Part shown: positions 1-57,287 of the stretch, piece by piece
Layout: the number at the start of each line of letters is the position of its first letter
Numbering within the stretch: position 1 is the first letter of the stretch
Assembly: GCA_021404945.1 (NCBI GenBank)
Contig: QWHO01000015.1
Location: forward strand, 1 to 57,287
DNA from: a bacterium CPR1
Lineage (GTDB): Bacteria; Vulcanimicrobiota; Xenobia; Xenobiales; QWHO01
DNA length: 57,287 bases
Reading direction: 5' to 3'
Position numbers and translations under genes: made by a program
The notes under the pieces: generated by a model
What the model was told of the DNA's origin: nothing
Database searches by the model: none
The model's input: the letters and a program-made list of their open reading frames with translations, nothing else

Positions 1-259
1 GTACGCCCTGGGCCTCCAGTTTGGCAGCGTGGATGGCTGCGTCGTAGTCGGTCTTGAGCTTCCTCGCGGCCGCGGCGATCGCCTCGGCCTCTTTGATGCG
101 GCCACCCACTTTGCCGTCGCGTTCCTGACGCACCTTCAACAAGGGTCCGTAAATCAGGGCCTTGAGAGAGTAGTGGAACACGAAGAACGCAACAAATTGA
201 AACCCGAACAGGTACGGGTCAAACTTGAGACTCTGTAGAACTGACCAGATTACGTCCAT
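1..259 (-). CDS. atpF: F-type ATP synthase subunit b (partial, N-terminus only)
   Basis: The first 86 codons of the peripheral-stalk subunit b are present; the gene runs off the left edge of the window. The predicted protein starts MDVIWSVLQSLKFDPYLFGF, with one hydrophobic membrane segment at about residues 15-40. A charged, Ala/Lys/Glu-rich helix follows (RQERDGKVGGRIKEAEA), which is typical of the b-subunit stalk. It lies directly downstream of the a and c genes in the usual F0 order. The ATG at 257-259 is the only sensible start. Delta, alpha, gamma, beta and epsilon genes are expected beyond the edge but cannot be seen. Confidence 0.88.
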   Translation of the reverse strand, partial: MDVIWSVLQSLKFDPYLFGFQFVAFFVFHYSLKALIYGPLLKVRQERDGKVGGRIKEAEAIAAAARKLKTDYDAAIHAAKLEAQGV

Positions 260-284
260 AGGTTCCTCGTCACGGGCCGCCTGG

Positions 285-311
285 ACGGGGGCTCTCGCCG
301 AGAGCCCCCGT
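285..311. promoter_or_regulatory. Perfect GC-rich hairpin between atpE and atpF
   Basis: The 27 bases form two perfectly complementary 13-base arms (ACGGGGGCTCTCG and its reverse complement) around a single central base. No T-run follows in either direction, so it is not a classical terminator. It sits in the 70-base gap between the c and b genes of one operon. Inference: it may stabilise the upstream c-subunit mRNA or attenuate transcription, because c is needed in many more copies than b. Confidence 0.55.
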
Positions 312-329
312 GGGAAACAGGCGAAGTGG

Positions 330-653
330 TTACTGGGCGCTGGAAAGGATGAAGGCGATCACCAGCGCGTAGATCGAGAGGGCCTCGATGAAGGCCAGAC
401 CGATCAACATCACGTTGCGGATCGAGCCGGCGGCTTCGGGGTTACGCCCGATGGCTTCCATCGCCTTGCCCACGCCGTTGCCCAGACCGAAGCCCGGGCC
501 GATGGTGCCCAGTCCGATAGCCAGACCAGCCGCCATCAGAGCCGCGTAACGCGGTGAGGGCGCTGCCCCTCCGTCCTGGGCGAAGGCGCTCATGGTCATG
601 CTGAGGAAGATCCCCACCAACATCGGCAGCGCTTTACGCAATTTGAAAAACAT
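330..653 (-). CDS. atpE: F-type ATP synthase subunit c (proteolipid) with signal-peptide-like N-terminus
   Basis: This is the rotor-ring subunit that carries protons through F0. The protein is 107 residues, longer than the usual 70-90, because about 26 residues resembling a signal peptide (MFFKLRK, a hydrophobic stretch, then SAFAQDG) precede the mature hairpin. Helix 1 has the Gly-rich packing motif GLGTIGPGFGLGNG. The polar loop is RNP (residues 70-72), and helix 2 carries the ion-binding carboxylate Glu90 in AFIEALSIYALV. The Gln and Glu-Ser/Thr ligands of Na+-type rings are replaced by Leu and Glu-Ala, which suggests proton specificity. It lies 52 bases after atpB. Confidence 0.93.
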   Translation of the reverse strand: MFFKLRKALPMLVGIFLSMTMSAFAQDGGAAPSPRYAALMAAGLAIGLGTIGPGFGLGNGVGKAMEAIGRNPEAAGSIRNVMLIGLAFIEALSIYALVIAFILSSAQ

Positions 654-705
654 CTTGTTTGTTACCTCCTATCGCCTGTTTACCAAGTCTTTTTGGTGTT
701 GATTC

Positions 706-1722
706 TCAGTGGTCGTCGGCCACGGCGTGACCGATGTAGCTGAGAGTCAAAACTGAGAAAATCATTGCCTGGATGAAGCCCGCCAGACCGCCCAGGCAGG
801 TCGCGAAGACCGAGGCGCCCCAGAGGACCACCACCAGCACCCCGGTGCCGAGTCCGGCCAGGTTGCCTTGAGCCAGCGAGCTCAAGGCGCCGGTGAAGAA
901 AGTGAACATCGTGGCCATGAGGTTGTGGTGCACGCTGGCCTCACCGAAAATATTCCCGTAGAGTCGGATGGAGAGCGAGAGAATTCGGGCCAGTTCCTCC
1001 ACGATGTTCAAGAGGATGAATAGCACCGCCAGGAAGGGGACCAGCATCAATCGCATCGGCCCTTCCATCGAAGCCCACAGCTGAGGCGTGGGCTGCCAGA
1101 AGTGAGCGATCCAGATACCCAGTCCGGCCAGCCCGCCCGGGTTGTGATGATGGGCGACCGGATGCTGCGGATCTTCGGGCACGTGCTCGGCGTGACCCGT
1201 GTGGGCATGCTCTTCTTGCTTGGGAGGAAAGATGCGCTTCTGCAATCCGAACAGGTTGAAGGCGCCAAAGGAGATCAGGGCCAGCGCCAGCGTGGTGTTG
1301 AACGAGGTCGAGGGGGGCACGTAGCCGATGGCGTGATGCTCTTGCTGCCCGGTCTCGGGAGGGGCTTCGCCGTGACCCCCGGCCTCGGCGCTCATGGGAA
1401 TTTCGTGCGCCGGAGCTTCGAAAGTGGGCCACGGCAGCAGCCCGGACCAGTTGGAGATCAGCACGAAGAGAAAGATGGACATGGCAAAGGGCACATATTT
1501 GCGCCCCTCAGGCCCCATCAAGTCCTGAGCCAGGCCATCCAGCCACTCGAAGATATGCTCGTAAACTGCGCCCCAGCCGCGGGGGACAACTCCGATGCCG
1601 CTTCGCGCCACGGCGGCTGTGCCCAGCAGGACGAGATAGACGAAAGCGGTCGATGCGATGGCCAGGATCTGGTCTTGATTGAGGCCCTGGTGGCCTCCCT
1701 GCTCGGCTGCAAGCCACAACAT
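706..1722 (-). CDS. atpB: F-type ATP synthase subunit a with His-rich insertion
   Basis: This is the F0 stator subunit that forms the proton half-channels. The essential arginine is Arg253 in SLSIRLYGNIFGE, and the C-terminal helices are well conserved (GGLAGFIQAMIFSVLTLSYI). At 338 residues it is longer than typical subunits of about 230-280. The extra length lies in loops at about residues 101-131 and 166-198 that are strikingly His-rich, with eight His between residues 172 and 193. The gene starts three bases after the small subunit I-like gene and is followed by atpE, all co-oriented. Confidence 0.93.
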   Translation of the reverse strand: MLWLAAEQGGHQGLNQDQILAIASTAFVYLVLLGTAAVARSGIGVVPRGWGAVYEHIFEWLDGLAQDLMGPEGRKYVPFAMSIFLFVLISNWSGLLPWPTFEAPAHEIPMSAEAGGHGEAPPETGQQEHHAIGYVPPSTSFNTTLALALISFGAFNLFGLQKRIFPPKQEEHAHTGHAEHVPEDPQHPVAHHHNPGGLAGLGIWIAHFWQPTPQLWASMEGPMRLMLVPFLAVLFILLNIVEELARILSLSIRLYGNIFGEASVHHNLMATMFTFFTGALSSLAQGNLAGLGTGVLVVVLWGASVFATCLGGLAGFIQAMIFSVLTLSYIGHAVADDH

Positions 1723-1725
1723 AGC

Positions 1726-2007
1726 TTAAACCCTGCCCTCCTTCGGCACGCGAGCGATGAGCAAGCTGGCGCGGTAGACATAGAGCGCGGTCAGCAGACC
1801 GGCGCCGAGACCCACCGGCGAGCAGCCTGCCCCGATCAGCACAAAGCCGGCCAGGGCGGTCATCAGCAGGCGCAACGTGCACAGCGAGACCGCCAGCCAG
1901 CGGGCCGCAACGGGCCTCGAGACGGCGCAGGCCATGCTCACACCGCGCTGAAACAGCGACAGATGAACGATGCCCAGGAGCAATCCTGACAGGATACCCG
2001 TGACCAT
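1726..2007 (-). CDS. ATP synthase subunit I-like small membrane protein
   Basis: This 93-residue protein has about three hydrophobic segments and small polar linkers. It lies between the AtpZ-like gene and atpB, the usual position of the F0 accessory subunit I (AtpI) or the N-ATPase AtpR protein, which help assemble the c-ring. Sequence similarity to either family is weak by eye, so the call rests on position, size and topology. The start is the ATG at 2005-2007, and the stop lies three bases before the atpB start, implying co-translation. Confidence 0.6.
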   Translation of the reverse strand: MVTGILSGLLLGIVHLSLFQRGVSMACAVSRPVAARWLAVSLCTLRLLMTALAGFVLIGAGCSPVGLGAGLLTALYVYRASLLIARVPKEGRV

Positions 2008-2016
2008 GCCGATTTC

Positions 2017-2301
2017 CTAATCCTCCAGCAATGGCTTCATCAGCCGATAGCCCACGAACCCCGCCAGGCCAAGCCCGACGAGCACCATTGCCGGAGTGAG
2101 GAGTCGGGTCTGATACTGCTCGTCGAGCCAGTGTCCGAGCAGGTAACTGCCGTACATCAGCGCCACCACAGTAAACCCCAGCGAGAAGACCAGCGCCATT
2201 CCGCGCCCCAGAGTCAGGTCCCCCTTTCGGGGCTCCTTGAACTCGCGAATCCTCTGCTCGACTTCCTCGAGCGATCGGGTCGGCTTCTCGGAGTCGCTCA
2301 C
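2017..2301 (-). CDS. atpZ: AtpZ/AtpI family F0F1-ATPase accessory protein
   Basis: The 94-residue protein has a charged N-terminal segment rich in Glu, Arg and Lys (about residues 1-30) followed by two transmembrane helices. The helix pair matches the PF09527-type pattern ([12 protein letters not shown], then a second helix ending [11 protein letters not shown]). Members of this family are encoded at the head of atp operons and have been linked to Mg2+/Ca2+ transport or c-ring assembly. The GTG start overlaps the stop of the broken wecB by four bases (GTGA), so the operon probably begins upstream at wecA. Confidence 0.75.
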
Positions 2302-3397
2302 GGAAGCTGGGCCGCAACTGCCGAGCCCGAGGTCGCGTGCACGAAGTCGGGCGGGCGGTCGGGAAGCAATCCGAAGCGGTGCAAGATAGCCTGAACGATC
2401 CGCTGAGAAGCCAGTCCATCTCCGTAAGGGTTCGCCACCTGGCTCATCCGCCGGTACTCCTCCGGGTCTTCGAGCAACCGTGAGGCATGCTCCACGATGA
2501 GCGCAGGGTCGGTTCCCACCAGACGGGCGACGCCAGCTTCGATTCCCTCCGGGCGTTCAGTGGTCCGTCGAAGAACCAGCACCGGCTTCCCAAGAGCGGG
2601 AGCCTCTTCCTGAATCCCCCCGGAGTCGGTCAGGATAAGGGTTGACTCTCTCATCAACCGGAGCAGGACCGGGTAGTCGACCGGTTCCAGCAGGTAGGTC
2701 GAACGGTGTTTGTGAACTTTTTCACGAGCGTTCGCAGGGCCTCACAAATCTCCTGCATCGGCTTGCCGAGATTTTCGCGGCGGTGCGTTTCGACCAGCAA
2801 AATGCGGCTCCCCGCTGGAGGATCGACCAGCTCGCTCGGCAATCCGGCAGGTGTGTCGGCCAGAATCTGGTGCAATGCATCAATCACGGTATTCCCGGTC
2901 AGGTAAACATTCTCAGGGTCGACGTGCTCGCTGAGCAGCAGGTCGCGCGAGAGGCGGGTGGGTGGGAACTGCAGCTCGCTCAGGGTCGTCAAGAGACGCC
3001 GGTTGATCTCCTCCGGGAACGGGTCGTAACGGCTGTCGGTGCGGAGCCCCGCTTCCACGTGGGCGACCGGAATTTTGTGGTAAAAGGCCGCCAGGCCAGC
3101 CGCAAAGGCGGTGCTCGTGTCCCCCTGAACCAGAACCAGGTCTGGCTCATGCTGCTTGAGCACGTTCTCCAGCCCTTCCAGGGCTCGGATGGTGATGCCC
3201 GACAGGGTCTGGCCGGGCTGCATGATGTTCAGGTCGACGTCAGGTGCGATGCCGAAAAGCCGCATCACCTGGTCGAGCATCTCGCGGTGCTGTCCGGTGA
3301 CCACGTTGGTGACGCGCACTCGCGGGTCGGCCGTCAGAGCGCGCACGACCGGGGCCATTTTGATCGCCTCCGGGCGCGTCCCGAACACTGTCATCAC
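2298..3397 (-). pseudogene. wecB: UDP-N-acetylglucosamine 2-epimerase, frameshifted with internal loss
   Basis: The N-terminal part (about 3397 to 2700) is a clear non-hydrolysing UDP-GlcNAc 2-epimerase: VMTVFGTRPEAIKMAPV, TGQHREMLDQV, VQGDTST, HVEAGLRT, ETHRRENLG. The C-terminal part (about 2690 to 2298) continues in another frame with [24 protein letters not shown] and NPYGDG. At the junction around 2690-2720 the first frame runs into a stop. The usual segment between the two parts, including the conserved PVHxNP motif, is missing, so roughly 50-65 bases seem deleted. It could be a real pseudogene or an assembly gap. The likely start is GTG 3397 or ATG 3394, eight to eleven bases after wecA. 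An intact enzyme would make UDP-ManNAc for surface glycans. Confidence 0.75.
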
Positions 3398-3404
3398 CCG
3401 AATT

Positions 3405-4373
3405 TTATTTGGCGGCGTAGGCAATGGCGAGTCCGGCCAGACCAAAAAGAATGTTGATGAAGTAGATCCACATCACGGCCTGGCGCTGGGACAACCCCAG
3501 TCCGAGCAGTCGATGGTGCAGGTGCCCCTTGTCTGGTTGAAAGATGGGGCGCCGCGCCAGGCTGCGACGGACGATCGCAAACGAGGTGTCCAGGATGGGC
3601 ACCCCGAGAATGCACACCGGGATGGCCAGCGCAAAGGCGGCCGTGACCTTGAGGGTCCCGATGACGGAAAAACCGGCGAACATCAGCCCGAAGAAGAGGC
3701 TGCCCGTATCGCCAAGAAAAATTTGAGCGGGGTTGAAATTGTAGCGCAGGAAGCCCAGGGCGCAGCCGGCAATGGTGGCCATCATCAGCACGGTGACCCA
3801 CTGGCCCTGTCCGCTGGCGCTGGCGACGACGGCGAAGATGACCGCCGAGATGAGGGAAACACCTGAAAGAAGGCCGTCAAGTCCGTCGAGCAGGTTGATG
3901 GCGTTGGTGATGCCCACGATCCAGAACATGGTCAATCCGATGGCCTGCCAGGGCTCGAGGAAGATCAATCCGTGGAACGGAATCGACAGATAGTCGATGC
4001 GGATCCCGAAGGAGATCATGGTGCAGGCCACCAGGATCTGCAGAAAAAGCTTGACGGTGGCCTTCATGCCGAAGCGGTCGTCGACCATGCCGACGGCCAC
4101 GATCATGGATCCCCCGATGAGCATGCCCAGCAGAAGATTGATCATCCGGTCGGTCAGGCTCTCTCGCAGCGGCCAGAGCACCAGGGCCATGGCTCCCACG
4201 CAGGCCAGAAAAACACCCAGCCCACCCCAGAGTGGGATGGGCACTTTATGCACTTTGCGCGGGTCGGGCTTGTCCATGGCGCCGGCTCGGCGAGCCAGGG
4301 CCTGGACCGCGGGGGTCAGCGCCAGAGTGAGCACAAAACCAAGCCCGAATGCCCAAACATAGGGAGCCGTCAT
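3405..4373 (-). CDS. wecA: WecA/TagO-type undecaprenyl-phosphate GlcNAc-1-phosphate transferase
   Basis: This integral membrane enzyme transfers a sugar-1-phosphate from a UDP-sugar to undecaprenyl phosphate, the first lipid-linked step of surface polysaccharide synthesis. The 322 residues contain about ten hydrophobic segments and the family motifs: the Asp-Asp pair in VGMVDDRFG (residues 98-99), NAINLLDGLDGL (157-168), GDTGSLF (221-227) and the cytoplasmic HLHHRL motif near residue 284. The ATG is at 4371-4373. It precedes wecB, and the pair sits upstream of the atp genes, an order also known in Firmicutes. WecA and MraY share fold and motifs; HLHHR and the neighbouring wecB favour WecA/TagO. 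Confidence 0.88.
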   Translation of the reverse strand: MTAPYVWAFGLGFVLTLALTPAVQALARRAGAMDKPDPRKVHKVPIPLWGGLGVFLACVGAMALVLWPLRESLTDRMINLLLGMLIGGSMIVAVGMVDDRFGMKATVKLFLQILVACTMISFGIRIDYLSIPFHGLIFLEPWQAIGLTMFWIVGITNAINLLDGLDGLLSGVSLISAVIFAVVASASGQGQWVTVLMMATIAGCALGFLRYNFNPAQIFLGDTGSLFFGLMFAGFSVIGTLKVTAAFALAIPVCILGVPILDTSFAIVRRSLARRPIFQPDKGHLHHRLLGLGLSQRQAVMWIYFINILFGLAGLAIAYAAK

Positions 4374-4417
4374 ACTCCGACCTCCGGCCCTAATCTAGCA
4401 TACCTGACCATGGGCGT

Positions 4418-5047
4418 CTACTCCTCATTATGGTCGGTCGCGAGCGCGTCCCACGAGGTGGGAGCGTCGGTTCGGGGACGCTCGCTGGCGCTCGTCTCGG
4501 GGAGACTGGTCTCTACTCCACCGCTGGAGGCGATCTTCACCCGATTGCTGCCCTCGCTCTTGGCCCAGAGCAAAGCTCCTCGGGCCGCCTCCACCAGGGT
4601 GGGCGGCTCCAGGCCGTTTTCGGGAAAAATGGCCACCCCAACGTTGAGCGCTACTCGGAAGCGGTCGCTCTTGAGCCCCTCGGCGGCGGGCGCGCCCGGC
4701 ACCTGGCCCAGGAACCAGTGGCGCTCGACGCGGCTGCGCAGTCTCTCGCCGGCAATCAGCGCCCCTTCGCGCCCGGTTTCGGGCAGGAAAGCGAGAAAGA
4801 CCTCTCCATCAAAACGGGAGGCCAGATCGACGTTGCGCAGGGTGGAGATCACGATGGGGCCGAGTTGCTTGAACAGGGTGTAGCCCATGGACCAGCGCAC
4901 GTCCACGTCGGGGTGGAAGTAGGCGTAGTCGAGCTCGAGGGCCAGCACCGACAGGGGACGCCGATAGCGGGCGCAGCGCTTCACCTCGAGGTCGAGTTGC
5001 TCGAGGAAGTACTTCTTTTGGTAGAGCCCGGTCAGTTTGTCCAGCAA
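4418..5047 (-). CDS. Degenerate GGDEF-domain protein, in frame with the upstream kinase
   Basis: The protein begins with a canonical GGDEF start (LDKLTGLYQKKYFLEQL) and keeps the metal-binding-type Asp at about residue 40 (LALELDY). The signature loop is DGEVF at residues 80-84 instead of GGDEF/GGEEF. The first Gly and the second acidic residue are lost, so diguanylate cyclase activity is doubtful. No ATG or GTG start exists: TTG at 5047 has an AGGGGG sequence nine bases upstream. The frame stays open for 35 codons back to the TGA that ends the Ser/Thr kinase, so the two may once have been, or still be, one protein. Confidence 0.72.
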   Translation of the reverse strand: MLDKLTGLYQKKYFLEQLDLEVKRCARYRRPLSVLALELDYAYFHPDVDVRWSMGYTLFKQLGPIVISTLRNVDLASRFDGEVFLAFLPETGREGALIAGERLRSRVERHWFLGQVPGAPAAEGLKSDRFRVALNVGVAIFPENGLEPPTLVEAARGALLWAKSEGSNRVKIASSGGVETSLPETSASERPRTDAPTSWDALATDHNEE

Positions 5048-5152
5048 GAGTTGTAACCCCCTGAGAGCGGGAAGCCAAAAATTCAGCGACGCCAGGAGCG
5101 GTCGAAGGTCAGTTCGTAAGAATTGAATTTTTTCCTGCCCGCCCCCGGGGGA

Positions 5153-6442
5153 TCAGCCCATGATCCAGTTGGAGTTCTTGAAGTTCTCGTAGTTGTCCAC
5201 GAAGGTTGCGATCAGGCTGCGCACCTGGCTCTCGGCCTGATCCGACAGCGGATTGACCCCACCCAGGCGTTGAGGGCTCAGGATGCCCTGCTTTTCCAGG
5301 AAGGCGATCTCCCCGGTATCGGGGTCCTTGATGACCTGAAGCTCGAATTCGGTGGGACAGGCCAGCGTGAACTGCAAGAGCTCCAGGTTCTTGGGGATGT
5401 GTGGGGTGTGGCATTCATTGCGATAACGCTGGATCAGCTCTTGCAGCAGCGGGTCGAGCACCTCGGTCTTGAGCCGATGGGCTGCGGCTTCGAAGTCCTG
5501 GCCCGGGTCGACTCCCGGCAGGTAGACCTGAATGTTGGCCAGGTTGCGCAGTCGCTCGGCGAAGTCCTCGGCGCAGACGATGCGGTCTTCGGGCCAGGTG
5601 CCCAACGAGTCGTAGATGATGCGGGCCAACTCGGCGTCAACCTGCACGCCCAGGTCTTCGAAAGCTGGAAAATCGAAGTCTTGCGGCTTGCGGCCGCTCA
5701 AGAGCTCGTGCATGGTGGCCCCCAGCGCGTAGAGATCCGAGCTCGGCTCGGGTTGGTTGGCCTGCTGCTCAGCCGGAGCGTAGCCCGGTGTGCCGATCCA
5801 GAACCCCTCGCCCGGGCCGGTCACGCGGGCGATCCCGAAATCGATCAGGCGCACCCGATCGTCTCTGCCCAGCAGAATGTTCGAGGGCTTGATGTCGCGG
5901 TGGGTGACGGGGGGCTCTTGCCCGTGGGCGTAGATCAGGGCATCGAGCACCTGCAGGGCCCAGGTCACCACCCGGTGGGCGTCAAGTCCCGGGGAGCCCT
6001 GCTCCTTGAGCACCTGGCCCAGATCCACGCCCTCGATGAACTCCATTACGAAGAAGAACGAGTTCTCGTGGATGAACTGGGCTGTGATGCGGGGAATGTT
6101 GGGATGCCGCAGGGCCTGCATGACCTGGATCTCGGAGATGAATCGGTCCCGGGCGGCCAGGCGCTCGGCCGGGTCGCTGTTGAGGTCGGTCATCTCCTTG
6201 AGGGCGAAGGTGCGGTCGTTGAGCAGGCGGTCGGAGACTTCATAGACGGCGCCCATGCCCCCGGCCTTGATCAAGCGCACAACCTTGAAGCGCCCATCGA
6301 GCAACGTGCCGCTGGCCAGACGCTCCTTGCCCGACGACCGCTTGGGGGTCGACGGCTGGGGAGCCTCCTCGCGCGTGAAGGCTTTGTGCAGGGCCTCGTC
6401 GTTTGGATCGTAGTCGCTCACGGCTCTGTTGGAGAATACCAC
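5153..6442 (-). CDS. Cytosolic eukaryotic-type Ser/Thr protein kinase
   Basis: The kinase domain spans about residues 50-310: Gly-rich loop KAGGMGAVYEV, lysine in FALKEM (Lys82), catalytic HRDIKPSN (Asp183), DFG (Asp201) and APAEQ. All catalytic residues are present, so it is probably active. The remaining 120 residues contain no transmembrane segment and show no recognised domain. The reading frame opens at GTG 6442; GTG 6421 (VSDYDPND) is an equally plausible start. The TGA stop at 5153-5155 is followed in the same frame by the degenerate GGDEF protein. Confidence 0.9.
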   Translation of the reverse strand: MVFSNRAVSDYDPNDEALHKAFTREEAPQPSTPKRSSGKERLASGTLLDGRFKVVRLIKAGGMGAVYEVSDRLLNDRTFALKEMTDLNSDPAERLAARDRFISEIQVMQALRHPNIPRITAQFIHENSFFFVMEFIEGVDLGQVLKEQGSPGLDAHRVVTWALQVLDALIYAHGQEPPVTHRDIKPSNILLGRDDRVRLIDFGIARVTGPGEGFWIGTPGYAPAEQQANQPEPSSDLYALGATMHELLSGRKPQDFDFPAFEDLGVQVDAELARIIYDSLGTWPEDRIVCAEDFAERLRNLANIQVYLPGVDPGQDFEAAAHRLKTEVLDPLLQELIQRYRNECHTPHIPKNLELLQFTLACPTEFELQVIKDPDTGEIAFLEKQGILSPQRLGGVNPLSDQAESQVRSLIATFVDNYENFKNSNWIMG

Positions 6443-6481
6443 GGAAGGTCAACCCGGACCACGGGGGGAACCGGCCCAAGC

Positions 6482-7174
6482 ATGGAGCGCAAAGTGGCGC
6501 TGGTAACCGGGGCTGGAGTGCGACTGGGGCAGGCCGTGGCTGCCGCTCTGGCCCGCGAGGGCTACGACCTGCTGCTGCACGTGCATCGCTCCGAGCCGGA
6601 GGCGCTGGCAGGGCGAGTGGAGACAGTCCGGGCCGACTTGAGCCGACGTGAGGGTGTGCGGGAGCTGGTCCAGGAGGCCCTCACGCGATTTGGCCGGCTG
6701 GACCTGCTGGTCAACAACGCGGCCCTGTTCTGGCCCAGCCCTTTGGAGCGGGCCCTGGACGACTGGGATCGCTTCCGCGGGCTCAACCTGGAGGCTCCCC
6801 TGGGCCTGGCGGTGGGCCTGGCTCCGCGCCTGCGCGCCTCGGGCGGCGCCATCATCAACCTGGCCGACATCTATGGCGAGCGCCCCCTCAAGGGCCATCT
6901 TCCCTATTGCCTGAGCAAGGCGGGAGTGATCATGCTGACCCGCTGTCTGGCCCTGGAGCTGGCTCCCGAGGTGCGCTGCAACGCGGTGTCGCCCGGGGCC
7001 GCCCTGCCCCCGGCCGAGTCCGATCCCGAGCATGAGCGCCGCCTGGTCGAGAAGATCCCCCTCGCTCGTCTGGGGGGGGCCGAGGCGGTCGCCCGGGCGG
7101 TGGTCTTCCTGGCCCGGGCCGAGTTCGTGACAGGCCAGGTTCTGCAGGTGGATGGGGGGCGCACGCTGGTTTGA
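6482..7174 (+). CDS. Short-chain dehydrogenase, pteridine reductase-like
   Basis: This 230-residue Rossmann-fold oxidoreductase has the N-terminal pattern TGAGVRLG, which matches the TGxxxRLG motif of pteridine reductases (PTR1/FolM) rather than the usual TGxxxGIG. NNAA is at about residues 78-81. YCLSK (Tyr142, Lys146) forms the catalytic pair. The catalytic Ser is replaced in LADIYG, where an Asp follows as in pteridine reductases. Its stop overlaps the TTG start of folK (TTGA), so a folate or pterin substrate, for example dihydromonapterin or dihydrofolate reduction, is a reasonable inference. The ATG at 6482 follows directly after the divergent kinase gene. Confidence 0.8.
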   Translation: MERKVALVTGAGVRLGQAVAAALAREGYDLLLHVHRSEPEALAGRVETVRADLSRREGVRELVQEALTRFGRLDLLVNNAALFWPSPLERALDDWDRFRGLNLEAPLGLAVGLAPRLRASGGAIINLADIYGERPLKGHLPYCLSKAGVIMLTRCLALELAPEVRCNAVSPGAALPPAESDPEHERRLVEKIPLARLGGAEAVARAVVFLARAEFVTGQVLQVDGGRTLV

Positions 7175-7659
7175 TCTTCCTTGATCTGGGCTCGAATCTA
7201 GAGCGTGAGCAGAGTCTGCGCAAGACCCTGGCGGCCCTCGAGCGCACCTTCCAGCTCAAGCGTCGCAGCACGGTCTATGAGAGCCCGCCGTATCCGGTGG
7301 GCTCCCTGCAACCGAGCTTTTTCAACCTGGCCGTGGAGATCGAGACCGAGCTTCCGCCGGCTCAGCTGCGCGGGCGCCTGAGAGAGCTGGAGGCCGAGCT
7401 GGGTCGCCGTCGCAGCGCGGACAAATTCGCCCCCCGCACCATCGACCTGGATCTGACCCTCTATCACGACCGGGTCGAGCGTCATTCTGACTGGGAGCTG
7501 CCCCATCCCCAGGTGGCCAGCCAGCCGTTCGTGTTGATGCCGCTCGTCGAGTTAGAGCCGGAGCTGGTCCACCCCACGCTAAAAGTCTCGCTGCGCGAGC
7601 TGCTCGAGCGGGTGGCCCACGGACCCGAGCACATCTGGAGGTCAGGCTTTCGACTCTGA
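7171..7659 (+). CDS. folK: 2-amino-4-hydroxy-6-hydroxymethyldihydropteridine diphosphokinase
   Basis: HPPK pyrophosphorylates 6-hydroxymethyl-dihydropterin in folate synthesis. The 162 residues show the family motifs LGSNL near the N-terminus, VYESPPY, FFNLAVEIET, the RTIDLDL segment with its Mg2+-binding Asp pair (about residues 90-96), PHP and LMPLVELEPE. The start is a TTG overlapping the SDR stop, and MIFLDLGSNL is the proper N-terminus. The 3' end overlaps the convergent pilB gene by 18 bases. The other folate enzyme in the window, folB, is about 6 kb away in a different operon. Confidence 0.92.
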   Translation: MIFLDLGSNLEREQSLRKTLAALERTFQLKRRSTVYESPPYPVGSLQPSFFNLAVEIETELPPAQLRGRLRELEAELGRRRSADKFAPRTIDLDLTLYHDRVERHSDWELPHPQVASQPFVLMPLVELEPELVHPTLKVSLRELLERVAHGPEHIWRSGFRL

Positions 7660-9384
7660 GGCGAGCAGGCGCGCGATGGCGCCCGCCGATTCGATGGGCA
7701 CCACCCGCAGGACCTCGGCCAGCGAAGTCTCGCCTGCGGCCACCTTGGCCATGCCATCGTGCAAGAGGGTCGAGAAGCCCTCCTTGAAAGCGGTTTGAGA
7801 GATCTTGTCCTGGCTGGCGCCAGCATAGATCTCCTCGCGCAGGCTGTCGGTCATTGGCAAGATTTCGTAGAGGCCTACCCGACCCCTGTAGCCGGTCTTG
7901 CCGCACTGCTCGCAGCCGGCTCCTTCCCAGAAGGTCGCGGGCAGCTCTCGCTGGGAAGCCAGCTCGACGAAGTTGAGGGTGCCCTCATCGGGTCGCATCT
8001 CCCGCTTACAGGCCGGGCAGATGCGGCGCACCAGGCGCTGGGCCACCACGGCCAGCAGTGACGAGGCCACCAGGAACGGCTCCACTCCCATGTGGGAGAG
8101 GCGGATGATGGTGGCGGGAGAGGAGTTGGTGTGCAAGGTGGAGAGCACGAAGTGGCCTGTCTGGGCTGCCTGGAAGGCGATCTCGGCTGTTTCCAGGTCG
8201 CGAATCTCGCCCACCATGATGATGTCCGGGTCCTGGCGCAAGATGGACCGGAGAGCCGAGGCGAAGGTGACGCCCGCTTTGGGATTCATCTGGATCTGGG
8301 TGACGCCGGCCAGTTGATACTCGATCGGGTCCTCCACCGTCACCAGGTTGTCGGCCGTGCGGTTGCGCACATTGAGGCTGGCGTAGAGGGTGGTGGTCTT
8401 GCCCGAGCCGGTGGGGCCGGTCAGGAGCACCATTCCCTGCGGGCTCTCCAGCACTCGGGAGTAGACCTGATAGACCTCGTCCGACATTCCCAGGCCGTCG
8501 AGGCGGAGCAGGCCCACGCTCTTGTCCAGGATGCGCAGCACCACCTTCTCTCCATAGTAGGAGGGAGTGGCGCTGACGCGCAGGTCGACCCATCTGCGTC
8601 CCACCCGGGCCTGGCTGCGGCCGTCCTGAGGCCTTCGATGCTCGGAGATGTCCATCCCCGAGGCCAGTTTGATGCGTGAGATGACCGCATTCTGCACCTT
8701 CTTTGGCAGCTCGCCGAAGACGCGCAGCACACCGTCGATGCGGTAGCGGACCCGCAAGCAGCCCTCCTGGGGCTCGACGTGGATATCGGAGGCTTTGAGC
8801 TGGATGGCGTCGGAGATCAAGGCCGCCACCAGATCGATGATGGGGGCGTCATGCTCGTGGAACTCGTCGGTTGGAACGGCCGCCTCGGTATCGTCGCGGC
8901 CGGCGAAGAGCTCCACCTCCTGCTGGGGCGAGTGGGCCACGAACCCCTCGATGGCCTGAGACATTCCCCCTTTCGGTCCTTGCAGGGCTCGCAGAATGTC
9001 GCTGCGCCGGGCGACCACCCGGCGCAGCTTGAGATGGGTGAGCCCGCGGATGATGTCTTCGGTGGCCACGTCCAGCGGGTCAGCCACCGCGATGGTCAAC
9101 TCGTCCTCCTCCATCCGGTAGGGAACGACGGCCGCATCCTGCATCAGCGAGCGGGGCAGGAGCTGGAGAAGCTCGGGACGCAGATCGTCGAGCACGACAT
9201 ACTCGAGGTGAAACAGACTGGCCAGGAAGTTCGCCAGCTCGCCTTCTCCGATCAGCTTGCCCTCGACCAGCGCTCGGGTGACGGGCATGCGCTGGAAGCG
9301 AGGATCGGCCAGCACCACCCGGGCGGCCTCCTCCATCACCAGCCCGGCTTCATCCAGGCTCTTGACCAGATCGACTCTCTCCAT
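7642..9384 (-). CDS. pilB: Type IV pilus/type II secretion assembly ATPase (PilB/GspE family)
   Basis: This hexameric cytoplasmic ATPase drives polymerisation of pilin-like subunits. An N-terminal MshEN-type region (residues 1-135) is followed by the catalytic domain: Walker A GPTGSGKTT (323-331), Asp box VEDPIEYQ, Walker B region DPDIIMVGEIRD and His box TLHTN. A tetracysteine zinc site (CPAC at 456-459, CEQC at 491-494) is typical of PilB/GspE and absent from retraction ATPases such as PilT. It ends a co-directional block with three pseudopilin-like genes. PilB and GspE cannot be separated without the missing secretin and platform genes. Confidence 0.92.
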   Translation of the reverse strand: MERVDLVKSLDEAGLVMEEAARVVLADPRFQRMPVTRALVEGKLIGEGELANFLASLFHLEYVVLDDLRPELLQLLPRSLMQDAAVVPYRMEEDELTIAVADPLDVATEDIIRGLTHLKLRRVVARRSDILRALQGPKGGMSQAIEGFVAHSPQQEVELFAGRDDTEAAVPTDEFHEHDAPIIDLVAALISDAIQLKASDIHVEPQEGCLRVRYRIDGVLRVFGELPKKVQNAVISRIKLASGMDISEHRRPQDGRSQARVGRRWVDLRVSATPSYYGEKVVLRILDKSVGLLRLDGLGMSDEVYQVYSRVLESPQGMVLLTGPTGSGKTTTLYASLNVRNRTADNLVTVEDPIEYQLAGVTQIQMNPKAGVTFASALRSILRQDPDIIMVGEIRDLETAEIAFQAAQTGHFVLSTLHTNSSPATIIRLSHMGVEPFLVASSLLAVVAQRLVRRICPACKREMRPDEGTLNFVELASQRELPATFWEGAGCEQCGKTGYRGRVGLYEILPMTDSLREEIYAGASQDKISQTAFKEGFSTLLHDGMAKVAAGETSLAEVLRVVPIESAGAIARLLASESKA

Positions 9385-9442
9385 GTTGGCCTCCTGATGG
9401 GCGCTTTCGGGGCGCGGCCGGAAAGGACGTGCCGACCAAAAA

Positions 9443-11074
9443 TCAGCGCACCACGGTCAACCCCCGCGCGGGCTCGGGTAAGGACAGCTCCTGGAGCAGC
9501 TCCAGGGACTCGCCGTCAAGAATCAGAAGCGCATTCCTGGTGGCCAGCCAGATCCGGGGTCCGGCTCGGACGGCGTCGACCGGGGTTCCCCAGGCCCTGG
9601 AGCTGGCCACCAGTCTCTCGCCGACCAGATCCAGCCGGCTGACCTGACCGTCCTCGTGCACGGTCCAGAGCCTGCCCCGGGCCTCATCGAGGAGCAATCG
9701 CACCGCAGTCCTTCCAGGCAGGGCCAGACGGCCCTCTTGCTTGAGGCTGCGGGGAGCCAGCCTTACCAGCTCGCCGGGGCGAGCCAGCCAGAGCGTCTTG
9801 CCTCCCGAGGACAGGCTCAGGGATGTGAAAGGCTCCAGCCTGACCTTGGCCAGCAAGCGCTTCTCCTCGACCTGGTAGCAGGCCAGGCGACCCCGGGTCG
9901 GGTCTCCCACGACCGCCAGGGTGCCCCCTTCGTCGTGGCCTGTCGCCACCAGGTCGCGGCCGCTGCCCGCGAACAGGGCCGTGGGAGTGAGGGGAGGATT
10001 GCGGTTGGTCCACTGCTCGCGCGGGCGAAGGGCGTGGCTGACCGCCGTTCGCGAGCCTGGCTCCACCACGACCAGGTGGGTACAGTCCCAATCCGACTCG
10101 ATCGTCCCGGGCTCGCGCTCCATCAAACCGCCTACCCGCCAGCGGCCCTGGCGCAGATCGTAGACCAGCAGTTTGCGGGCGGGGCCTGCCGAGGCCACCA
10201 GCAGGCCGTCCTCCGAGCCCGCCACGTCAACGATCTCTTCCGGCGCAGGGATGCGGGCCAGCAGGTCTCGTCCCACCGAGGAGTAGATGAGCAGCGCGCG
10301 GGGCAGGGCCACCACCACCGCATCTTCCAGCACGGGTGGGTAGAGCTGCTCGCGTCCCATCTGCCACAGACCCCAGAGCGCCGCTATCACGACCAGGGCG
10401 GCCAGCACGCGGGCTACCTTGCTTCGCGGCTTGCGTTGACGATGGATCACTGGCGGCAGCCGCCGCTCGTCCGGGTGAGGTCGCGCGGCCGTATGCCTGC
10501 GGGCCAGAGATTCGGTGAGCTCGGAGAAGCTTCGGAAGGAGCGCTCGGGATCGCCTGAGAGAGCGCGCTGCAAAGTCCAATCGAGGCTCAGCGGAAGCTG
10601 CTCGTGCATCCCGCCCGCCCCCGGCTCGGTGAGCAGGCGGGTCAGGCCGGCTGCCAGCTCGGCCAGCAGAGCGCTGAGCCGGGGACGAGCCTCCCCGCCC
10701 AGCAGGCGGGCCAGGCGCAGGTGACCGGCCGGGTCCTCTCCCAGCACGATGGAGCGGGGTAGCTCGCAGCCGCTCTCGTGCCAGAGCCGGTCCAGGGCCG
10801 GGCCGAGTCGTCCGATCTGCTCGAGCATTCTTTCCCGGTTGGGAACGGCGCAGGGAGGCTCCAACCACTCGACCGGAAGGTAGCGAACGCCCTCGAGTTG
10901 TACGGGGGGAGCCGCCCGAGGCAAGACCTCGTCCCGGGTATGGGCGAGTTGCTCGAATCGCTCATCGCCCAGGTCGCTCGGCACGGGCTCGAGCCTCCAT
11001 TGCTCCCGGTCGGCGCTTTCGGCTTTGAGACAACCGTCGGGCAGGGCTTCCAGCACCCGGTAGTCGGCGGCCAT
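9443..11074 (-). CDS. Membrane pseudokinase-like protein with C-terminal beta-propeller
   Basis: The 543-residue protein has a cytoplasmic N-terminal domain, one transmembrane helix at about residues 221-240 (LAALVVIAALWGLW) and a long outer region of short repeated beta-strand units. These units (for example DLVATGHDEGGTLAVV and GKTLWLARPGELVRL) resemble WD40/YVTN propeller blades. The N-terminal domain ends like a kinase C-lobe (LDWTLQRALSGDPERSFRS, then FSELTESL) but has no Gly loop, HRD or DFG, so I infer a decayed kinase. It lies inside the pilus block. The start is the ATG at 11072-11074, eleven bases after the pilX-like stop. Confidence 0.65.
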   Translation of the reverse strand: MAADYRVLEALPDGCLKAESADREQWRLEPVPSDLGDERFEQLAHTRDEVLPRAAPPVQLEGVRYLPVEWLEPPCAVPNRERMLEQIGRLGPALDRLWHESGCELPRSIVLGEDPAGHLRLARLLGGEARPRLSALLAELAAGLTRLLTEPGAGGMHEQLPLSLDWTLQRALSGDPERSFRSFSELTESLARRHTAARPHPDERRLPPVIHRQRKPRSKVARVLAALVVIAALWGLWQMGREQLYPPVLEDAVVVALPRALLIYSSVGRDLLARIPAPEEIVDVAGSEDGLLVASAGPARKLLVYDLRQGRWRVGGLMEREPGTIESDWDCTHLVVVEPGSRTAVSHALRPREQWTNRNPPLTPTALFAGSGRDLVATGHDEGGTLAVVGDPTRGRLACYQVEEKRLLAKVRLEPFTSLSLSSGGKTLWLARPGELVRLAPRSLKQEGRLALPGRTAVRLLLDEARGRLWTVHEDGQVSRLDLVGERLVASSRAWGTPVDAVRAGPRIWLATRNALLILDGESLELLQELSLPEPARGLTVVR

Positions 11075-11084
11075 GGTGGTCAAC

Positions 11085-12383
11085 TCACAACCTCTGCCAG
11101 GACATCACCTGGACGCTGCCGCCCCCCCCACCAAACCAGGCCTCGAAACCTGGCACCCTCAGGTCCGGATTTCGAGAGGCGTCGACGCTTGCATTGGCCT
11201 GGACCTGCTTCCAGTCTCCGTAGCAGATCACGTAACCCTCCACATCGAACTGGGCCTTAGCTTGAACGCTGCCGTGGCTGTACACCAGTCCACGAAGCGT
11301 CGTGTTGGCCCCGAATCTGATCGTGGCCTTACCAAACTCGCCCGGCTCCGGAGCCTCCTTGTCCAGCACGTTCATCTCCAGGTTCAAGGGAATGTTGAAC
11401 ACAGCCGAATTGCCGTTGCCCACCACGATGGTGCCCGGTCCCTCGACCTTGCTCCCGGAGTCCATCGTCAAGCCGTTGGGGAAATAGTGGATCTTGCCGC
11501 CAAGCTGCAGGGTCCTGATCTTGCCGAACGGATAACTTGATTCGTTGTGTTGCACGTAGCCACCCGGAGCAAGCAAGACCGCGCGGTCGGGGTCAGGAAG
11601 CGTGTCGTTGAAGGTCGGGCCGAAAGGCAGGGTGTCCGGGCTCGTGTCGTAGGGGTGGGCTGCTCCGGGGGGGTCCACTCTGGCGACGCTGTCGATCAGG
11701 TAGCGCGCCCGTACATCCTGGCCGGGCTCGACATCGAGGTTGGAGCCGATGATGATGTTTCCCAGCGGTTTCCCATCCGGGCCAATCGTCGGATTGCCAT
11801 TCTCGTCGGGCAGGTAGGCTGCGAGCACTCGGCCGGAGCCCTGGTCGGGGATGATATTGATGCTTCCTTTGAAGGAGATGTCGCCGTTGGACTTGATGCT
11901 GCCGCGGATGTCTCCGTGGCCCGACAGGTCGATGCTGCCACCCGAAGCGATGACGTACCGAAAGGCACCGCCGCCGGCCGTCAGCATGACCGCCACCCGG
12001 CGAGGTTGGACACCCTGGCACGTGCCGGTGGCGAGCAGGTAGACGCATCCTGCGGGCACCTCGGTCCCGTCCGGTGCCGTCATGACGCCTCCACCGAGGT
12101 TGTTATTGGTGACGCTGACCGAATAGCGCGGATCCCACTCGCCCTCCAGGTCGTCGACGTTCTGGAAGCCGGCCGACCAGCCCGGGTTTGCCTTCAGCTC
12201 GACCAGGGCGGCAGCGATGCCGGCTTCGGCGGCGTAAACCGCAGTGGTGCTTCGGAGGTTGGACTTGACCAGATTGAGGTGTTGCGAGCCCAGGATGCCG
12301 ACAGCGACCACCATCACGACCAGGACGACCAGCACCATCAGCGCGATGGCCAGAGAGTTTGCGGCTTGTTTTTTGGCAGACAT
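11085..12383 (-). CDS. PilX-like type IV pilus accessory protein with long beta-rich domain
   Basis: The 432-residue protein starts MSAKKQAANSLAIALM with one hydrophobic helix (about residues 9-31) and an AAEAGIAAALVELKAN segment. This is the hallmark of PilX_N-type proteins (AxEAGxxxA). The remainder is a Gly/Asn-rich beta region with SGGSIDLSGHGDIRGSIKSN-like steps, reminiscent of polymer-forming or DUF7305-type domains found on pilus tip proteins. It lies between the PilW-like and pseudokinase genes. The ATG at 12381-12383 is chosen because it places the hydrophobic helix at the N-terminus. Confidence 0.7.
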   Translation of the reverse strand: MSAKKQAANSLAIALMVLVVLVVMVVAVGILGSQHLNLVKSNLRSTTAVYAAEAGIAAALVELKANPGWSAGFQNVDDLEGEWDPRYSVSVTNNNLGGGVMTAPDGTEVPAGCVYLLATGTCQGVQPRRVAVMLTAGGGAFRYVIASGGSIDLSGHGDIRGSIKSNGDISFKGSINIIPDQGSGRVLAAYLPDENGNPTIGPDGKPLGNIIIGSNLDVEPGQDVRARYLIDSVARVDPPGAAHPYDTSPDTLPFGPTFNDTLPDPDRAVLLAPGGYVQHNESSYPFGKIRTLQLGGKIHYFPNGLTMDSGSKVEGPGTIVVGNGNSAVFNIPLNLEMNVLDKEAPEPGEFGKATIRFGANTTLRGLVYSHGSVQAKAQFDVEGYVICYGDWKQVQANASVDASRNPDLRVPGFEAWFGGGGGSVQVMSWQRL

Positions 12384-12397
12384 AGGGGCCTCCGGTT

Positions 12398-12982
12398 CTA
12401 CTCGCCCTGCGGGCGAAAGCTGCATCCAAGCGTGACATTGACGCTCGCAAGACCCCTCAGATCGTTGCTGGCGGTGACCGTGACCGATTCTCCAGCATAC
12501 GCGCCCGAGGAGGCCAGGCCGGTGATGTCCGTGGCGACGATGCGCGCGGGCAGGCTCTGATTATTGACCAGTGTGTTGACGTCGGGTGCCAGGGCGGGCG
12601 GGGTCGAGGTGGGAGCGAAGGTCAGCTCCTTGCGAAGCAGCTTGTTGTCAGCGTCCCGGTAGTAGAGGATCCACTTTTGCCACAGCACTCGACCCGAGTT
12701 GTCATAGTCGATCCGGCCGGTCGGAGCCACGCTCGAGAGCATGAGAATCCAATCCGCCCCGCTGGACACCGAGCTCTTGGGGGACCTCGAGAGCTCGGTG
12801 GCGACCTCGTTGGCCGATTTCATCGCCTCCATCTGCAAGAGGGCGAAGTTGCGGGTGTTCTGGTAGACCTGGAGCACCATGATCAAAGTTGAGTAGACCA
12901 TGGCCAGCAGCAAGATGGCCACGATCGCGTAGATCAGGACCTCGGCAAGGGTGAATGCTTTACGCTCAGTAGTCTGCGACAT
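12398..12982 (-). CDS. PilW/GspJ-like pseudopilin
   Basis: A class III signal peptide is visible: MSQTTERKA, then FTLAEVLIYAIVAILLL, with cleavage expected before Phe and Glu at mature position 5. The mature protein has the usual N-terminal hydrophobic helix and a beta-rich tail of about 140 residues. Size and neighbours suggest the PilW or GspJ class of minor pseudopilins, which prime pilus assembly or form the tip. Its start overlaps the 3' end of the PilV-like gene by 17 bases, and the PilX-like gene follows, reproducing a pilV-pilW-pilX order. Confidence 0.8.
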   Translation of the reverse strand: MSQTTERKAFTLAEVLIYAIVAILLLAMVYSTLIMVLQVYQNTRNFALLQMEAMKSANEVATELSRSPKSSVSSGADWILMLSSVAPTGRIDYDNSGRVLWQKWILYYRDADNKLLRKELTFAPTSTPPALAPDVNTLVNNQSLPARIVATDITGLASSGAYAGESVTVTASNDLRGLASVNVTLGCSFRPQGE

Positions 12983-13352
12983 ACGTGCTCAACTCCAGAC
13001 TGCGGGGTCGCTCGCGCGTCCAGCTGACCAGCACCCGGACTTTTTTCAGCTCGGGTTTTAAAGGGGGGCTGTCGACGTCCACCTCGACGGTGTAGCGAGC
13101 GTCCGCGGTGATCCCCCGGTTGGTGGTTTGGACGGTGACCTCGCGAGGAGAGACGTTGGCGATATCCTCGAACGCGAGCCCACGCACCGCCTCGAGCTCC
13201 TGCTCGGCCAGGAAGGAAGCGGTGAGATACTCGTTGGCCTGTCGGATGGCCCGGGTGGCCGTGGGGAATACACCCAGGAGGAGGAGAAAGGCGGTGGCGA
13301 ACACCCCCACCGCCACCACCAGCTCCAGTAGGCTTAATGCTCTTGGTCTCAT
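12966..13352 (-). CDS. PilV/GspI-like pseudopilin
   Basis: The 128-residue protein carries the prepilin motif RPRAL followed by SLLELVVAVGVFATAFLLLL, with Glu at mature position 5. SFLAEQELEAVRG follows, the typical 'AxxLAxxxlE' segment of PilV/GspI proteins. The open frame extends upstream, but the ATG at 13350-13352 puts the prepilin leader at the N-terminus and is clearly the start. It is the first gene of the minor pseudopilin group. Confidence 0.8.
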   Translation of the reverse strand: MRPRALSLLELVVAVGVFATAFLLLLGVFPTATRAIRQANEYLTASFLAEQELEAVRGLAFEDIANVSPREVTVQTTNRGITADARYTVEVDVDSPPLKPELKKVRVLVSWTRERPRSLELSTYVADY

Positions 13353-13399
13353 CGTATCCAGAGGATAGCACCTCTGGGGGTGGGCCAATATGATCCAGG

Positions 13400-13870
13400 T
13401 CAGGGGGTCAGGGTCGTGCTGCGACGACGGGCGCGCTGCTGGGCCAGGGTTGCCAGGGCCTCGAAATCGGGCAGGAAGAAGCTCTCGACCAGGTGCTCCT
13501 TCTCCCCGTCCGACAGGTGCAGGCGGGCCCGCCAGCTGGTGCGATGGGAGCGAGTGCAGATCAACCGGTCCCACGAGAAGCGCAGGCGTGCGCCCCGCTG
13601 CTTGACCAGCAGTCCGTGAGCCTGAAGCTCATACTCCAGACCGGCATGGGCCCAGGCCATGGACCCCAGTGAGCCGAAGATCAGCCCAACCAGAACGATC
13701 AGGGGGAGGGCCATTCCCAGTCGTCCTTCCAGGGCCGCGGGCCAGACTTGCCAGAGCCACCACAGGAGATAGAGGCAATAGCCTCCCAGCAGGCTCCCCG
13801 GTAGAGCGAACCACCAGAAAAAGCGCCCCAGGCTGACCTGAAAGACCTTTTCGGGCGAGGCGGTTTCCAC
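13400..13870 (-). CDS. Small membrane protein, possible bacterial PH-like domain
   Basis: This 156-residue hypothetical has two hydrophobic segments near residues 17-40 and 52-72. A soluble part follows (YELQAHGLLVKQRGARLRFS and WDRLICTRSH) that alternates strand-like runs, as in bacterial PH domains attached to membrane helices. The start appears to be GTG 13870. It lies between folB and the pilV-like gene on the same strand. Function unknown; the PH resemblance is weak. Confidence 0.55.
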   Translation of the reverse strand: METASPEKVFQVSLGRFFWWFALPGSLLGGYCLYLLWWLWQVWPAALEGRLGMALPLIVLVGLIFGSLGSMAWAHAGLEYELQAHGLLVKQRGARLRFSWDRLICTRSHRTSWRARLHLSDGEKEHLVESFFLPDFEALATLAQQRARRRSTTLTP

Positions 13871-13914
13871 TCAAGCATGATAAGGCCAGAAGGGCATGGG
13901 AGCAATGACCTTTG

Positions 13915-14301
13915 TCAGCGAAGGTCTTGCCCTTTCACCGGTGCTTGGCGGGGCCGCGTGATGCGGACGGCCACCGATTCGGCGCCCCGCAAAGCGCCTG
14001 GCTTGGCCAGTTGCAGACGCACCCTCTGGACTGGGAACTCGCGCAGGATCAGGGCCGCCAGGCGCTCAGCCAGGGTTTCGATGAGCTGGAGCTCGGATTC
14101 GGCGATGAAGGCCTGCAGCCGCTTGGAGAGGCTGCGGGTGTTGAGAGCTCCTTCCACCAGCGCGTCGTGCTGCGCCGCCAGGGCGACCTGGCAGTCCAGC
14201 CACAGGTCCAGCGAAACGGTCTGGCGCACCATGCGCTCCCAGTCGGCCAGACCGATGATGCAGTCGGCTTTCAATCCCCGGATGACGATCTGATCAGCCA
14301 T
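13915..14301 (-). CDS. folB: Dihydroneopterin aldolase
   Basis: FolB cleaves 7,8-dihydroneopterin to 6-hydroxymethyl-dihydropterin and glycolaldehyde, the substrate step for FolK. The 128-residue protein has the family's opening (IVIRGLKADCIIGLADWER), a central LIETLAERLAALIL containing the catalytic-region Glu, and the C-terminal RLQLAKPGALRGAESVAV strand. Its ATG overlaps the tyrA stop by eight bases, so the two are translationally coupled although their pathways differ. Confidence 0.9.
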   Translation of the reverse strand: MADQIVIRGLKADCIIGLADWERMVRQTVSLDLWLDCQVALAAQHDALVEGALNTRSLSKRLQAFIAESELQLIETLAERLAALILREFPVQRVRLQLAKPGALRGAESVAVRITRPRQAPVKGQDLR

Positions 14302-15379
14302 CGCCTTTCTCTCCGTAGAAAAATTGGCGACACTCGTCCATCAAGCAGACGAACCGGTCTTCGTCGGAACGGGTGGCGGCGGCGCAAAAGTCGGCCAGCG
14401 AGCGGCTCAGAACCTGGTAGACCAGGCCTGTGTGCTGGTTGAGGAACTGGATCTGGTGGTAGAGAGAGGGATTCTCGCTGGCCACCTGGGCGGTGGTCTG
14501 GATTTGACGGGCGAAAGTGCTCGAGGCGAGTCGTCCCAACTGCTCCAGGGGCAGGCCGAAGCGGGCCAGGGCAAGCGCGAAGACCAGGTTGACGGCGTGA
14601 CTCATCCCGAGCACCACGCTCATCACCCGGTCGTGGTCTTCGAGAGGCAGGTCGCAGAGACTGAGAGCGCTGTGTGAAAAGAGAGCGCGCGCCTGACGGG
14701 TGGCCTCAGCGTGGCCCGCGTCGCAGACCAGCATGGTCTGCCCCGACAGCAGCGCCGGACCGGGACCAAACATCGGGTGCAGGCTGGTGACCCGATGGCC
14801 CTGGCTGGCCGCCTGGCGCAGAATTTCGATCAGCTCGCCTTTGAGGCTGCAGATGTCGAACACGAGCGGGCGCTGAGGAAATGACAGCACCTCCCGGAGG
14901 ACCGGGGGGGTGGCGGAAAGGGGGGTAGCCAGCGCCACCACCTCGGCCTCGGCCACCCCCACTCGCAACGGCAGGCTGTTCTCCCGGCTCGGGTCGGTCA
15001 CGGCCACCTGGTGGCCCTGGTCGGCGAAGAACTGCCCCAGCCAGCGGCCCATGCGACCGCCTCCTCCTACGATGAGAACCCGCTGCTGGCGCTCGGAGGC
15101 GGTCATGTTGTGCTGGCTCTGGGTGCTGACCGAGGCTTCGATCAACTCGCGCAGCACTCGCTGGGCAAGCTCTTCGTCAAAACCTTTCTGCCGGGCCGCC
15201 CGGCGGGCGCGGGCCAGCACCTCGACTTCCACCTGGAAGTTGCGCACGGGAATCTTCCCGCTGCGCTTGGCCTCGGCCACGGCGACCGCAGTTTCGAGGC
15301 GCTCCCCGATCAGGCTCAAGATCTGCTCGTCGATCTGGGCGATGCGCTCGCGCAGAGCGGACAACTCGACCTCGCCCAC
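14294..15379 (-). CDS. tyrA: Fused chorismate mutase/prephenate dehydrogenase (T-protein)
   Basis: This bifunctional enzyme takes chorismate through prephenate to 4-hydroxyphenylpyruvate for tyrosine. Residues 1-90 are an AroQ-type chorismate mutase (LRERIAQIDEQILSLIGERL, then VAEAKRSGKIPV). Residues about 98-360 are the NAD-dependent dehydrogenase with VLIVGGGGRMGRWLGQFF, SLKGE, TSLHPMFGP and LEDHDRVMSVVLGMSHAVN. The order matches the enterobacterial T-protein. The GTG start follows the upstream stop directly (TAAGTG), so it is probably co-transcribed with the secreted propeller-like protein. Confidence 0.92.
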   Translation of the reverse strand: MGEVELSALRERIAQIDEQILSLIGERLETAVAVAEAKRSGKIPVRNFQVEVEVLARARRAARQKGFDEELAQRVLRELIEASVSTQSQHNMTASERQQRVLIVGGGGRMGRWLGQFFADQGHQVAVTDPSRENSLPLRVGVAEAEVVALATPLSATPPVLREVLSFPQRPLVFDICSLKGELIEILRQAASQGHRVTSLHPMFGPGPALLSGQTMLVCDAGHAEATRQARALFSHSALSLCDLPLEDHDRVMSVVLGMSHAVNLVFALALARFGLPLEQLGRLASSTFARQIQTTAQVASENPSLYHQIQFLNQHTGLVYQVLSRSLADFCAAATRSDEDRFVCLMDECRQFFYGEKGDG

Positions 15380-16333
15380 TTACAGCTTGACCGCCGGTAG
15401 CACCAGCAGGCGCGAGGGGATACGGGTTTCCTCGGGATCGTTGTCAAAAGTGATGGCGATGTCGTAGTTGCGCTCCTTGATGTGGCGCACGGCCAGCCCG
15501 GCAGCTCGATTGCCGGGAGCGATGTCTTTCATGATGAGCCTGGGTGGGGGAAAGCCTCCCCGCAGCATCCACAGCTGGCTGGCCCCAAAAGTACGCTTGT
15601 CGTAGGACTGGGACCCCAACAAGAGCAACAGGCCTTCTCCCGGAACGTACTGCATGTCGGCCAGGAAATACGGGTTATTGGTGGCTGTATCGGTCTCCGG
15701 TTTGAGGTCGGTCTTCAGTTCCTTGAGCTCAAAGCCTTTGTCGCGCGCCAGGAACTTGTCCAGCTTGCCTTCATAGACCAGAACGGTCTGCTGGCTGGAC
15801 ATCGGTTGCGAGCAGCCGAAAAAGATGCGCTTATTCTTGGTGTCCACCGCCAGGCCCTGGAGATCGAGCGGCGTGCGAGGGGACTCGCCGAAGTTGCCGG
15901 TAGCGCGCAGGGCCCGGTCGGGCTCGAGGTTGACCTCGCCGCACCAGCGAGCCAGCTCCTCTCCTTCCAGGCCCACCCGGAAGACCACGCTGCGGGCGCT
16001 GACGTAGCGCACGTGGTTCTTTTCGTGATAGTGGGAGCCGGCGGTCAGGTAGCTGGTCTCGTCCAGAGGCGTGAGGCAGGAGAACTGGGCGATCGGGATG
16101 GAGCGGACCGGGTAGGAGAGGAACTTGTAGCGCCGGCCCGTCAGGTCGAAAATGTGGAAGTCGTTGAAGCGCCGGTCACAGACCATCACTCGGTCGTTGC
16201 CGAGCCAGACGGCGCCGGTGGGCTTGAGGTCCATCAGCAGGCCTTCGTCGCCGCGCAGGTCGACCGGGCCCGTCTGGGCGCGGGCCGACAGCAGCGTGGA
16301 CAGGGCAATCAGGACGATCAGGATACGGTGCAT
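15380..16333 (-). CDS. Secreted beta-propeller-like protein of unknown function
   Basis: The 317-residue protein begins with a signal peptide (MHRILIVLIALSTLLSARAQ, cleavage after ARA). Mature segments such as PTGAVWLGNDRVMVCDRRFN and LDLQGLAVDTKNKRIFFG resemble six-bladed propeller (NHL or esterase-like) repeats. No catalytic residues are recognised. The ATG at 16331-16333 is selected because the signal peptide starts there. A 207-base gap upstream, up to the stop of the stress-protein gene, may hold its promoter; no strong motif is seen. Confidence 0.7.
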   Translation of the reverse strand: MHRILIVLIALSTLLSARAQTGPVDLRGDEGLLMDLKPTGAVWLGNDRVMVCDRRFNDFHIFDLTGRRYKFLSYPVRSIPIAQFSCLTPLDETSYLTAGSHYHEKNHVRYVSARSVVFRVGLEGEELARWCGEVNLEPDRALRATGNFGESPRTPLDLQGLAVDTKNKRIFFGCSQPMSSQQTVLVYEGKLDKFLARDKGFELKELKTDLKPETDTATNNPYFLADMQYVPGEGLLLLLGSQSYDKRTFGASQLWMLRGGFPPPRLIMKDIAPGNRAAGLAVRHIKERNYDIAITFDNDPEETRIPSRLLVLPAVKL

Positions 16334-16540
16334 TGGGGCCTCCTGGCGGACGTGGTTCTCGGCGGCTTTGCTCCGGCCCCGGCCGGCCCCTGCCGCCGGT
16401 GGCTCAGAGCAGGAGATTCTCCCGTCCGGGTCAGGAAACCGGGCAAAATCCTGTTTGAGGATCAAGCTGATCTGTTGAGCATCCCTGGCAGGGCACCTGA
16501 CTGGCAGCAGGAGAGCCTCCGCCTGTCACCCGAAGCGATC

Positions 16541-17329
16541 TCAAACCAGCTCTTCGGCCGGCCGGTCCTCCCGATCCAGGGCTACCCCCACCCTCCCGCG
16601 CACCACCAGCACGTTGCAGGCCGCCTGGCTCATCACCTGCCCCGAAACGCTGCCCAGAAAAAGGCGGGCCGGGGCGGACAGCTCGCGGCTTCCCACCACC
16701 ACCAGCTCCGCCTCCAGCTCGCTGGCAGCCTTCAGAATCGCCGCTGTGGCCTGGCCAGTTTCCAGGCGGGGTTGGCAACCGACCGTCCAGTCCTCAAGAC
16801 GCCGGCTGACCTCGGCGAGCACCTCGCGACGAAGCGCTTCTTTGGACGGCTCGCTGCAGACGGCCACCGGGGTAAAGGTGACGCCATCCTTGGGCCAGGG
16901 GAACTGGGAGAGGAAGTCCAGGCAACGATTGGCTGTCTCGATCTGGTTGACAGCCAGAACCACGTTGCGGATGGGGCGGCCCGTGCGGGCGATGCCCACG
17001 GGGCATTGACAGCTCTGCACCAGCCTGGCGGCCAGCCCGGCCGACTGCTCACCGGTTGACGAGACGCCCAGCACGACCAGGTCGGCGGGCAATTCGGCGG
17101 CCATTTTCAGGATCGATTTGGCTGGATCTCCCGTAAGAGTGAGGGTAGAAGCCTCCACGCCCGGTCGGCGCTGGCGCTCGGCGACATTCTTGAGCCGCTT
17201 GCGCACGTCACCCGAGGCCGGACCTCCGGCAGCAGCCACGACCGCCACGTAGCTCGGGTCAGGCAGGCTCAGATTTTGCAGCAGCTCTTCGGCCAGCCCG
17301 ACTTCGTCCACGGCCAGGAGGACGTTCAT
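16541..17329 (-). CDS. Tandem universal stress protein (UspA) domains
   Basis: The 262-residue protein contains two UspA-like halves: MNVLLAVDEVG to ADLVVLGVSS at about residues 1-120, and RNVVLAVNQIE to AELVVVGSRE, ending LGSVSGQVMSQAACNVLVVR, at about 122-245. The ATP-binding pattern is only partly kept in the second half (LGSVS) and is degenerate in the first. The ATG at 17327-17329 is divergent from the receptor kinase gene, with 54 bases between the two starts, so the two probably share a control region. Confidence 0.85.
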   Translation of the reverse strand: MNVLLAVDEVGLAEELLQNLSLPDPSYVAVVAAAGGPASGDVRKRLKNVAERQRRPGVEASTLTLTGDPAKSILKMAAELPADLVVLGVSSTGEQSAGLAARLVQSCQCPVGIARTGRPIRNVVLAVNQIETANRCLDFLSQFPWPKDGVTFTPVAVCSEPSKEALRREVLAEVSRRLEDWTVGCQPRLETGQATAAILKAASELEAELVVVGSRELSAPARLFLGSVSGQVMSQAACNVLVVRGRVGVALDREDRPAEELV

Positions 17330-17383
17330 GGGGAAATCTTCGTGGCCTCCCTGCAGGATACCCTCCCGCACCGGCGGGAAGCC

Positions 17384-19687
17384 ATGAGAAAGGGAGGGAT
17401 GACTCTGGAGCCAGGTCACGTCCTGCTCGACCGCTTTGTGATCGTCCGCCCCCTCGGTCGGGGGGGCATGGGCGCGGTCTACCTTTGCGAGGACCGGCGC
17501 CTGTCGGGCAAGCTTTGGGCCATCAAGGAGATGGTCTGTTACGACCCGTTGCTGCTCAAGGAGGCGACCGAGAACTTCAACCGCGAGGCCCACATGCTGG
17601 CCGGGCTGCGGCACAAGAGCCTGCCCATGATCGTGGACCACTTCGAAGACCAGGGCAAGAGCTACCTGGTCATGGAGTATGTCGAAGGGCAGAACCTGGC
17701 CAAGGTGGTCGAGGTCGAGGGCCCCCTGAGCGAGTTGCAGGCCATGCGCTGGGCTCTGGAGATCGCCCAGGTGCTGGGCTACCTTCACCAGCAGAATCCA
17801 CCCGTGATCTTCCGCGATCTCAAGCCTGAGAACGTGATGATCACGACCTCCATGAGCGGTCCGGCCGGCGAGGGCCGCGTGGTCAAGCTGATTGACTTTG
17901 GCCTGGCGCGCCATTTCGACCCCAAGAAGCGTCGCGACACCCAGGCTTCAGGCTCGGTCGGCTACGCCGCCCCCGAGCAGTGGGAGGACTCGCGCCAGAC
18001 GGATGGCCGCAGCGACATCTACTCGCTGGGCGGCACGCTCTACTACGTGCTGACCGGCAAGCCACCGTCCCCCATTTACGGCAGCCACCGCATTCGTCCC
18101 CACCGCAAGGATATCGGCACCGACACCGAGGCGCTGGTGCTACGTTGTCTCCAGAGCGATCCGGGCCAGCGCTACTCGGATACCAGCGAGCTGGTGCGCG
18201 ACCTGCTGCTGATTCTGGCCCGTCTGGGAGACAAGCGTCCGGAGGCTCCGGCCCGGCGTCCCGTGGCCAGGCCCACTTCCGAACTTTCTCCCCTGGCCGC
18301 TCCCAGGCTGAGGCCCGGGTCTGGTGCTCCGCGCTGGCTGGGGGCCCTGATGGTCTCGGCCACGATCTTCTTTCTGACCGCCGCGCTGGTCGGCCTGGTG
18401 CGGCCCGGCGGCGCAAAACCCTCCTTCCGCAGCCTGGATAGCCTCACCCGCACCGGCCTTTCCGAGAAGAATCGGGCCAGGCAGCTGATGGAGCAAGGCT
18501 CTCCGGCCAAAGCCATCGAGCTGATGGATGGCCTGGTCACGCGCAACCCGGCCGACGCCGAGGCCCACATTCTCAAACAGAACGCGCTGGCTTTGCTGCT
18601 CGGCAAGCCCCCCGTGCGCGTGCCCGTGTTGACCTCCATGTCCGGACGCGAGGGGAACGAGGGCGTCAGCCTGCTCTATGGACTGGCCCTGGCCCAGGCC
18701 GAGGTGAACCAGCTGGGGGGGCGCCCCCTGGTGCTCGACCTTTACAATGACGAATCTTCCCTCCCCCTGGCCTTGCAGCTCTCCAAGGAGACTATCTGCC
18801 CGCGGCCTGACTACCTGGTGGAGATCGGGCCCTTCAATTCCCAGCACACTCTGGCCGTGGCCCCGGTCTACAACGACGCGGGTCTTGCCATGGTGGCACC
18901 GGTGGCCTCCGACCCGCGCATCTGGGAGGCCGGTCCTTACTGCTTCACCGGCTCGGATTCCAATCTCGAGCGGTTGGACGCCCTGGCCGCTCACTTCACT
19001 GGCTTGGGATTGAAACGGGGCGCCATCCTGTACGACCCGGGATTAACCCTGTCGAGCACCATGGCGGGCGAGTTCAGCTCGATTCTGCTCAAGCGGGGCG
19101 GCGAGGTCGTCTCCGAGCAGCCCTATGGCGAGAGCAATCTGCCGATGCTGATCAAATCTCGCCCCCAGTTTCTCTTTCTGGCTGAGTATCGGGCCCAGGT
19201 GCTCGTCGATCTCATGCGCCAGTTGCACCAGGCCGGCATCCAGGTACCCACCGCCAGTCAGGCCCGCCTCTTCGGCAGCGAGCTGGTGCGTAGCGGAGGC
19301 AAAGACGTGGAGGGGCTGCTGCTTTCGGCCTATTTTCATCCGGACGCGAGCCGCCCCGAGGTGGCCGACTTCAAGCGCAAGTTCCAGCAGACCTTCGGCG
19401 AGCTGGACCCCTCTCATCGCGAGGCCACGGCCTATGACGTGCTCAAGATGGTCTTGCCCGCGCTGGAGACGCCGGGAGCGACGCGGCGCTCCGTGCGCGA
19501 CTACCTGGCCGGGCTTTCCGAGTATGTCGGGGTGACCGGCAGCTTTGCTCCCGGAAAAAAGCTCGATCGGCGCCGGGCCTACGTGGTCGAGGTGCGAGAC
19601 GGAACCTACCAGCTGGTCAGCGAGCCTTCGGGGAAGGAGACGGGCTTGGAGCCAGCGGTGCCTCCATCGCCCCGACCGTCACCGTAA
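17384..19687 (+). CDS. Receptor Ser/Thr kinase with extracellular periplasmic-binding-protein-like sensor
   Basis: The 767-residue protein has a cytoplasmic kinase at about residues 15-285 (Gly loop RGGMGAVYL, Lys48, FRDLKPEN with Asp145, DFG with Asp171, APEQW). A linker and one transmembrane helix follow (about 319-339). The outer part (about 411-745) resembles the Leu/Ile/Val-binding or ANF-receptor fold (VLTSMSGREGNEG, GPFNSQHTLAVAPVYND, AMVAPVASDP). HRD has become FRD, a common active variant. A short TPR-like stretch precedes the sensor. Inference: it senses a small ligand. ATG 17384 was preferred over ATG 17399. The 3' end overlaps the convergent gene by 71 bases. Confidence 0.88.
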   Translation: MRKGGMTLEPGHVLLDRFVIVRPLGRGGMGAVYLCEDRRLSGKLWAIKEMVCYDPLLLKEATENFNREAHMLAGLRHKSLPMIVDHFEDQGKSYLVMEYVEGQNLAKVVEVEGPLSELQAMRWALEIAQVLGYLHQQNPPVIFRDLKPENVMITTSMSGPAGEGRVVKLIDFGLARHFDPKKRRDTQASGSVGYAAPEQWEDSRQTDGRSDIYSLGGTLYYVLTGKPPSPIYGSHRIRPHRKDIGTDTEALVLRCLQSDPGQRYSDTSELVRDLLLILARLGDKRPEAPARRPVARPTSELSPLAAPRLRPGSGAPRWLGALMVSATIFFLTAALVGLVRPGGAKPSFRSLDSLTRTGLSEKNRARQLMEQGSPAKAIELMDGLVTRNPADAEAHILKQNALALLLGKPPVRVPVLTSMSGREGNEGVSLLYGLALAQAEVNQLGGRPLVLDLYNDESSLPLALQLSKETICPRPDYLVEIGPFNSQHTLAVAPVYNDAGLAMVAPVASDPRIWEAGPYCFTGSDSNLERLDALAAHFTGLGLKRGAILYDPGLTLSSTMAGEFSSILLKRGGEVVSEQPYGESNLPMLIKSRPQFLFLAEYRAQVLVDLMRQLHQAGIQVPTASQARLFGSELVRSGGKDVEGLLLSAYFHPDASRPEVADFKRKFQQTFGELDPSHREATAYDVLKMVLPALETPGATRRSVRDYLAGLSEYVGVTGSFAPGKKLDRRRAYVVEVRDGTYQLVSEPSGKETGLEPAVPPSPRPSP

Positions 19688-21398
19688 CGCTGCTCAGACC
19701 GGCCGATTCGATCGTGACCGTCCCGCCCTTCAGCTCGAGGGGGATCTCGAGTTGCAGGCTGCCATCGGTTGGAATCTGAAAGTCCGACTCGGCGCACCGG
19801 ATGGGCACCGAGCCCATCGGGTTGCCCCATTCGTCATCGACCTGCACAGCCACGACCGCCAGCTGGCCGGGAGCCTGGTAACGCTGGCGCACCAGGTCAG
19901 CCCTCAGGCGGCGAGGGCTGCCGGCCTGGTAGCACAGGCTTTCCTCAGCCCGGGCTCCCCCACACTCCACCTTGACCAGACCCGGCCCGGGCAAGCGCAG
20001 GGAAGTCAGCTCGACGCTGGCCCGACCTTCCTTGACGGTGGTGGCGTAGGCAGACAGCCTGACCCGGTCGCCCAGGAAGCGAATGGGAGTGCCGTCGGGC
20101 ACGCTCTGTCCCCCGGGAGCGGTCACCTCGGCCACCACCCGGGTCTTGCTCGACCCGTCGGCCGGCAGGCTCGATTCCTCCACGCTGAGTTGGATGCTCT
20201 CGGGGTAAGTGGCCGGGTGCTCGTCATGCACCAGCAAGGCGGTGGCCACGGGCTTCTCGCGGGTGGTCGAGCCCGGTCCCGAGCCCACCACGTCCCCTCC
20301 GATGACCATGTCCACACTGGCCCCTCCGTCCAGGTTCATGGCCTCCACCGCCCCCCGACGGATCAGGCGTGAAGCCAGCTCTTCCAGGCGCAGACCCTGG
20401 GTGTGGGTGTCCCGCCAGCCGGCGGCGGTGGCCAGCAGCATGCGCCCGTCGCGGGTGGTGGCCAGGGCCGTGCGGCCGCACGATCTGGTGATGTCGTTGC
20501 CGCTGCGCCCCAGCGCTTCCTGCTCGGTGGTGAGGGCGATCGCTCCTCGGTGGACCAGTTGGGGACCACCTCCCAGAGCCAACAGGACGTCGGTCCAGGT
20601 GTTGCCGTCGGTGGAGACGAGCTTTCCCCCGCGGGCAGCGATGCGGCTGAAGCTGACTTTGCGGTCCCGGGTCTGGGCCAGGGCGGTTCGCGGCGGTCGA
20701 CGCCCAACGTGCGGGGTCAGCAGCTTGCCCTCTTTGACGACCAGCCCCAGGGGACCGCCGGAGGTGGCAAAGTAGCCGCCGTTGATGCCCACCCGCGCTC
20801 CCGTGCGGCGCACCATCGAGCTGACGGTCTCGCGGGCGTCCAGCCGATTCTGGGCCAGGCCCACGTCCAGGCGCACCTTGGGGTCATCCAGCGCATAGCT
20901 CACGTCGTTCCAGAGAAGATAGCCCGTGGAGTTGGCTGCCTCGCGGCGGATCCACTTGAGCCCCGAGCTGAGCGAAATCGTCTCTTCGCGAGCGTAGTAG
21001 GGATCGATGTCCACCACCAGCCGGGGAGGATTGTCCAGCACCTCGGTCTTGATCTGCGAGGCCGGAATCCGCTCGCGCAGATTGAGCGTCCAACGCACCC
21101 GACTGAGGTTCTCTTGTTGCAGGTTGCTCGACAGGAGCCAGGGAGCCCGGGGGGTGGGCCGACGCAGGCTGTCGGGCAGCTCGGCCCCCACCACCTCGAA
21201 CACCAGGCGCTCGGGCTTGCTGCGCTGGTAGACCTGGCAGACGGGCGCGCTCTCGGTTTCCAGAACCAGGCGCAGGGTATCCCCGTGCTGACCGATGCGC
21301 ACCAGGGTGACCCGATTGAGCTCATCGGCCCGAACGGGGGCCAGCAGGCCCAGGGCCAGCGACAGGAGGCACAGTGTACGGACAAAGGCTCTCGGCAT
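19617..21398 (-). CDS. Secreted AMIN-NAGPA phosphodiester glycosidase-like protein with Ig-like domains
   Basis: The 593-residue protein has a signal peptide (residues 1-24) and an AMIN-like beta domain (about 26-130: ESAPVCQVYQRSKPERLVFE). A NAGPA/phosphodiester glycosidase domain follows (about 165-395), with VGINGGYFATSGGPLGLVV, RTALATTRDGRMLLAT and AMNLDGGASVDMVI. At least two invasin-like Ig domains come next (about 405-570: SSLPADGSSKTRVVAEVTAP, DDEWGNPMGSVPI). AMIN domains usually bind peptidoglycan or sit in outer-membrane machines, so an envelope location is likely. The substrate is unknown. Confidence 0.85.
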   Translation of the reverse strand: MPRAFVRTLCLLSLALGLLAPVRADELNRVTLVRIGQHGDTLRLVLETESAPVCQVYQRSKPERLVFEVVGAELPDSLRRPTPRAPWLLSSNLQQENLSRVRWTLNLRERIPASQIKTEVLDNPPRLVVDIDPYYAREETISLSSGLKWIRREAANSTGYLLWNDVSYALDDPKVRLDVGLAQNRLDARETVSSMVRRTGARVGINGGYFATSGGPLGLVVKEGKLLTPHVGRRPPRTALAQTRDRKVSFSRIAARGGKLVSTDGNTWTDVLLALGGGPQLVHRGAIALTTEQEALGRSGNDITRSCGRTALATTRDGRMLLATAAGWRDTHTQGLRLEELASRLIRRGAVEAMNLDGGASVDMVIGGDVVGSGPGSTTREKPVATALLVHDEHPATYPESIQLSVEESSLPADGSSKTRVVAEVTAPGGQSVPDGTPIRFLGDRVRLSAYATTVKEGRASVELTSLRLPGPGLVKVECGGARAEESLCYQAGSPRRLRADLVRQRYQAPGQLAVVAVQVDDEWGNPMGSVPIRCAESDFQIPTDGSLQLEIPLELKGGTVTIESAGLSSVTVTVGAMEAPLAPSPSPSPKAR

Positions 21399-21440
21399 GG
21401 CTCCTGAAGTTTTTTCCAGCCGAGAGCCGAATCCTGCTGT

Positions 21441-22139
21441 TTATTTGGAGCTGGTCACCGGGCTGGGGATCTCCCAACTTTCCAGAGCCTTCATGACCTG
21501 CACTCTGGTGTTGAAACGGCTCTCCACCTCGCGCCGGAACTCCTCGGGGTCCTGCTTGATGGGCTCGAAGGTATTGTAGTGGATGGGGATGGCAAAGCGC
21601 GGGGCCACGAACTCGATGGCTTTGACGGCCTCGAAGACGTCCATGGTGAAGGTTCCGCCGATGGGGAGGAACATGATTTCGGGCTTGTAGAGCTCGGCGA
21701 TCAATTTCATGTCCGAGAAGATGCAGGTGTCCCCGGCGTGATAGAAGACCCGTCCCCCGACCTCGAAGACCACTCCGGCCGGCGTGCCCATGTACTTGCC
21801 GTGGAAGGAGGAGGAGTGCCAGGCGGGCACCAGCTTGGACCAGCCCCAGTCGTGCTTGACGCGGCCGCCCAGGCCGCAGTGCACCACCTCGGCCCCCAGC
21901 TCCGCCAGCCGGTTGGCCAGCTCGAACATGGCGACCACGCGGGCTTTGTGCTTCTTGCTCAGCTCGACCGCGTCGCCCACGTGGTCCTCGTGGCCGTGAG
22001 TGAGCAGAATGGTGGTAGGTTTGAGGTCGGAGGGGATAGCCTTGACCCAGGGCCCCCCTGTCATGAACGGATCGACCACCACGGTGGTCGTCTCGTGCTC
22101 GACAGCCAGAGCAGAATGACCCAGATAGCGGATTTTCAT
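21441..22139 (-). CDS. UPF0173 metal-dependent hydrolase (metallo-beta-lactamase fold)
   Basis: The 232-residue protein matches the UPF0173/YtkL group: MKIRYLGHSALAVE at the start, the metal motif LTHGHEDHVGD (about residues 47-57), YHAGDTCIFSDM and the IHYNTF segment that completes the binuclear site. The substrate of this family is not established. The ATG overlaps the ispF stop (ATGA), so the two genes are translationally coupled, although a link to isoprenoid synthesis is not implied by the family. Confidence 0.9.
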   Translation of the reverse strand: MKIRYLGHSALAVEHETTTVVVDPFMTGGPWVKAIPSDLKPTTILLTHGHEDHVGDAVELSKKHKARVVAMFELANRLAELGAEVVHCGLGGRVKHDWGWSKLVPAWHSSSFHGKYMGTPAGVVFEVGGRVFYHAGDTCIFSDMKLIAELYKPEIMFLPIGGTFTMDVFEAVKAIEFVAPRFAIPIHYNTFEPIKQDPEEFRREVESRFNTRVQVMKALESWEIPSPVTSSK

Positions 22140-22687
22140 GGTGCTTCCTCCCGGATTGTTGATGGATAGTGCCGCAGCAGCGCGGTTGCCAGCGCTGCAA
22201 TTCCTTCTGAGCGACCGATGAAGCCGAGCTTCTCCATGGTGGTGGCCTTGATGCCGATCTGCCAGGGCTCCAGCCCGAAGGCGCCACCCATGCGCTCGCG
22301 CATGGCGGCCACGTGAGGGGACAGACGGGGCTTCTCGGCCATCACGGCCAGGTCCAGGTTGACGATGCTCCAGCCCGCCTCGTGAACGGCCCAGGCCACC
22401 CGGCGAGCCAGCTCGAGACTGTCGGCGCCTCGAAACTGCTCGTCGGTATCCGGAAAGAGATTTCCGATGTCGCTCAGGCCGGCCGCCCCGAGTACGGCGT
22501 CCATGGCGGCGTGCACGATGACGTCAGCGTCGGAGTGGCCGAGCAGGCCAACCTCGCAGGCGATCTCGACCCCTCCCAAGATCAAGGGACGCCCTTCGGC
22601 GAAGCGGTGGACATCAAACCCCGAGCCCACGCGAAAGGCAGTCTCCTCACGGATCATCCGACGCAGGTCGGCCTCGGTCTGGCTCAT
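22136..22687 (-). CDS. ispF: 2-C-methyl-D-erythritol 2,4-cyclodiphosphate synthase
   Basis: IspF forms the cyclic diphosphate in the MEP isoprenoid pathway. The 183-residue protein has the metal-binding GFDVHRF, LLGHSDADVIVHAAMDAVLG and LSDIGNLFPDTD motifs, plus the C-terminal GIKATTMEKLGFIGRSEGIA. An N-terminal extension of about 20 residues (MSQTEADLRRMIREETAFR) precedes the usual start. The ATG at 22685-22687 was selected; the open frame upstream has no family similarity. ispD is not adjacent. Confidence 0.93.
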   Translation of the reverse strand: MSQTEADLRRMIREETAFRVGSGFDVHRFAEGRPLILGGVEIACEVGLLGHSDADVIVHAAMDAVLGAAGLSDIGNLFPDTDEQFRGADSLELARRVAWAVHEAGWSIVNLDLAVMAEKPRLSPHVAAMRERMGGAFGLEPWQIGIKATTMEKLGFIGRSEGIAALATALLRHYPSTIREEAP

Positions 22688-22920
22688 GTTTGGCTCTCGC
22701 TTTCCCGGCAGGCTGGCAGACGGTGCTTGCGTGCAGTGAGGGCCGGTTCGCCTCGGGCCGGGGTTGCTCCCTCCCCGGGTTCTGGATAAACTGGTAATAT
22801 TCTGGCAACCGCTTTGCCGGTAGGTCACGGTATTGTGAAGGAGCGCGTCTTGTTTCAGTCTCTTTTGAGAGGCTCGCGGTAGGTTGAGGAGCGAGGGGCT
22901 GGTGGAAGGGAGGTGAGCTG

Positions 22921-24858
22921 ATGGCGGTCAATCCGATGGTTCCAGGGTTCGATCCCGGCAAGGCCGGTCGACCTGTCGCCAGCAACGGCAACCCGACCGT
23001 TACGAGCTCCGAGCCCGAGGACAGAGTCGGCGCCCCGGTCGATCCTTATGAGCGAATGACCCAGATGCGCAAGCAGGGGCTGGGAAGCACGGCCATGGGC
23101 CCCATTGTCGCCGACCAGGTCCCGTTCGGCCAGGCTCCCCCGCCTCAAGCCGCTCCCGAGCAGCCGGGCGCGCCTCCCGCCCCGGAGCCTCCGGCTGTCC
23201 AAACTCAACCAGACCGACCCATCGTCGTCAAAGAGCCGGTCTCGGAAGACATGCGCGAGATGATCGCCAACATGCGCCGGGCCGGCGTCGAGATTCCCGA
23301 GGCTCCCGAGCCTTCCGCTCCGCCCGCCGCCGCGCCTGCCGTCGGGCAAGCCGGGTCGGCTTCCCCGCCCCCCCCGACGCCGGTCCCCTCCGAGCAGGCC
23401 CCTGAGATTTCCGCTCAGCCCCAGGTTCCCCAGCAGTCGGTCAGCCAGGACCCCTGGGCCAGGCTCGAAGAGATGCGTCGCAACGGAATGGGCAGCACGC
23501 CCGTCTCGGGCTTTGCCTCCCAGCAGCTTGGCTTGCAGGGCCCGGGCGCTTCGCCCACCCCGGCCCCGCAGCCCACCTCCCCGTACCCCGAGCCTCCCGC
23601 CCAGAGTCCGGCGCCCTCGCCCCCCCCCGAGCCTTCCGCCCAGAGTCCAGTACCCTCGTCGTCCGAGCCTTCCACTCAGAGTCAGGCCGAAGCCCGGGCT
23701 CCCGAGGCCGGGTCGCTTCAAGGAGCTCGTGAGGTTCCTCGACCCCTTAAAGAGCCGATCACCGGCGACATGGCCCAGATGCTCGAGGACATGCGGGCCA
23801 ATGGCGCTCTGCCGCCTTCCGAGCCGGTGGGTCAGGCCGCGGCCAGCGGAAGTCCTGTGCAGACCGACCCGGTGCCGACACCACCCTCCGAGCAGCCAGC
23901 GCCGCCTCCGTCCCAAGATTCTTATGCTCGAATGGAGCAAATGCGCCAGCGCGGCCTCGGGTCCACCCAGGCCGGCTCCCTGGCTCGCGCGCAGATCGAT
24001 CTCGAGGAGTTCGACCGCCAGCATCCGGCCCCACCTCCGCCTCAGGAGTTCGAGATCGCCCCGCCGCCCAGGACGCAGGAGTCGGTCATCGCTCCGGGCG
24101 GGCAGAATCGCGTTTTCGACGAATTCCAGGTGCCTGCGCCTCCTCCCCGAAGCGACTGGTGGGGCAGTTGGGGCGATTTCGGGAAGGCTCCCCAGCCGCC
24201 CCCCCAGACAGCTCCCCAGGCACCCCCGGCTTCCACGCAACCCGGCGACGGCTGGTTCGGACAGTGGGGCGACTTCGGCGCCGCGCCCGCCCAGACGACG
24301 CCCGCAGCAACGCCTGCTCCAGCTTCGCAGCCCTCCAACAGTTGGTTCGGCCAGTGGGGCGACTTTGGGGCCGCTCCCGCACAGACGGCTGCTGCCCCTG
24401 CCCCCCAGCAACCGGCCGCAAACCAGTGGTGGGGTCGTTGGGGCGATTTCACGCCCAGCCCCGCGCCCACTCCTCCCGTTCAGCCCCAGAGCTGCGCGGA
24501 CGACTGGCTGCAAATGGGCCGATTCCAGCCAGACTACCGCTCTCCGCAGCAACCTTACTACGACCCGCAACAGGCTTCCTACGACCCCTACCAGGCTTAT
24601 TCGGGAATCCAGATGCCCTACCAGCCTCATCCCGGCAGCCTGCCTCCCTCGATGCAGTCCTACGGCCAGTACCAGCAGCAGGCGCCCTGGCAGATGCAGC
24701 AACAGATGCAAATGCCGCCCATGAGCAATGCACCCTTGTGGTCGATAATGAGCTTGATGCCGGCCATCAGCATGATCAGCATGCTCCCGATGATGATGAT
24801 GCCCATGATGATGATGCCCATGATGATGCCCTTTGCGTTCGGGGGGTTCGGCTTCTAG
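22921..24858 (+). CDS. Pro/Gln-rich repeat protein with WGDF repeats and poly-Met hydrophobic tail (novel)
   Basis: The 645-residue protein matches no family I know. Three parts are visible. (1) About residues 40-360 hold copies of a short helical motif in Pro-rich linkers: MTQMRKQGLGST, LEEMRRNGMGST and MEQMRQRGLGST, plus a second type, MREMIANMRRAGVE and MAQMLEDMRANGAL. (2) About residues 412-510 hold four aromatic repeats: WWGSWGDFGKAP, WFGQWGDFGAAP twice and WWGRWGDFTPSP. (3) A Tyr/Gln-rich stretch ends in a hydrophobic tail with MMMMPMMMMPMMMPFAFGG. There is no signal peptide. A GGAGG sequence lies six bases before the ATG. The antisense frame is also open but is a composition effect. 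Confidence 0.8.
   Translation: MAVNPMVPGFDPGKAGRPVASNGNPTVTSSEPEDRVGAPVDPYERMTQMRKQGLGSTAMGPIVADQVPFGQAPPPQAAPEQPGAPPAPEPPAVQTQPDRPIVVKEPVSEDMREMIANMRRAGVEIPEAPEPSAPPAAAPAVGQAGSASPPPPTPVPSEQAPEISAQPQVPQQSVSQDPWARLEEMRRNGMGSTPVSGFASQQLGLQGPGASPTPAPQPTSPYPEPPAQSPAPSPPPEPSAQSPVPSSSEPSTQSQAEARAPEAGSLQGAREVPRPLKEPITGDMAQMLEDMRANGALPPSEPVGQAAASGSPVQTDPVPTPPSEQPAPPPSQDSYARMEQMRQRGLGSTQAGSLARAQIDLEEFDRQHPAPPPPQEFEIAPPPRTQESVIAPGGQNRVFDEFQVPAPPPRSDWWGSWGDFGKAPQPPPQTAPQAPPASTQPGDGWFGQWGDFGAAPAQTTPAATPAPASQPSNSWFGQWGDFGAAPAQTAAAPAPQQPAANQWWGRWGDFTPSPAPTPPVQPQSCADDWLQMGRFQPDYRSPQQPYYDPQQASYDPYQAYSGIQMPYQPHPGSLPPSMQSYGQYQQQAPWQMQQQMQMPPMSNAPLWSIMSLMPAISMISMLPMMMMPMMMMPMMMPFAFGGFGF
24157..24453 (+). repeat. 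Four WGDF-type coding repeats
   Basis: Four copies encode W-W/F-G-x-W-G-D-F, each followed by a Pro/Ala/Gln-rich spacer. Copies two and three (WFGQWGDFGAAP) are identical at protein level. The Trp and Gly-Asp-Phe positions are invariant, while spacers vary in length and composition, which suggests selection on the motif. Confidence 0.8.
24790..24831 (+). repeat. In-frame ATG trinucleotide array (poly-Met)
   Basis: The array reads ATG x4, CCC, ATG x4, CCC, ATG x3, CCC. It encodes the Met-rich tail of the repeat protein. Because the unit is three bases, slippage would change tail length without shifting the frame. Confidence 0.9.
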
Positions 24859-24952
24859 AAGTCCGGCCGCAAACCCCCATGTGGTGTCGGAGGGAACCTC
24901 CGCCACCACAAGATGTTGTGGGCGTCCGGACTTCTAGCACAATCTGTTGGGC
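24855..24952. repeat. Palindromic repeat module R2 (copy A) after the stop codon
   Basis: The outer arms are a perfect 12-base inverted repeat, CTAGAAGTCCGG at 24855-24866 and its complement at 24926-24937. Inside is a second hairpin at 24880-24910 (TGTGGTGTCGGAGG paired with CCTCCGCCACCACA, one mismatch, loop GAA). The TAG stop of the repeat-protein gene lies inside the left arm. The right edge (AGCACAATCTGTTGGGC) recurs at 53.8 kb next to the same arms. No T-run follows. Confidence 0.75.
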
Positions 24953-25111
24953 GGCGGGTTTCTGCAACGTTACTGAGCTTCGCGTTGAGCTTCGGGCTTC
25001 GACTGGAACCAGGCTCGGGGGAGGATCTGAGCGCCCTGGCTTGAATTCCCATAAAGTCGCGCTGCCCAGGGTCGAGGCGGCGACTCAAGATTTGTGCGGA
25101 GAATTCCCTCG

Positions 25112-26578
25112 ATGGCGCTGCGGAAGTCATTCCTGCTCCTGCTCCTGTTCATTCTGTGGCTCTGTTCAGCGACGCCCCTCTGGGCCCAGGACAACTACGA
25201 GCTCGAGCCCCCCATGGTCGGCGTCTGGCTCTCTCCTGACTGGCTGTTCCCGGGTACACGTCAATATGGTGAGTTGGAAGTACGCCGGGTAGCCCGTCAG
25301 ACCATGGCCCACCTGGCCAAGCAGGGCGTCACGGCCGTTTTTCTGGAGACCTTCCTGCGCGGTTACTCCATCTGTCCCGCCGTCGAGATCAAGAACCACA
25401 CGGCCCGAGTGGTGCCCTACAAACCCGGGGAAGGGGGCGTTCCGGTCTACCCGCATCTGAGCTGGAGCTTTCGGACCGAAGGCGACGAGGTGATCGACAC
25501 CCTGCAGATCTTCATCCAGGAAGGCCGTAATCAGGGCATCGAGGTGCACGCCTGGTGCCACATGTTCTATTGGAAGATGGATAACACCACGGCCATGCTG
25601 CCGTGGCACAGCGGCCCCAGCCTGTGGAACGAGCTGATAGCGGACTATCTTCGACGCGAGGCGGGCCGCCTGGATGGAAAGCCGGGTGCGGCACCCGATA
25701 CCGTGGCCATCATGCGCGAGACCGCCCGGTTGTTCGAGACCAGCTCCGAAGCCCGCCAGATCTCCGTCATTCTCGCTCGTCACGGGGTGAATGATCAGGG
25801 TAGCCCGCTGGGAACGGTTCTTCGTCAGGCGATGCGGGCCGGTGCCCATCCGCCCGAGTTTCTCCTGGTCGGGCCCCAGGACGACCCCTTTCCCGCTCCT
25901 CGGCGTAAACTGCTTCGCCCAATCTACGTCAATCCCGAGTCGGAGCTCGTGCGCAAGCGTCTGAAAGATGCTCTGACCGGCATCATCCAGGGCCACCCGG
26001 GGGTCGCCGGCCTGCACATGGACCACGTACGCTTTCCGGTGGATGGACAGGGGTTACCCGAGTGGCTGGGCATCCGCGATGGAGCCTATAACTACTACGA
26101 GGCCTCCAACCCTACCCTGCGCGAGCAGTATACCCGCTGCCACGAGATTCTCCGGCGTCGAGAAGCGAGTTTGCGGCTTCTGGTGGATGACATGCGCCGG
26201 GTCCTGGGGCCGCATCGAGCCCTGTCGGCGGCAGTTCTCCCGCTCTACTATCGAGACCGGGACAATGGTCGCTTTCGGCTTTCCGGTTACGACTTTTGCT
26301 GCCAGGACTGGATGGGCTGGCAGGTCGACTTTGTCGTGCCGATGATGTACGAGTTCAATCCCTGGATCATCCGCAATCTGCTGCGCCAGTTCGCGGCCGA
26401 CCTCGAGCAGAGGTTCGGAGCTCAGACGATTCGAGTGTATCCGGGCATCTCCAGTTGGAGAACGGCGGCGCGTGGAGACCTCGACACCCGGGCCTGGGTC
26501 TTCTTCGACCTCACTCTGGCTCGCGATGTCAAGCTCGAGAAGCAAGAGCCCGAGGACTTCGACTTCGGGCCCGAATGA
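25112..26578 (+). CDS. Secreted glycosidase-like protein (GHL10/YngK type)
   Basis: The 488-residue protein starts with a signal peptide (MALRKSFLLLLLFILWLCS to LWAQ). It shows the TIM-barrel features of GHL10 (DUF187-like) proteins: VGVWLSPDWLFPGTRQYGE, QTMAHLAKQGVTAVFLET, GIEVHAWCHMFYW, GLHMDHVRFP and VDFVVPMMYEFN. Related enzymes act on glycans of the envelope or biofilm; the substrate here is unknown. ATG 25112 is preferred over GTG 25094 because a GGAGA sequence lies about ten bases upstream and the signal peptide starts there. The stop overlaps the Nudix start (ATGA). Confidence 0.82.
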   Translation: MALRKSFLLLLLFILWLCSATPLWAQDNYELEPPMVGVWLSPDWLFPGTRQYGELEVRRVARQTMAHLAKQGVTAVFLETFLRGYSICPAVEIKNHTARVVPYKPGEGGVPVYPHLSWSFRTEGDEVIDTLQIFIQEGRNQGIEVHAWCHMFYWKMDNTTAMLPWHSGPSLWNELIADYLRREAGRLDGKPGAAPDTVAIMRETARLFETSSEARQISVILARHGVNDQGSPLGTVLRQAMRAGAHPPEFLLVGPQDDPFPAPRRKLLRPIYVNPESELVRKRLKDALTGIIQGHPGVAGLHMDHVRFPVDGQGLPEWLGIRDGAYNYYEASNPTLREQYTRCHEILRRREASLRLLVDDMRRVLGPHRALSAAVLPLYYRDRDNGRFRLSGYDFCCQDWMGWQVDFVVPMMYEFNPWIIRNLLRQFAADLEQRFGAQTIRVYPGISSWRTAARGDLDTRAWVFFDLTLARDVKLEKQEPEDFDFGPE

Positions 26579-27462
26579 AACTGGTCGTAACCCTGGCGAC
26601 GGCCCACCAGGCCGACCCTCCCCGGGCCGGCATGGGGATCACTCTGGAGAGCGACCAGCTCACCGTGCGCCGCATCAGTCAGGGTGCTGGCTCGGCTTCG
26701 CTCGAGCAGGCCCAGCTGATGGCCCTGATCCGCAGTCTGGAAGAGGTGAATCGAAATCAGCCTCGGCAGGTCGTCATTCACACCGAGGCCGAGTGGCTGC
26801 GCGGCCCTCTGCTCGAGGCCCAGCAACCCCCGGAAGATCGAGCCCTGGCCGAAGGCCTCTCTCGGGCTCGCAAGCAACTGCGCGAGCTCACCTTTGAGTT
26901 TCGCTTCGGGCCGGTTTCCCCCGACCACCCGGCCAGTCAACTGGCCCAACAGGCGCTGGCCAGCAGCCCCGGACAGTTCTCCAACTTTCTGGGGGGGCAG
27001 GTTCGATTCGGCTCCGAGGGTGCCCAGGCGGCCACAGCGACCCCCGAGGCTCTGCAGATGTCCGCCGGAGGCGTGGTCTTCAAGCGCGAGAAGAACAAGT
27101 ACAAGATCTGCCTGGTCTCCAAACGCGGCGGCCGGATCTGGGCCCTGCCCAAGGGCCGGGTGGACAAGGGCGAGACCTATGAGCAGACCGCCGAGCGCGA
27201 GATTCTGGAAGAGACCGGGCATCGTACCCAGGCTCTCGACAAGCTCCACGAGATCGAATACTACTTCTACCTCAAGGAAACCCAGACGCTCTACCACAAG
27301 TTCGTTTTTTTCTACCTGATGCAGCTCGTCGAGGAGAACGCCACGCCGCGGGATGGTGAGGCGGATGAGGTGGCCTGGTTTGAGATCGGCGAGGCCTATC
27401 GCAAGCTTTCCTACATCAATGAGAAGAACGCCCTCAAGAAAGCTCAGAAGATCTTGCGCTGA
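26575..27462 (+). CDS. RNase H-like domain fused to Nudix hydrolase
   Basis: The C-terminal half (about residues 158-295) is a Nudix domain with a complete Nudix box: G-RVDKG-E-TYEQTAE-REILEETG. ALPKGRVDKGE resembles Ap4A/diadenosine-type or NTP-hydrolysing Nudix enzymes. The N-terminal 90 residues look like an RNase H/RVT_3 fold (MALIRSLEEV, QVVIHTEAEWLRGPL). The three acidic active-site positions appear replaced (Ala, Gln, Glu), so this half may only bind nucleic acid. The gene is coupled to the secreted glycosidase through ATGA. Confidence 0.82.
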   Translation: MKLVVTLATAHQADPPRAGMGITLESDQLTVRRISQGAGSASLEQAQLMALIRSLEEVNRNQPRQVVIHTEAEWLRGPLLEAQQPPEDRALAEGLSRARKQLRELTFEFRFGPVSPDHPASQLAQQALASSPGQFSNFLGGQVRFGSEGAQAATATPEALQMSAGGVVFKREKNKYKICLVSKRGGRIWALPKGRVDKGETYEQTAEREILEETGHRTQALDKLHEIEYYFYLKETQTLYHKFVFFYLMQLVEENATPRDGEADEVAWFEIGEAYRKLSYINEKNALKKAQKILR

Positions 27463-27516
27463 CCGAGCGTCTCCTTAGCAGGGACGGTCCGGCGAAGAGT
27501 GTAATACCCGACGGCC

Positions 27517-28434
27517 ATGGAAGAGCTGTTGTCAAGAAGCGAGCTTGAGCGCCCGCTGCGGCGGGCCCTGCGCCGTTTTGGCCAGGACGAGCTGAGCGAG
27601 GGCGTGCTGCAGAACCCGATTTTCACCGATCTGCTTGTGCAGGAGGTGCATGCTGAGCCGAATCTCGCCCCCGGGCTGCGCGCCGAGCTTTACGCCCGCC
27701 TGGCCGGTCCCGGTCCGGGGGGCATCCAGGCCCTGGGCTGGATGGTCAAGAGTGGGCTGGCCCGAGCCGAAGTCGTGTTGAGCTTTGTTTCGCGGCTGCC
27801 CATCGGTCCTCCTGACGAGGGGGCTTTGAAGGAAGCAGAGACCCTCGAGGTTGCCGAGTCCCTGCTCCCGCTTGAGGAGTTGCGCCGTCCGCTGCGGGTG
27901 GCGGTGGCGCTGCAACTGCTCAGTTGCAGTCTCCTCTCTCCGCGCGGTCGGGCCGCCCTGCTCCACAAGTTGCTGACCGCTGCCTGGATGCACCCGGCCG
28001 ATCGCCGCTCCGTCCTGTTGTGGGCCCTGGGAACAGAAGTTCCCGATGAGGTCGCCGCCGTGTTCAGCCAGGTCCCCCCCCCTCCGTCCGAGCTCGTGCG
28101 GCCGGCGCTGGTGGGATTGGTGGCCCAGGGCGAGGATGCTCCGGTGGTGCTCCGCATGGGCCTCGAGCGTTTGGCCACCTGGGAAGATCCGGCTCACGCG
28201 GTGCACGGACTGTTGGACTTGCTGGAGTCGGCCGGTGGCTCGCTCCAGTCGCCCCTCCGGCGTCAGGTGTTGGAGCTGGCCACGCGCCACGATCAGTCGA
28301 CCATTCGGCGGAGGGCCTACGCCCTGGGTGAGAAGCTGGAGGGAGAGTCTTACATGCGTCAGGCCGTCCGCGACAACGATGCCTCCATTCGGGCCTGGGC
28401 AGTCACTCGCGTCCACCCGCGAGCTTCGACCTGA
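27517..28434 (+). CDS. Alpha-helical repeat protein (HEAT-like), unknown function
   Basis: The 305-residue protein is Leu/Ala/Arg-rich and almost entirely predicted helical. It has repeated pairs such as LRRQVLELATRHDQSTIRRR and MRQAVRDNDASIRAWAVTRV at the end, which resemble HEAT or PBS-lyase-type repeats. There is no signal peptide or membrane segment. The ATG at 27517 lies 54 bases after the Nudix gene, so it may belong to the same operon. The 248 bases that follow, up to the next gene, hold no feature I can support. Confidence 0.55.
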   Translation: MEELLSRSELERPLRRALRRFGQDELSEGVLQNPIFTDLLVQEVHAEPNLAPGLRAELYARLAGPGPGGIQALGWMVKSGLARAEVVLSFVSRLPIGPPDEGALKEAETLEVAESLLPLEELRRPLRVAVALQLLSCSLLSPRGRAALLHKLLTAAWMHPADRRSVLLWALGTEVPDEVAAVFSQVPPPPSELVRPALVGLVAQGEDAPVVLRMGLERLATWEDPAHAVHGLLDLLESAGGSLQSPLRRQVLELATRHDQSTIRRRAYALGEKLEGESYMRQAVRDNDASIRAWAVTRVHPRAST

Positions 28435-28682
28435 AGCCCCCCCTGGCCGGAACGGCGACGAGCTTTCCAGGCGCGACGAATTGTTTCATCCGGGCCTCTC
28501 GCTTAGAAGCTCGGTCACGCACCGTCGCTTGCACGCCGCGCGGAGTGCGCGTCAAAAAACCTCCCGCTGAAACCTGGCCGTCATTCATCCGCTCTCTCGC
28601 CGCGACGGCGCAACCTGGACAGGTCAGACTCCGTCGGGCGCCCCCGGCTTGGAACCCTCCTGGCAAGCCAACTCGTCCCGAA

Positions 28683-29156
28683 TTATAAGCGGGGGCGTAG
28701 CGCCAGAATCTGCAGTTGCATCATCGGCAGGTCGGGGCTGAGCACGTTGCCGTTGGCCGGCGCAGGCTCGGCCTGAGTGGTGGGAGCGCTGGTGGTCATG
28801 GAGTGGAGCAGAATGCTGTTCATGTCGAGCTTTTGTCCCTGGCTGACGGGAGCCGGGGTCTTGAACTGGTTGGGAACGGTCCACCGATCATCCTCGACCT
28901 CGGCCACCACCGCAGCCGGCTCGATGCTCGGCTCGCGGTCGATGTTGTAGATGCCGGCCATCCGCTCGGCCCATTCGATGGTGGCAAGCAGTTCCGCCCA
29001 GTGGCGCCGGGGAGCCTCCTCGACCTTCTTCTCCTCCTTCTTGGGCGGTGCTGCCCGCAGGAAGCGCTGCTGCTGATAGCCTTGCTTGCGCTGGCCCTTG
29101 TTGCCAGAGAGAACATCGTACGTTCGCCGCTCGCGATCCTGCAGTGACTGGGACAT
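28683..29156 (-). CDS. Hypothetical, disordered, charged N-terminus
   Basis: I do not recognise this 157-residue protein. The first 50 residues are rich in Arg, Lys, Gln and Glu (PPKKEEKKVEEAPRR). A short helix follows (WAELLATIEWAERMAGIYNI), then Ala/Pro/Thr-rich sequence. No signal peptide or membrane helix is seen. Its ATG (29154-29156) is divergent from the arrestin-like gene, with 100 bases between them that may hold both promoters. Confidence 0.5.
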   Translation of the reverse strand: MSQSLQDRERRTYDVLSGNKGQRKQGYQQQRFLRAAPPKKEEKKVEEAPRRHWAELLATIEWAERMAGIYNIDREPSIEPAAVVAEVEDDRWTVPNQFKTPAPVSQGQKLDMNSILLHSMTTSAPTTQAEPAPANGNVLSPDLPMMQLQILALRPRL

Positions 29157-29256
29157 CTCAGCTCTCCTTCCCGCTTGCTGTGGCTTGAGAATACCGCCAG
29201 CTGCTGAAAACCCTCTGAAACAGGGGCGGCACAGGGCTCTGCGCGAAGGGGGGCGG

Positions 29257-30117
29257 GTGAGACTCGAGCTGAATGTCGAGCGGCAGACCTTGCACCCCGG
29301 AGACGTGGTGGAAGGAGAAGTTGAGCTGACCGATTATCCAAAGGGGATCAAAGTGATTGTCTCCCTCCAGGGTGAGGAGATCGTGGGGGCCAATCATCTG
29401 TTCCGTTCCTACGTGCTGCCGCTGGTCGAGCAGATGCATAGCTTTACCTCGACGGGCGAGCACTCGCAGCGTGAGAGCTTTCGATTTCAGCTACCCGAGC
29501 GCACGCCTCCGAGCTACGCAAGCTGGGACCTGCGTTGTCAGTATTTCTTGAAGGGGCGGGCCCGCCCCCGAATCCTCGAGGAGATCAGCCGGCTGCACCT
29601 GACCGTGCTCCCTCCCGAAGACCCGTTCCCCGAGTCGGCTGGGGCCGAGCTGGCGGTCGAGAACGGCGGAATCAAGCTGACCGGGCTCTTGCACGCCTCC
29701 CACCTGTACACAGCTGACAGTCTGCGAGGGGAGCTGGTGCTGGAGCGAGGTGAGGGGGTCGAGTCCCCCCTGCCTGAACGAATCAGCTTCCGTTTTGCCG
29801 CTATCGAGGAATCCAAAGTGAGTGACTATCGCAAAGTGCTGTGGGTCCAGAGCCACGATATCGAGCCTGCCCCTCAGGCCGAGCTGCCTCTCAACGGCTA
29901 CTTCGAGTTCCCTATCGAGGAAACGGCCCCGTTCTCCGGCGAGTGGAGCCTGTTCCGGGTGCACTACGGCTTTCGAGTGGGGCTCACCCCTCCAGGGGGT
30001 GGCCGCGAGGAGCGCGTCTCTCTTCCCATTCAGGTCTACCGGGCCTATGAGCCACTCCCTGAGGAGCCTTCCAAGACCGGCACCGGCTTCTCCCCTCCCC
30101 CGCAAACGGAACTCTAA
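29257..30117 (+). CDS. Arrestin-like/Spo0M-like beta-sandwich protein
   Basis: The 286-residue protein has the pattern of two arrestin-type beta-sandwiches: VERQTLHPGDVVEGEVELTD at the start, HSQRESFRFQLPERTPPSY in the middle and a C-terminal half with HASHLYTADSLRGELVLERG. Bacterial members include Spo0M-like scaffold proteins. The GTG at 29257, preceded by a G-rich Shine-Dalgarno-like run, gives the expected N-terminus; the frame upstream is antisense to the divergent gene. The C-terminus is Pro-rich and ends inside a short tandem duplication. Confidence 0.65.
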   Translation: MRLELNVERQTLHPGDVVEGEVELTDYPKGIKVIVSLQGEEIVGANHLFRSYVLPLVEQMHSFTSTGEHSQRESFRFQLPERTPPSYASWDLRCQYFLKGRARPRILEEISRLHLTVLPPEDPFPESAGAELAVENGGIKLTGLLHASHLYTADSLRGELVLERGEGVESPLPERISFRFAAIEESKVSDYRKVLWVQSHDIEPAPQAELPLNGYFEFPIEETAPFSGEWSLFRVHYGFRVGLTPPGGGREERVSLPIQVYRAYEPLPEEPSKTGTGFSPPPQTEL

Positions 30118-30141
30118 CACGCGCGCAAACGGAACTCTAAC
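30101..30141 (+). repeat. 18-base tandem duplication spanning a stop codon
   Basis: CGCAAACGGAACTCTAAC occurs at 30101-30118 and again at 30124-30141. The first copy contains the last codons and TAA stop of the arrestin-like gene; the second follows directly. It looks like a recent duplication. Confidence 0.85.
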
Positions 30142-30207
30142 GCGCCAGGGCAGGAAAGGCCTGCTGCAAGCCATAATCTGTCGCCGTCTCCAATTAGAAC
30201 GGCCTGG

Positions 30208-30229
30208 TTGAAAGGTCTTTGTGCCCCCA
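30208..30229 (+). promoter_or_regulatory. Possible heat-shock (sigma-32-like) promoter of groESL
   Basis: TTGAAA at 30208-30213 is followed after ten bases by CCCCCA (30224-30229), resembling the sigma-32 consensus CTTGAA with downstream CCCCAT. No CIRCE inverted repeat (TTAGCACTC-N9-GAGTGCTAA) is present before groES. The match is short and the assignment tentative. Confidence 0.3.
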
Positions 30230-30265
30230 GCCGGGACGAGGAGCCAATGACGAGGAGGAATCCCT

Positions 30266-30568
30266 GTGGCGACCAAAACTCTCACTATCAAGCCTCTGGC
30301 GGACCGCGTGGTGGTCCAGCCTGTCCCTCAGGACGAGAAGACTGCCGGCGGCGTCTACCTGCCGGACACCGCCAAGGAGAAGCCCATGAAGGGCAAAGTC
30401 GTGGCCGCTGGCCCGGGGCGGATGCTCAAGGACGGCAGCCTGGCCAAGATGGAAGTCGCGGTAGGCATGACCGTGCTCTACAGCAAGTTCTCGGGCAACG
30501 AGATCAAGCTCGAAGGCGAAGATTACGTGATTCTCCAGGAAAAAGACGTCCTGGGAATTTTTGAATAA
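30266..30568 (+). CDS. groES: Co-chaperonin GroES
   Basis: The 100-residue Hsp10 starts at GTG 30266 with a GAGGAGGAA ribosome binding site nine bases upstream. Family signatures are [12 protein letters not shown] near the start, the mobile loop ([13 protein letters not shown]), the GKVVAAGPG strand and the closing [15 protein letters not shown]. It caps the GroEL ring and lies 23 bases upstream of groEL, the standard order. Confidence 0.97.
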
Positions 30569-30591
30569 GAAGACGGAGGAATCAGCAAGTC

Positions 30592-32253
<1,662 letters not shown>

Positions 32254-32307
32254 GTCCGGTCGCCATGCACGGGAGTGGTCGGCAGGTTTCCTGCCGGCCT
32301 GCCTGTC

Positions 32308-32349
32308 CCAACGAGGCACCTGCATTCACGCAGGTGCCTCGTTGGTTTT
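32308..32349 (+). terminator. Rho-independent terminator of groESL
   Basis: A perfect 16-base stem (CCAACGAGGCACCTGC at 32308-32323 with its complement at 32330-32345), a six-base loop ATTCAC and then TTTT. The position just after groEL supports termination of the plus-strand transcript. Confidence 0.9.
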
Positions 32350-32435
32350 GTGGGGCCGCCTTGCTGTGAGGGCTCATTCTCGGTCATCCGTCATTGTGAC
32401 CCAAATTGGCGCCCGAGGTCGAATGATCGAGGCTC

Positions 32436-32536
32436 AATGCGCTCGCACTCTGGCTTGCTGCACCTTTGCACAGTCTGACGAATGCGCGGGTACGCAGCTC
32501 CTGCGCGTTGTGAGGTGCAAGACCAGAGACCTTGCG
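32436..32536. repeat. Palindromic repeat module R1 (copy A)
   Basis: About 100 bases from AATGCGCTCGCACT to GGTGCAAGACCAGAGACCTT and a few bases beyond. Most positions match the copy at 53877-53979 in the same orientation. The ends are imperfectly complementary (GCACTCTGGCTTGC against GTGCAAGACCAGAG), so the unit is a palindrome. It lies directly downstream of the minus-strand TPR-like gene, two bases past its TAA. Confidence 0.75.
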
Positions 32537-32538
32537 CT

Positions 32539-33282
32539 TTAATTCGACTTCTTGCTGCTGCTCAGAGGCTTGATCGAGCCCTCAAGAATTCCGGTCACCA
32601 GCTTGCGCACCTCGTCATAGGTTGGCTCGACCTTCTGGAAGGCATAGGTGCGGTGCTCGCCGGGTCCATAGTAGTCCAGGTGCCAGTAATGATCGTTGGG
32701 CCCGAGCTCGCCCGACTCGCGGCCGAACTGCGTGGTGGCCTCGTAGGAGCCGAGCGAGATGCGGTACTTCTCCTTGCCGTCCGGGCTCAGCACCGAAAAG
32801 GTGTAGCGCACAGCCCGATCTCCCTCGAGCTGCCAGCTCTCGAAGGCCATGACTGACTCGCCCCCCACCAGGAATTGCTCGCGACAAAAGCTCTTTTGCT
32901 GGATAGCGGCGGGGTTCTTCCGCCAGAGGGCCATCAGCTCCACGCGCTCTTGATCGCGGGCCTTGAGGTCGCCGGTCAGCTGGTAGGCCTGGACCAACTT
33001 GGCCAGGAGGCGCCAGTCCCCCGGCTCTCGCTTCTTGAGCTCTTGCCAGAGGGCGATGGCGGTGGGTCCGTCGCCAGCCAGATAGGCGGCCAGCCCCCCG
33101 TTGAAGAGCAGGGCCCGCTCTGCGGGGGCCTTCCCGAGCCCGGCCCGGTAGTGCGCCAGGGCCTCGCGGTACTGCCTTTTCTCCATGCAGGCGTTTCCGG
33201 CTCGAAACTCCTCTTCCCCCGGCTCGGCCAGCGCAGCCAGGTGGAGACAGAGGACCAGCAAGAGCAACGCGCTCGCTCTCAT
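32539..33282 (-). CDS. Secreted TPR-like protein
   Basis: The 247-residue protein has a signal peptide (MRASALLLLVLCLHLAALAE). Two to three TPR-like helix pairs follow at about residues 24-110 (AGNACMEKRQYREALAHYRA, LLFNGGLAAYLAGDGPTAIA). A beta-rich C-terminal half (about 130-235) has no recognised domain. The ATG at 33280-33282 places the signal peptide correctly. Module R1 begins right after its stop. It is divergent from the secreted glycosidase-like gene. Confidence 0.65.
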   Translation of the reverse strand: MRASALLLLVLCLHLAALAEPGEEEFRAGNACMEKRQYREALAHYRAGLGKAPAERALLFNGGLAAYLAGDGPTAIALWQELKKREPGDWRLLAKLVQAYQLTGDLKARDQERVELMALWRKNPAAIQQKSFCREQFLVGGESVMAFESWQLEGDRAVRYTFSVLSPDGKEKYRISLGSYEATTQFGRESGELGPNDHYWHLDYYGPGEHRTYAFQKVEPTYDEVRKLVTGILEGSIKPLSSSKKSN

Positions 33283-33360
33283 GGCCGATGATGATTCGGA
33301 CTCGCCCGTGGCCCGGCCTGCTCGAAAGGAATTCGAGCTTGGCGGGCCAACTCGAGCCAG

Positions 33361-35472
33361 GTGGCCGTGCGCGTCTTCATCTGCCTGCTTGTTCTGGTGG
33401 CCCTGGCTCGGGCTCAAGATTACCCCGACAGCCTGCAGGTGCGCGAGCTGGGCAGCATGACCCGCGAGCCGAGCTCGCTGCGCAAAGGTTTTCTGAGAGT
33501 GCGGGACGGGCAGTTCCGTTGGGCTGATGGCTCACGGGCCAAATTCTGGGGCGTCAACATCGCCAACCGCAACCTCTGGATCCCGCGCCCGGAGATCGAC
33601 CGCGTGGTGGACGCCTGGGCTCGCGCCGGAGTCAACATGGTGCGCTTCGAGGCCACCGATTCCAAGGGCGCCCTGCTCGACATTCCCGGGGTGCCCGGCT
33701 CGCGCCGGCTTAACCCCGAGCGACTGCTCACGCTGCACTACTGGATCTCACGGGTGCGAGACAAACAGATGCACTACTACCTGGACCTGATCGACTTTCG
33801 CACCTTCACGCCCGAGGACGGCGTGGCCAACGCCACGGCCTTGCCTCGCGCGGCTCGCCCCTATGCCTGCTTCGACGAGAGGCTGATCGAGCTGCAGAAG
33901 GAGTATGCCAGCCAGTTTCTCACCGCCGTCAATCCCTATACCGGCCTGGCCCCGGTGGACGACCCCATGATGGCGCTGGTGGAAGTGTGCAACGAGAGCG
34001 GGTTCTTCCTCAACGCAAGCCACACCGACAAGCTCATCGAGCCCTACCGAAGCAACCTGGGCCAGCGCTGGAACGCCTGGCTGCAGACCCGCTACGCGGA
34101 TCGGGCCGGCCTGGCGGCCGCCTGGGGAACGGCCCTTAAACCCGAGGAGGACCCGGTCGCCGGCACGGTAGCTCTGCCCCATCTCACCGGCCCCCTCGAT
34201 TCCCCACTTCGCCAGCAGGACGGTGTGGACTTTTTGGTGGCCGTTCAGCGGGACTATTTCAAGACCATGAAAGGCCATCTGCGTCGCATCGGGGTCAAGG
34301 TGCCCATCACCGCCGTCGTCTCGGCCGACATTCCGCCCGACGTTTTTTCGGTGGCGGCCGAGATGGATTTCGTCTCCGAGAACCACTATGTCGACCATCC
34401 CGCCTTTTCGGGACCGGATTGGCAGGGCAAGTTTTTCTACCAGAACACCAATACTCTGCGCGATCCGGGCCGCTTTGGCTTCGCTCCCTACACCGCAACC
34501 TTGCGCTGGCCCGACAAGCCGGTGGTGATCCGCGAGTGGGGCTGGGTCTGGCCCAACGCCTATCGGGCCGCCAGCATGCCCGAGGCGCTGGCTTACGCCA
34601 GCCTGCAAGATTATGACGGCATGCTGCTCTTCAGCTATAAGACGGGCGAGGTCGCTCCCCGGCTGGTCGAGTTCGGATACCAGAGCGACCCCTGCGTCTG
34701 GGGCCTCTTCTCGGCAGCGGGTCTGGCTTTTCTGCGCCAGGACGTGGAGGCGGGCGAGGATCTGGCCGAGCTGATCTACCCGGTCGGTCCTGAGGCAGCC
34801 CGGGTTGCCTACGCCCTGCGCACCCTCACCCGCCTGGAGCCCTCGGGCGATACCGAGGTGGTGCTCAGCGTTGGGGGCATGAGTCCCGAGTTGGCCCTGG
34901 GCCCACTCTTCGCGGCCGGTACCTATACCAGCTCAACCGGCCAGATCGAGCGGCGCACGGGCCAGGGTTTGCTTCGTATCCAGGCTCCCCGACTGGTGGC
35001 ACTGGCCGGTGAGCTGCCCGCTGCGGCCCAGGTGGGCCCTCTGGAGTATGCCGGGACCTCCCCGGTCGGGGCCGTGCTGGCCGTCTCGCTAGACGACGAG
35101 CCGCTGGAGAGCTCGCAGCGCTTCGTGATCAAGTTCGTCTCGGTAGCCGAGAACACGGGCCAGGCGCTCATCCCCGTGCAGGGCGGCCCGGCCCCCCTGA
35201 TGCTGGATCAAAGCGGCGCGGCTCCGGTCCTGACCCTTGGCCGGCCCGATCCGAGCCCGACTCGCATCAAGTGGAACGGCAAACAGCTCCTGAGCCTGTT
35301 CCAGCAGAACGGCACCTTCGAGCTGATGATCGAGGATGGGCGGGCGGTTTTCTGGACCGATACCCCCGGGGTGCGCTTTCAGGTGGGGCAGGCCGAGCTG
35401 GTCAGCAACGGCTCGGTCTACGACCTGCCCTTGACGAGAGCCCTTCAACCCGTTCACAATGAGGCACCATGA
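33361..35472 (+). CDS. Secreted glycoside hydrolase-like protein (GH5/GH42-like barrel)
   Basis: The 703-residue protein starts with a signal peptide (VRVFICLLVLVALARAQ). The barrel shows FWGVNIANRNLW, AGVNMVRFEATD, ALVEVCNESGFF (candidate acid/base Glu after Asn, near residue 211) and PVVIREWGWVW (candidate nucleophile Glu, near residue 391). This matches clan GH-A architecture. A C-terminal region of about 200 residues is beta-rich. Start choice is GTG 33361 or GTG 33367. The stop overlaps the VOC gene start by ATGA. The substrate cannot be predicted. Confidence 0.75.
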   Translation: MAVRVFICLLVLVALARAQDYPDSLQVRELGSMTREPSSLRKGFLRVRDGQFRWADGSRAKFWGVNIANRNLWIPRPEIDRVVDAWARAGVNMVRFEATDSKGALLDIPGVPGSRRLNPERLLTLHYWISRVRDKQMHYYLDLIDFRTFTPEDGVANATALPRAARPYACFDERLIELQKEYASQFLTAVNPYTGLAPVDDPMMALVEVCNESGFFLNASHTDKLIEPYRSNLGQRWNAWLQTRYADRAGLAAAWGTALKPEEDPVAGTVALPHLTGPLDSPLRQQDGVDFLVAVQRDYFKTMKGHLRRIGVKVPITAVVSADIPPDVFSVAAEMDFVSENHYVDHPAFSGPDWQGKFFYQNTNTLRDPGRFGFAPYTATLRWPDKPVVIREWGWVWPNAYRAASMPEALAYASLQDYDGMLLFSYKTGEVAPRLVEFGYQSDPCVWGLFSAAGLAFLRQDVEAGEDLAELIYPVGPEAARVAYALRTLTRLEPSGDTEVVLSVGGMSPELALGPLFAAGTYTSSTGQIERRTGQGLLRIQAPRLVALAGELPAAAQVGPLEYAGTSPVGAVLAVSLDDEPLESSQRFVIKFVSVAENTGQALIPVQGGPAPLMLDQSGAAPVLTLGRPDPSPTRIKWNGKQLLSLFQQNGTFELMIEDGRAVFWTDTPGVRFQVGQAELVSNGSVYDLPLTRALQPVHNEAP

Positions 35473-35834
35473 TCAAGTCCGCCCACCATGTCCAGATCAC
35501 GATTCCTGCAGGGGGTGAGCAACGCGCTCGCGCCTTTTACGGCGAGTTGCTCGGCCTCACCGAGCTACCCAAGCCAGAGCCGCTGGCTCAGCGAGGCGGC
35601 TGCTGGTTCGAGCTGCAGGGCTTCCACCTGCACCTGGGGATCGATCCGCGCTTCATGCCCGCGCGCAAGGCTCACCTGGCCTTCGAGGTGGACGATCTAG
35701 ATCAGATCCGGCGCCGACTCGAGCCCACCTGCGGCTCACTCTCCACCGACAGCAGCTGGCCGGGCATGCTGCGCTTCTTTTGTCAAGACCCGTTCGGCAA
35801 TCGGCTCGAGTTTTTGCAACGCGTCGGTGCCTGA
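35469..35834 (+). CDS. VOC (glyoxalase/bleomycin resistance fold) protein
   Basis: The 121-residue single-domain protein has HHVQITIPAGGEQRARAFYG at the start, WFELQGFHLHLGID in the middle, HLAFEVDDLDQIRRRL and the closing FCQDPFGNRLEFLQ. The usual metal-binding positions (His near residue 7, His near 55-57, Glu near 115) appear present. The reaction cannot be assigned within this broad superfamily. It is translationally coupled to the upstream secreted hydrolase. Confidence 0.85.
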   Translation: MIKSAHHVQITIPAGGEQRARAFYGELLGLTELPKPEPLAQRGGCWFELQGFHLHLGIDPRFMPARKAHLAFEVDDLDQIRRRLEPTCGSLSTDSSWPGMLRFFCQDPFGNRLEFLQRVGA

Positions 35835-35902
35835 GACCCGGTGGAGCAACCGGCGGAGTGTTTGGGCAGTTTTTCAGCTTCCGTACGCTATAGTCCAGGC
35901 GT

Positions 35903-38900
35903 ATGAATCTCGGACCGATCGACCGGGTCGTTTTGTCCCGTCCGCTGCCGGCCTCGCGCAACGCCCCTCCGGCTGCCAGCGTGGAGCCGCAAGATAGCGT
36001 GCGTCTGGGCCAGACCCCGGGCCTGCCGCCCGGGCTCGAGCTGCGACCGGGCTGGACCTTTACCGGCCAGTTGAGCCAGCAGCGCATCGACGTGCCCTTC
36101 CCCTATCCCGGAACGGCTCTGGAGATGAACGAGCTGCCGGCCCTGGTGACCGAGCTCCGGGGCCAGGGCCAGCCCGGGGCGGCCCGAGGGCTGTTGGAGT
36201 GCTTTCTCAGCCTGGGCGAGCGCTACGGCGTGCTGCCCGGCTCCAACCAGCTCAACGAGCTGGGTCGCTCCGGGATGCCCCGTCTCTCTGAGCTGGTGCT
36301 GCAAGAGCCCCACGATGCAGACTTTCTGGCCCGGGCCTATGAGGTCATCGCCTCCGACCACCGGAACTCCTGGAGCGACGGTTACTTCAAGCAGCTTTCC
36401 AACGGGCTCAACCGATTCTGCGATGTGGACTACTCGCCTGAGGCCACGCTGGAGGAGTCGGGCGGCTCCAAGAACGCCCACCGCTTTGAGAACGGTGACC
36501 CCATGGCCTACGCGCCGGTGGACCTGAACGCCTGGCTCTATCGCACCGAGAAGGACCTGGCCACCATGGCCACCCGGCTGGGACGCTCGGACGAGGCCGC
36601 CAGCTGGGACCACAGGGCGGAGCTTCGCAAAGAGCGCATGCTGGACACTATGTGGGACCCCGACAGCCAGACCTTCCGCGACCTCAAGGGCGACCAGCGC
36701 TCGTCGGTGGAGACCCTGGCCAGCCTGGCGGTGCTGCGGGCCGGCGTGTTGGAGGGCGACGACCCCCGTGCCCGGGCGATGCTGGCCAGCCTGGAGCGGC
36801 TGCGTACGCCCGAGGGCCTGCTCTGGGAGAGCGCGGGTCGTCAACTGGCCTCTCCCGCCGAAGTGCGCGACCTGCTCGGCCCCAGGCCCCCGGCGGTCTC
36901 CTCCTACCAGGTCCCGATCAGCCCGCTGGGGGCTCATCGCCAGAAGCTGATCGGTCTGGAGCCGACCGCCGGCCCCGTCGACCGACGCATGCTCGAGTTG
37001 CATGAAAGCTTGTTTTCCCCCACGGCCATCTCGGCCTTGCAGAGCCGCGGCTTGACCGGGCTGGTCTATGGCACCGAGCCGCTCTCGCCCCAGGCCTCCC
37101 AGAAGCTGGTGGGTCCTCTGCGGGTGGGCCCCTTCTCCATCGAGCTGCCGGAGGCCGAGCTGGCGGTGCTGGCGCCGGGCGTCTTCCAGTTGCAAAAGGG
37201 CTCGGATTGCCTGCTGGGGGCGGCCCTGGGGGATGGCCTGCTGCTGGGCGACCGGCTCTACGCCCGCGAGGAGCTGCCCGCTTCGGGCCGGGTCAAGCTG
37301 CCCCAGAGCATTCTGGGTACCTTCTTCCGCGCCGGCGGCAATGCCGCCCTGGCGCGCTTCTTCGATCATCAGCGCGATTGGCTGCAGGAGGCCCACTCCA
37401 CCCCGGCCACCGAGCTGGCCCCGCTCGCCGCCCGTACCGCCTGGAATCACCTTTATGAGCGCGCAGCGGCAGGCTGGGAGCCGCTGACCATCGAGCCCTC
37501 GGTGGTGGCCAGAGACTCGGCCATGCCCATCTTCCACAAAGCAGCGGTGCCCAGCCTGGGCATCTTCAAAACTCAGTTCAACTGGGATACCCTGTTCATG
37601 GCCCTGGGCATGCGCTGGCAGGGGGCCGGCCAGACGGTGGCCGGGATGACTGACAATCTGCTCTTCTTGCTCGATTCGACCGGGCGCGTTCCCAACGCCG
37701 CCCGCTCGGTCTACCTCAACAAGTCCCAACCGCCTATCCTGCCGCAGCTCGTGCGCCTGAGCCACCCACTCCGGGCGGCTCAGGAGGGCCAGGCCGAGGC
37801 CGACCTCTGGCTGGAGAAGGCCTACCAGGCAATGAGTGGTGACTACAAGGAATTCTGGTGTCAGCAGGGAGAGCGGGGAATTTCCCAGATCAACGGCCAG
37901 TCGGTGCGCCTGGCGCGCTGGGGCGGGCCCAACCACAAGTTTGCCATGGACGAGTCGGGCTTCGATACCACCTCGCGCTTCCACGACCGCACCCTGGACC
38001 TGGTGCCGCCCGACCTGAACGCCTTCCTGTATCGCTATTCCAACGACATGGCCGCGATGGCCGAGCAGTTGGGCAGGGGCGAGGAGGCCGCTTCCTGGCG
38101 CCAGGAGGCGGCTCTACGCAAGGAGTCGGTGCTGCGCCTGTGCTGGGACGAAGCAGATGGTATGTTCCGCGACTACCGCTTCCAGGGTCCCGATCAGGGG
38201 CTGTCTCGCGATCAGGATGCTCTGGCGGCGGCTGTCGGGCCGCTCTGGGCCGGCATGCTCGATCCTTCAGTGCCGGCCGAGAAGCGTATGATCGAGCGCA
38301 GCCTGGCCAGCTTGAGCCGTTTTGAGAAAGAGCACGGGCTGGCGGCCACGGCCGAAGACTACGGCCGTCCCGAGATGCAGTGGAACGGCCCGTCGGGCTG
38401 GGCTCCTCTGCACATGATGGCGATCGAGGGCGCCATGCGCTATGGCGACTATGAGGCCGCCAGTCGCTGGATCGGCAAGTGGCTGGACACCATCGCCCGG
38501 GTGGAGGGTCAGGAAGGCACCATTCTCGAGCGCTACAACGTGGTCTCGGGAGGCCCGCCCCCGGTGCAGAAGGGACGCTACGAGGAGACTCAGGGCAAGG
38601 GGCCGGGCTTCGGCTGGACCAATGCCTCGCTGCCCTGGGGCCTGGTGGAGGTGGTGGGGGGGCTCAGTTGCGAGCCCGGCAAGCTGAGCGTGGCCCCTCA
38701 CATTCCGACCGCCCTGGAAGGCTCGTCTATTCGCCTGGACCTGAAGGATCCGGCCGGTCGCGGAGAGTGGCAGGTGGAGCAGCGATACGACAAAGAGACC
38801 TACCAGCTCACTTTGAGCGGCACCCCGGTGGCGGTGGAGGTGCTTACCCCGCCGTTGCCGCCCGGACGAGGTCCGGAGGAAGTGCCCCAGAGCGATGGGC

Positions 38901-38956
38901 GAGTGCGTTACCGGCTGCGCCTTGAGCCGGGCCAGAGCCACCAGCTCTCACTGTGA
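35903..38956 (+). CDS. Trehalase-like (GH37-related) protein with duplicated domain
   Basis: The 1017-residue protein has two related (alpha/alpha)6-barrel regions. The second (about 540-920) has trehalase-type motifs: FNWDTLFMALGMRW, GFDTTSRFHDR, PPDLNAFLYRYSNDMAAMAE and the signature-like MQWNGPSGWAPLHMM near residue 826. The first (about 110-330) keeps APVDLNAWLYRTEKDLATMA and ETLASLAVLRAG, but the QW..GWAPL segment is replaced, so it looks inactive. About 90 beta-rich residues end the protein. There is no signal peptide, and the N-terminus is a disordered Pro/Arg/Ala segment. It could hydrolyse trehalose or another alpha-glucoside. Confidence 0.78.
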   Translation: MNLGPIDRVVLSRPLPASRNAPPAASVEPQDSVRLGQTPGLPPGLELRPGWTFTGQLSQQRIDVPFPYPGTALEMNELPALVTELRGQGQPGAARGLLECFLSLGERYGVLPGSNQLNELGRSGMPRLSELVLQEPHDADFLARAYEVIASDHRNSWSDGYFKQLSNGLNRFCDVDYSPEATLEESGGSKNAHRFENGDPMAYAPVDLNAWLYRTEKDLATMATRLGRSDEAASWDHRAELRKERMLDTMWDPDSQTFRDLKGDQRSSVETLASLAVLRAGVLEGDDPRARAMLASLERLRTPEGLLWESAGRQLASPAEVRDLLGPRPPAVSSYQVPISPLGAHRQKLIGLEPTAGPVDRRMLELHESLFSPTAISALQSRGLTGLVYGTEPLSPQASQKLVGPLRVGPFSIELPEAELAVLAPGVFQLQKGSDCLLGAALGDGLLLGDRLYAREELPASGRVKLPQSILGTFFRAGGNAALARFFDHQRDWLQEAHSTPATELAPLAARTAWNHLYERAAAGWEPLTIEPSVVARDSAMPIFHKAAVPSLGIFKTQFNWDTLFMALGMRWQGAGQTVAGMTDNLLFLLDSTGRVPNAARSVYLNKSQPPILPQLVRLSHPLRAAQEGQAEADLWLEKAYQAMSGDYKEFWCQQGERGISQINGQSVRLARWGGPNHKFAMDESGFDTTSRFHDRTLDLVPPDLNAFLYRYSNDMAAMAEQLGRGEEAASWRQEAALRKESVLRLCWDEADGMFRDYRFQGPDQGLSRDQDALAAAVGPLWAGMLDPSVPAEKRMIERSLASLSRFEKEHGLAATAEDYGRPEMQWNGPSGWAPLHMMAIEGAMRYGDYEAASRWIGKWLDTIARVEGQEGTILERYNVVSGGPPPVQKGRYEETQGKGPGFGWTNASLPWGLVEVVGGLSCEPGKLSVAPHIPTALEGSSIRLDLKDPAGRGEWQVEQRYDKETYQLTLSGTPVAVEVLTPPLPPGRGPEEVPQSDGRVRYRLRLEPGQSHQLSL

Positions 38957-39127
38957 GCTGGATAGCAGTCGCAGACACCTTTTGCACGTGACCTGGCTGA
39001 CATCCTCGGTGGCAATCCCCTCGACCTGGGCGCGGTGGGCAGCCTCCCGGTCTCTCGGGTTACAGAGCACCATTCCGTCCCGGTCCAGAGCGTGCCGGTC
39101 GCGCTTTGTGCGCGGGTCGCGTTTCAT
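38948..39127 (-). CDS. Small zinc-ribbon-like protein
   Basis: The 59-residue protein is basic at the N-terminus (MKRDPRTKRDRHALDRDG) and ends VTCKRCLRLLSSSQ. One Cys (MVLCNPR), a His (EAAHRA) and the CxxC pair could bind zinc. Its ATG overlaps the stop of the upstream PilZ gene (ATGA), which supports translation. It overlaps the trehalase-like gene's 3' end by nine bases. Function unknown. Confidence 0.6.
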   Translation of the reverse strand: MKRDPRTKRDRHALDRDGMVLCNPRDREAAHRAQVEGIATEDVSQVTCKRCLRLLSSSQ

Positions 39128-39459
39128 CCGGCGACCCGCTGAAGCTCTCGGAGCTGAACCTGGCGACGCACCCATCGCCGCACGCTGCCGGGGGGCTCGT
39201 CGAAGCGAAGCCCGATCAGATAGCCCTCGCCGCGGCTCAACCGCTTCTGCCAGGCACGCCTGGCCAGCACCGTCACATGGACGCCCTCAAGACGCAGGGT
39301 GAGGTGCACCTCCCCCTCGGGCAGGGCCTCAGTGGCCACCAGGCGGGCTCCTCCCTCGCTCACATCCAGGACGGAGCTGCGCAGGAAGCGGCTCTGGTCG
39401 CAGCGGTACCAGGCCGGTAGACACTCGCGAACCCGCTGGTGGCGACGATTGATGCCCAT
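39124..39459 (-). CDS. PilZ domain protein (c-di-GMP binding), copy 1
   Basis: The 111-residue protein is essentially one PilZ domain. Both c-di-GMP motifs are intact: the RxxxR-type N-terminal element (RRHQRVR, about residues 5-11) and DVSEGGARL (D/NxSxxG, about 32-40). It resembles the second PilZ protein at 46.0-46.4 kb (shared pattern WYR, FLRS, then the DVS/NFS motif and GAR). The ATG at 39457-39459 gives MGINRRHQR. It is coupled to the small zinc-ribbon-like protein. Confidence 0.85.
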   Translation of the reverse strand: MGINRRHQRVRECLPAWYRCDQSRFLRSSVLDVSEGGARLVATEALPEGEVHLTLRLEGVHVTVLARRAWQKRLSRGEGYLIGLRFDEPPGSVRRWVRRQVQLRELQRVAG

Positions 39460-39560
39460 GGCACCAGCATAGCCCCTCGGCCTTCTGCAGGTTGTAGGGA
39501 AGCTCACAGCCAAGGTAACATTCTCGTAAACTTTCTGTTGCCAGGATGTGAACCAGGCCA

Positions 39561-40319
39561 ATGCATGAACTGTGGGAGCTGGCTCGGAGCCTGCGTTCCA
39601 GGAGGCTGGTCGACCTGACCCAGACCTTCAGGCCGGGCATTCCCCACTATTCGGGCTACCGCGACGAGACCCGCCAGAACGCCCTGGAGCTCGACAAGTT
39701 TGGCTTCTGGGCCGTCTACCATACCCTGGTGGGCGCCTGGGGAACGCATGTGGATGCCCCGGCCCACATGTTCCGAGGTGGCCGTAAAGTGGAGGACCTG
39801 CGCCCGGAGGAGATGATCATGCCCCTGGTGGTGCTCGACATCCGCGCCCGGGTCGAGGAGAACCCGGACACGGTGGTGGAGATGGCCGACGTACACAGCT
39901 GGGAGGAGCGCCACGGAGCCATCCCCGAAGGGGCCTTCGTGGCCCTTTGCACGGGCTGGAGCCGGCGCTGGCCCGACTCCGAGGCCATCGCCAATCAGGG
40001 ACGGACCCCCGGCTGGTCGCTGGAGGTGCTGCGCTATCTCTACGAGGTGCGCAAGATTACGGCTTCGGGCCACGAGACAGGCGATCCCGATCCGGGCTCG
40101 AGCACCGGGCGCCCCATCCCCCCCGACCGCCCGCTGAGCGAAGTGCTGCACGAGTGGTTTGCCTGCGAGGCCTACATCCTCAGCCAGGATCGCTACCAGA
40201 TCGAGTTCCTGGCCAACCTCGACCTGGTGCCCGAGGTCGGCGCCATGGTGCTGGTGACCTTCCCCAAGGCCGGCGACGCTCCCAACTTTCCTGCCCGGGT
40301 CGTGGCGGTCTGCCCGTGA
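39561..40319 (+). CDS. Cyclase family protein (kynurenine formamidase-like)
   Basis: The 252-residue protein has the metal motif GAWGTHVDAPAHM (HxGTHxDxPxH type, about residues 57-69), an early LVDLTQTFRPGIP and a later ASGHETGDPDPG. These features define the cyclase/KynB superfamily of metal-dependent amidohydrolases. The substrate is not determined: no tryptophan catabolism genes are nearby. Its stop overlaps the next gene (GTGA). Confidence 0.82.
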   Translation: MHELWELARSLRSRRLVDLTQTFRPGIPHYSGYRDETRQNALELDKFGFWAVYHTLVGAWGTHVDAPAHMFRGGRKVEDLRPEEMIMPLVVLDIRARVEENPDTVVEMADVHSWEERHGAIPEGAFVALCTGWSRRWPDSEAIANQGRTPGWSLEVLRYLYEVRKITASGHETGDPDPGSSTGRPIPPDRPLSEVLHEWFACEAYILSQDRYQIEFLANLDLVPEVGAMVLVTFPKAGDAPNFPARVVAVCP

Positions 40320-40618
40320 CGAAAGCGATCCTGGGCACGCTGGCGGCAGTGGACGTGGTGCTGGCCATTCTCTGCCTCAAGCTCCGCCTGCTGGGAGCGG
40401 CCGTGCTGCTGGGCTTTGCGGCCCTCTGGCTGCTGCGCTTCTCCAGCCCGCGTCCGGCTGCGGGGAGAGATGCCGGCTACGCGGTGCTGCTCAACCTGCT
40501 GCTGGCCGCGGGTCTGGTCTGCCTGCGACCTTCCTTGCTCCTCTTTGCCCTGGTTTACGCCTTGCTGGCCCTGGCCGCCCTGGTGGCCATCCGACGCGCA
40601 AAGGAGGCACGATCTTGA
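40316..40618 (+). CDS. Small integral membrane protein
   Basis: The 100-residue hypothetical has about three to four hydrophobic helices and almost no soluble part. GTG 40316 overlaps the cyclase stop, and the stop overlaps the next gene's TTG start, so the three genes form one translationally coupled unit. No family recognised. Confidence 0.6.
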   Translation: MTKAILGTLAAVDVVLAILCLKLRLLGAAVLLGFAALWLLRFSSPRPAAGRDAGYAVLLNLLLAAGLVCLRPSLLLFALVYALLALAALVAIRRAKEARS

Positions 40619-40941
40619 GTCTCAAGCCGGTCTTCGCCCGCTTTCTGGCCCTGCTGCTCATGCTGCTCGACGGCATCCTGGGCTTCATCTTGATCTGGTA
40701 TGACGGGCCGGTGCGTTTGCTCGGGATCGTCTTCCTGGCATCGGCCCTGTGTCTGTGGCTGATCTCGTTCTGGAAGGAATCGTCGGTGACCTTGACGCTG
40801 GCCCACTACGCTTCCCTGGTCAACCTGACCGTTCCCGTCACCATGTGGGCTTTCGGGCATATGAGCTGGGGCTGGGCGTTGGCGCTTGGGGGTTTGAGCT
40901 TCTTCGTCTATCGCTACGGACAGGAGGTGCAGGTGCCGTAG
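40615..40941 (+). CDS. Small integral membrane protein
   Basis: This 108-residue hypothetical with about four hydrophobic helices (LALLLMLLDGILGFILIWYD; LLGIVFLASALCLWLISFW) starts at TTG 40615, overlapping the stop of the preceding membrane gene. Its 3' end overlaps the convergent Fur-family gene by 28 bases. It may form a complex with its neighbour; function unknown. Confidence 0.6.
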   Translation: MSLKPVFARFLALLLMLLDGILGFILIWYDGPVRLLGIVFLASALCLWLISFWKESSVTLTLAHYASLVNLTVPVTMWAFGHMSWGWALALGGLSFFVYRYGQEVQVP

Positions 40942-41282
40942 AGCACCAGCTCATGGCCTTCGAGGCGGAAGCCGGGCGGCGAGAGAGCCGAGAGATCGCC
41001 CGGGCAGCCTTCCACCTCGAACACCTTGCCGCAGGTACGGCAGTGAAAGTGGTGGTGGTGATGCTTGCCGGCCACTTCGTAGCGGGGCGCCTCACCGGGT
41101 AGCTCGATGCGGGCGATCAGCGATTCCTCTTCCAGCCCCTTCAGGTTGCGGTAAACGGTAGCGATTCCAAGTCCTGGCGAGAGCTCTCTGGCCGCTGCCA
41201 GCACTTCGGCCGGGCTGAGCGGCCGGTCGGCTTCGATGAGGGCTTTGCGAATGGCGTCGCGCTGGCGTGTGTTTCGTTCCAC
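40914..41282 (-). CDS. Fur-family metalloregulator (Zur/PerR/Fur type)
   Basis: The 122-residue protein has the winged-helix part (TRQRDAIRKALIEADRPLS, GIATVYRNLKGLEEESL) and the dimerisation/metal part with KHHHHHFHCRTCGKVFE and a C-terminal CTSC. The two CxxC pairs form the structural zinc site. The His-rich element is the regulatory or second zinc site. It is shorter than classical Fur, closer to Zur or PerR in size. The metal cannot be decided from sequence. The start is GTG 41282. No binding box was identified near its own start. Confidence 0.88.
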   Translation of the reverse strand: MERNTRQRDAIRKALIEADRPLSPAEVLAAARELSPGLGIATVYRNLKGLEEESLIARIELPGEAPRYEVAGKHHHHHFHCRTCGKVFEVEGCPGDLSALSPPGFRLEGHELVLYGTCTSCP

Positions 41283-41339
41283 TGGGTCGGAAATTCTCTC
41301 CAGTCGGTCCAGTTTCCCCCCCCTGCTGCCCCCGGTTCC

Positions 41340-42842
41340 TCAGCGTGCTGCCACGTCAACGATGCGGCCCTCGCTGGCGGGGTTGAGCTGGCCATTCTTG
41401 GCCACCATGTACTCCTCCAGGGCCTCCATGACCGTGTTGCCCACCTCGTGGTACTGGCCGCGGGCGAGCGCGTCGAAGCCCAGCTTGCCGGTGGCCAGGT
41501 AGTCTTCCAGCGCGATGGTATACTCGCGCTCGGGCTCGAGCGGCTTGCCTGCCACCTCCACGCTCACGATCCGCTGCCCCTGGGGCTTGCTGCTGTCGTA
41601 CTGGAACTTGAGCCCGGAAACCTGCAGGAAGCCGAGTTGCAGGCCGTGGTCCTGCTCCCACTCGAGCAACGAGTGCTCCAGCGCCTCCTGCACATGGCAG
41701 CCCTTGATTTTGCCCACTTTGAGCTGTCCGCCATAGGGGGTGACGTCGTAAAGCTGACCACGAGTCACCGGCCCGGCCGGCAGATCGGAGCGCAGGCCCT
41801 CGGCATTGGTGAAGGCCAGCTCGGCCCCTGCCATCTCACGCATGGCGTCGCAGACCAGGTTGCCGACCCCGGAATCGGTCGTCCGGCTGCGGGTCAGCGT
41901 GGCCGGCAGGTGGGCCACCACCGTGCCCATGGCTACCCGGGCGCGCTGCTCGTAGCTCTGCACCAGGCGCTCGATCTCGGGGTCGGGGGGGATCTCATCC
42001 GGATTGACGGTCAGCAGCTTGAAGTCCACCCCCACCACCCGTTTGGTGGCCAGGTCGATCTCCAGGTCGAGCTGCCCGAGCTCCTTGCCCAGCGAGCCGG
42101 CCTGCACCAGGATGTTGCCGGCCACGTTGAGCGGCTTCTCGGTGCGATCGTGGCTGTGTCCGCCCAGGATGACCAGGCCTTCCCCTGGGAACTGCTCGGC
42201 CATGCGGGTATCGGCCGGCAGTCCGCAGTGGCTGGCCACCACCAGCACCTCGGCGCCATCCCCACGGGCCTCTCTGATCTGCTGACGCAAGGCGCTTTCG
42301 GCCGTCTGGAAGCGGGCCCCGCGCACCCGGTCGGCCCGCTGCTGGGTGCCGGTGTCCTCGGTGACCAGCCCGATGAAGGCCACTTTCAGGCCCCCCAGCT
42401 CGCGAATGACGTAGGGAGATGTGTTGGGCAGCCGGCTGCCGTCGGTTTTCTCCACGTTGGCCAGCACGATCGGGTGGCGAGTGGCCTGCAGGCGCTCTTC
42501 CAGAACCGGAACGGTCCACTGAAAGTCGTGGTTGCCCAGGGTGGCCACGTCATAGCCCACGCGGTTCATGATATCCACCATCGAGCGGCCCTGATCGAAA
42601 TCGGTGGTCAGGGCCCCGTGGACGGCGTCGCCGCAGTCGACGAGCGCTGTACTGCCGGGATTCTCGGCCTTCTTCTGGGAAACCAGGGTGGCCAGGTAGG
42701 CGGCGCCACCGAGCTTGACCTTCTGGCCAAGCAGCACCTTGTCTTCCACCGGCAGCACGAAACCGTGCACATCGTTGGTGTGCAGCAACGTGAGTCGCGC
42801 AACTGAATTGTTTTGCCCCCCTCCCACGCTCGGGGTCTGCAT
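41340..42842 (-). CDS. 5'-nucleotidase/2',3'-cyclic phosphodiesterase family protein
   Basis: The 500-residue protein has the binuclear-metal phosphoesterase motifs LLHTNDVHGF, LVDCGDAVHG, TLGNHDFQW, VASHCG and LGGHSHD. The C-terminal 5'-nucleotidase domain follows (GNLVCDAMREMAGAELAFTN, YGGQLKVGKIKG). Most relatives are exported, but here the N-terminus (MQTPSVGGGQNNSVARL) is not a signal peptide. It lies seven bases downstream of the cytidine deaminase gene, suggesting nucleotide or nucleoside salvage. Confidence 0.88.
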   Translation of the reverse strand: MQTPSVGGGQNNSVARLTLLHTNDVHGFVLPVEDKVLLGQKVKLGGAAYLATLVSQKKAENPGSTALVDCGDAVHGALTTDFDQGRSMVDIMNRVGYDVATLGNHDFQWTVPVLEERLQATRHPIVLANVEKTDGSRLPNTSPYVIRELGGLKVAFIGLVTEDTGTQQRADRVRGARFQTAESALRQQIREARGDGAEVLVVASHCGLPADTRMAEQFPGEGLVILGGHSHDRTEKPLNVAGNILVQAGSLGKELGQLDLEIDLATKRVVGVDFKLLTVNPDEIPPDPEIERLVQSYEQRARVAMGTVVAHLPATLTRSRTTDSGVGNLVCDAMREMAGAELAFTNAEGLRSDLPAGPVTRGQLYDVTPYGGQLKVGKIKGCHVQEALEHSLLEWEQDHGLQLGFLQVSGLKFQYDSSKPQGQRIVSVEVAGKPLEPEREYTIALEDYLATGKLGFDALARGQYHEVGNTVMEALEEYMVAKNGQLNPASEGRIVDVAAR

Positions 42843-42849
42843 GCTGGGG

Positions 42850-43962
42850 TTACTCTCCTTTGGCCTGGCGAACCGTGTATTCAGCGTTGGGGGCGATGCT
42901 GGCCAGCACCGCGCTGGTTGCGAAGTCCTGGCTGGCCTTGCCGTCCTGGCGCTCGACAAGCACCACCCGTTTGATTTCGTCGTAAGACTTCTTGGCCGCC
43001 ACCACGTTCATCAGCGCCGCCTGCAGGGGCGACAGGCTGGGGTTGAAGGCAGCATTTTCGATGTAAGAGCCGGTGAAGACCGACCCGTCCTTGAGCTCGA
43101 TGGCCACGCCCGAGGGGCTCTGGCTGTAGGGCGAGTAGGATTTGTTGGCGGCTTGGAGGGCCTGGCCGGTCAACTCGTCGGTCTCGGGCAGGCTCAGGCC
43201 GTGAGCCTGAGGCGAGAGCACGGCCGCCGTCACGCCCAGATCCTGAGGGCCGAAGTCGCGTGGGAGAAGCTCTTTGAGCTGCACCTTGGGCTTTTCGGGG
43301 ATCAGGATCTCGAGCTCTTTGGCTCCGGTCAGCTCGTTGAGGAACTGGCGGCAGTGGCCGCACGGCTCGGCCGAGACGGCCAGGCTGGTCAGGCGCGCTT
43401 CCCCGGCCTGCATCGCGTTCTGCACCACGAACTGCTCGCCGTGGGTGGTCTGGTTGAGGGCCTGCTTGCCGAACTCGAGGTTGACGCCGAGATAGAGGTT
43501 GCCGCTCTCGCCCCGGCCTACCGCGCCGACGAGATACTCGGACACGGGCGGGCGGGCCATCTCCCTGGCTACCGGGATCAGCTCGAGCATCAGCTGCTCG
43601 CCCGAGATGCCCAGCGTCCTGGCCAGCTCGGCCGCCCGGCCGGATTCGATGACGAAAGGCTTGTCGGGCAGGAGCTCCTTCAGCTTCTGGGTGGTGGCCG
43701 GGTCGGGCTTACTCTGCACGGGCGACACCGGGATGCCGGTCAGCTGCTGGGCCACCGTCTCGGAGGTCACCCGAGCCTGCAGGGCCACCTGAAGGGGGCA
43801 CGGGTGGGACTGGCCCCTGGCCACGCTCTTGGGGCAGGCTTCCGGAGGGCTCACCGGGTCGCCGAGCTGGGCCGAGTCGTCGCTGTGGCTGCAACCATCG
43901 TTGCAGGCCTTGGAAACGGTGCGCCCGGTCGGCGCCTGAAAGGTCTGAGTCCCGATAATCAT
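42850..43962 (-). CDS. Cytidine deaminase (dimeric, two-domain type) with N-terminal extension
   Basis: The 370-residue protein contains a zinc-dependent CDA catalytic domain with THGEQF (His-x-Glu; Gly replaces the usual Ala) and PCGHCRQFLNEL as zinc ligands. A second, non-catalytic CDA-like half follows (about 245-365: AANKSYSPYSQSPSGVAIEL). This matches the E. coli/plant dimeric type. About 90 extra N-terminal residues carry several Cys (KACNDGCSH, EACPKS, HPCP) and no known domain. ATG 43962 is supported because the whole extension is in frame. It precedes the 5'-nucleotidase gene. Confidence 0.86.
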   Translation of the reverse strand: MIIGTQTFQAPTGRTVSKACNDGCSHSDDSAQLGDPVSPPEACPKSVARGQSHPCPLQVALQARVTSETVAQQLTGIPVSPVQSKPDPATTQKLKELLPDKPFVIESGRAAELARTLGISGEQLMLELIPVAREMARPPVSEYLVGAVGRGESGNLYLGVNLEFGKQALNQTTHGEQFVVQNAMQAGEARLTSLAVSAEPCGHCRQFLNELTGAKELEILIPEKPKVQLKELLPRDFGPQDLGVTAAVLSPQAHGLSLPETDELTGQALQAANKSYSPYSQSPSGVAIELKDGSVFTGSYIENAAFNPSLSPLQAALMNVVAAKKSYDEIKRVVLVERQDGKASQDFATSAVLASIAPNAEYTVRQAKGE

Positions 43963-44076
43963 GAGATGCCCTCCGGATGATAAAGCTCATGCAGATGGTA
44001 TCCGTCCTGGCTGAAAAAAAACTGCAGCCCCGCGCACGCAACCTTTCCAGGGGGAATGCTCGCGACTGCGCAGGCC

Positions 44077-45870
44077 TCAGCGGGCACCCTGGGGCACGCG
44101 CACGTTGAGGTGCAAAATGTCGAGCTGGTCCTGGCTGACCTCCACCGGGGCCCCGGTCATGGGGTCGGCAGCACTGGCGTTTTTGGGGAAGGCCAGCACC
44201 TCGCGGATGGAGTCGCAGCCGACACAAATGGCCACCAGGCGATCGAGCCCGAGGGCGATGCCGCCGTGGGGAGGGGCCCCATACTCGAAGGCATCGAGCA
44301 GGAAGCCGAACTTCTGGCGGGCGTCCTCGATGGAGAGACCGATGCAACCGAGCACTTTCTCCTGCATCTCGCGCTGGTGGATACGGATGCTGCCCGAGGC
44401 CACCTCATTGCCGTTGAGCACCAGGTCGTAGGCCGCCGCCCGCACCTGACGAGGGTCCGAATCGAGCAGATGGGCGTCCTCGGGATGGGGTGAGGTGAAC
44501 GGGTGGTGCTCGGGCACCAGCCGTCCGCTCTCTTCATCGAAGGCAAAGAGCGGGAAGTCGACCACCCAGAGAAACTCGAACTTGCTCGCGGGGATCAGCT
44601 CGTAACGCCTGGCCAGCTCCAACCGCAGTCGTCCGAGCTGTCCGTTCAGGCTGGCCGCAGGGCCGGCGGCCATGATGACCAGGTCCCCCTCGCCGGCCCC
44701 CAGGGCCTGCAGCACTTTTTCCACCCGCTCGGCGCCCAGCTTGGCCAGCAGCGACGACTTGAGCTCGCCCTGCTGGCGCGAAGCATAGAAGGTCTTCAGG
44801 CCGCTCACCAGGGCCCCCACCTCGTCTTGCTCCTTGCGGCTGATGGCCCCCCTGCCGGGAACCATGAGGGCTTTGACCGTGCCGCCCGAGCTCAGGGTCT
44901 GCTCAAAAGGGGTGAACTCGCTGCCGCGCACGATCTCGTCCAGGGAGTGGAGCTCGAGCCCGAAGCGAAGGTCGGGCTTGTCGCTGCCGTAGCGCTCGGC
45001 AGCCTCCTTGTAGTGCATTCGGCGAATGGGGCGCGCGACCTGGTGCTCCATGACCGTGCTCCAGACGTGGGCCACCAGGCCTTCGACCACGCCGAAGACG
45101 TCTTCTTGTCCCACGAAGGACATCTCCATGTCGATCTGGGTGAACTCGGGCTGACGGTCGGCGCGCAGATCCTCATCCCGAAAGCAGCGAGCGATCTGGA
45201 AGTAGCGGTCCAAGCCCGAGACCATGAGCAACTGCTTGAAGAGCTGGGGCGACTGGGGCAGGGCGTAGAATGATCCCGGGTGAACCCGGCTGGGCACAAG
45301 GTAGTCGCGCGCCCCTTCGGGCGTGGAGCGCACCAGCATGGGGGTCTCGATCTCCAGGAACCCCACCGAGTCGAGGTAGTCGCGCACGGCTTTGGTGAAG
45401 CGGTGGCGTAGCACGATGTTGCGGGTCATGCGCGGACGGCGTAAGTCGAGGTAGCGATACTGCATGCGCTTGGACTCGTCCACGTTCTGCTCTTCTGCCA
45501 CCAGGATGGGCAGCTCCCGGGAGGGATTCAGCAGGCGCAGACGGTCCACGTGCACCTCCACCTCGCCGGTGGCCAGGTTGGGATTGACCGTCTGTGGAGA
45601 GCGCTGAAGCACCTTGCCCTCCACCGCCACCACATACTCCGAGCGCAACCGCTCGGCCAGGGCGAAAGCCGACTTGCTCTCGGCCGAGTCGAACACGCAT
45701 TGGGCAAGACCCTCGCGGTCACGCACCTCGACGAAGATGAGCCCGCCCAGGTCGCGGCGGCGATGGACCCAGCCCATCAGCACGACCTCCTGGCCCACGT
45801 GCTCGGTGCGCAGCTCGCCGCAGCGATGGGTGCGGCGAAGCCCCCCCAGCGGCTCCGTGCCGTCTTGCAT
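44077..45870 (-). CDS. aspS: Aspartyl-tRNA synthetase (bacterial type)
   Basis: The 597-residue class II enzyme has the N-terminal OB anticodon-binding domain (GWVHRRRDLGGLIFVEVRDR), motif 2 (FQIARCFRDEDLRADRQPEF), the bacterial GAD insertion (about 290-410) and motif 3 (GGIALGLDRLVAI). It charges tRNA-Asp, and possibly tRNA-Asn if the organism uses the indirect route; that cannot be settled here. ATG 45870 has an AGGAGGG site six bases upstream; the frame extends further without similarity. Confidence 0.96.
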   Translation of the reverse strand: MQDGTEPLGGLRRTHRCGELRTEHVGQEVVLMGWVHRRRDLGGLIFVEVRDREGLAQCVFDSAESKSAFALAERLRSEYVVAVEGKVLQRSPQTVNPNLATGEVEVHVDRLRLLNPSRELPILVAEEQNVDESKRMQYRYLDLRRPRMTRNIVLRHRFTKAVRDYLDSVGFLEIETPMLVRSTPEGARDYLVPSRVHPGSFYALPQSPQLFKQLLMVSGLDRYFQIARCFRDEDLRADRQPEFTQIDMEMSFVGQEDVFGVVEGLVAHVWSTVMEHQVARPIRRMHYKEAAERYGSDKPDLRFGLELHSLDEIVRGSEFTPFEQTLSSGGTVKALMVPGRGAISRKEQDEVGALVSGLKTFYASRQQGELKSSLLAKLGAERVEKVLQALGAGEGDLVIMAAGPAASLNGQLGRLRLELARRYELIPASKFEFLWVVDFPLFAFDEESGRLVPEHHPFTSPHPEDAHLLDSDPRQVRAAAYDLVLNGNEVASGSIRIHQREMQEKVLGCIGLSIEDARQKFGFLLDAFEYGAPPHGGIALGLDRLVAICVGCDSIREVLAFPKNASAADPMTGAPVEVSQDQLDILHLNVRVPQGAR

Positions 45871-45989
45871 AACCAACCCTCCTGGCGTGTGAATCGCTCC
45901 CACAGTCGCGCGCATCGACGGTCGCCAATAGCTGCCCGCGAGCGTTCTGCGCCTGCTGGCGCTTCGCTGAGAAGGGGGCTCTTCTGGGG

Positions 45990-46394
45990 CTAGGAGGCTT
46001 TAGCCTGCTTCTTGACCCAGTTGTTCAGCCGATTCTGAACGTCGGGGGGTAGCACGAAGTGGATTCCGGCCAGAGTGGTGCCGTCAGCCATGGGACGCTG
46101 CCACACCAGACGGGCACGGGCCTGCAGGCGCAGCTTTTCCTCCAGCTCGAGCTCGAGCAACAGCCCGGCCTCTGGGTCGAGGGGCTCGGGCATGATGATT
46201 CGGGCTCCGTTGCTGGAGAAATTGAGCGTTCGGCTGCGCAAGAATTCGTCTTTGCCATCGGGGCGATACCAGATGGGGAACTGGCGCGCCATGCGCCGGC
46301 TCTGGCGCCGGTTGTCAAGACCGGGGTCGGACCCGAACGTCCGCCCCCGGTAAGCAATCCGGACGTCGGCTCTGGATTTCTTCTGTTTCGCCAT
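45990..46394 (-). CDS. PilZ domain protein (c-di-GMP binding), copy 2
   Basis: The 134-residue protein has a basic N-terminus (MAKQKKSRADVRIAYRGR) and one PilZ domain with both c-di-GMP motifs: NRRQSRR (about residues 28-34) and NFSSNGARI (about 58-66). It is a likely paralogue of the PilZ gene at 39.1-39.5 kb. The gene is monocistronic here, between aspS and a secreted hypothetical. Confidence 0.85.
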   Translation of the reverse strand: MAKQKKSRADVRIAYRGRTFGSDPGLDNRRQSRRMARQFPIWYRPDGKDEFLRSRTLNFSSNGARIIMPEPLDPEAGLLLELELEEKLRLQARARLVWQRPMADGTTLAGIHFVLPPDVQNRLNNWVKKQAKAS

Positions 46395-46525
46395 GTTGAA
46401 ACAAATTATACAGAATTAGGGTTGAAAATTCAACCCCCCTGCCGTGGCCGCTGCCTTCGTCAGATTGCGCTCATGGGGCAAAATCAAGGGCGAGCACATG
46501 AAGCGAGAGGCAAATTTTCTTGTGA

Positions 46526-47086
46526 TTACTTGAAGCGCAGCGCCTGAAAGACGGCCGGCGTGTTGATGAGACTTTTCAGTGCCTCCATGTCGGTCGCGAT
46601 GTAATAGACGAAGGCATCGGCCACATTGTCCTTGTGGTAGACGTTCAGCAGGCAGAGCCGTCCGTCGCTCAGCGGCACCGCCGACGTCATGCCGGCGTCG
46701 GCTCCGAACTCGGCCTTGACGTTGGGAGGGCTGAAGGCCTGGTTGGGGATGCGGTCGGGGGATACCCCGGCCAGATTGGCTCCCATGGCCAGAAGCATGG
46801 CGGAATAGAGCTTGTTCGGGTCGGTCAACACGGTCTGGCTGCCCGGTTCCTGGCTCTGTTTGTACGCCTCCACCTGGGCCGCCAGCGGGCGAATCGCGTA
46901 GCGTAGCTCTCCGCTGGCGCCCTTGAGGGCATAGTCGCAACCTTCGGGGGGAGTGACCGGCTCGAACCCGGTGGGAATCGTGAACGTCAACGAGAGCGGC
47001 TCGATCAGCTTTCGAAAGGACGCCTCGTCACTGGCCAGAGCCAGCCCGGTCGCCAGGCAAATCCAGGCCAGGAGCACCCTTCTCAC
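46526..47086 (-). CDS. Secreted hypothetical protein
   Basis: I do not recognise this 186-residue protein. A signal peptide is clear (MRRVLLAWICLATGLALAS). The mature part mixes strands and helices (LSLTFTIPTGFEPVTPPEGC, ELRYAIRPL, DMEALKSLINTPAVFQAL) and contains the phrase YHKDNVADAFVYYIATD. The GTG start overlaps the stop of the upstream gene (GTGA), so the two are co-translated. Confidence 0.6.
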   Translation of the reverse strand: MRRVLLAWICLATGLALASDEASFRKLIEPLSLTFTIPTGFEPVTPPEGCDYALKGASGELRYAIRPLAAQVEAYKQSQEPGSQTVLTDPNKLYSAMLLAMGANLAGVSPDRIPNQAFSPPNVKAEFGADAGMTSAVPLSDGRLCLLNVYHKDNVADAFVYYIATDMEALKSLINTPAVFQALRFK

Positions 47087-47850
47087 AGGGCTACGACGAA
47101 TCCTCGCAACATCTCTTCCTGGAGCGTGCCCTTGACCCCCTGCATGGTGGTGGCCTGCACGTAGGCTTTGGCCACCAGGTCGGGGTTGGCGCCGGCGCCC
47201 GACTTGAGCGCGGCAAGCAGGGCCGCCTGCTCGGCAGAATCCACTTCGATGACGGGCTCGGGCGGCTCGGCCTCGCGCGTCTTGTCCACCTGATCGGGAC
47301 TGGTGGTGGCCGTCAGGCTGCGCACCTTAGAGATCTGCTCGCCGGCTTCTTTGGAGTTGCCCAGGGTAGCGGGTATCTCAAGCTCGGGAGCGGCGGTCCG
47401 AGCATCGCTCGCCTCTTCCCGGGCCACCTGGGCCTGCTCGCGGGCCTCCTCGCCCTGGCGCACCTGACGGGTGGCCGTCTCCTGGGTCTCGCGGGTGGCC
47501 TGGACCTTCGCCACCTCGCGCCGGGCCTCGATCGGGACCTGGGCACCCACAGTGGGCTCAGCCGGCTCAGACTTCTGCACCGTGTCGCGAGTGCGGGCCT
47601 GCTCGGCCTTGAGGGCTTCTTGAGTGGCCTTGACCTCTTTGAGCCTGGCGATCTTCTTGGGGTCGGTCAGTTGCAGCGTATCCTTAGGAACGCTCGAGCC
47701 GCCGCAACCACCGCTTTCTTGCACCACGGCCAGGTCGCTGCGGCGGCTCTGGTCGGAGTAGATCATCGCCGCCCAGGCCTCCATGGCCTCGTTGCGCTTG
47801 TCCGCGTTGCGGCGTCCGATTTCCTCGATGGCGTCTGACATTTGCCTCAT
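47083..47850 (-). CDS. Hypothetical Ala/Glu/Gln-rich coiled-coil-like protein
   Basis: The 255-residue protein is low-complexity and charged, with long Glu/Ala/Gln/Arg runs (about residues 65-150) that look helical or coiled coil. Thr/Pro-rich stretches and a short ordered C-terminus (EQAALLAALKSGAG, LQEEMLRGFVVAL) follow. No signal peptide is seen. Start candidates are ATG 47850 and ATG 47841. It is coupled to the secreted hypothetical downstream. Function unknown. Confidence 0.5.
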   Translation of the reverse strand: MRQMSDAIEEIGRRNADKRNEAMEAWAAMIYSDQSRRSDLAVVQESGGCGGSSVPKDTLQLTDPKKIARLKEVKATQEALKAEQARTRDTVQKSEPAEPTVGAQVPIEARREVAKVQATRETQETATRQVRQGEEAREQAQVAREEASDARTAAPELEIPATLGNSKEAGEQISKVRSLTATTSPDQVDKTREAEPPEPVIEVDSAEQAALLAALKSGAGANPDLVAKAYVQATTMQGVKGTLQEEMLRGFVVAL

Positions 47851-48040
47851 CCTATCATGCCTGGCCTGGCAGTTGTTAACGCAGGGTTATCTTTTCGAGC
47901 GGTCCGTGCTGAGCATCGCTCAACCCATGGACAAGGTAGGCCACAGCTCTGAAAGGGGCCTGAAAGGCCGTCGCTTCGGCAAGCAAGACGGTAGCAAAGA
48001 GCGGACAGGGAACCTGAGCAAGCGAGGGACCCTACGACAT

Positions 48041-48110
48041 CTTGGGGCGTCGCGCAGCCCGGAAAACCGTGTCAAAGGGGTTTCCGGCTGCGCTCCTCGC
48101 AGGGTCGCAG
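48041..48110. repeat. Palindromic repeat module R3 (copy A)
   Basis: The core is an imperfect palindrome: GCGCAGCCCGGAAA at 48052-48065 and TTTCCGGCTGCGC at 48081-48093, with CCGTGTCAAAGGGG between. The same sequence, with most positions identical, occurs at 53770-53825 in the opposite orientation. It lies just downstream of the stop of the minus-strand DUF2231 gene. The rest of the 278-base gap shows nothing I can name. Confidence 0.7.
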
Positions 48111-48128
48111 TCCGCCTCAGCCCGAGCC

Positions 48129-49223
48129 TTAAGTTCCCTCCAGCCAGAACGGCATGGACTCGGTATAGGTGATCAGGGCGGCGGCGATCAAGAAGAGAAG
48201 GACGATCCAGGTGGCTTTCCAGATCTTGTTCCCTTCCGGAGCGAGCAACTCGAGCATCTTGATCGCCCCACACGACAGGGCCAGGCCGGCCAGGAAGAAG
48301 TGATGCAGGTAGACGCCGATGGCCGAATCGGCATAAGGAGCGGCGGTATGCAGGTGGGTGAACAGCATGCCACCGCCCACAAGTGCCAGGATGGCGACCA
48401 GATGGTGCTGCAGTCGGCCCGCTTCGGCACTCTTGCGTCGAACCAGGTTGGCGGCCGAGCCGATAAAGATCATGAAGGCTGCGATGATCTTGTGGGCCAG
48501 CACCTCGGCGTCGGTGATCGGCTTGAGGTTGCCGATCGGCCAGGCATCGTGGTCGGAGAAGACCATCAGGAAGACCCCACCTCCCACCAGGAGGATTGGT
48601 CCCAGCGCCCTTACCTTCTCCGCATAGGGAAGCTTGAGATTGTCATAAAGCAGCCAGAAAGTCATGCCCAGCACCATCCAACCAAAGACGCGGTGCATTT
48701 GCTCGGAGTAGGCGACCTCCGTATCGTCGAGCTCGAGGCTCAGATTGGCCAGATCCACGTCGGTCGGCGGAATGGGCGGGGCCTTGAGAGCCACGCCGGC
48801 ACCGTACTTGTAGACGAGCTCGCCTCCCAGCCAACCGGTGGCCGCCAGCATGCCCAGGCTGAGGGCACCGCAAAGCAGATAGACAGCAAAGTAGGGCCGG
48901 TTGCGCCGCACGTGCACGAAAGAGCGCAGGGCCACCAGGGCGATGAACGCCCAGGAGGTAAACTGAGCGAAGTTCTCATGCAGCTTGAGCGGGGGCTGGG
49001 TGACCTGCTGGCGAGCCGCCCAGACGATGGCCATGTTTCCGGTCGTAAAGCTCAGCATGATGCCTACCGTGCCTGCGATCAGGTTGATCATTGCGGCATA
49101 GGCCAGCCTCTCGTCCTTGCGCCAGAATGCCACCAGATCCATGACGACTGCCGCGAACAACAATGCGATCGGGAAATGCACCATGACCGGATGAAGCGAT
49201 GCCATGAGCTGGCTGAGCTGCAT
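48129..49223 (-). CDS. DUF2231-type multi-pass membrane protein
   Basis: The 364-residue protein has about nine to ten hydrophobic helices. Its N-terminus (MASLHPVMVHFPIALLFAAV) matches the DUF2231 motif HPxxVHFPIAL. Conserved His occur at helix edges (SEQMHRVFGWM, AHKIIAAF, THLHTAA), which could bind haem or metal; this is inference. It lies 31 bases downstream of the methyltransferase gene, so it may belong to that operon. The ATG at 49221-49223 gives the DUF2231 N-terminus. Confidence 0.72.
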   Translation of the reverse strand: MQLSQLMASLHPVMVHFPIALLFAAVVMDLVAFWRKDERLAYAAMINLIAGTVGIMLSFTTGNMAIVWAARQQVTQPPLKLHENFAQFTSWAFIALVALRSFVHVRRNRPYFAVYLLCGALSLGMLAATGWLGGELVYKYGAGVALKAPPIPPTDVDLANLSLELDDTEVAYSEQMHRVFGWMVLGMTFWLLYDNLKLPYAEKVRALGPILLVGGGVFLMVFSDHDAWPIGNLKPITDAEVLAHKIIAAFMIFIGSAANLVRRKSAEAGRLQHHLVAILALVGGGMLFTHLHTAAPYADSAIGVYLHHFFLAGLALSCGAIKMLELLAPEGNKIWKATWIVLLFLIAAALITYTESMPFWLEGT

Positions 49224-49254
49224 AACGCTGACCCTCCTGGAAAAAATTTCCAGG

Positions 49255-50097
49255 CTATTCTCTTTGATGCAACTCAACCCTGCCGGACGCCCGGCGAGCA
49301 AATTCTTCCTGCAGTGCTGAGGCGCAGAGCGGCGTGCCCAGGCTGCCGACGAGGCGGAAATATTGCACCCGACCCAGCTCGATCTCGCGCCGGGCGAGGT
49401 CGATCAAACGGCGGGCCTCTGCCAGATCCAGGTCCATGGCCGCCATGAATCCGGCTGCCTCACCCAGGGCCAGGGCGAGCAGGCCGCGTTTGAGTTGCCC
49501 GACCATCTCAGCCAGGGCGGGACTTTCGTCGTGACAGGCGAGCACGCGTAAGCCGGCCTCGAGAAAGAGCCGCTGATTGTCCTCGACCGAGCGGGCATCC
49601 GCAAGACATGTCCAGGGCGCCAGACGCTCGGCCAGCGAGGCGTCGATTTCGCCGTCTCGAGCCATGTCCGAGATTCCAACCAGCCCACCGGGTGCCAGGA
49701 CGCGGGTCCACTCCCTGAGCACCTCTCCCTTGGCGGAAAAGGTCGACAGGGCACACTCGCAGAGGATGGCGTCGAAGCTAGCGTCTTCAAACGGCAACTC
49801 CTCGGCAACGCCTTGCACGAGCTCGATGTCCTGGGCGCCCCGGTCTTGCCGAGCCTGTTCCAGGTTGGCCTGGCTCGCGTCGAGCCCGGTCACCCTCCAG
49901 CCCATTCCGGCCGCAAGCCTGGCTGTCGTTCCTCGACCGCAGGCCACGTCCAGCACCCGGCTTGCGGCCGGAAGCTGCAGCGACTCGAGCAGACGGCGGC
50001 TCAGGGGCTCGCCTCCCGGATGCAAGCTGCCGCCCAGCAGGGTGTGGACCCAGTCCTGCTCGTAAAACTCTGCGCAGCAACGGGTCTGAGGGTTCAC
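49255..50097 (-). CDS. Class I SAM-dependent methyltransferase, ArsM-like
   Basis: The 280-residue protein has a Rossmann methyltransferase core: motif I VLDVACGRGTTARLA, GLDASQANLEQAR, and FDAILCECALSTF with VLAPGGLVGISD. The N-terminal CCAEFYEQDWVHTLLGGSLH and an internal TCLADARS give Cys residues in positions reminiscent of arsenite methyltransferases. The substrate is not proven and could be a lipid or metalloid. The GTG start overlaps the radical SAM gene's stop (GTGA), giving tight coupling. Confidence 0.82.
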   Translation of the reverse strand: MNPQTRCCAEFYEQDWVHTLLGGSLHPGGEPLSRRLLESLQLPAASRVLDVACGRGTTARLAAGMGWRVTGLDASQANLEQARQDRGAQDIELVQGVAEELPFEDASFDAILCECALSTFSAKGEVLREWTRVLAPGGLVGISDMARDGEIDASLAERLAPWTCLADARSVEDNQRLFLEAGLRVLACHDESPALAEMVGQLKRGLLALALGEAAGFMAAMDLDLAEARRLIDLARREIELGRVQYFRLVGSLGTPLCASALQEEFARRASGRVELHQRE

Positions 50098-51428
50098 AGG
50101 CTCGTCCTCCCGCGCTCCAGCGCGTTGTATTGACAGAATGAGTAGACCTCGCCCGCGCTGGTCATCACATGGGTGCAACAGCGGTCGATGCGATCCTGGT
50201 CGTAGGTCCAGACGTCCATGAATGGCTTGATCCCGATGGCAAACAAGTCGCCATAGCTCGCGCCCGGTTGGCTCGAACGGGCAGCCAGAGCTGCGTCGAG
50301 CAAGTGGTCCACCATCTCTTCCTCCATGCTCTGGAGCAAGGGAGATCCTACGATCCAGTCAAGCACCTTCCACAGGCTCTCCGGTCGGTCGAAGCTCTCG
50401 GTCACCTGGGAGATCAGGCTCTGCACCGCCGGGTCGCTCCAGCTCTGATAGGGCGGAAAGCAGCGCGTCAGGGGCACGAGCTTCTCCCCCCTGCGCCACG
50501 CCAGAGCAAGCGAGAAACAGTTTGGGTCCGAGCAGGGAATGGGACTGAAATCCTCTTCGGCGAACACCCCGGTCTGATCGCAGATGGCCTGGATGACATC
50601 GGAGAGGGTGGCCCGGTGGCGGCCCTCCAGTGTGAGGGCCCGACCCGAGCCCATGGCGGGTTGAATCATCATCCGGGAGAGAAAGGGACGTTTCCAGATC
50701 GCCCGCAGCAAGCTCCCAATCTCGTGATCGTTGACCCCGGGGATCAGCGTCATGACGGGCACCGTGTCCACGCCGCGCTCCTCCAGGCGGTCGAGAGCCT
50801 GTTGCTTGGCCCGGGTCAGGTCCGTTCCGCGGAGAGACTCGTGGGTCTTTGCCTGCAGGCCGTCCCACTGCAGGTAGACGCCGACCTTGTCGCCATAGTC
50901 CGCCAGGCGCTCGACCAGGGTGGGGTCCGAGAGCCGGATTCCGTTGCTGTTGATGTAGGTCTTGCGAAACCCCAGCTCGATTGCAGTGTCGAGAAAGGCG
51001 AAAAGCTGGGGGTGCAGGGTGGGCTCGCCACCGGAGAGCTGGAGCAGATCGGTGCCCTGCTTGCCCTGCGCAAGCGCGGTTTGGAGCAGCTCACGGAACT
51101 GCTCCAGGCCCATGCGAGCCTCCAGTTGAGGGGAGGAGCCGGCATAGCAGGTTGGACAAGTGAGATTGCAGCGGTCGATGATCTCGACCATCAAGCTGCA
51201 GCTGTGGCTGCCCGTCGGACCGCATTTTCCGCCTCCGCAGCAGCCCCCGGCGACGGGTTGAGCCTGGGGCCGGTAGTAGTGGCGGGCGCTGCCGGCGAGC
51301 AGGACCTCGAACGCTCCGTGCTCAGGGCACGTCTTCTCCAGAAAGACCTTTCCGGCCCGTTCGATCACGCTGGCGGGGATGCTCCGCAAACAGCTCGGAC
51401 AGACGCTACGGGTCGACTTGACGAGCAT
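50094..51428 (-). CDS. Radical SAM enzyme of the MJ0619/tetraether lipid synthase-like family
   Basis: The 444-residue protein has the radical SAM cluster motif CNLTCPTC (about residues 87-94). The N-terminal zinc or rubredoxin-like site (CPSCLRSIPA, KTCPEHG) and a Cys-rich GGCCGGGKCG loop precede it. A Cys-rich C-terminal half follows (CSDPNC, CFPPYQSW, RCCTHVM, SFCQYNAL). This layout is that of MJ0619-like enzymes, including archaeal Tes. ATG 51428, with GGAGAG six bases upstream, was preferred over GTG 51434. It overlaps the FAD oxidoreductase gene upstream and the methyltransferase gene downstream. The product is unknown. Confidence 0.82.
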   Translation of the reverse strand: MLVKSTRSVCPSCLRSIPASVIERAGKVFLEKTCPEHGAFEVLLAGSARHYYRPQAQPVAGGCCGGGKCGPTGSHSCSLMVEIIDRCNLTCPTCYAGSSPQLEARMGLEQFRELLQTALAQGKQGTDLLQLSGGEPTLHPQLFAFLDTAIELGFRKTYINSNGIRLSDPTLVERLADYGDKVGVYLQWDGLQAKTHESLRGTDLTRAKQQALDRLEERGVDTVPVMTLIPGVNDHEIGSLLRAIWKRPFLSRMMIQPAMGSGRALTLEGRHRATLSDVIQAICDQTGVFAEEDFSPIPCSDPNCFSLALAWRRGEKLVPLTRCFPPYQSWSDPAVQSLISQVTESFDRPESLWKVLDWIVGSPLLQSMEEEMVDHLLDAALAARSSQPGASYGDLFAIGIKPFMDVWTYDQDRIDRCCTHVMTSAGEVYSFCQYNALERGRTSL

Positions 51429-52884
51429 GGTCACTCTCCATTTCTCCGGTGATCAAGGGGGTGGGGCGGCGATCCGTTCGGTAGCCGAGAAGCCACTGGA
51501 CCAGGCGTCGCAACCAGGCGGGGATCGATTCCAGCAAGTAGAGATCAGCGGCTCGTCGTAAACCCAGGGCTCGGGTGGGGTAGACGTGGACAGTCCGGGC
51601 CAGGGCATCCGCCTTGATCCCGTGTTGCATGGCCAGGGCCGCTTCGTGGATCAACTCGCCCGCCGCCTGAGCCACGATGGTGGCCCCCAGGATACGGCCC
51701 CTGCGGTCGGTGACCAGCTTGTAGAAGCCGACCGTCTCTCCTTCGGTGATCGCTCGGTCGACCCGCGCCACCGGAAAACGCCAGACCCTCGGGTCCAGGC
51801 CGGCCTCTCGGGCCCCGGCCTCGGAGAGGCCGACGCGGGCCACCTCGGGGTCCGTGAAGGTGGTCCACGGGATCACGCGGTAGGAAGGCCTCAACGGGAG
51901 CCTGAACAGGGCCTGCGCGACCACGAGCTTGGCCTCGTACTCGGCCACATGAGTGAACTTCAACCCCCCGTGAATATCGCCGCAGGCCCAGATCCGCGGA
52001 TTGGTGGTGCGCAGGCGATGGTCGACTCGAACATATCCTTGCGTGGTTTGCTCGACGCCTGCGACCTCCAGCCCCAGGCCCTCGGTCGCCGGAAGGCGGC
52101 CGGTCGCGACCAGGATCTGATCGCAAGGCCGCATCACCGGGCCCGACGGCGTCTCGATTTGGATCGGCTCTGCCCGAGTCAGGCGCGACGAGGTGAGCAC
52201 TTCGATCCCCTCGTTGCGGAACTGTCGCTCGAGAAGACTGCTGGCCTCCTCTTCCTCGAGTGGTAGCAGGCGGCGATTGCGCTGCACCAGCGTGACGCGC
52301 GACCCCAACCGGGCAAACGCCTGAGCGAGCTCGCACCCGATCGGGCCTCCGCCAAGCACCAGCAAGTGAGCCGGAAGTGCCGCGAGCGAAAAGATCTCCC
52401 GGTTGGTCACGAACCCCCTGGCCTGCAGGCCAGGGATATCGGGCACCGCAGGCACGGTGCCGGTCGCAATCACCGCGCGGCGGAAACCAAGCACGCGGTC
52501 GGCCACGGTCAGGGAGCTCTGGCTGCCAAACACGCCCTGCCCAAAGAGAACCTCGCAGCCGGCCGCCTGAAGCTCGGACGGCTCTTCGTGAGAGGCCACG
52601 GTCGCGATCGCTCTGCGCACCCCGGCCAGAACCGCCGGAAAGTCGACCTCGGGCGGGGCAATCAGGACGCCTGCTTGCGACGAGGTGCGCGCCAGGTGGG
52701 CCAGTCGAGCCGCGTGCAGGAGAGCTTTGCTCGGGATGCAGCCGTAGTTTGTGCAGTCTCCTCCGAGCTTTTCGCGCTCGACCAGAGCAACACGGGCCCC
52801 GGCCAGGGCGGCTGTGACAGCGCACACCAGGCCGGCTGCTCCCCCACCCAGAACCACCAGATCATACTCGCCAGCGCTGCTCAT
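51406..52884 (-). CDS. FAD-dependent pyridine nucleotide-disulfide oxidoreductase (mercuric reductase/lipoamide dehydrogenase-like)
   Basis: The 492-residue flavoprotein has the FAD site VVLGGGAAGLVCAV, the redox-active disulfide GGDCTNYGCIPSKAL (Cys-x4-Cys), the NAD(P) site LVLGGGPIGCELAQAFARLG, ACGDIHG, and the dimerisation domain with VHVYPT. It lacks the extra N- and C-terminal Cys pairs of true MerA. The last 50 residues (LYLLESIPAWLRRLVQWLLGYR) look amphipathic and could touch the membrane. It starts the operon with the radical SAM and methyltransferase genes. A GGAGG lies 12 bases before the ATG. Confidence 0.87.
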   Translation of the reverse strand: MSSAGEYDLVVLGGGAAGLVCAVTAALAGARVALVEREKLGGDCTNYGCIPSKALLHAARLAHLARTSSQAGVLIAPPEVDFPAVLAGVRRAIATVASHEEPSELQAAGCEVLFGQGVFGSQSSLTVADRVLGFRRAVIATGTVPAVPDIPGLQARGFVTNREIFSLAALPAHLLVLGGGPIGCELAQAFARLGSRVTLVQRNRRLLPLEEEEASSLLERQFRNEGIEVLTSSRLTRAEPIQIETPSGPVMRPCDQILVATGRLPATEGLGLEVAGVEQTTQGYVRVDHRLRTTNPRIWACGDIHGGLKFTHVAEYEAKLVVAQALFRLPLRPSYRVIPWTTFTDPEVARVGLSEAGAREAGLDPRVWRFPVARVDRAITEGETVGFYKLVTDRRGRILGATIVAQAAGELIHEAALAMQHGIKADALARTVHVYPTRALGLRRAADLYLLESIPAWLRRLVQWLLGYRTDRRPTPLITGEMESDHARQVDP

Positions 52885-52979
52885 TGGAGGAGACAACCTC
52901 CTGTCGCGGTAAAAGGTTCCCAGGAGAGCTTGCGAGCTCGACGAGATTGCAGCACCTGCTGATTCGACAAGGAAGTGAC

Positions 52980-53738
52980 ATGCGACGCCTGGTCTTCCCC
53001 TCTCTGCTCACGCTCCTCCTGCTCTCCGGCTCGATGGCCCGGGCCGAGCTGCCTTACCTGTATGAGTTGCCCCATCCGGATGCCCGGGGTGACTATCGAG
53101 AAGTCAGCCATCTCTGGTGGCGCGTGGTGGACCCCGACCAGGCCGGCCTCAACGCTCGTCTCTGCAAGGACGAGGATCAGCCGTTGAAGGGTGCCGACCT
53201 CAGGAGCCTGCCTGTGGCCCGGCGCCTGCCTCGGGGCACGGTGCTGACGAAAAGGGACGAGGTTCTCGACAGCCGGGGTCAGCCATGGCTGGTGGTGCAC
53301 CTTTACGAGCCGACGGGGGGACCGGCCTATTACCTGCGGGCCAACCGGCAGTTTCTCGAGCCCATCCACAACCCCCCACCGCGGGTCGACGCCCAGGGTA
53401 ACTACCGTGGCGATGCGGCGATGCAACACTTCTGGAAGGTGGTGGATCCCGACCCGTCAGGGCTGAACGCTCGCCTTTCCCCTGACTTCCCCGGCGATGT
53501 CTCAGACATCCGAGCGCAGTGGCCCAGGACGACCCCTGATCGATGGCCGGTCGTGGAGCGTTTGCCCGGGGGGACCATCGTGCGGGCCGTTCATGGAAAC
53601 CGCGGCGCCATCATTTTGAAAGGGAGCGACGGTCAGCCCTGGCTGCTGGTCAGCACCACCCTGGATGCGCGTCAGCATCGCCATCAGCGGATCTTTTTCG
53701 TGCGCCTGAACCTTCGCTACCTGCAACCCGTCTACTGA
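52980..53738 (+). CDS. Secreted protein with two SH3-like repeats
   Basis: The 252-residue protein has a signal peptide (MRRLVFPSLLTLLLLSGSMA). Two homologous halves follow: WWRVVDPDQAGLNARLC to YLRANRQFLEPI, and FWKVVDPDPSGLNARLS to FFVRLNLRYLQPVY. Each contains LPxGT and QPWLxV strands, as in bacterial SH3 domains. The ATG at 52980 has GGAAG five bases upstream; the frame upstream is antisense to the oxidoreductase gene. Its stop is followed within a few bases by the repeat cluster R3-R2-R1. Confidence 0.72.
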   Translation: MRRLVFPSLLTLLLLSGSMARAELPYLYELPHPDARGDYREVSHLWWRVVDPDQAGLNARLCKDEDQPLKGADLRSLPVARRLPRGTVLTKRDEVLDSRGQPWLVVHLYEPTGGPAYYLRANRQFLEPIHNPPPRVDAQGNYRGDAAMQHFWKVVDPDPSGLNARLSPDFPGDVSDIRAQWPRTTPDRWPVVERLPGGTIVRAVHGNRGAIILKGSDGQPWLLVSTTLDARQHRHQRIFFVRLNLRYLQPVY

Positions 53739-55613
53739 GCGCTCAGGGTTTTCGGCCGCGCTCCTCCCAGGAGCGCAGCTGGAAACCCCCTTGACGCAGT
53801 CCTCCGGCTGCGCGATGCCCAACATATTGTGCTGGAAGTCCGGCCGCCACCCCATGGGGTTTTCGGCCGGACTTCTAATGCGCTCGCACTTTGGTCTTGC
53901 ACATTGGCACAATCTAACGAACGCGCCGGAACTGCGTTCCAGCGCGTTGCAAAGTGCAAGACCAGAGGCCTTGCACTCCAGTCGTTCCAGGGTTCGGCGC
54001 GCATCCTCCGGATGTCCGAGCGCCTGCTGGACGGCTGACAGCTGCCAGTAAGCGCTGAGCAGGTCGGGGCGCTCCTTGAGAGCCAGAAGCAGCAGCTCCT
54101 CGGCCTGGACCATCTCGCCCCGCTTGCGCGCCTGCAATCCCCGGGTCAGGCGGTGGAAGGGTGAGTCCGGCGGAGGGTGCAGCTGCGGAGGTACGCGACC
54201 GGCTCGGGCCAGGAGCACCGAGGCTGCATCGCTGTAGATCTCGACCCAACGCCCGGTCGCCAGCAGAGCCCCGGGTTGGCGTTCTCCCAGGGGCCAGAGA
54301 AAGAAGTCGGCTCCCGAGGCCTCCACCTTCTCAATCCAGCCGGGTGCGAGTCGCAGCACCTCCAGGTAGTCGAGAAAGGTGCGGGGGTCATAGACGGTGT
54401 CGGCTCGACCGTCGATGAACACCTGCAGGTCGTCGCCGGCGCGGTGCAACAGGTAGCCGCCCCAGTTATAGTAGCAGAAGACCCTCCCCTGGAGTCGGTT
54501 GGTCACCAGGAAGTCGCAGGTATCGACGGGAAAGGTCCACTCGGCGGTGAGAACGCCAAAGGCAGCCGAAGACCTGGGAAAGGGCGCCAGCCAGAGCACG
54601 GCTGCGAGCAGGGCGACCGCCGGGGCTGCCCGGAGAAGAAGCGGGCGGGGGCGGATGGTGGCCAGGAGACCGGCCAGGACCGGGGCTACCAGGAGGGCCT
54701 GGGCCAGCCCCAGCAGAGCGATGAAGCGGCGGCTGCGCAGCGACATGCTCACCACCAGGATCACCAGCAATACCAACCACGGCCCTTTCTCTCCGCGCCA
54801 GTCGGGGCGCAGGATCCAGGCCGCTGCGCAGGCACCCAGCAGACCCAGCACCCAGGGATAGAGGGGCGACCGGATGCCTCCCGGCCGGAAGGGAGGATGC
54901 CACTCGGCGATGGTCCGGAAGGGAGAGTCGGTGAACCCGTAGAGGAATGGAGCCCTCAGGATCTCCCAACCATAAGGATTCATCAGGCAGGCTGCTACCG
55001 AGGCGGCTCCCAGCAGCAGGGATCGGCGGCGCCGCGCTCCCCCGGCCAGCCAACCGGGGGCTAGCAACAGGGGCAACGCGACCAGGCCGAAGGCAAATCC
55101 TGCGTGCAGGTTGCTCCAGACCAGAAAGAGGGCGGGGAGCCAGGGCGAGGGCGTCTTTCGGGCCAGGGTCAGATTGAGCATGAGCGCGAAGGCCAACAGG
55201 GTGTAGAGGTGGGGTCGGATATCCAGGAAGGGGGCCGCCAGGGCGGCACCCAGGAGGACAGCGAGAAAGCTGGCTTCGGGTGAGGCCGTCAGCCGCATCA
55301 AGACCCGGAACAAGAGAACGAACGTGAGGGCCAGGATGGCCCACTTCCAGTAAACCAGGCTGGGCAGACCAAAGGTCCGTTCCCAGACGGCAAAGCTTAC
55401 GCAGGAGAGCCATTCGTGGTTTACCCACGGTTGCCCCGGCCGGGCGAAGGACCAGGGGTCCGCCCGGGGCACCGCGCCGTGGGCCAGTATCCAGCGCCCT
55501 CCCGCCAGGTGATAGTAGAGGTCCGAGCCCCGCATCATCGTGTAGCCGGCCCCCCAGCCTGCCAGGAGCACGGCCAGATACCACATCAAGGCGCGGTGGC
55601 GTGATGGCGCCAC
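53502..55613 (-). CDS. GT-C-like polytopic membrane protein with TPR-like tail, 3' end altered by repeats
   Basis: The N-terminal 330 residues form about ten membrane helices with an early outer loop (GSDLYYHLAGGRWILAHGAV, NHEWLSC). A soluble part follows with FCYYNWGGYLLHRAGDDLQV and FIDGRADTVYDPRTFLDYLE, typical of GT-C/PMT-like membrane proteins. A TPR-like pair comes next (LLALKERPDLLSAYWQLSAV). From about 53990 downward the frame is made of modules R1, R2 and R3 and then runs antisense into the SH3-like gene. The last 160 residues are therefore probably not ancestral. Starts: GTG 55613 or ATG 55586. Confidence 0.62.
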   Translation of the reverse strand: MAPSRHRALMWYLAVLLAGWGAGYTMMRGSDLYYHLAGGRWILAHGAVPRADPWSFARPGQPWVNHEWLSCVSFAVWERTFGLPSLVYWKWAILALTFVLLFRVLMRLTASPEASFLAVLLGAALAAPFLDIRPHLYTLLAFALMLNLTLARKTPSPWLPALFLVWSNLHAGFAFGLVALPLLLAPGWLAGGARRRRSLLLGAASVAACLMNPYGWEILRAPFLYGFTDSPFRTIAEWHPPFRPGGIRSPLYPWVLGLLGACAAAWILRPDWRGEKGPWLVLLVILVVSMSLRSRRFIALLGLAQALLVAPVLAGLLATIRPRPLLLRAAPAVALLAAVLWLAPFPRSSAAFGVLTAEWTFPVDTCDFLVTNRLQGRVFCYYNWGGYLLHRAGDDLQVFIDGRADTVYDPRTFLDYLEVLRLAPGWIEKVEASGADFFLWPLGERQPGALLATGRWVEIYSDAASVLLARAGRVPPQLHPPPDSPFHRLTRGLQARKRGEMVQAEELLLLALKERPDLLSAYWQLSAVQQALGHPEDARRTLERLECKASGLALCNALERSSGAFVRLCQCARPKCERIRSPAENPMGWRPDFQHNMLGIAQPEDCVKGVSSCAPGRSAAENPERSVDGLQVAKVQAHEKDPLMAMLTRIQGGADQQPGLTVAPFQNDGAAVSMNGPHDGPPGQTLHDRPSIRGRPGPLRSDV
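53770..53825. repeat. Palindromic repeat module R3 (copy B)
   Basis: GAGCGCAGCTGGAAACCCCC followed by TTGACGCAGTCCTCCGGCTG and CGCGATGCCCAAC matches the reverse complement of copy A at 48.05 kb at most positions. It lies 31 bases after the stop of the SH3-like gene and abuts module R2. Confidence 0.7.
53831..53876. repeat. Palindromic repeat module R2 (copy B)
   Basis: Perfect 12-base arms GAAGTCCGGCCG (53835-53846) and CGGCCGGACTTC (53864-53875) enclose CCACCCCATGGGGTTTT. On the minus strand the sequence after the arm continues AGCACAATATGTTGGGC, matching copy A at 24.9 kb. Copy A has a longer inner hairpin. Confidence 0.75.
53877..53979. repeat. Palindromic repeat module R1 (copy B), read as coding tail
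   Basis: It matches copy A (32436-32536) over about 100 bases in the same orientation, from AATGCGCTCGCACT to GTGCAAGACCAGAG and on to the CCTTGC end. It contains GGTCTTGCAC and its exact complement GTGCAAGACC. It lies in the open frame of the GT-C-like membrane gene and supplies its C-terminal residues. Confidence 0.75.
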
Positions 55614-55619
55614 TTCCCC

Positions 55620-57188
55620 TCAGGGGGAGTTCGGGTCGGCGACCACGACGGTGAGTGGGCTGAAGAAGAGGTTATTGCTTTCCTGCAGCTCCGTGACGTT
55701 GCCACCAGAGTCCACGGCGAAGCAGAGCGTGTAGATCCCGGGCGTGTCGGGAGCCTGGCAGGGGAAGGCAAAGAGCTGCTGGGTGCCCGCTGCCAGACTG
55801 GAAACCGTGGTGGTTCCGATCGGCTGGCCGTTGATAAAGACCGAGAGGCTGAACCCACCGGCCGGCTGGTTGCCGGAGTTCTGGATGAGAGCCGTGGCGT
55901 CGAACAGGCCGTTTGTCTCGGGCGAGACCGGAGTATACTGCACCGAGCCAAACCGCGCCGAGAGATCCGGGCCCAGGGGGGTCGGCTCGTTGGGGTCCGG
56001 CGGCTGTACTGGCAGGGAAATAGAGATCTCGTTGTTGGTTTCGTCGGCCTCCACGACCGTGTTTCCCGGGTCGAGGATCAGCACGGACGGGAACACCGCC
56101 GGCGTCTGGGGAGTCACATTCGGGAACTGCACCAGACGCTGGTCCCCGGCCGGCACGCCCGGAAGCTGAGCGGTGCCGGTCACCAGTCCGTCCACGACGA
56201 AAAAGACGAAGGCCTCAGGAGACGGTTGCGTGCCAAGATTGCGCACCATGGCCTGGACGTCGAACCCGTGTCCGGCCGGGGGCGAGGGAGGGAAGAGCTG
56301 GAGCGAGCCCGGCTCGAAGGTGAGATCCGGCCCGAGCACCACGGGGGTATTGGGGTCCGACGGACCGATGGGCTCCGGAGGTGCGTCGTTGGGGTCCGGT
56401 GGCTCGGGGATACCCGGGGTGTTGGGATCGAGCGTTCCGATGAGCACCTCAAATTGCGCGGTTCCCACCCGGCCGTCAAAGTCGGCCTGAAGGGTGCCCG
56501 TTCCCGGGTTGAGGGGCGTGACCAGACCCTTGAGCGTTCCATCGTCCACAGAAACGACTGTCGGGGCCAGGGACGTCCAACTCGAGCCGAAGGTGACATC
56601 GAGCGGAGGATGGTTCTCGAAATCGGCCAGATGGCGAGTCTGAAGCGAGCTGGGGGGTTGGTTCGGGTCGTTCGGGCCCGGGCCCAGCTGGAGCTGGAAA
56701 TTGGAGGGCTCCACCCGCACGCCCAGGAGGTCAACGGTTTCGTCCACGGTGATCGAGGCCTGCAGGCCGTTGAGGATGGTGCCGGATTCGAGCGAGTAGG
56801 CCAGGCGTCCACCCCGGCCGTCCAGGGCGGTCACGAGAAAGAGCACTTCACCGACCCGCAGGCCGTCGAGGACGATCTCCTGGCTCGTCTGTCCAGGGGC
56901 CCGGCGCACGCTGGTGGTCTCGAGAAGAGCCCCGTCCTGGTGAAAAGCCCGGACGAGAAGCTCGGCCGTGTCTGCGGGAATGCCTTCCCCGCGAGCCTGC
57001 CTGGGGGTTTTCTCGTCTGCACGCGGCGCCGCGGCTGCATAGGTCACTCGGAGCAGAGCCGACCCCACTCCTGCCCCCCCGCCGTCGCCGGGACCCGTGG
57101 GGCTCAAGCTTCGTTCCCCGCCGCATCCCCAAAAAAGCATCAAGACCCCGATGATCAGGCCTGCCAACCCCAGCCTTCGGTCCATCAT
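55620..57188 (-). CDS. Lipoprotein with two CARDB-type adhesion-like domains
   Basis: The 522-residue protein has a lipoprotein signal (LIIGVLMLFWGC, lipobox Cys at about residue 22). A beta-rich region follows (about 40-260), then two similar CARDB-like domains, each starting LGPDL (about 295-400 and 408-515) with VRNLGTQPSPEAF or IQNSGNQPAGGFS and VVEADETNNEIS or VTELQESNNLFF. Domains are separated by Asp-Pro-Asn-rich linkers (DPNTPGIPEPPDPN). Start ATG 57188 or 57185. It ends seven bases before the membrane-protein gene. The remaining 99 bases at the window edge are non-coding as far as visible. Confidence 0.78.
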   Translation of the reverse strand: MMDRRLGLAGLIIGVLMLFWGCGGERSLSPTGPGDGGGAGVGSALLRVTYAAAAPRADEKTPRQARGEGIPADTAELLVRAFHQDGALLETTSVRRAPGQTSQEIVLDGLRVGEVLFLVTALDGRGGRLAYSLESGTILNGLQASITVDETVDLLGVRVEPSNFQLQLGPGPNDPNQPPSSLQTRHLADFENHPPLDVTFGSSWTSLAPTVVSVDDGTLKGLVTPLNPGTGTLQADFDGRVGTAQFEVLIGTLDPNTPGIPEPPDPNDAPPEPIGPSDPNTPVVLGPDLTFEPGSLQLFPPSPPAGHGFDVQAMVRNLGTQPSPEAFVFFVVDGLVTGTAQLPGVPAGDQRLVQFPNVTPQTPAVFPSVLILDPGNTVVEADETNNEISISLPVQPPDPNEPTPLGPDLSARFGSVQYTPVSPETNGLFDATALIQNSGNQPAGGFSLSVFINGQPIGTTTVSSLAAGTQQLFAFPCQAPDTPGIYTLCFAVDSGGNVTELQESNNLFFSPLTVVVADPNSP

Positions 57189-57287
57189 GTGCCCTCCCTG
57201 GTGGTAGCCAGAGTTCTCTAAGCGAGGCGCATTTCCCCTCTCAAGTCTGTCGGGCGTATGTCAGGACAGGTCGCTCCTGGAGGCCAG

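Follow-up and report, generated by a model that had tools for sequence, protein, structure and literature searches.

The closest described systems to the locus analysed here are two degenerate GGDEF proteins and a family of Ser/Thr kinases. PopA of Caulobacter crescentus is a degenerate-GGDEF effector of c-di-GMP, a response regulator required for targeting CtrA for degradation (PMC12564702). CdgI of Escherichia coli is a degenerate GGDEF protein that has an intact I-site and binds c-di-GMP (PMC5635695). Ser/Thr kinases of the PknB/Stk1 type, identified by the model NF033483, carry PASTA repeats.

We describe a degenerate GGDEF protein from bacterium CPR1 (Vulcanimicrobiota; contig QWHO01000015.1, assembly GCA_021404945.1), in a stretch of 57,287 nucleotides that we call the window. 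It shares with PopA the loss of the catalytic motif and the retention of the RxxD inhibitory site; PopA is a response regulator, whereas the window protein stands alone and adjoins a Ser/Thr kinase (PMC12564702). With CdgI it shares a degenerate catalytic site together with an intact inhibitory site; CdgI has an N-terminal domain common to DgcT and DgcX, whereas the window protein has, beyond its GGDEF domain, only a C-terminal tail that is modelled at low confidence (PMC5635695). The window kinase resembles the PknB/Stk1 type in that its kinase domain matches NF033483, and differs in that a C-terminal domain specific to its family takes the place of PASTA repeats. In the open-licence PMC literature we found no paper on a degenerate GGDEF protein paired with a Ser/Thr kinase.

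A preliminary description of the window, drawing on the open frame that joins the two coding regions, offered three readings: a kinase-GGDEF fusion interrupted through either a recent nonsense change or a sequencing error, read-through of the intervening TGA, or a restart of translation at TTG 5047. We find that these are very probably two neighbouring, separate genes, the second encoding a catalytically dead GGDEF protein.

Sequences and searches

The GGDEF protein was searched for in 38 genomes, yielding 30 loci, of which 15 besides the window (L002-L016) have a kinase relative upstream. Profile searches covered 149 genomes of the phylum. The nearest relatives compared belong to the same order. 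All features given below lie on the minus strand.

The kinase gene

The Ser/Thr protein kinase gene occupies 5153..6442; its product matches Pfam Pkinase (E 1.9e-35), carries kinase motifs and has a C-terminus that aligns with those of its relatives. The coding frame runs from 6442 to 5156 and is closed by TGA 5155-5153, with GTG 6442 and GTG 6421 as candidate starts, between which the choice is uncertain. The motifs HRDIKPSN, DFG and GTPGYAPAEQ are all present, and we take them to mark an active kinase. NF033483, used here as the test for PASTA Ser/Thr kinases (Stk1/PknB), matches residues 45-256 with 155.2 bits, below its curated cut-off of 450, and a Pfam search of the kinase gave no PASTA match.

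The last ~115 residues (5156..5515), over which the Pfam search matched no domain, form a domain that serves as a marker of this kinase family; its profile has matches in 24 of the 149 phylum genomes. The structure model (residues 300-429, mean pLDDT 84) predicts a helix, four strands and a helix (alpha-beta4-alpha). Foldseek with the modelled domain returned no match at E 0.001, the best (E 0.31) having another fold than frataxin. VIA placed frataxins at the top (1ekg: Z 9.1, rmsd 3.5 over 101 residues), a weak likeness to frataxin/CyaY because unrelated rows score 8.1-8.5. A comparison with the sequences of solved structures gave a single match, at E 0.65. Scanning contigs with the alignment of this domain found eight loci, labelled Candidatus Eremiobacterota (three), Armatimonadetes (one) and plain bacterium (four); the contig scan with the GGDEF protein as query gave no match.

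Separation of the two genes

The window kinase ends in FKNSNWIMG, and aligned relatives end in FKNSNWGF, FKNANWQIM, FKNANWQLMF and SKGWGVAF; most stop 2-4 residues past the conserved W. The exceptions are L009, with a longer tail, and L010, L011, L014, L015 and L016, which end slightly earlier or are divergent. As judged from this alignment, TGA 5155-5153 is the native kinase stop, at the position where the relatives' kinases end. Its identity varies: over 16 loci the kinase stop is TGA in nine, TAG in five and TAA in two. A one-base frameshift at the TGA would carry the kinase on into another frame, which reads DPPGAGRKKFNSYELTFDRSWRR and then meets a stop. This tail reads plausibly, but most relatives' kinases end just past the W, none of them has such a tail and the longer one of L009 differs, which makes it most improbable.

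In all 16 orthologue loci the GGDEF gene shares the strand of the kinase and lies 3' of it, and in none of these do the two domains share one stop-free frame. Separate stop-to-stop frames for kinase and GGDEF were found in 15/15 loci and also in L011, whose kinase is without the C-terminal domain. Kinase and GGDEF are in the same frame in eight of the 15 (window included), all seven such relatives having an additional in-frame stop ahead of the GGDEF domain; the frames differ in the other seven, and in L011. Between 39 and 816 bases separate the kinase stop from the GGDEF domain, and in L046/L008 an ORF of ~260 codons sits between the two genes. The preliminary description had counted separate proteins, different frames or an intervening gene in relatives against a fusion; all three are found among the relatives. 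It had also proposed looking in homologues for a sense codon in place of the TGA; the genes are separate at 16/16 loci, with stops of all three kinds.

The gap itself (5048..5152, 105 bp) is open in the kinase frame for 35 codons, as first described, and contains no in-frame ATG or GTG; TTG is absent too, and the only potential starts are two CTG. The remaining two frames each contain a stop. If the gap is modelled as a first-order Markov chain, 35 open codons have a probability of 0.54, which multiplied by 1/3 for the frame becomes ~0.18; the open frame is due to chance. GC3 in the gap is 0.57, a non-coding level, versus 0.86 in the kinase gene, 0.83 in the GGDEF gene and 0.80 in the WecA-like gene that follows.

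These results bear on the two readings that would join the genes. A recent break of a fusion at 5155-5153, by nonsense change or sequencing error, would account for the shared frame and its 35 codons free of stops, but none of the 16 loci is fused (the relatives are of the same order, so very recent events lie beyond close comparison), the kinase C-terminus falls at a conserved place and the gap has non-coding GC3; we consider such a break very unlikely. Some read-through of the TGA, giving a minor kinase-GGDEF product, draws on the same frame being open beyond the stop and is hardly credible either, for seven relatives and L011 have the GGDEF in another frame, additional stops intervene in the seven that share the frame, and the identity of the stop is not conserved. 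Fusion, nonsense change and read-through were thus rejected on the 16 loci, as was the frameshifted tail on the relatives' C-termini.

The third reading, a restart at TTG 5047, is favoured. This codon begins M-L-D-K-L, aligned with ATG-L-D-K-L of L002-L006, and TTG is the only start type on offer for the GGDEF gene in L009, L010, L011 and L013. Upstream lies a Shine-Dalgarno-like AGGGGGT (5056..5062), its last G 9 nt from the TTG. The duplex energy with a generic anti-SD is -10.1 kcal/mol. Among 1548 20-mers taken as background, 2.3% equal or better this value, and the WecA-like gene has a similar one (-10.2). The ordinary explanation, initiation at TTG 5047 independently of the kinase gene, is supported. 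A scan of 4300-6600 found no promoter, and the three terminator-like sites in the same region are all outside the kinase-GGDEF gap.

The GGDEF protein

The stand-alone protein of 209 aa (4418..5047) passes as a GGDEF domain by profile (Pfam PF00990: E 2.8e-16, 60.2 bits, cut-off 23.8) and by fold, its model (mean pLDDT 79.7) matching solved GGDEF domains with Foldseek E-values down to 2.2e-15. The loop was read from the start as DGEVF (4796..4810), correctly. The catalytic motif is lost in 16/16 orthologues, where it takes 11 forms, DGEVF in six and ten others once each. For comparison we used 40 paralogues from the same genome set, a sample that leans to the orthologue family because it was hand-picked among the best-scoring matches to the orthologue profile. 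The fourth-position E occurs in 0/16 orthologues versus 31/40 of these paralogues. Both tests for an active diguanylate cyclase fail in every orthologue: GG[DE]EF was found in 0/16 (28/40 paralogues) and NDxxGH, the GTP-binding segment, in 0/16 (30/40 paralogues). Since the catalytic motif is lost and the GGDEF fold is matched, the protein is predicted to be a conserved cyclase domain that has lost catalysis and is not expected to produce c-di-GMP.

RxxD, here RNVD at the inhibitory-site position (4826..4837), has both its residues, R71 and D74, in 16/16 orthologues. The combination found in PopA and CdgI, a dead catalytic motif with RxxD kept, is therefore present at the level of sequence, and the earlier suggestion that the GGDEF acts as a non-cyclase partner agrees with it. 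RxxD is also kept in 40/40 paralogues; finding it conserved is thus usual in these proteins and no specific proof of c-di-GMP binding.

A second family of stand-alone degenerate GGDEF proteins was seen in five f2 genomes (L067, L069, L071, L074 and L076), with the motifs DGEVL, DGEML, DGEIL, DGELL and NGEIL. In two contexts of this family inspected by eye (L103 and L104), no member of the kinase family was recognised alongside.

Distribution and gene neighbourhood

An orthologue of the GGDEF protein is present in 16 of the 149 phylum genomes, window included, at 235-263 bits, scores that are raised by the profile having been built from the same 16 sequences. Next below them come a tandem copy in genome G018 (186 bits) and then matches of at most 151. 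Among the 24 genomes with the kinase, the GGDEF gene is next to it in 15 (window included) and absent from nine; in the 149 genomes no GGDEF orthologue turned up without such a kinase beside it. Because the GGDEF gene is beside the kinase in 16/16 loci and the kinase occurs without it in 9/24 genomes, the GGDEF gene is, from its distribution, a detachable companion module of the kinase. The tandem copy belongs to L013 (G018:C134:1136-2173), where two degenerate GGDEF domains lie in tandem in one open frame 3' of the kinase; the kinase of this locus is split over two frames.

The next gene in the window (3405..4373) encodes a WecA/MraY-like polyprenyl-phosphate GlcNAc-1-P transferase, assigned with NCBIfam ECA_wecA at 131.7 bits (E 3.2e-38), which is under the curated cut-off of 326. 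A WecA-like gene follows the GGDEF gene in 12/16 loci (window, L002-L008, L010, L012, L015 and L016). In L009 a different gene follows, in L013 no WecA-like gene was found within ~1 kb after the GGDEF, and in L011 and L014 the GGDEF is at a contig edge. At kinase loci that have no GGDEF gene the WecA-like gene comes directly after the kinase in 7/9, with other genes in L055 and L062. Genome G002 has a divergent short-chain dehydrogenase, then kinase, WecA-like and WecB-like genes, an order that by eye is like that of the window save for the missing GGDEF.

The window gene at 2298..3445, which from its sequence we take to be a wecB-like UDP-GlcNAc 2-epimerase, is broken: ~26 codons found in L032-L035 are absent near 2696-2705, and the frame shifts there. 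Either the deletion is genuine or the assembly is wrong at this point.

Proposed function

The kinase and GGDEF genes are probably co-transcribed as one unit. Translation of the kinase would end at its native TGA, and AGGGGGT would bring ribosomes to TTG 5047 for an independent start of the GGDEF protein. In the most likely mechanism, the dead GGDEF domain would bind c-di-GMP at its RxxD site and relay the signal either to the adjacent kinase, by presumed contact, or to the WecA-type product of the next gene, a presumed target; the outcome would be a tuning of polyprenyl-linked sugar transfer.

By analogy with PopA and CdgI, binding of c-di-GMP at RxxD would be the most likely function, and we put the chances of the protein being a c-di-GMP effector at about even. 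A different role for the second of the two genes, less than probable though to be taken seriously, is that of an adaptor working through protein-protein contacts only, with the kinase or with another GGDEF protein, and not binding c-di-GMP. In E. coli, degenerate GGDEF domains directly contact other GGDEF proteins (PMC5635695), and RxxD by itself is not discriminating, being found in 40/40 paralogues; against the adaptor, RxxD was retained in 16/16 orthologues, whose catalytic motif has meanwhile diverged into 11 forms. To return to the c-di-GMP effector, direct control of the kinase by the GGDEF protein is possible but rather doubtful. Most speculative, and on balance unlikely, is a lineage-specific module in which the dead GGDEF, loaded with c-di-GMP, would serve as a subunit of a Ser/Thr kinase that has a C-terminal docking domain of its own, so that c-di-GMP would act through phosphorylation to control polyprenyl-phosphate GlcNAc transfer.

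What appeared to be a broken fusion is an ordinary gene arrangement, and a false lead is thereby removed. The conserved pair of kinase and pseudo-GGDEF becomes a candidate link from c-di-GMP to Ser/Thr phosphorylation in a little-studied phylum, and the output of the pair may be the synthesis of cell-surface polymers.

Follow-up and report, generated by a model that had tools for sequence, protein, structure and literature searches.

The window, i.e., the whole stretch of 57,287 nucleotides that was analyzed, contains on its forward strand an open reading frame that begins with ATG and encodes a protein of 645 amino acids. An earlier description, prepared without database searches (hereafter, the sequence-only reading), had credited it with helical MRxxG motifs, WGDF repeats, and a Met-rich hydrophobic tail; MRxxG-type helices, WGDF units, and a Met/Pro tail were all present. 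The strong ribosome site claimed for the gene was also found, in the form of a full Shine-Dalgarno sequence. The features of the locus are as follows.

22909..22916, + strand: Shine-Dalgarno sequence GGAGGTGA, 7 nt from GGAGG to ATG
22921..24858, + strand: gene encoding the 645-aa A/B-module protein, with its stop codon (an open reading frame with syntenic homologues that share its module order)
23041..23130, + strand: module A1, DPYERMTQMRKQGLGSTAMGPIVADQVPFG, residues 41-70, predicted helix 43-50
23224..23298, + strand: module B1, VVKEPVSEDMREMIANMRRAGVEIP, residues 102-126, predicted helix 109-120, pLDDT block of ~81
23449..23538, + strand: module A2, DPWARLEEMRRNGMGSTPVSGFASQQLGLQ, residues 177-206, predicted helix 178-187
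23743..23814, + strand: module B2, PLKEPITGDMAQMLEDMRANGALP, residues 275-298, predicted helix 282-293
23917..24006, + strand: module A3, DSYARMEQMRQRGLGSTQAGSLARAQIDLE, residues 333-362, predicted helices 332-343 and 361-367
24157..24450, + strand: four [WF]GxWGDF units (24157-24180, 24253-24276, 24343-24366, and 24427-24450) in Pro/Ala/Gln linkers, homologues having (GPQG[YF])n instead
24499-24525, + strand: degenerate fifth WGDF unit, DDWLQMGRF
24526..24726, + strand: low-complexity Gln/Tyr/Pro-rich stretch, from the WGDF block to the tail, seen in the sequence
24727..24855, + strand: uncharged hydrophobic Met/Pro tail ending in GGFGF, residues 603-645, recognized by hydropathy, with position and composition shared with homologues
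24857..24935, no strand assigned: palindrome AGAAGTCCGG...CCGGACTTCT, strong hairpin of -50.3 kcal/mol (z -5.3)
25094..26578, + strand: exported GHL10-like downstream neighbour with an N-terminal signal-like segment, which adjoins the gene in homologous loci too

Five MRxxG and four [WF]GxWGDF motifs were counted in the protein. Among 2000 composition shuffles, only two contained three or more MRxxG motifs, and none contained even one [WF]GxWGDF motif. Searches of Pfam, NCBIfam, and PHROGs returned no family match for the protein, which agrees with the earlier claim that it belongs to no known family. The proposed lack of a signal peptide was likewise upheld, the N-terminus being polar and the hydrophobic maximum lying in the tail only. 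The protein and two homologues described below, H1 and H2, all carry a net charge between -24 and -26. A long antisense open reading frame (22855-24909) was rejected as the gene because conservation follows the + frame, and an Rfam match (sR5) that fell within the poly-Met codons did not reach threshold and was put down to chance. We conclude that the open reading frame encodes a real, previously unclassified protein of the Eremiobacterota (UBP9), and that its family is new, i.e., undescribed in the three libraries searched. Disordered proteins that repeat short helical binding motifs and are hydrophobic at one end are, as a kind, already known in general.

The first two bases of the palindrome at 24857-24935 complete the TAG stop codon of the gene; the element is possibly a terminator or a dispersed repeat. 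A dispersed palindrome, AGAAGTCCGGCCG...CGGCCGGACTTCT, has at least three copies, at 24857-24935 and 53834-53876 of the window and at 20415-20456 of another contig of the same genome (G000:C139), and the copy at the gene end carries an extra inner hairpin. The GHL10-like protein encoded downstream is conserved across the order, and its close relatives come from records labelled UBP9 and Candidatus Eremiobacterota. In this species the protein matched neither Pfam nor NCBIfam; GHL10 was matched by an orthologue only, below threshold. A UBP9-type GHL10 locus with 59% identity to the window is also present in JAAZKF010000038.1 (L156), a record titled Burkholderiales bacterium, and this label is therefore probably wrong. 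Elsewhere in the window, an 803-aa open reading frame (17276-19687) joins a serine/threonine kinase domain to a periplasmic-binding-protein (Peripla_BP_6) domain, and a 1017-aa protein with a trehalase/GH63-type domain (35903-38956) has a long polar N-terminus, MNLGPIDRVVLSRPLPASRN, unlike a signal peptide.

The MRxxG motif of the 645-aa protein comprises two distinct modules, A and B, which alternate in the order A1-B1-A2-B2-A3. The repeats reported by the sequence-only reading are therefore there, but their types number three, not two. The A consensus is D-x-[WY]-x-R-[LM]-x-x-[LM], followed in this protein by RxxG[LM]GST and then by a short second element with a conserved Gln, while the B consensus is K-x-P-x-[ST]-x-D-M-x-x-M-x-x-x-[ML]-R-x-x-G. 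When the protein was modeled alone with AlphaFold, six short helices were predicted, one at each of the five modules and the sixth where A3 ends, with disorder elsewhere; confidence was low, the mean pLDDT being 45.5 and the best block, at B1, about 81. A model of H2, obtained with two further rows and also of low confidence, showed the same pattern, with helices at residues 44-52, 97-106, 153-161, 167-172, and 178-186. We take both models as support for local helix propensity only. Comparison of the A-module profile with solved structures produced no meaningful match.

When the whole protein was searched against 149 genomes of the phylum, the query alone was recovered, and a scan of genome contigs with the protein yielded no confirmed relative. 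Homologues were missed by the whole-protein search because the low-complexity query hid them; they were located instead by synteny with the downstream GHL10-like gene. The host genome is the sole member of its family of the order within the set searched. Syntenic homologues were found in three genomes of one genus (g7) of another family (f3) of the same order, directly upstream of the GHL10-like orthologue.

H1: genome G145, L046 5710-6828, protein P0001, upstream of the GHL10-like orthologue
H2: genome G148, L047 5283-6395, protein P0002, upstream of the GHL10-like orthologue
Third homologue: genome G146, split across two contig ends, L045 and L061

A fourth genome (G147) retains ~150 bp of the 3' end of the gene, at 75% identity with gaps, i.e., a decayed remnant. 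Neither H2 nor the A and B profiles retrieved a further copy from the 18 genomes of the class. In a sister family (f2), ispF and the GHL10-like gene are separated by guaB or, in G140, by pseudopilin-like genes, and no syntenic homologue is therefore present there. Since few genomes carry the gene and one member of the genus has lost it, we consider the 645-aa protein to be an accessory component.

Profiles built only from the A and B units of the 645-aa protein itself, which avoids circularity, were searched against six-frame open reading frames of the relatives' loci. The A profile matched H1 (E = 8e-7), H2 (3e-6), and the G146 fragment (0.004). The best match of the B profile was H2 (3.5e-7), followed by three proteins from a different family. 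A colinear alignment of the module regions scored 181, versus a maximum of 130 in 500 local-composition shuffles. In H2, the closest relative, the modules run A-B-A; in H1, B is truncated. The A-B-A order is common to the two families. Conservation of the repeats in homologues had been set beforehand as a test, and the outcome was mixed: the MRxxG-type modules were kept in order and sequence, but WGDF was replaced by (GPQG[YF])n. Outside the gene, the WGDF pattern was not found in the 7.4-Mb assembly of the host, and at the DNA level it gave single scattered matches in other genomes of the phylum, as chance predicts. Judged from these sequences, WGDF is not conserved, and an aromatic/Gly low-complexity block at the same place is all that persists. 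The homologues also matched part of the PF05287 (PMG family) profile, by their GPQG[YF] repeats only; membership was rejected, the match being judged compositional, and the 645-aa protein did not match PF05287.

Comparison of H1 with H2 revealed which parts of the protein are kept. Identity was 0.85 in A1, 0.97 in A2, 0.86 in the GPQG block, and 0.92 in the tail, versus 0.53 in both linkers, and the neighbouring GHL10-like proteins of the two loci were 0.84 identical. Differences within A2 were distributed over codon positions 1/2/3 as 1/1/11. Based on the identity and codon-position patterns, the modules and the tail are the constrained parts of the protein. The linker identity, together with the AlphaFold helices, bears out the proposal that short helical motifs are arrayed multivalently along a flexible, rapidly diverging linker to which a hydrophobic C-terminus is attached. 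The surface lattice that had also been suggested found no support.

No charged residue occurs in the last 90 amino acids of the 645-aa protein, and 36% of its 50 C-terminal residues are Met. In this protein, H1, and H2, charge is absent from the last 60-90 residues, the octanol-scale sums are -9 to -13 kcal/mol, and the Kyte-Doolittle maximum is 1.6-1.7. On the biological insertion scale the tails are unfavourable (best sums +3.4 to +5.2), because prolines break them. AlphaFold models of the protein and of H2, both of low confidence, contained no helix in the tail, which was predicted to be disordered. The earlier proposal of a tail-anchored protein is thus not established: the hydrophobic C-terminus, favourable on the octanol scale, and the lack of an N-terminal signal agree with it, but the biological-scale sums and the absence of a predicted helix do not. 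Given the disagreement between the two scales, we tentatively take contact of the tail with a membrane to be likely, and regard a classical transmembrane helix as unproven. Position, length class, absence of charge, and an aromatic end (GGFGF here, GGWGW and GAWAW in the homologues) are kept between the protein and its homologues. Aligned with the homologue tails, the tail scored 70, with shuffles reaching 118; the likeness is compositional and not significant.

We propose, with a probability of roughly 0.4, that the 645-aa protein is a lineage-specific, mostly disordered scaffold that docks partners multivalently on a membrane or some other hydrophobic surface. Its five short amphipathic helices (A-B-A-B-A) would be the putative sites at which one or two partner proteins bind, with the Pro-rich linkers spacing them apart. 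The aromatic/Gly block, WGDF here and GPQG[YF] in relatives, may contribute weak self-association. The uncharged Met/Pro C-terminus would hold the protein on the surface, presumably on the cytoplasmic side, and partners would hence be gathered there in several copies. Since H1 bears only a truncated B and one member of the genus has lost the gene, the function is dispensable.

A comparable layout is known from CsoS2 of the alpha-carboxysome, a long disordered scaffold in which short helical motifs bind partners multivalently, separated by variable linkers and followed by a distinct terminal region. The 645-aa protein, with its five modules and with predicted helices only there in a disordered chain, resembles CsoS2 in layout, not in membership: no sequence relationship was found in Pfam or NCBIfam, and the protein ends in an uncharged hydrophobic tail, whereas the C-terminus of CsoS2 anchors it to the shell. 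The neighbours that were examined are ispF, genes for a metallo-beta-lactamase-fold protein, the GHL10-like protein, and a NUDIX-like protein, groESL, and others; none of them was identified as a Rubisco, shell, or carboxysome gene. Some bacterial membrane proteins have a cytoplasmic leader rich in Pro, Gly, Tyr, and Gln, followed by a hydrophobic domain, and lack a signal peptide. The 645-aa protein likewise combines a low-complexity disordered leader and a hydrophobic C-terminus with the absence of a signal peptide, but its leader bears conserved modules, and its end is a Pro-broken Met tail with no recognized transmembrane domain.

It is unlikely that the protein is instead exported or displayed at the cell surface, either as a substrate of flagellar-type export or as a matrix or adhesive protein made sticky by its aromatic-Gly and Met/Pro blocks; the N-terminal modules would then serve as chaperone or export signals. 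The N-termini are short and polar and lack a signal peptide, export genes of the FlhA/SctV type are present in every genome of the class, the adjoining conserved gene encodes an exported protein, and extracellular proteins often contain low-complexity aromatic-Gly repeats. However, the one full-length FHIPEP of the host genome adjoins genes resembling those for flagellar FlhB, FliR, FliM/FliN, and hook proteins, and no separate secretion system was therefore seen; a second full-length SctV/FlhA was not found in the assembly, which is 94% complete, so its absence is not certain. Further, the gene is not adjacent to export genes, and the conserved amphipathic helices are spread along the chain, unlike a single N-terminal export signal. 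The idea of a type III effector was weakened too, as the host genome shows a flagellar-type FlhA only.

Besides full-length FlhA/SctV, all genomes of the class contain FHIPEP open reading frames limited to the cytosolic half (profile positions ~320-656), with more than 10 matches in some genomes of the sister family. FHIPEP matches in the host genome (G000) lie at C147:4267-6183, C165:3103-4086, C241:3592-4563, C278:11602-12195, C206:68-973, and C408:10769-11476; one half-FHIPEP open reading frame of this genome is 473 aa long (L154 2944-4365). A literature search on half-FHIPEP proteins returned nothing.

The properties of the tail also bear on a role as coat or anchor of a storage granule or lipid body, in which the Pro-broken tail, like the hydrophobic segment of oleosins, would insert as a monotopic hairpin and the modules would recruit enzymes. 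Being uncharged, hydrophobic, and Pro-rich, the tail is unsuited to a bilayer-spanning helix, and the homologue tails contain a P-x5-S-P element, which we take to resemble the opening half of the proline knot of oleosins. Yet this element is missing from the tail of the 645-aa protein, which shares with oleosins an uncharged Pro-containing hydrophobic stretch, and neither oleosins, which are a eukaryotic family, nor phasins were matched in Pfam or NCBIfam; we consider such a role quite improbable. Compositional drift, i.e., a low-complexity protein without specific function, is very unlikely: the linkers and the WGDF/GPQG block do vary freely, and one member of the genus has lost the gene, but A2 and the tail are 97% and 92% identical versus 84% for the neighbouring enzyme, the A2 differences are in excess at third positions, and module order is shared by two families. 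A copper- or silver-binding protein, suggested by the Met content of the tail and by conserved Cys among Met in the relatives' tails (e.g., MPMCGIPMMCG), appears highly improbable, as the 645-aa protein has no Cys in its tail, no metal-resistance genes were among the neighbours examined, and the conserved A and B helices would be left unexplained. A chaperone that holds nascent membrane segments by its C-terminus, Gln/Met-rich and then Met/Pro-rich, while its modules dock on the ribosome or insertion machinery, is the most far-fetched, given the lack of a helical fold in the modeled tail and a very narrow distribution with loss in one relative, unusual for a chaperone.

The docking-scaffold reading gains a possible extension from the three proteins of the sister family matched by the B profile. 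B-like motifs are present in proteins of G140 (P0003, two copies; L070/L127 7738-8832; E = 1.5e-4), G137 (L109 1306-2487; 0.02), and G136 (L108; 0.026), with no decoy ranking above them. These proteins resemble the 645-aa protein in that a disordered N-terminus bearing a B-like motif precedes a hydrophobic C-terminus. They differ from it in lacking the A module and the aromatic repeat block and in their genomic position, and they share with one another a Gly/Ala-rich hydrophobic C-terminal domain of about 170 residues, absent from the 645-aa protein, whose tail is Met/Pro. No confident family was found for them; L109 has a sub-threshold DUF2076 match only. Although the motif is short and two of the three E-values are weak, the sequences are suggestive of a docking role for B, displayed by several proteins with hydrophobic ends. 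It is doubtful, but conceivable, that all of them form one UBP9 docking system, in which hydrophobic-ended proteins would show B to a common cytoplasmic receptor, B would be a lineage-specific targeting or assembly code, and the 645-aa protein would be the multivalent hub.

To our knowledge, UBP9, the group that carries the gene, has no cultured member. If the docking-scaffold reading is right, the family would be a compact, testable case of short helices held under selection on a fast-evolving disordered chain, and A and B would be two defined peptides with which the partner could be fished out. If it is wrong, the family would still offer a clear instance of conserved ends on a disordered protein that is specific to one lineage.
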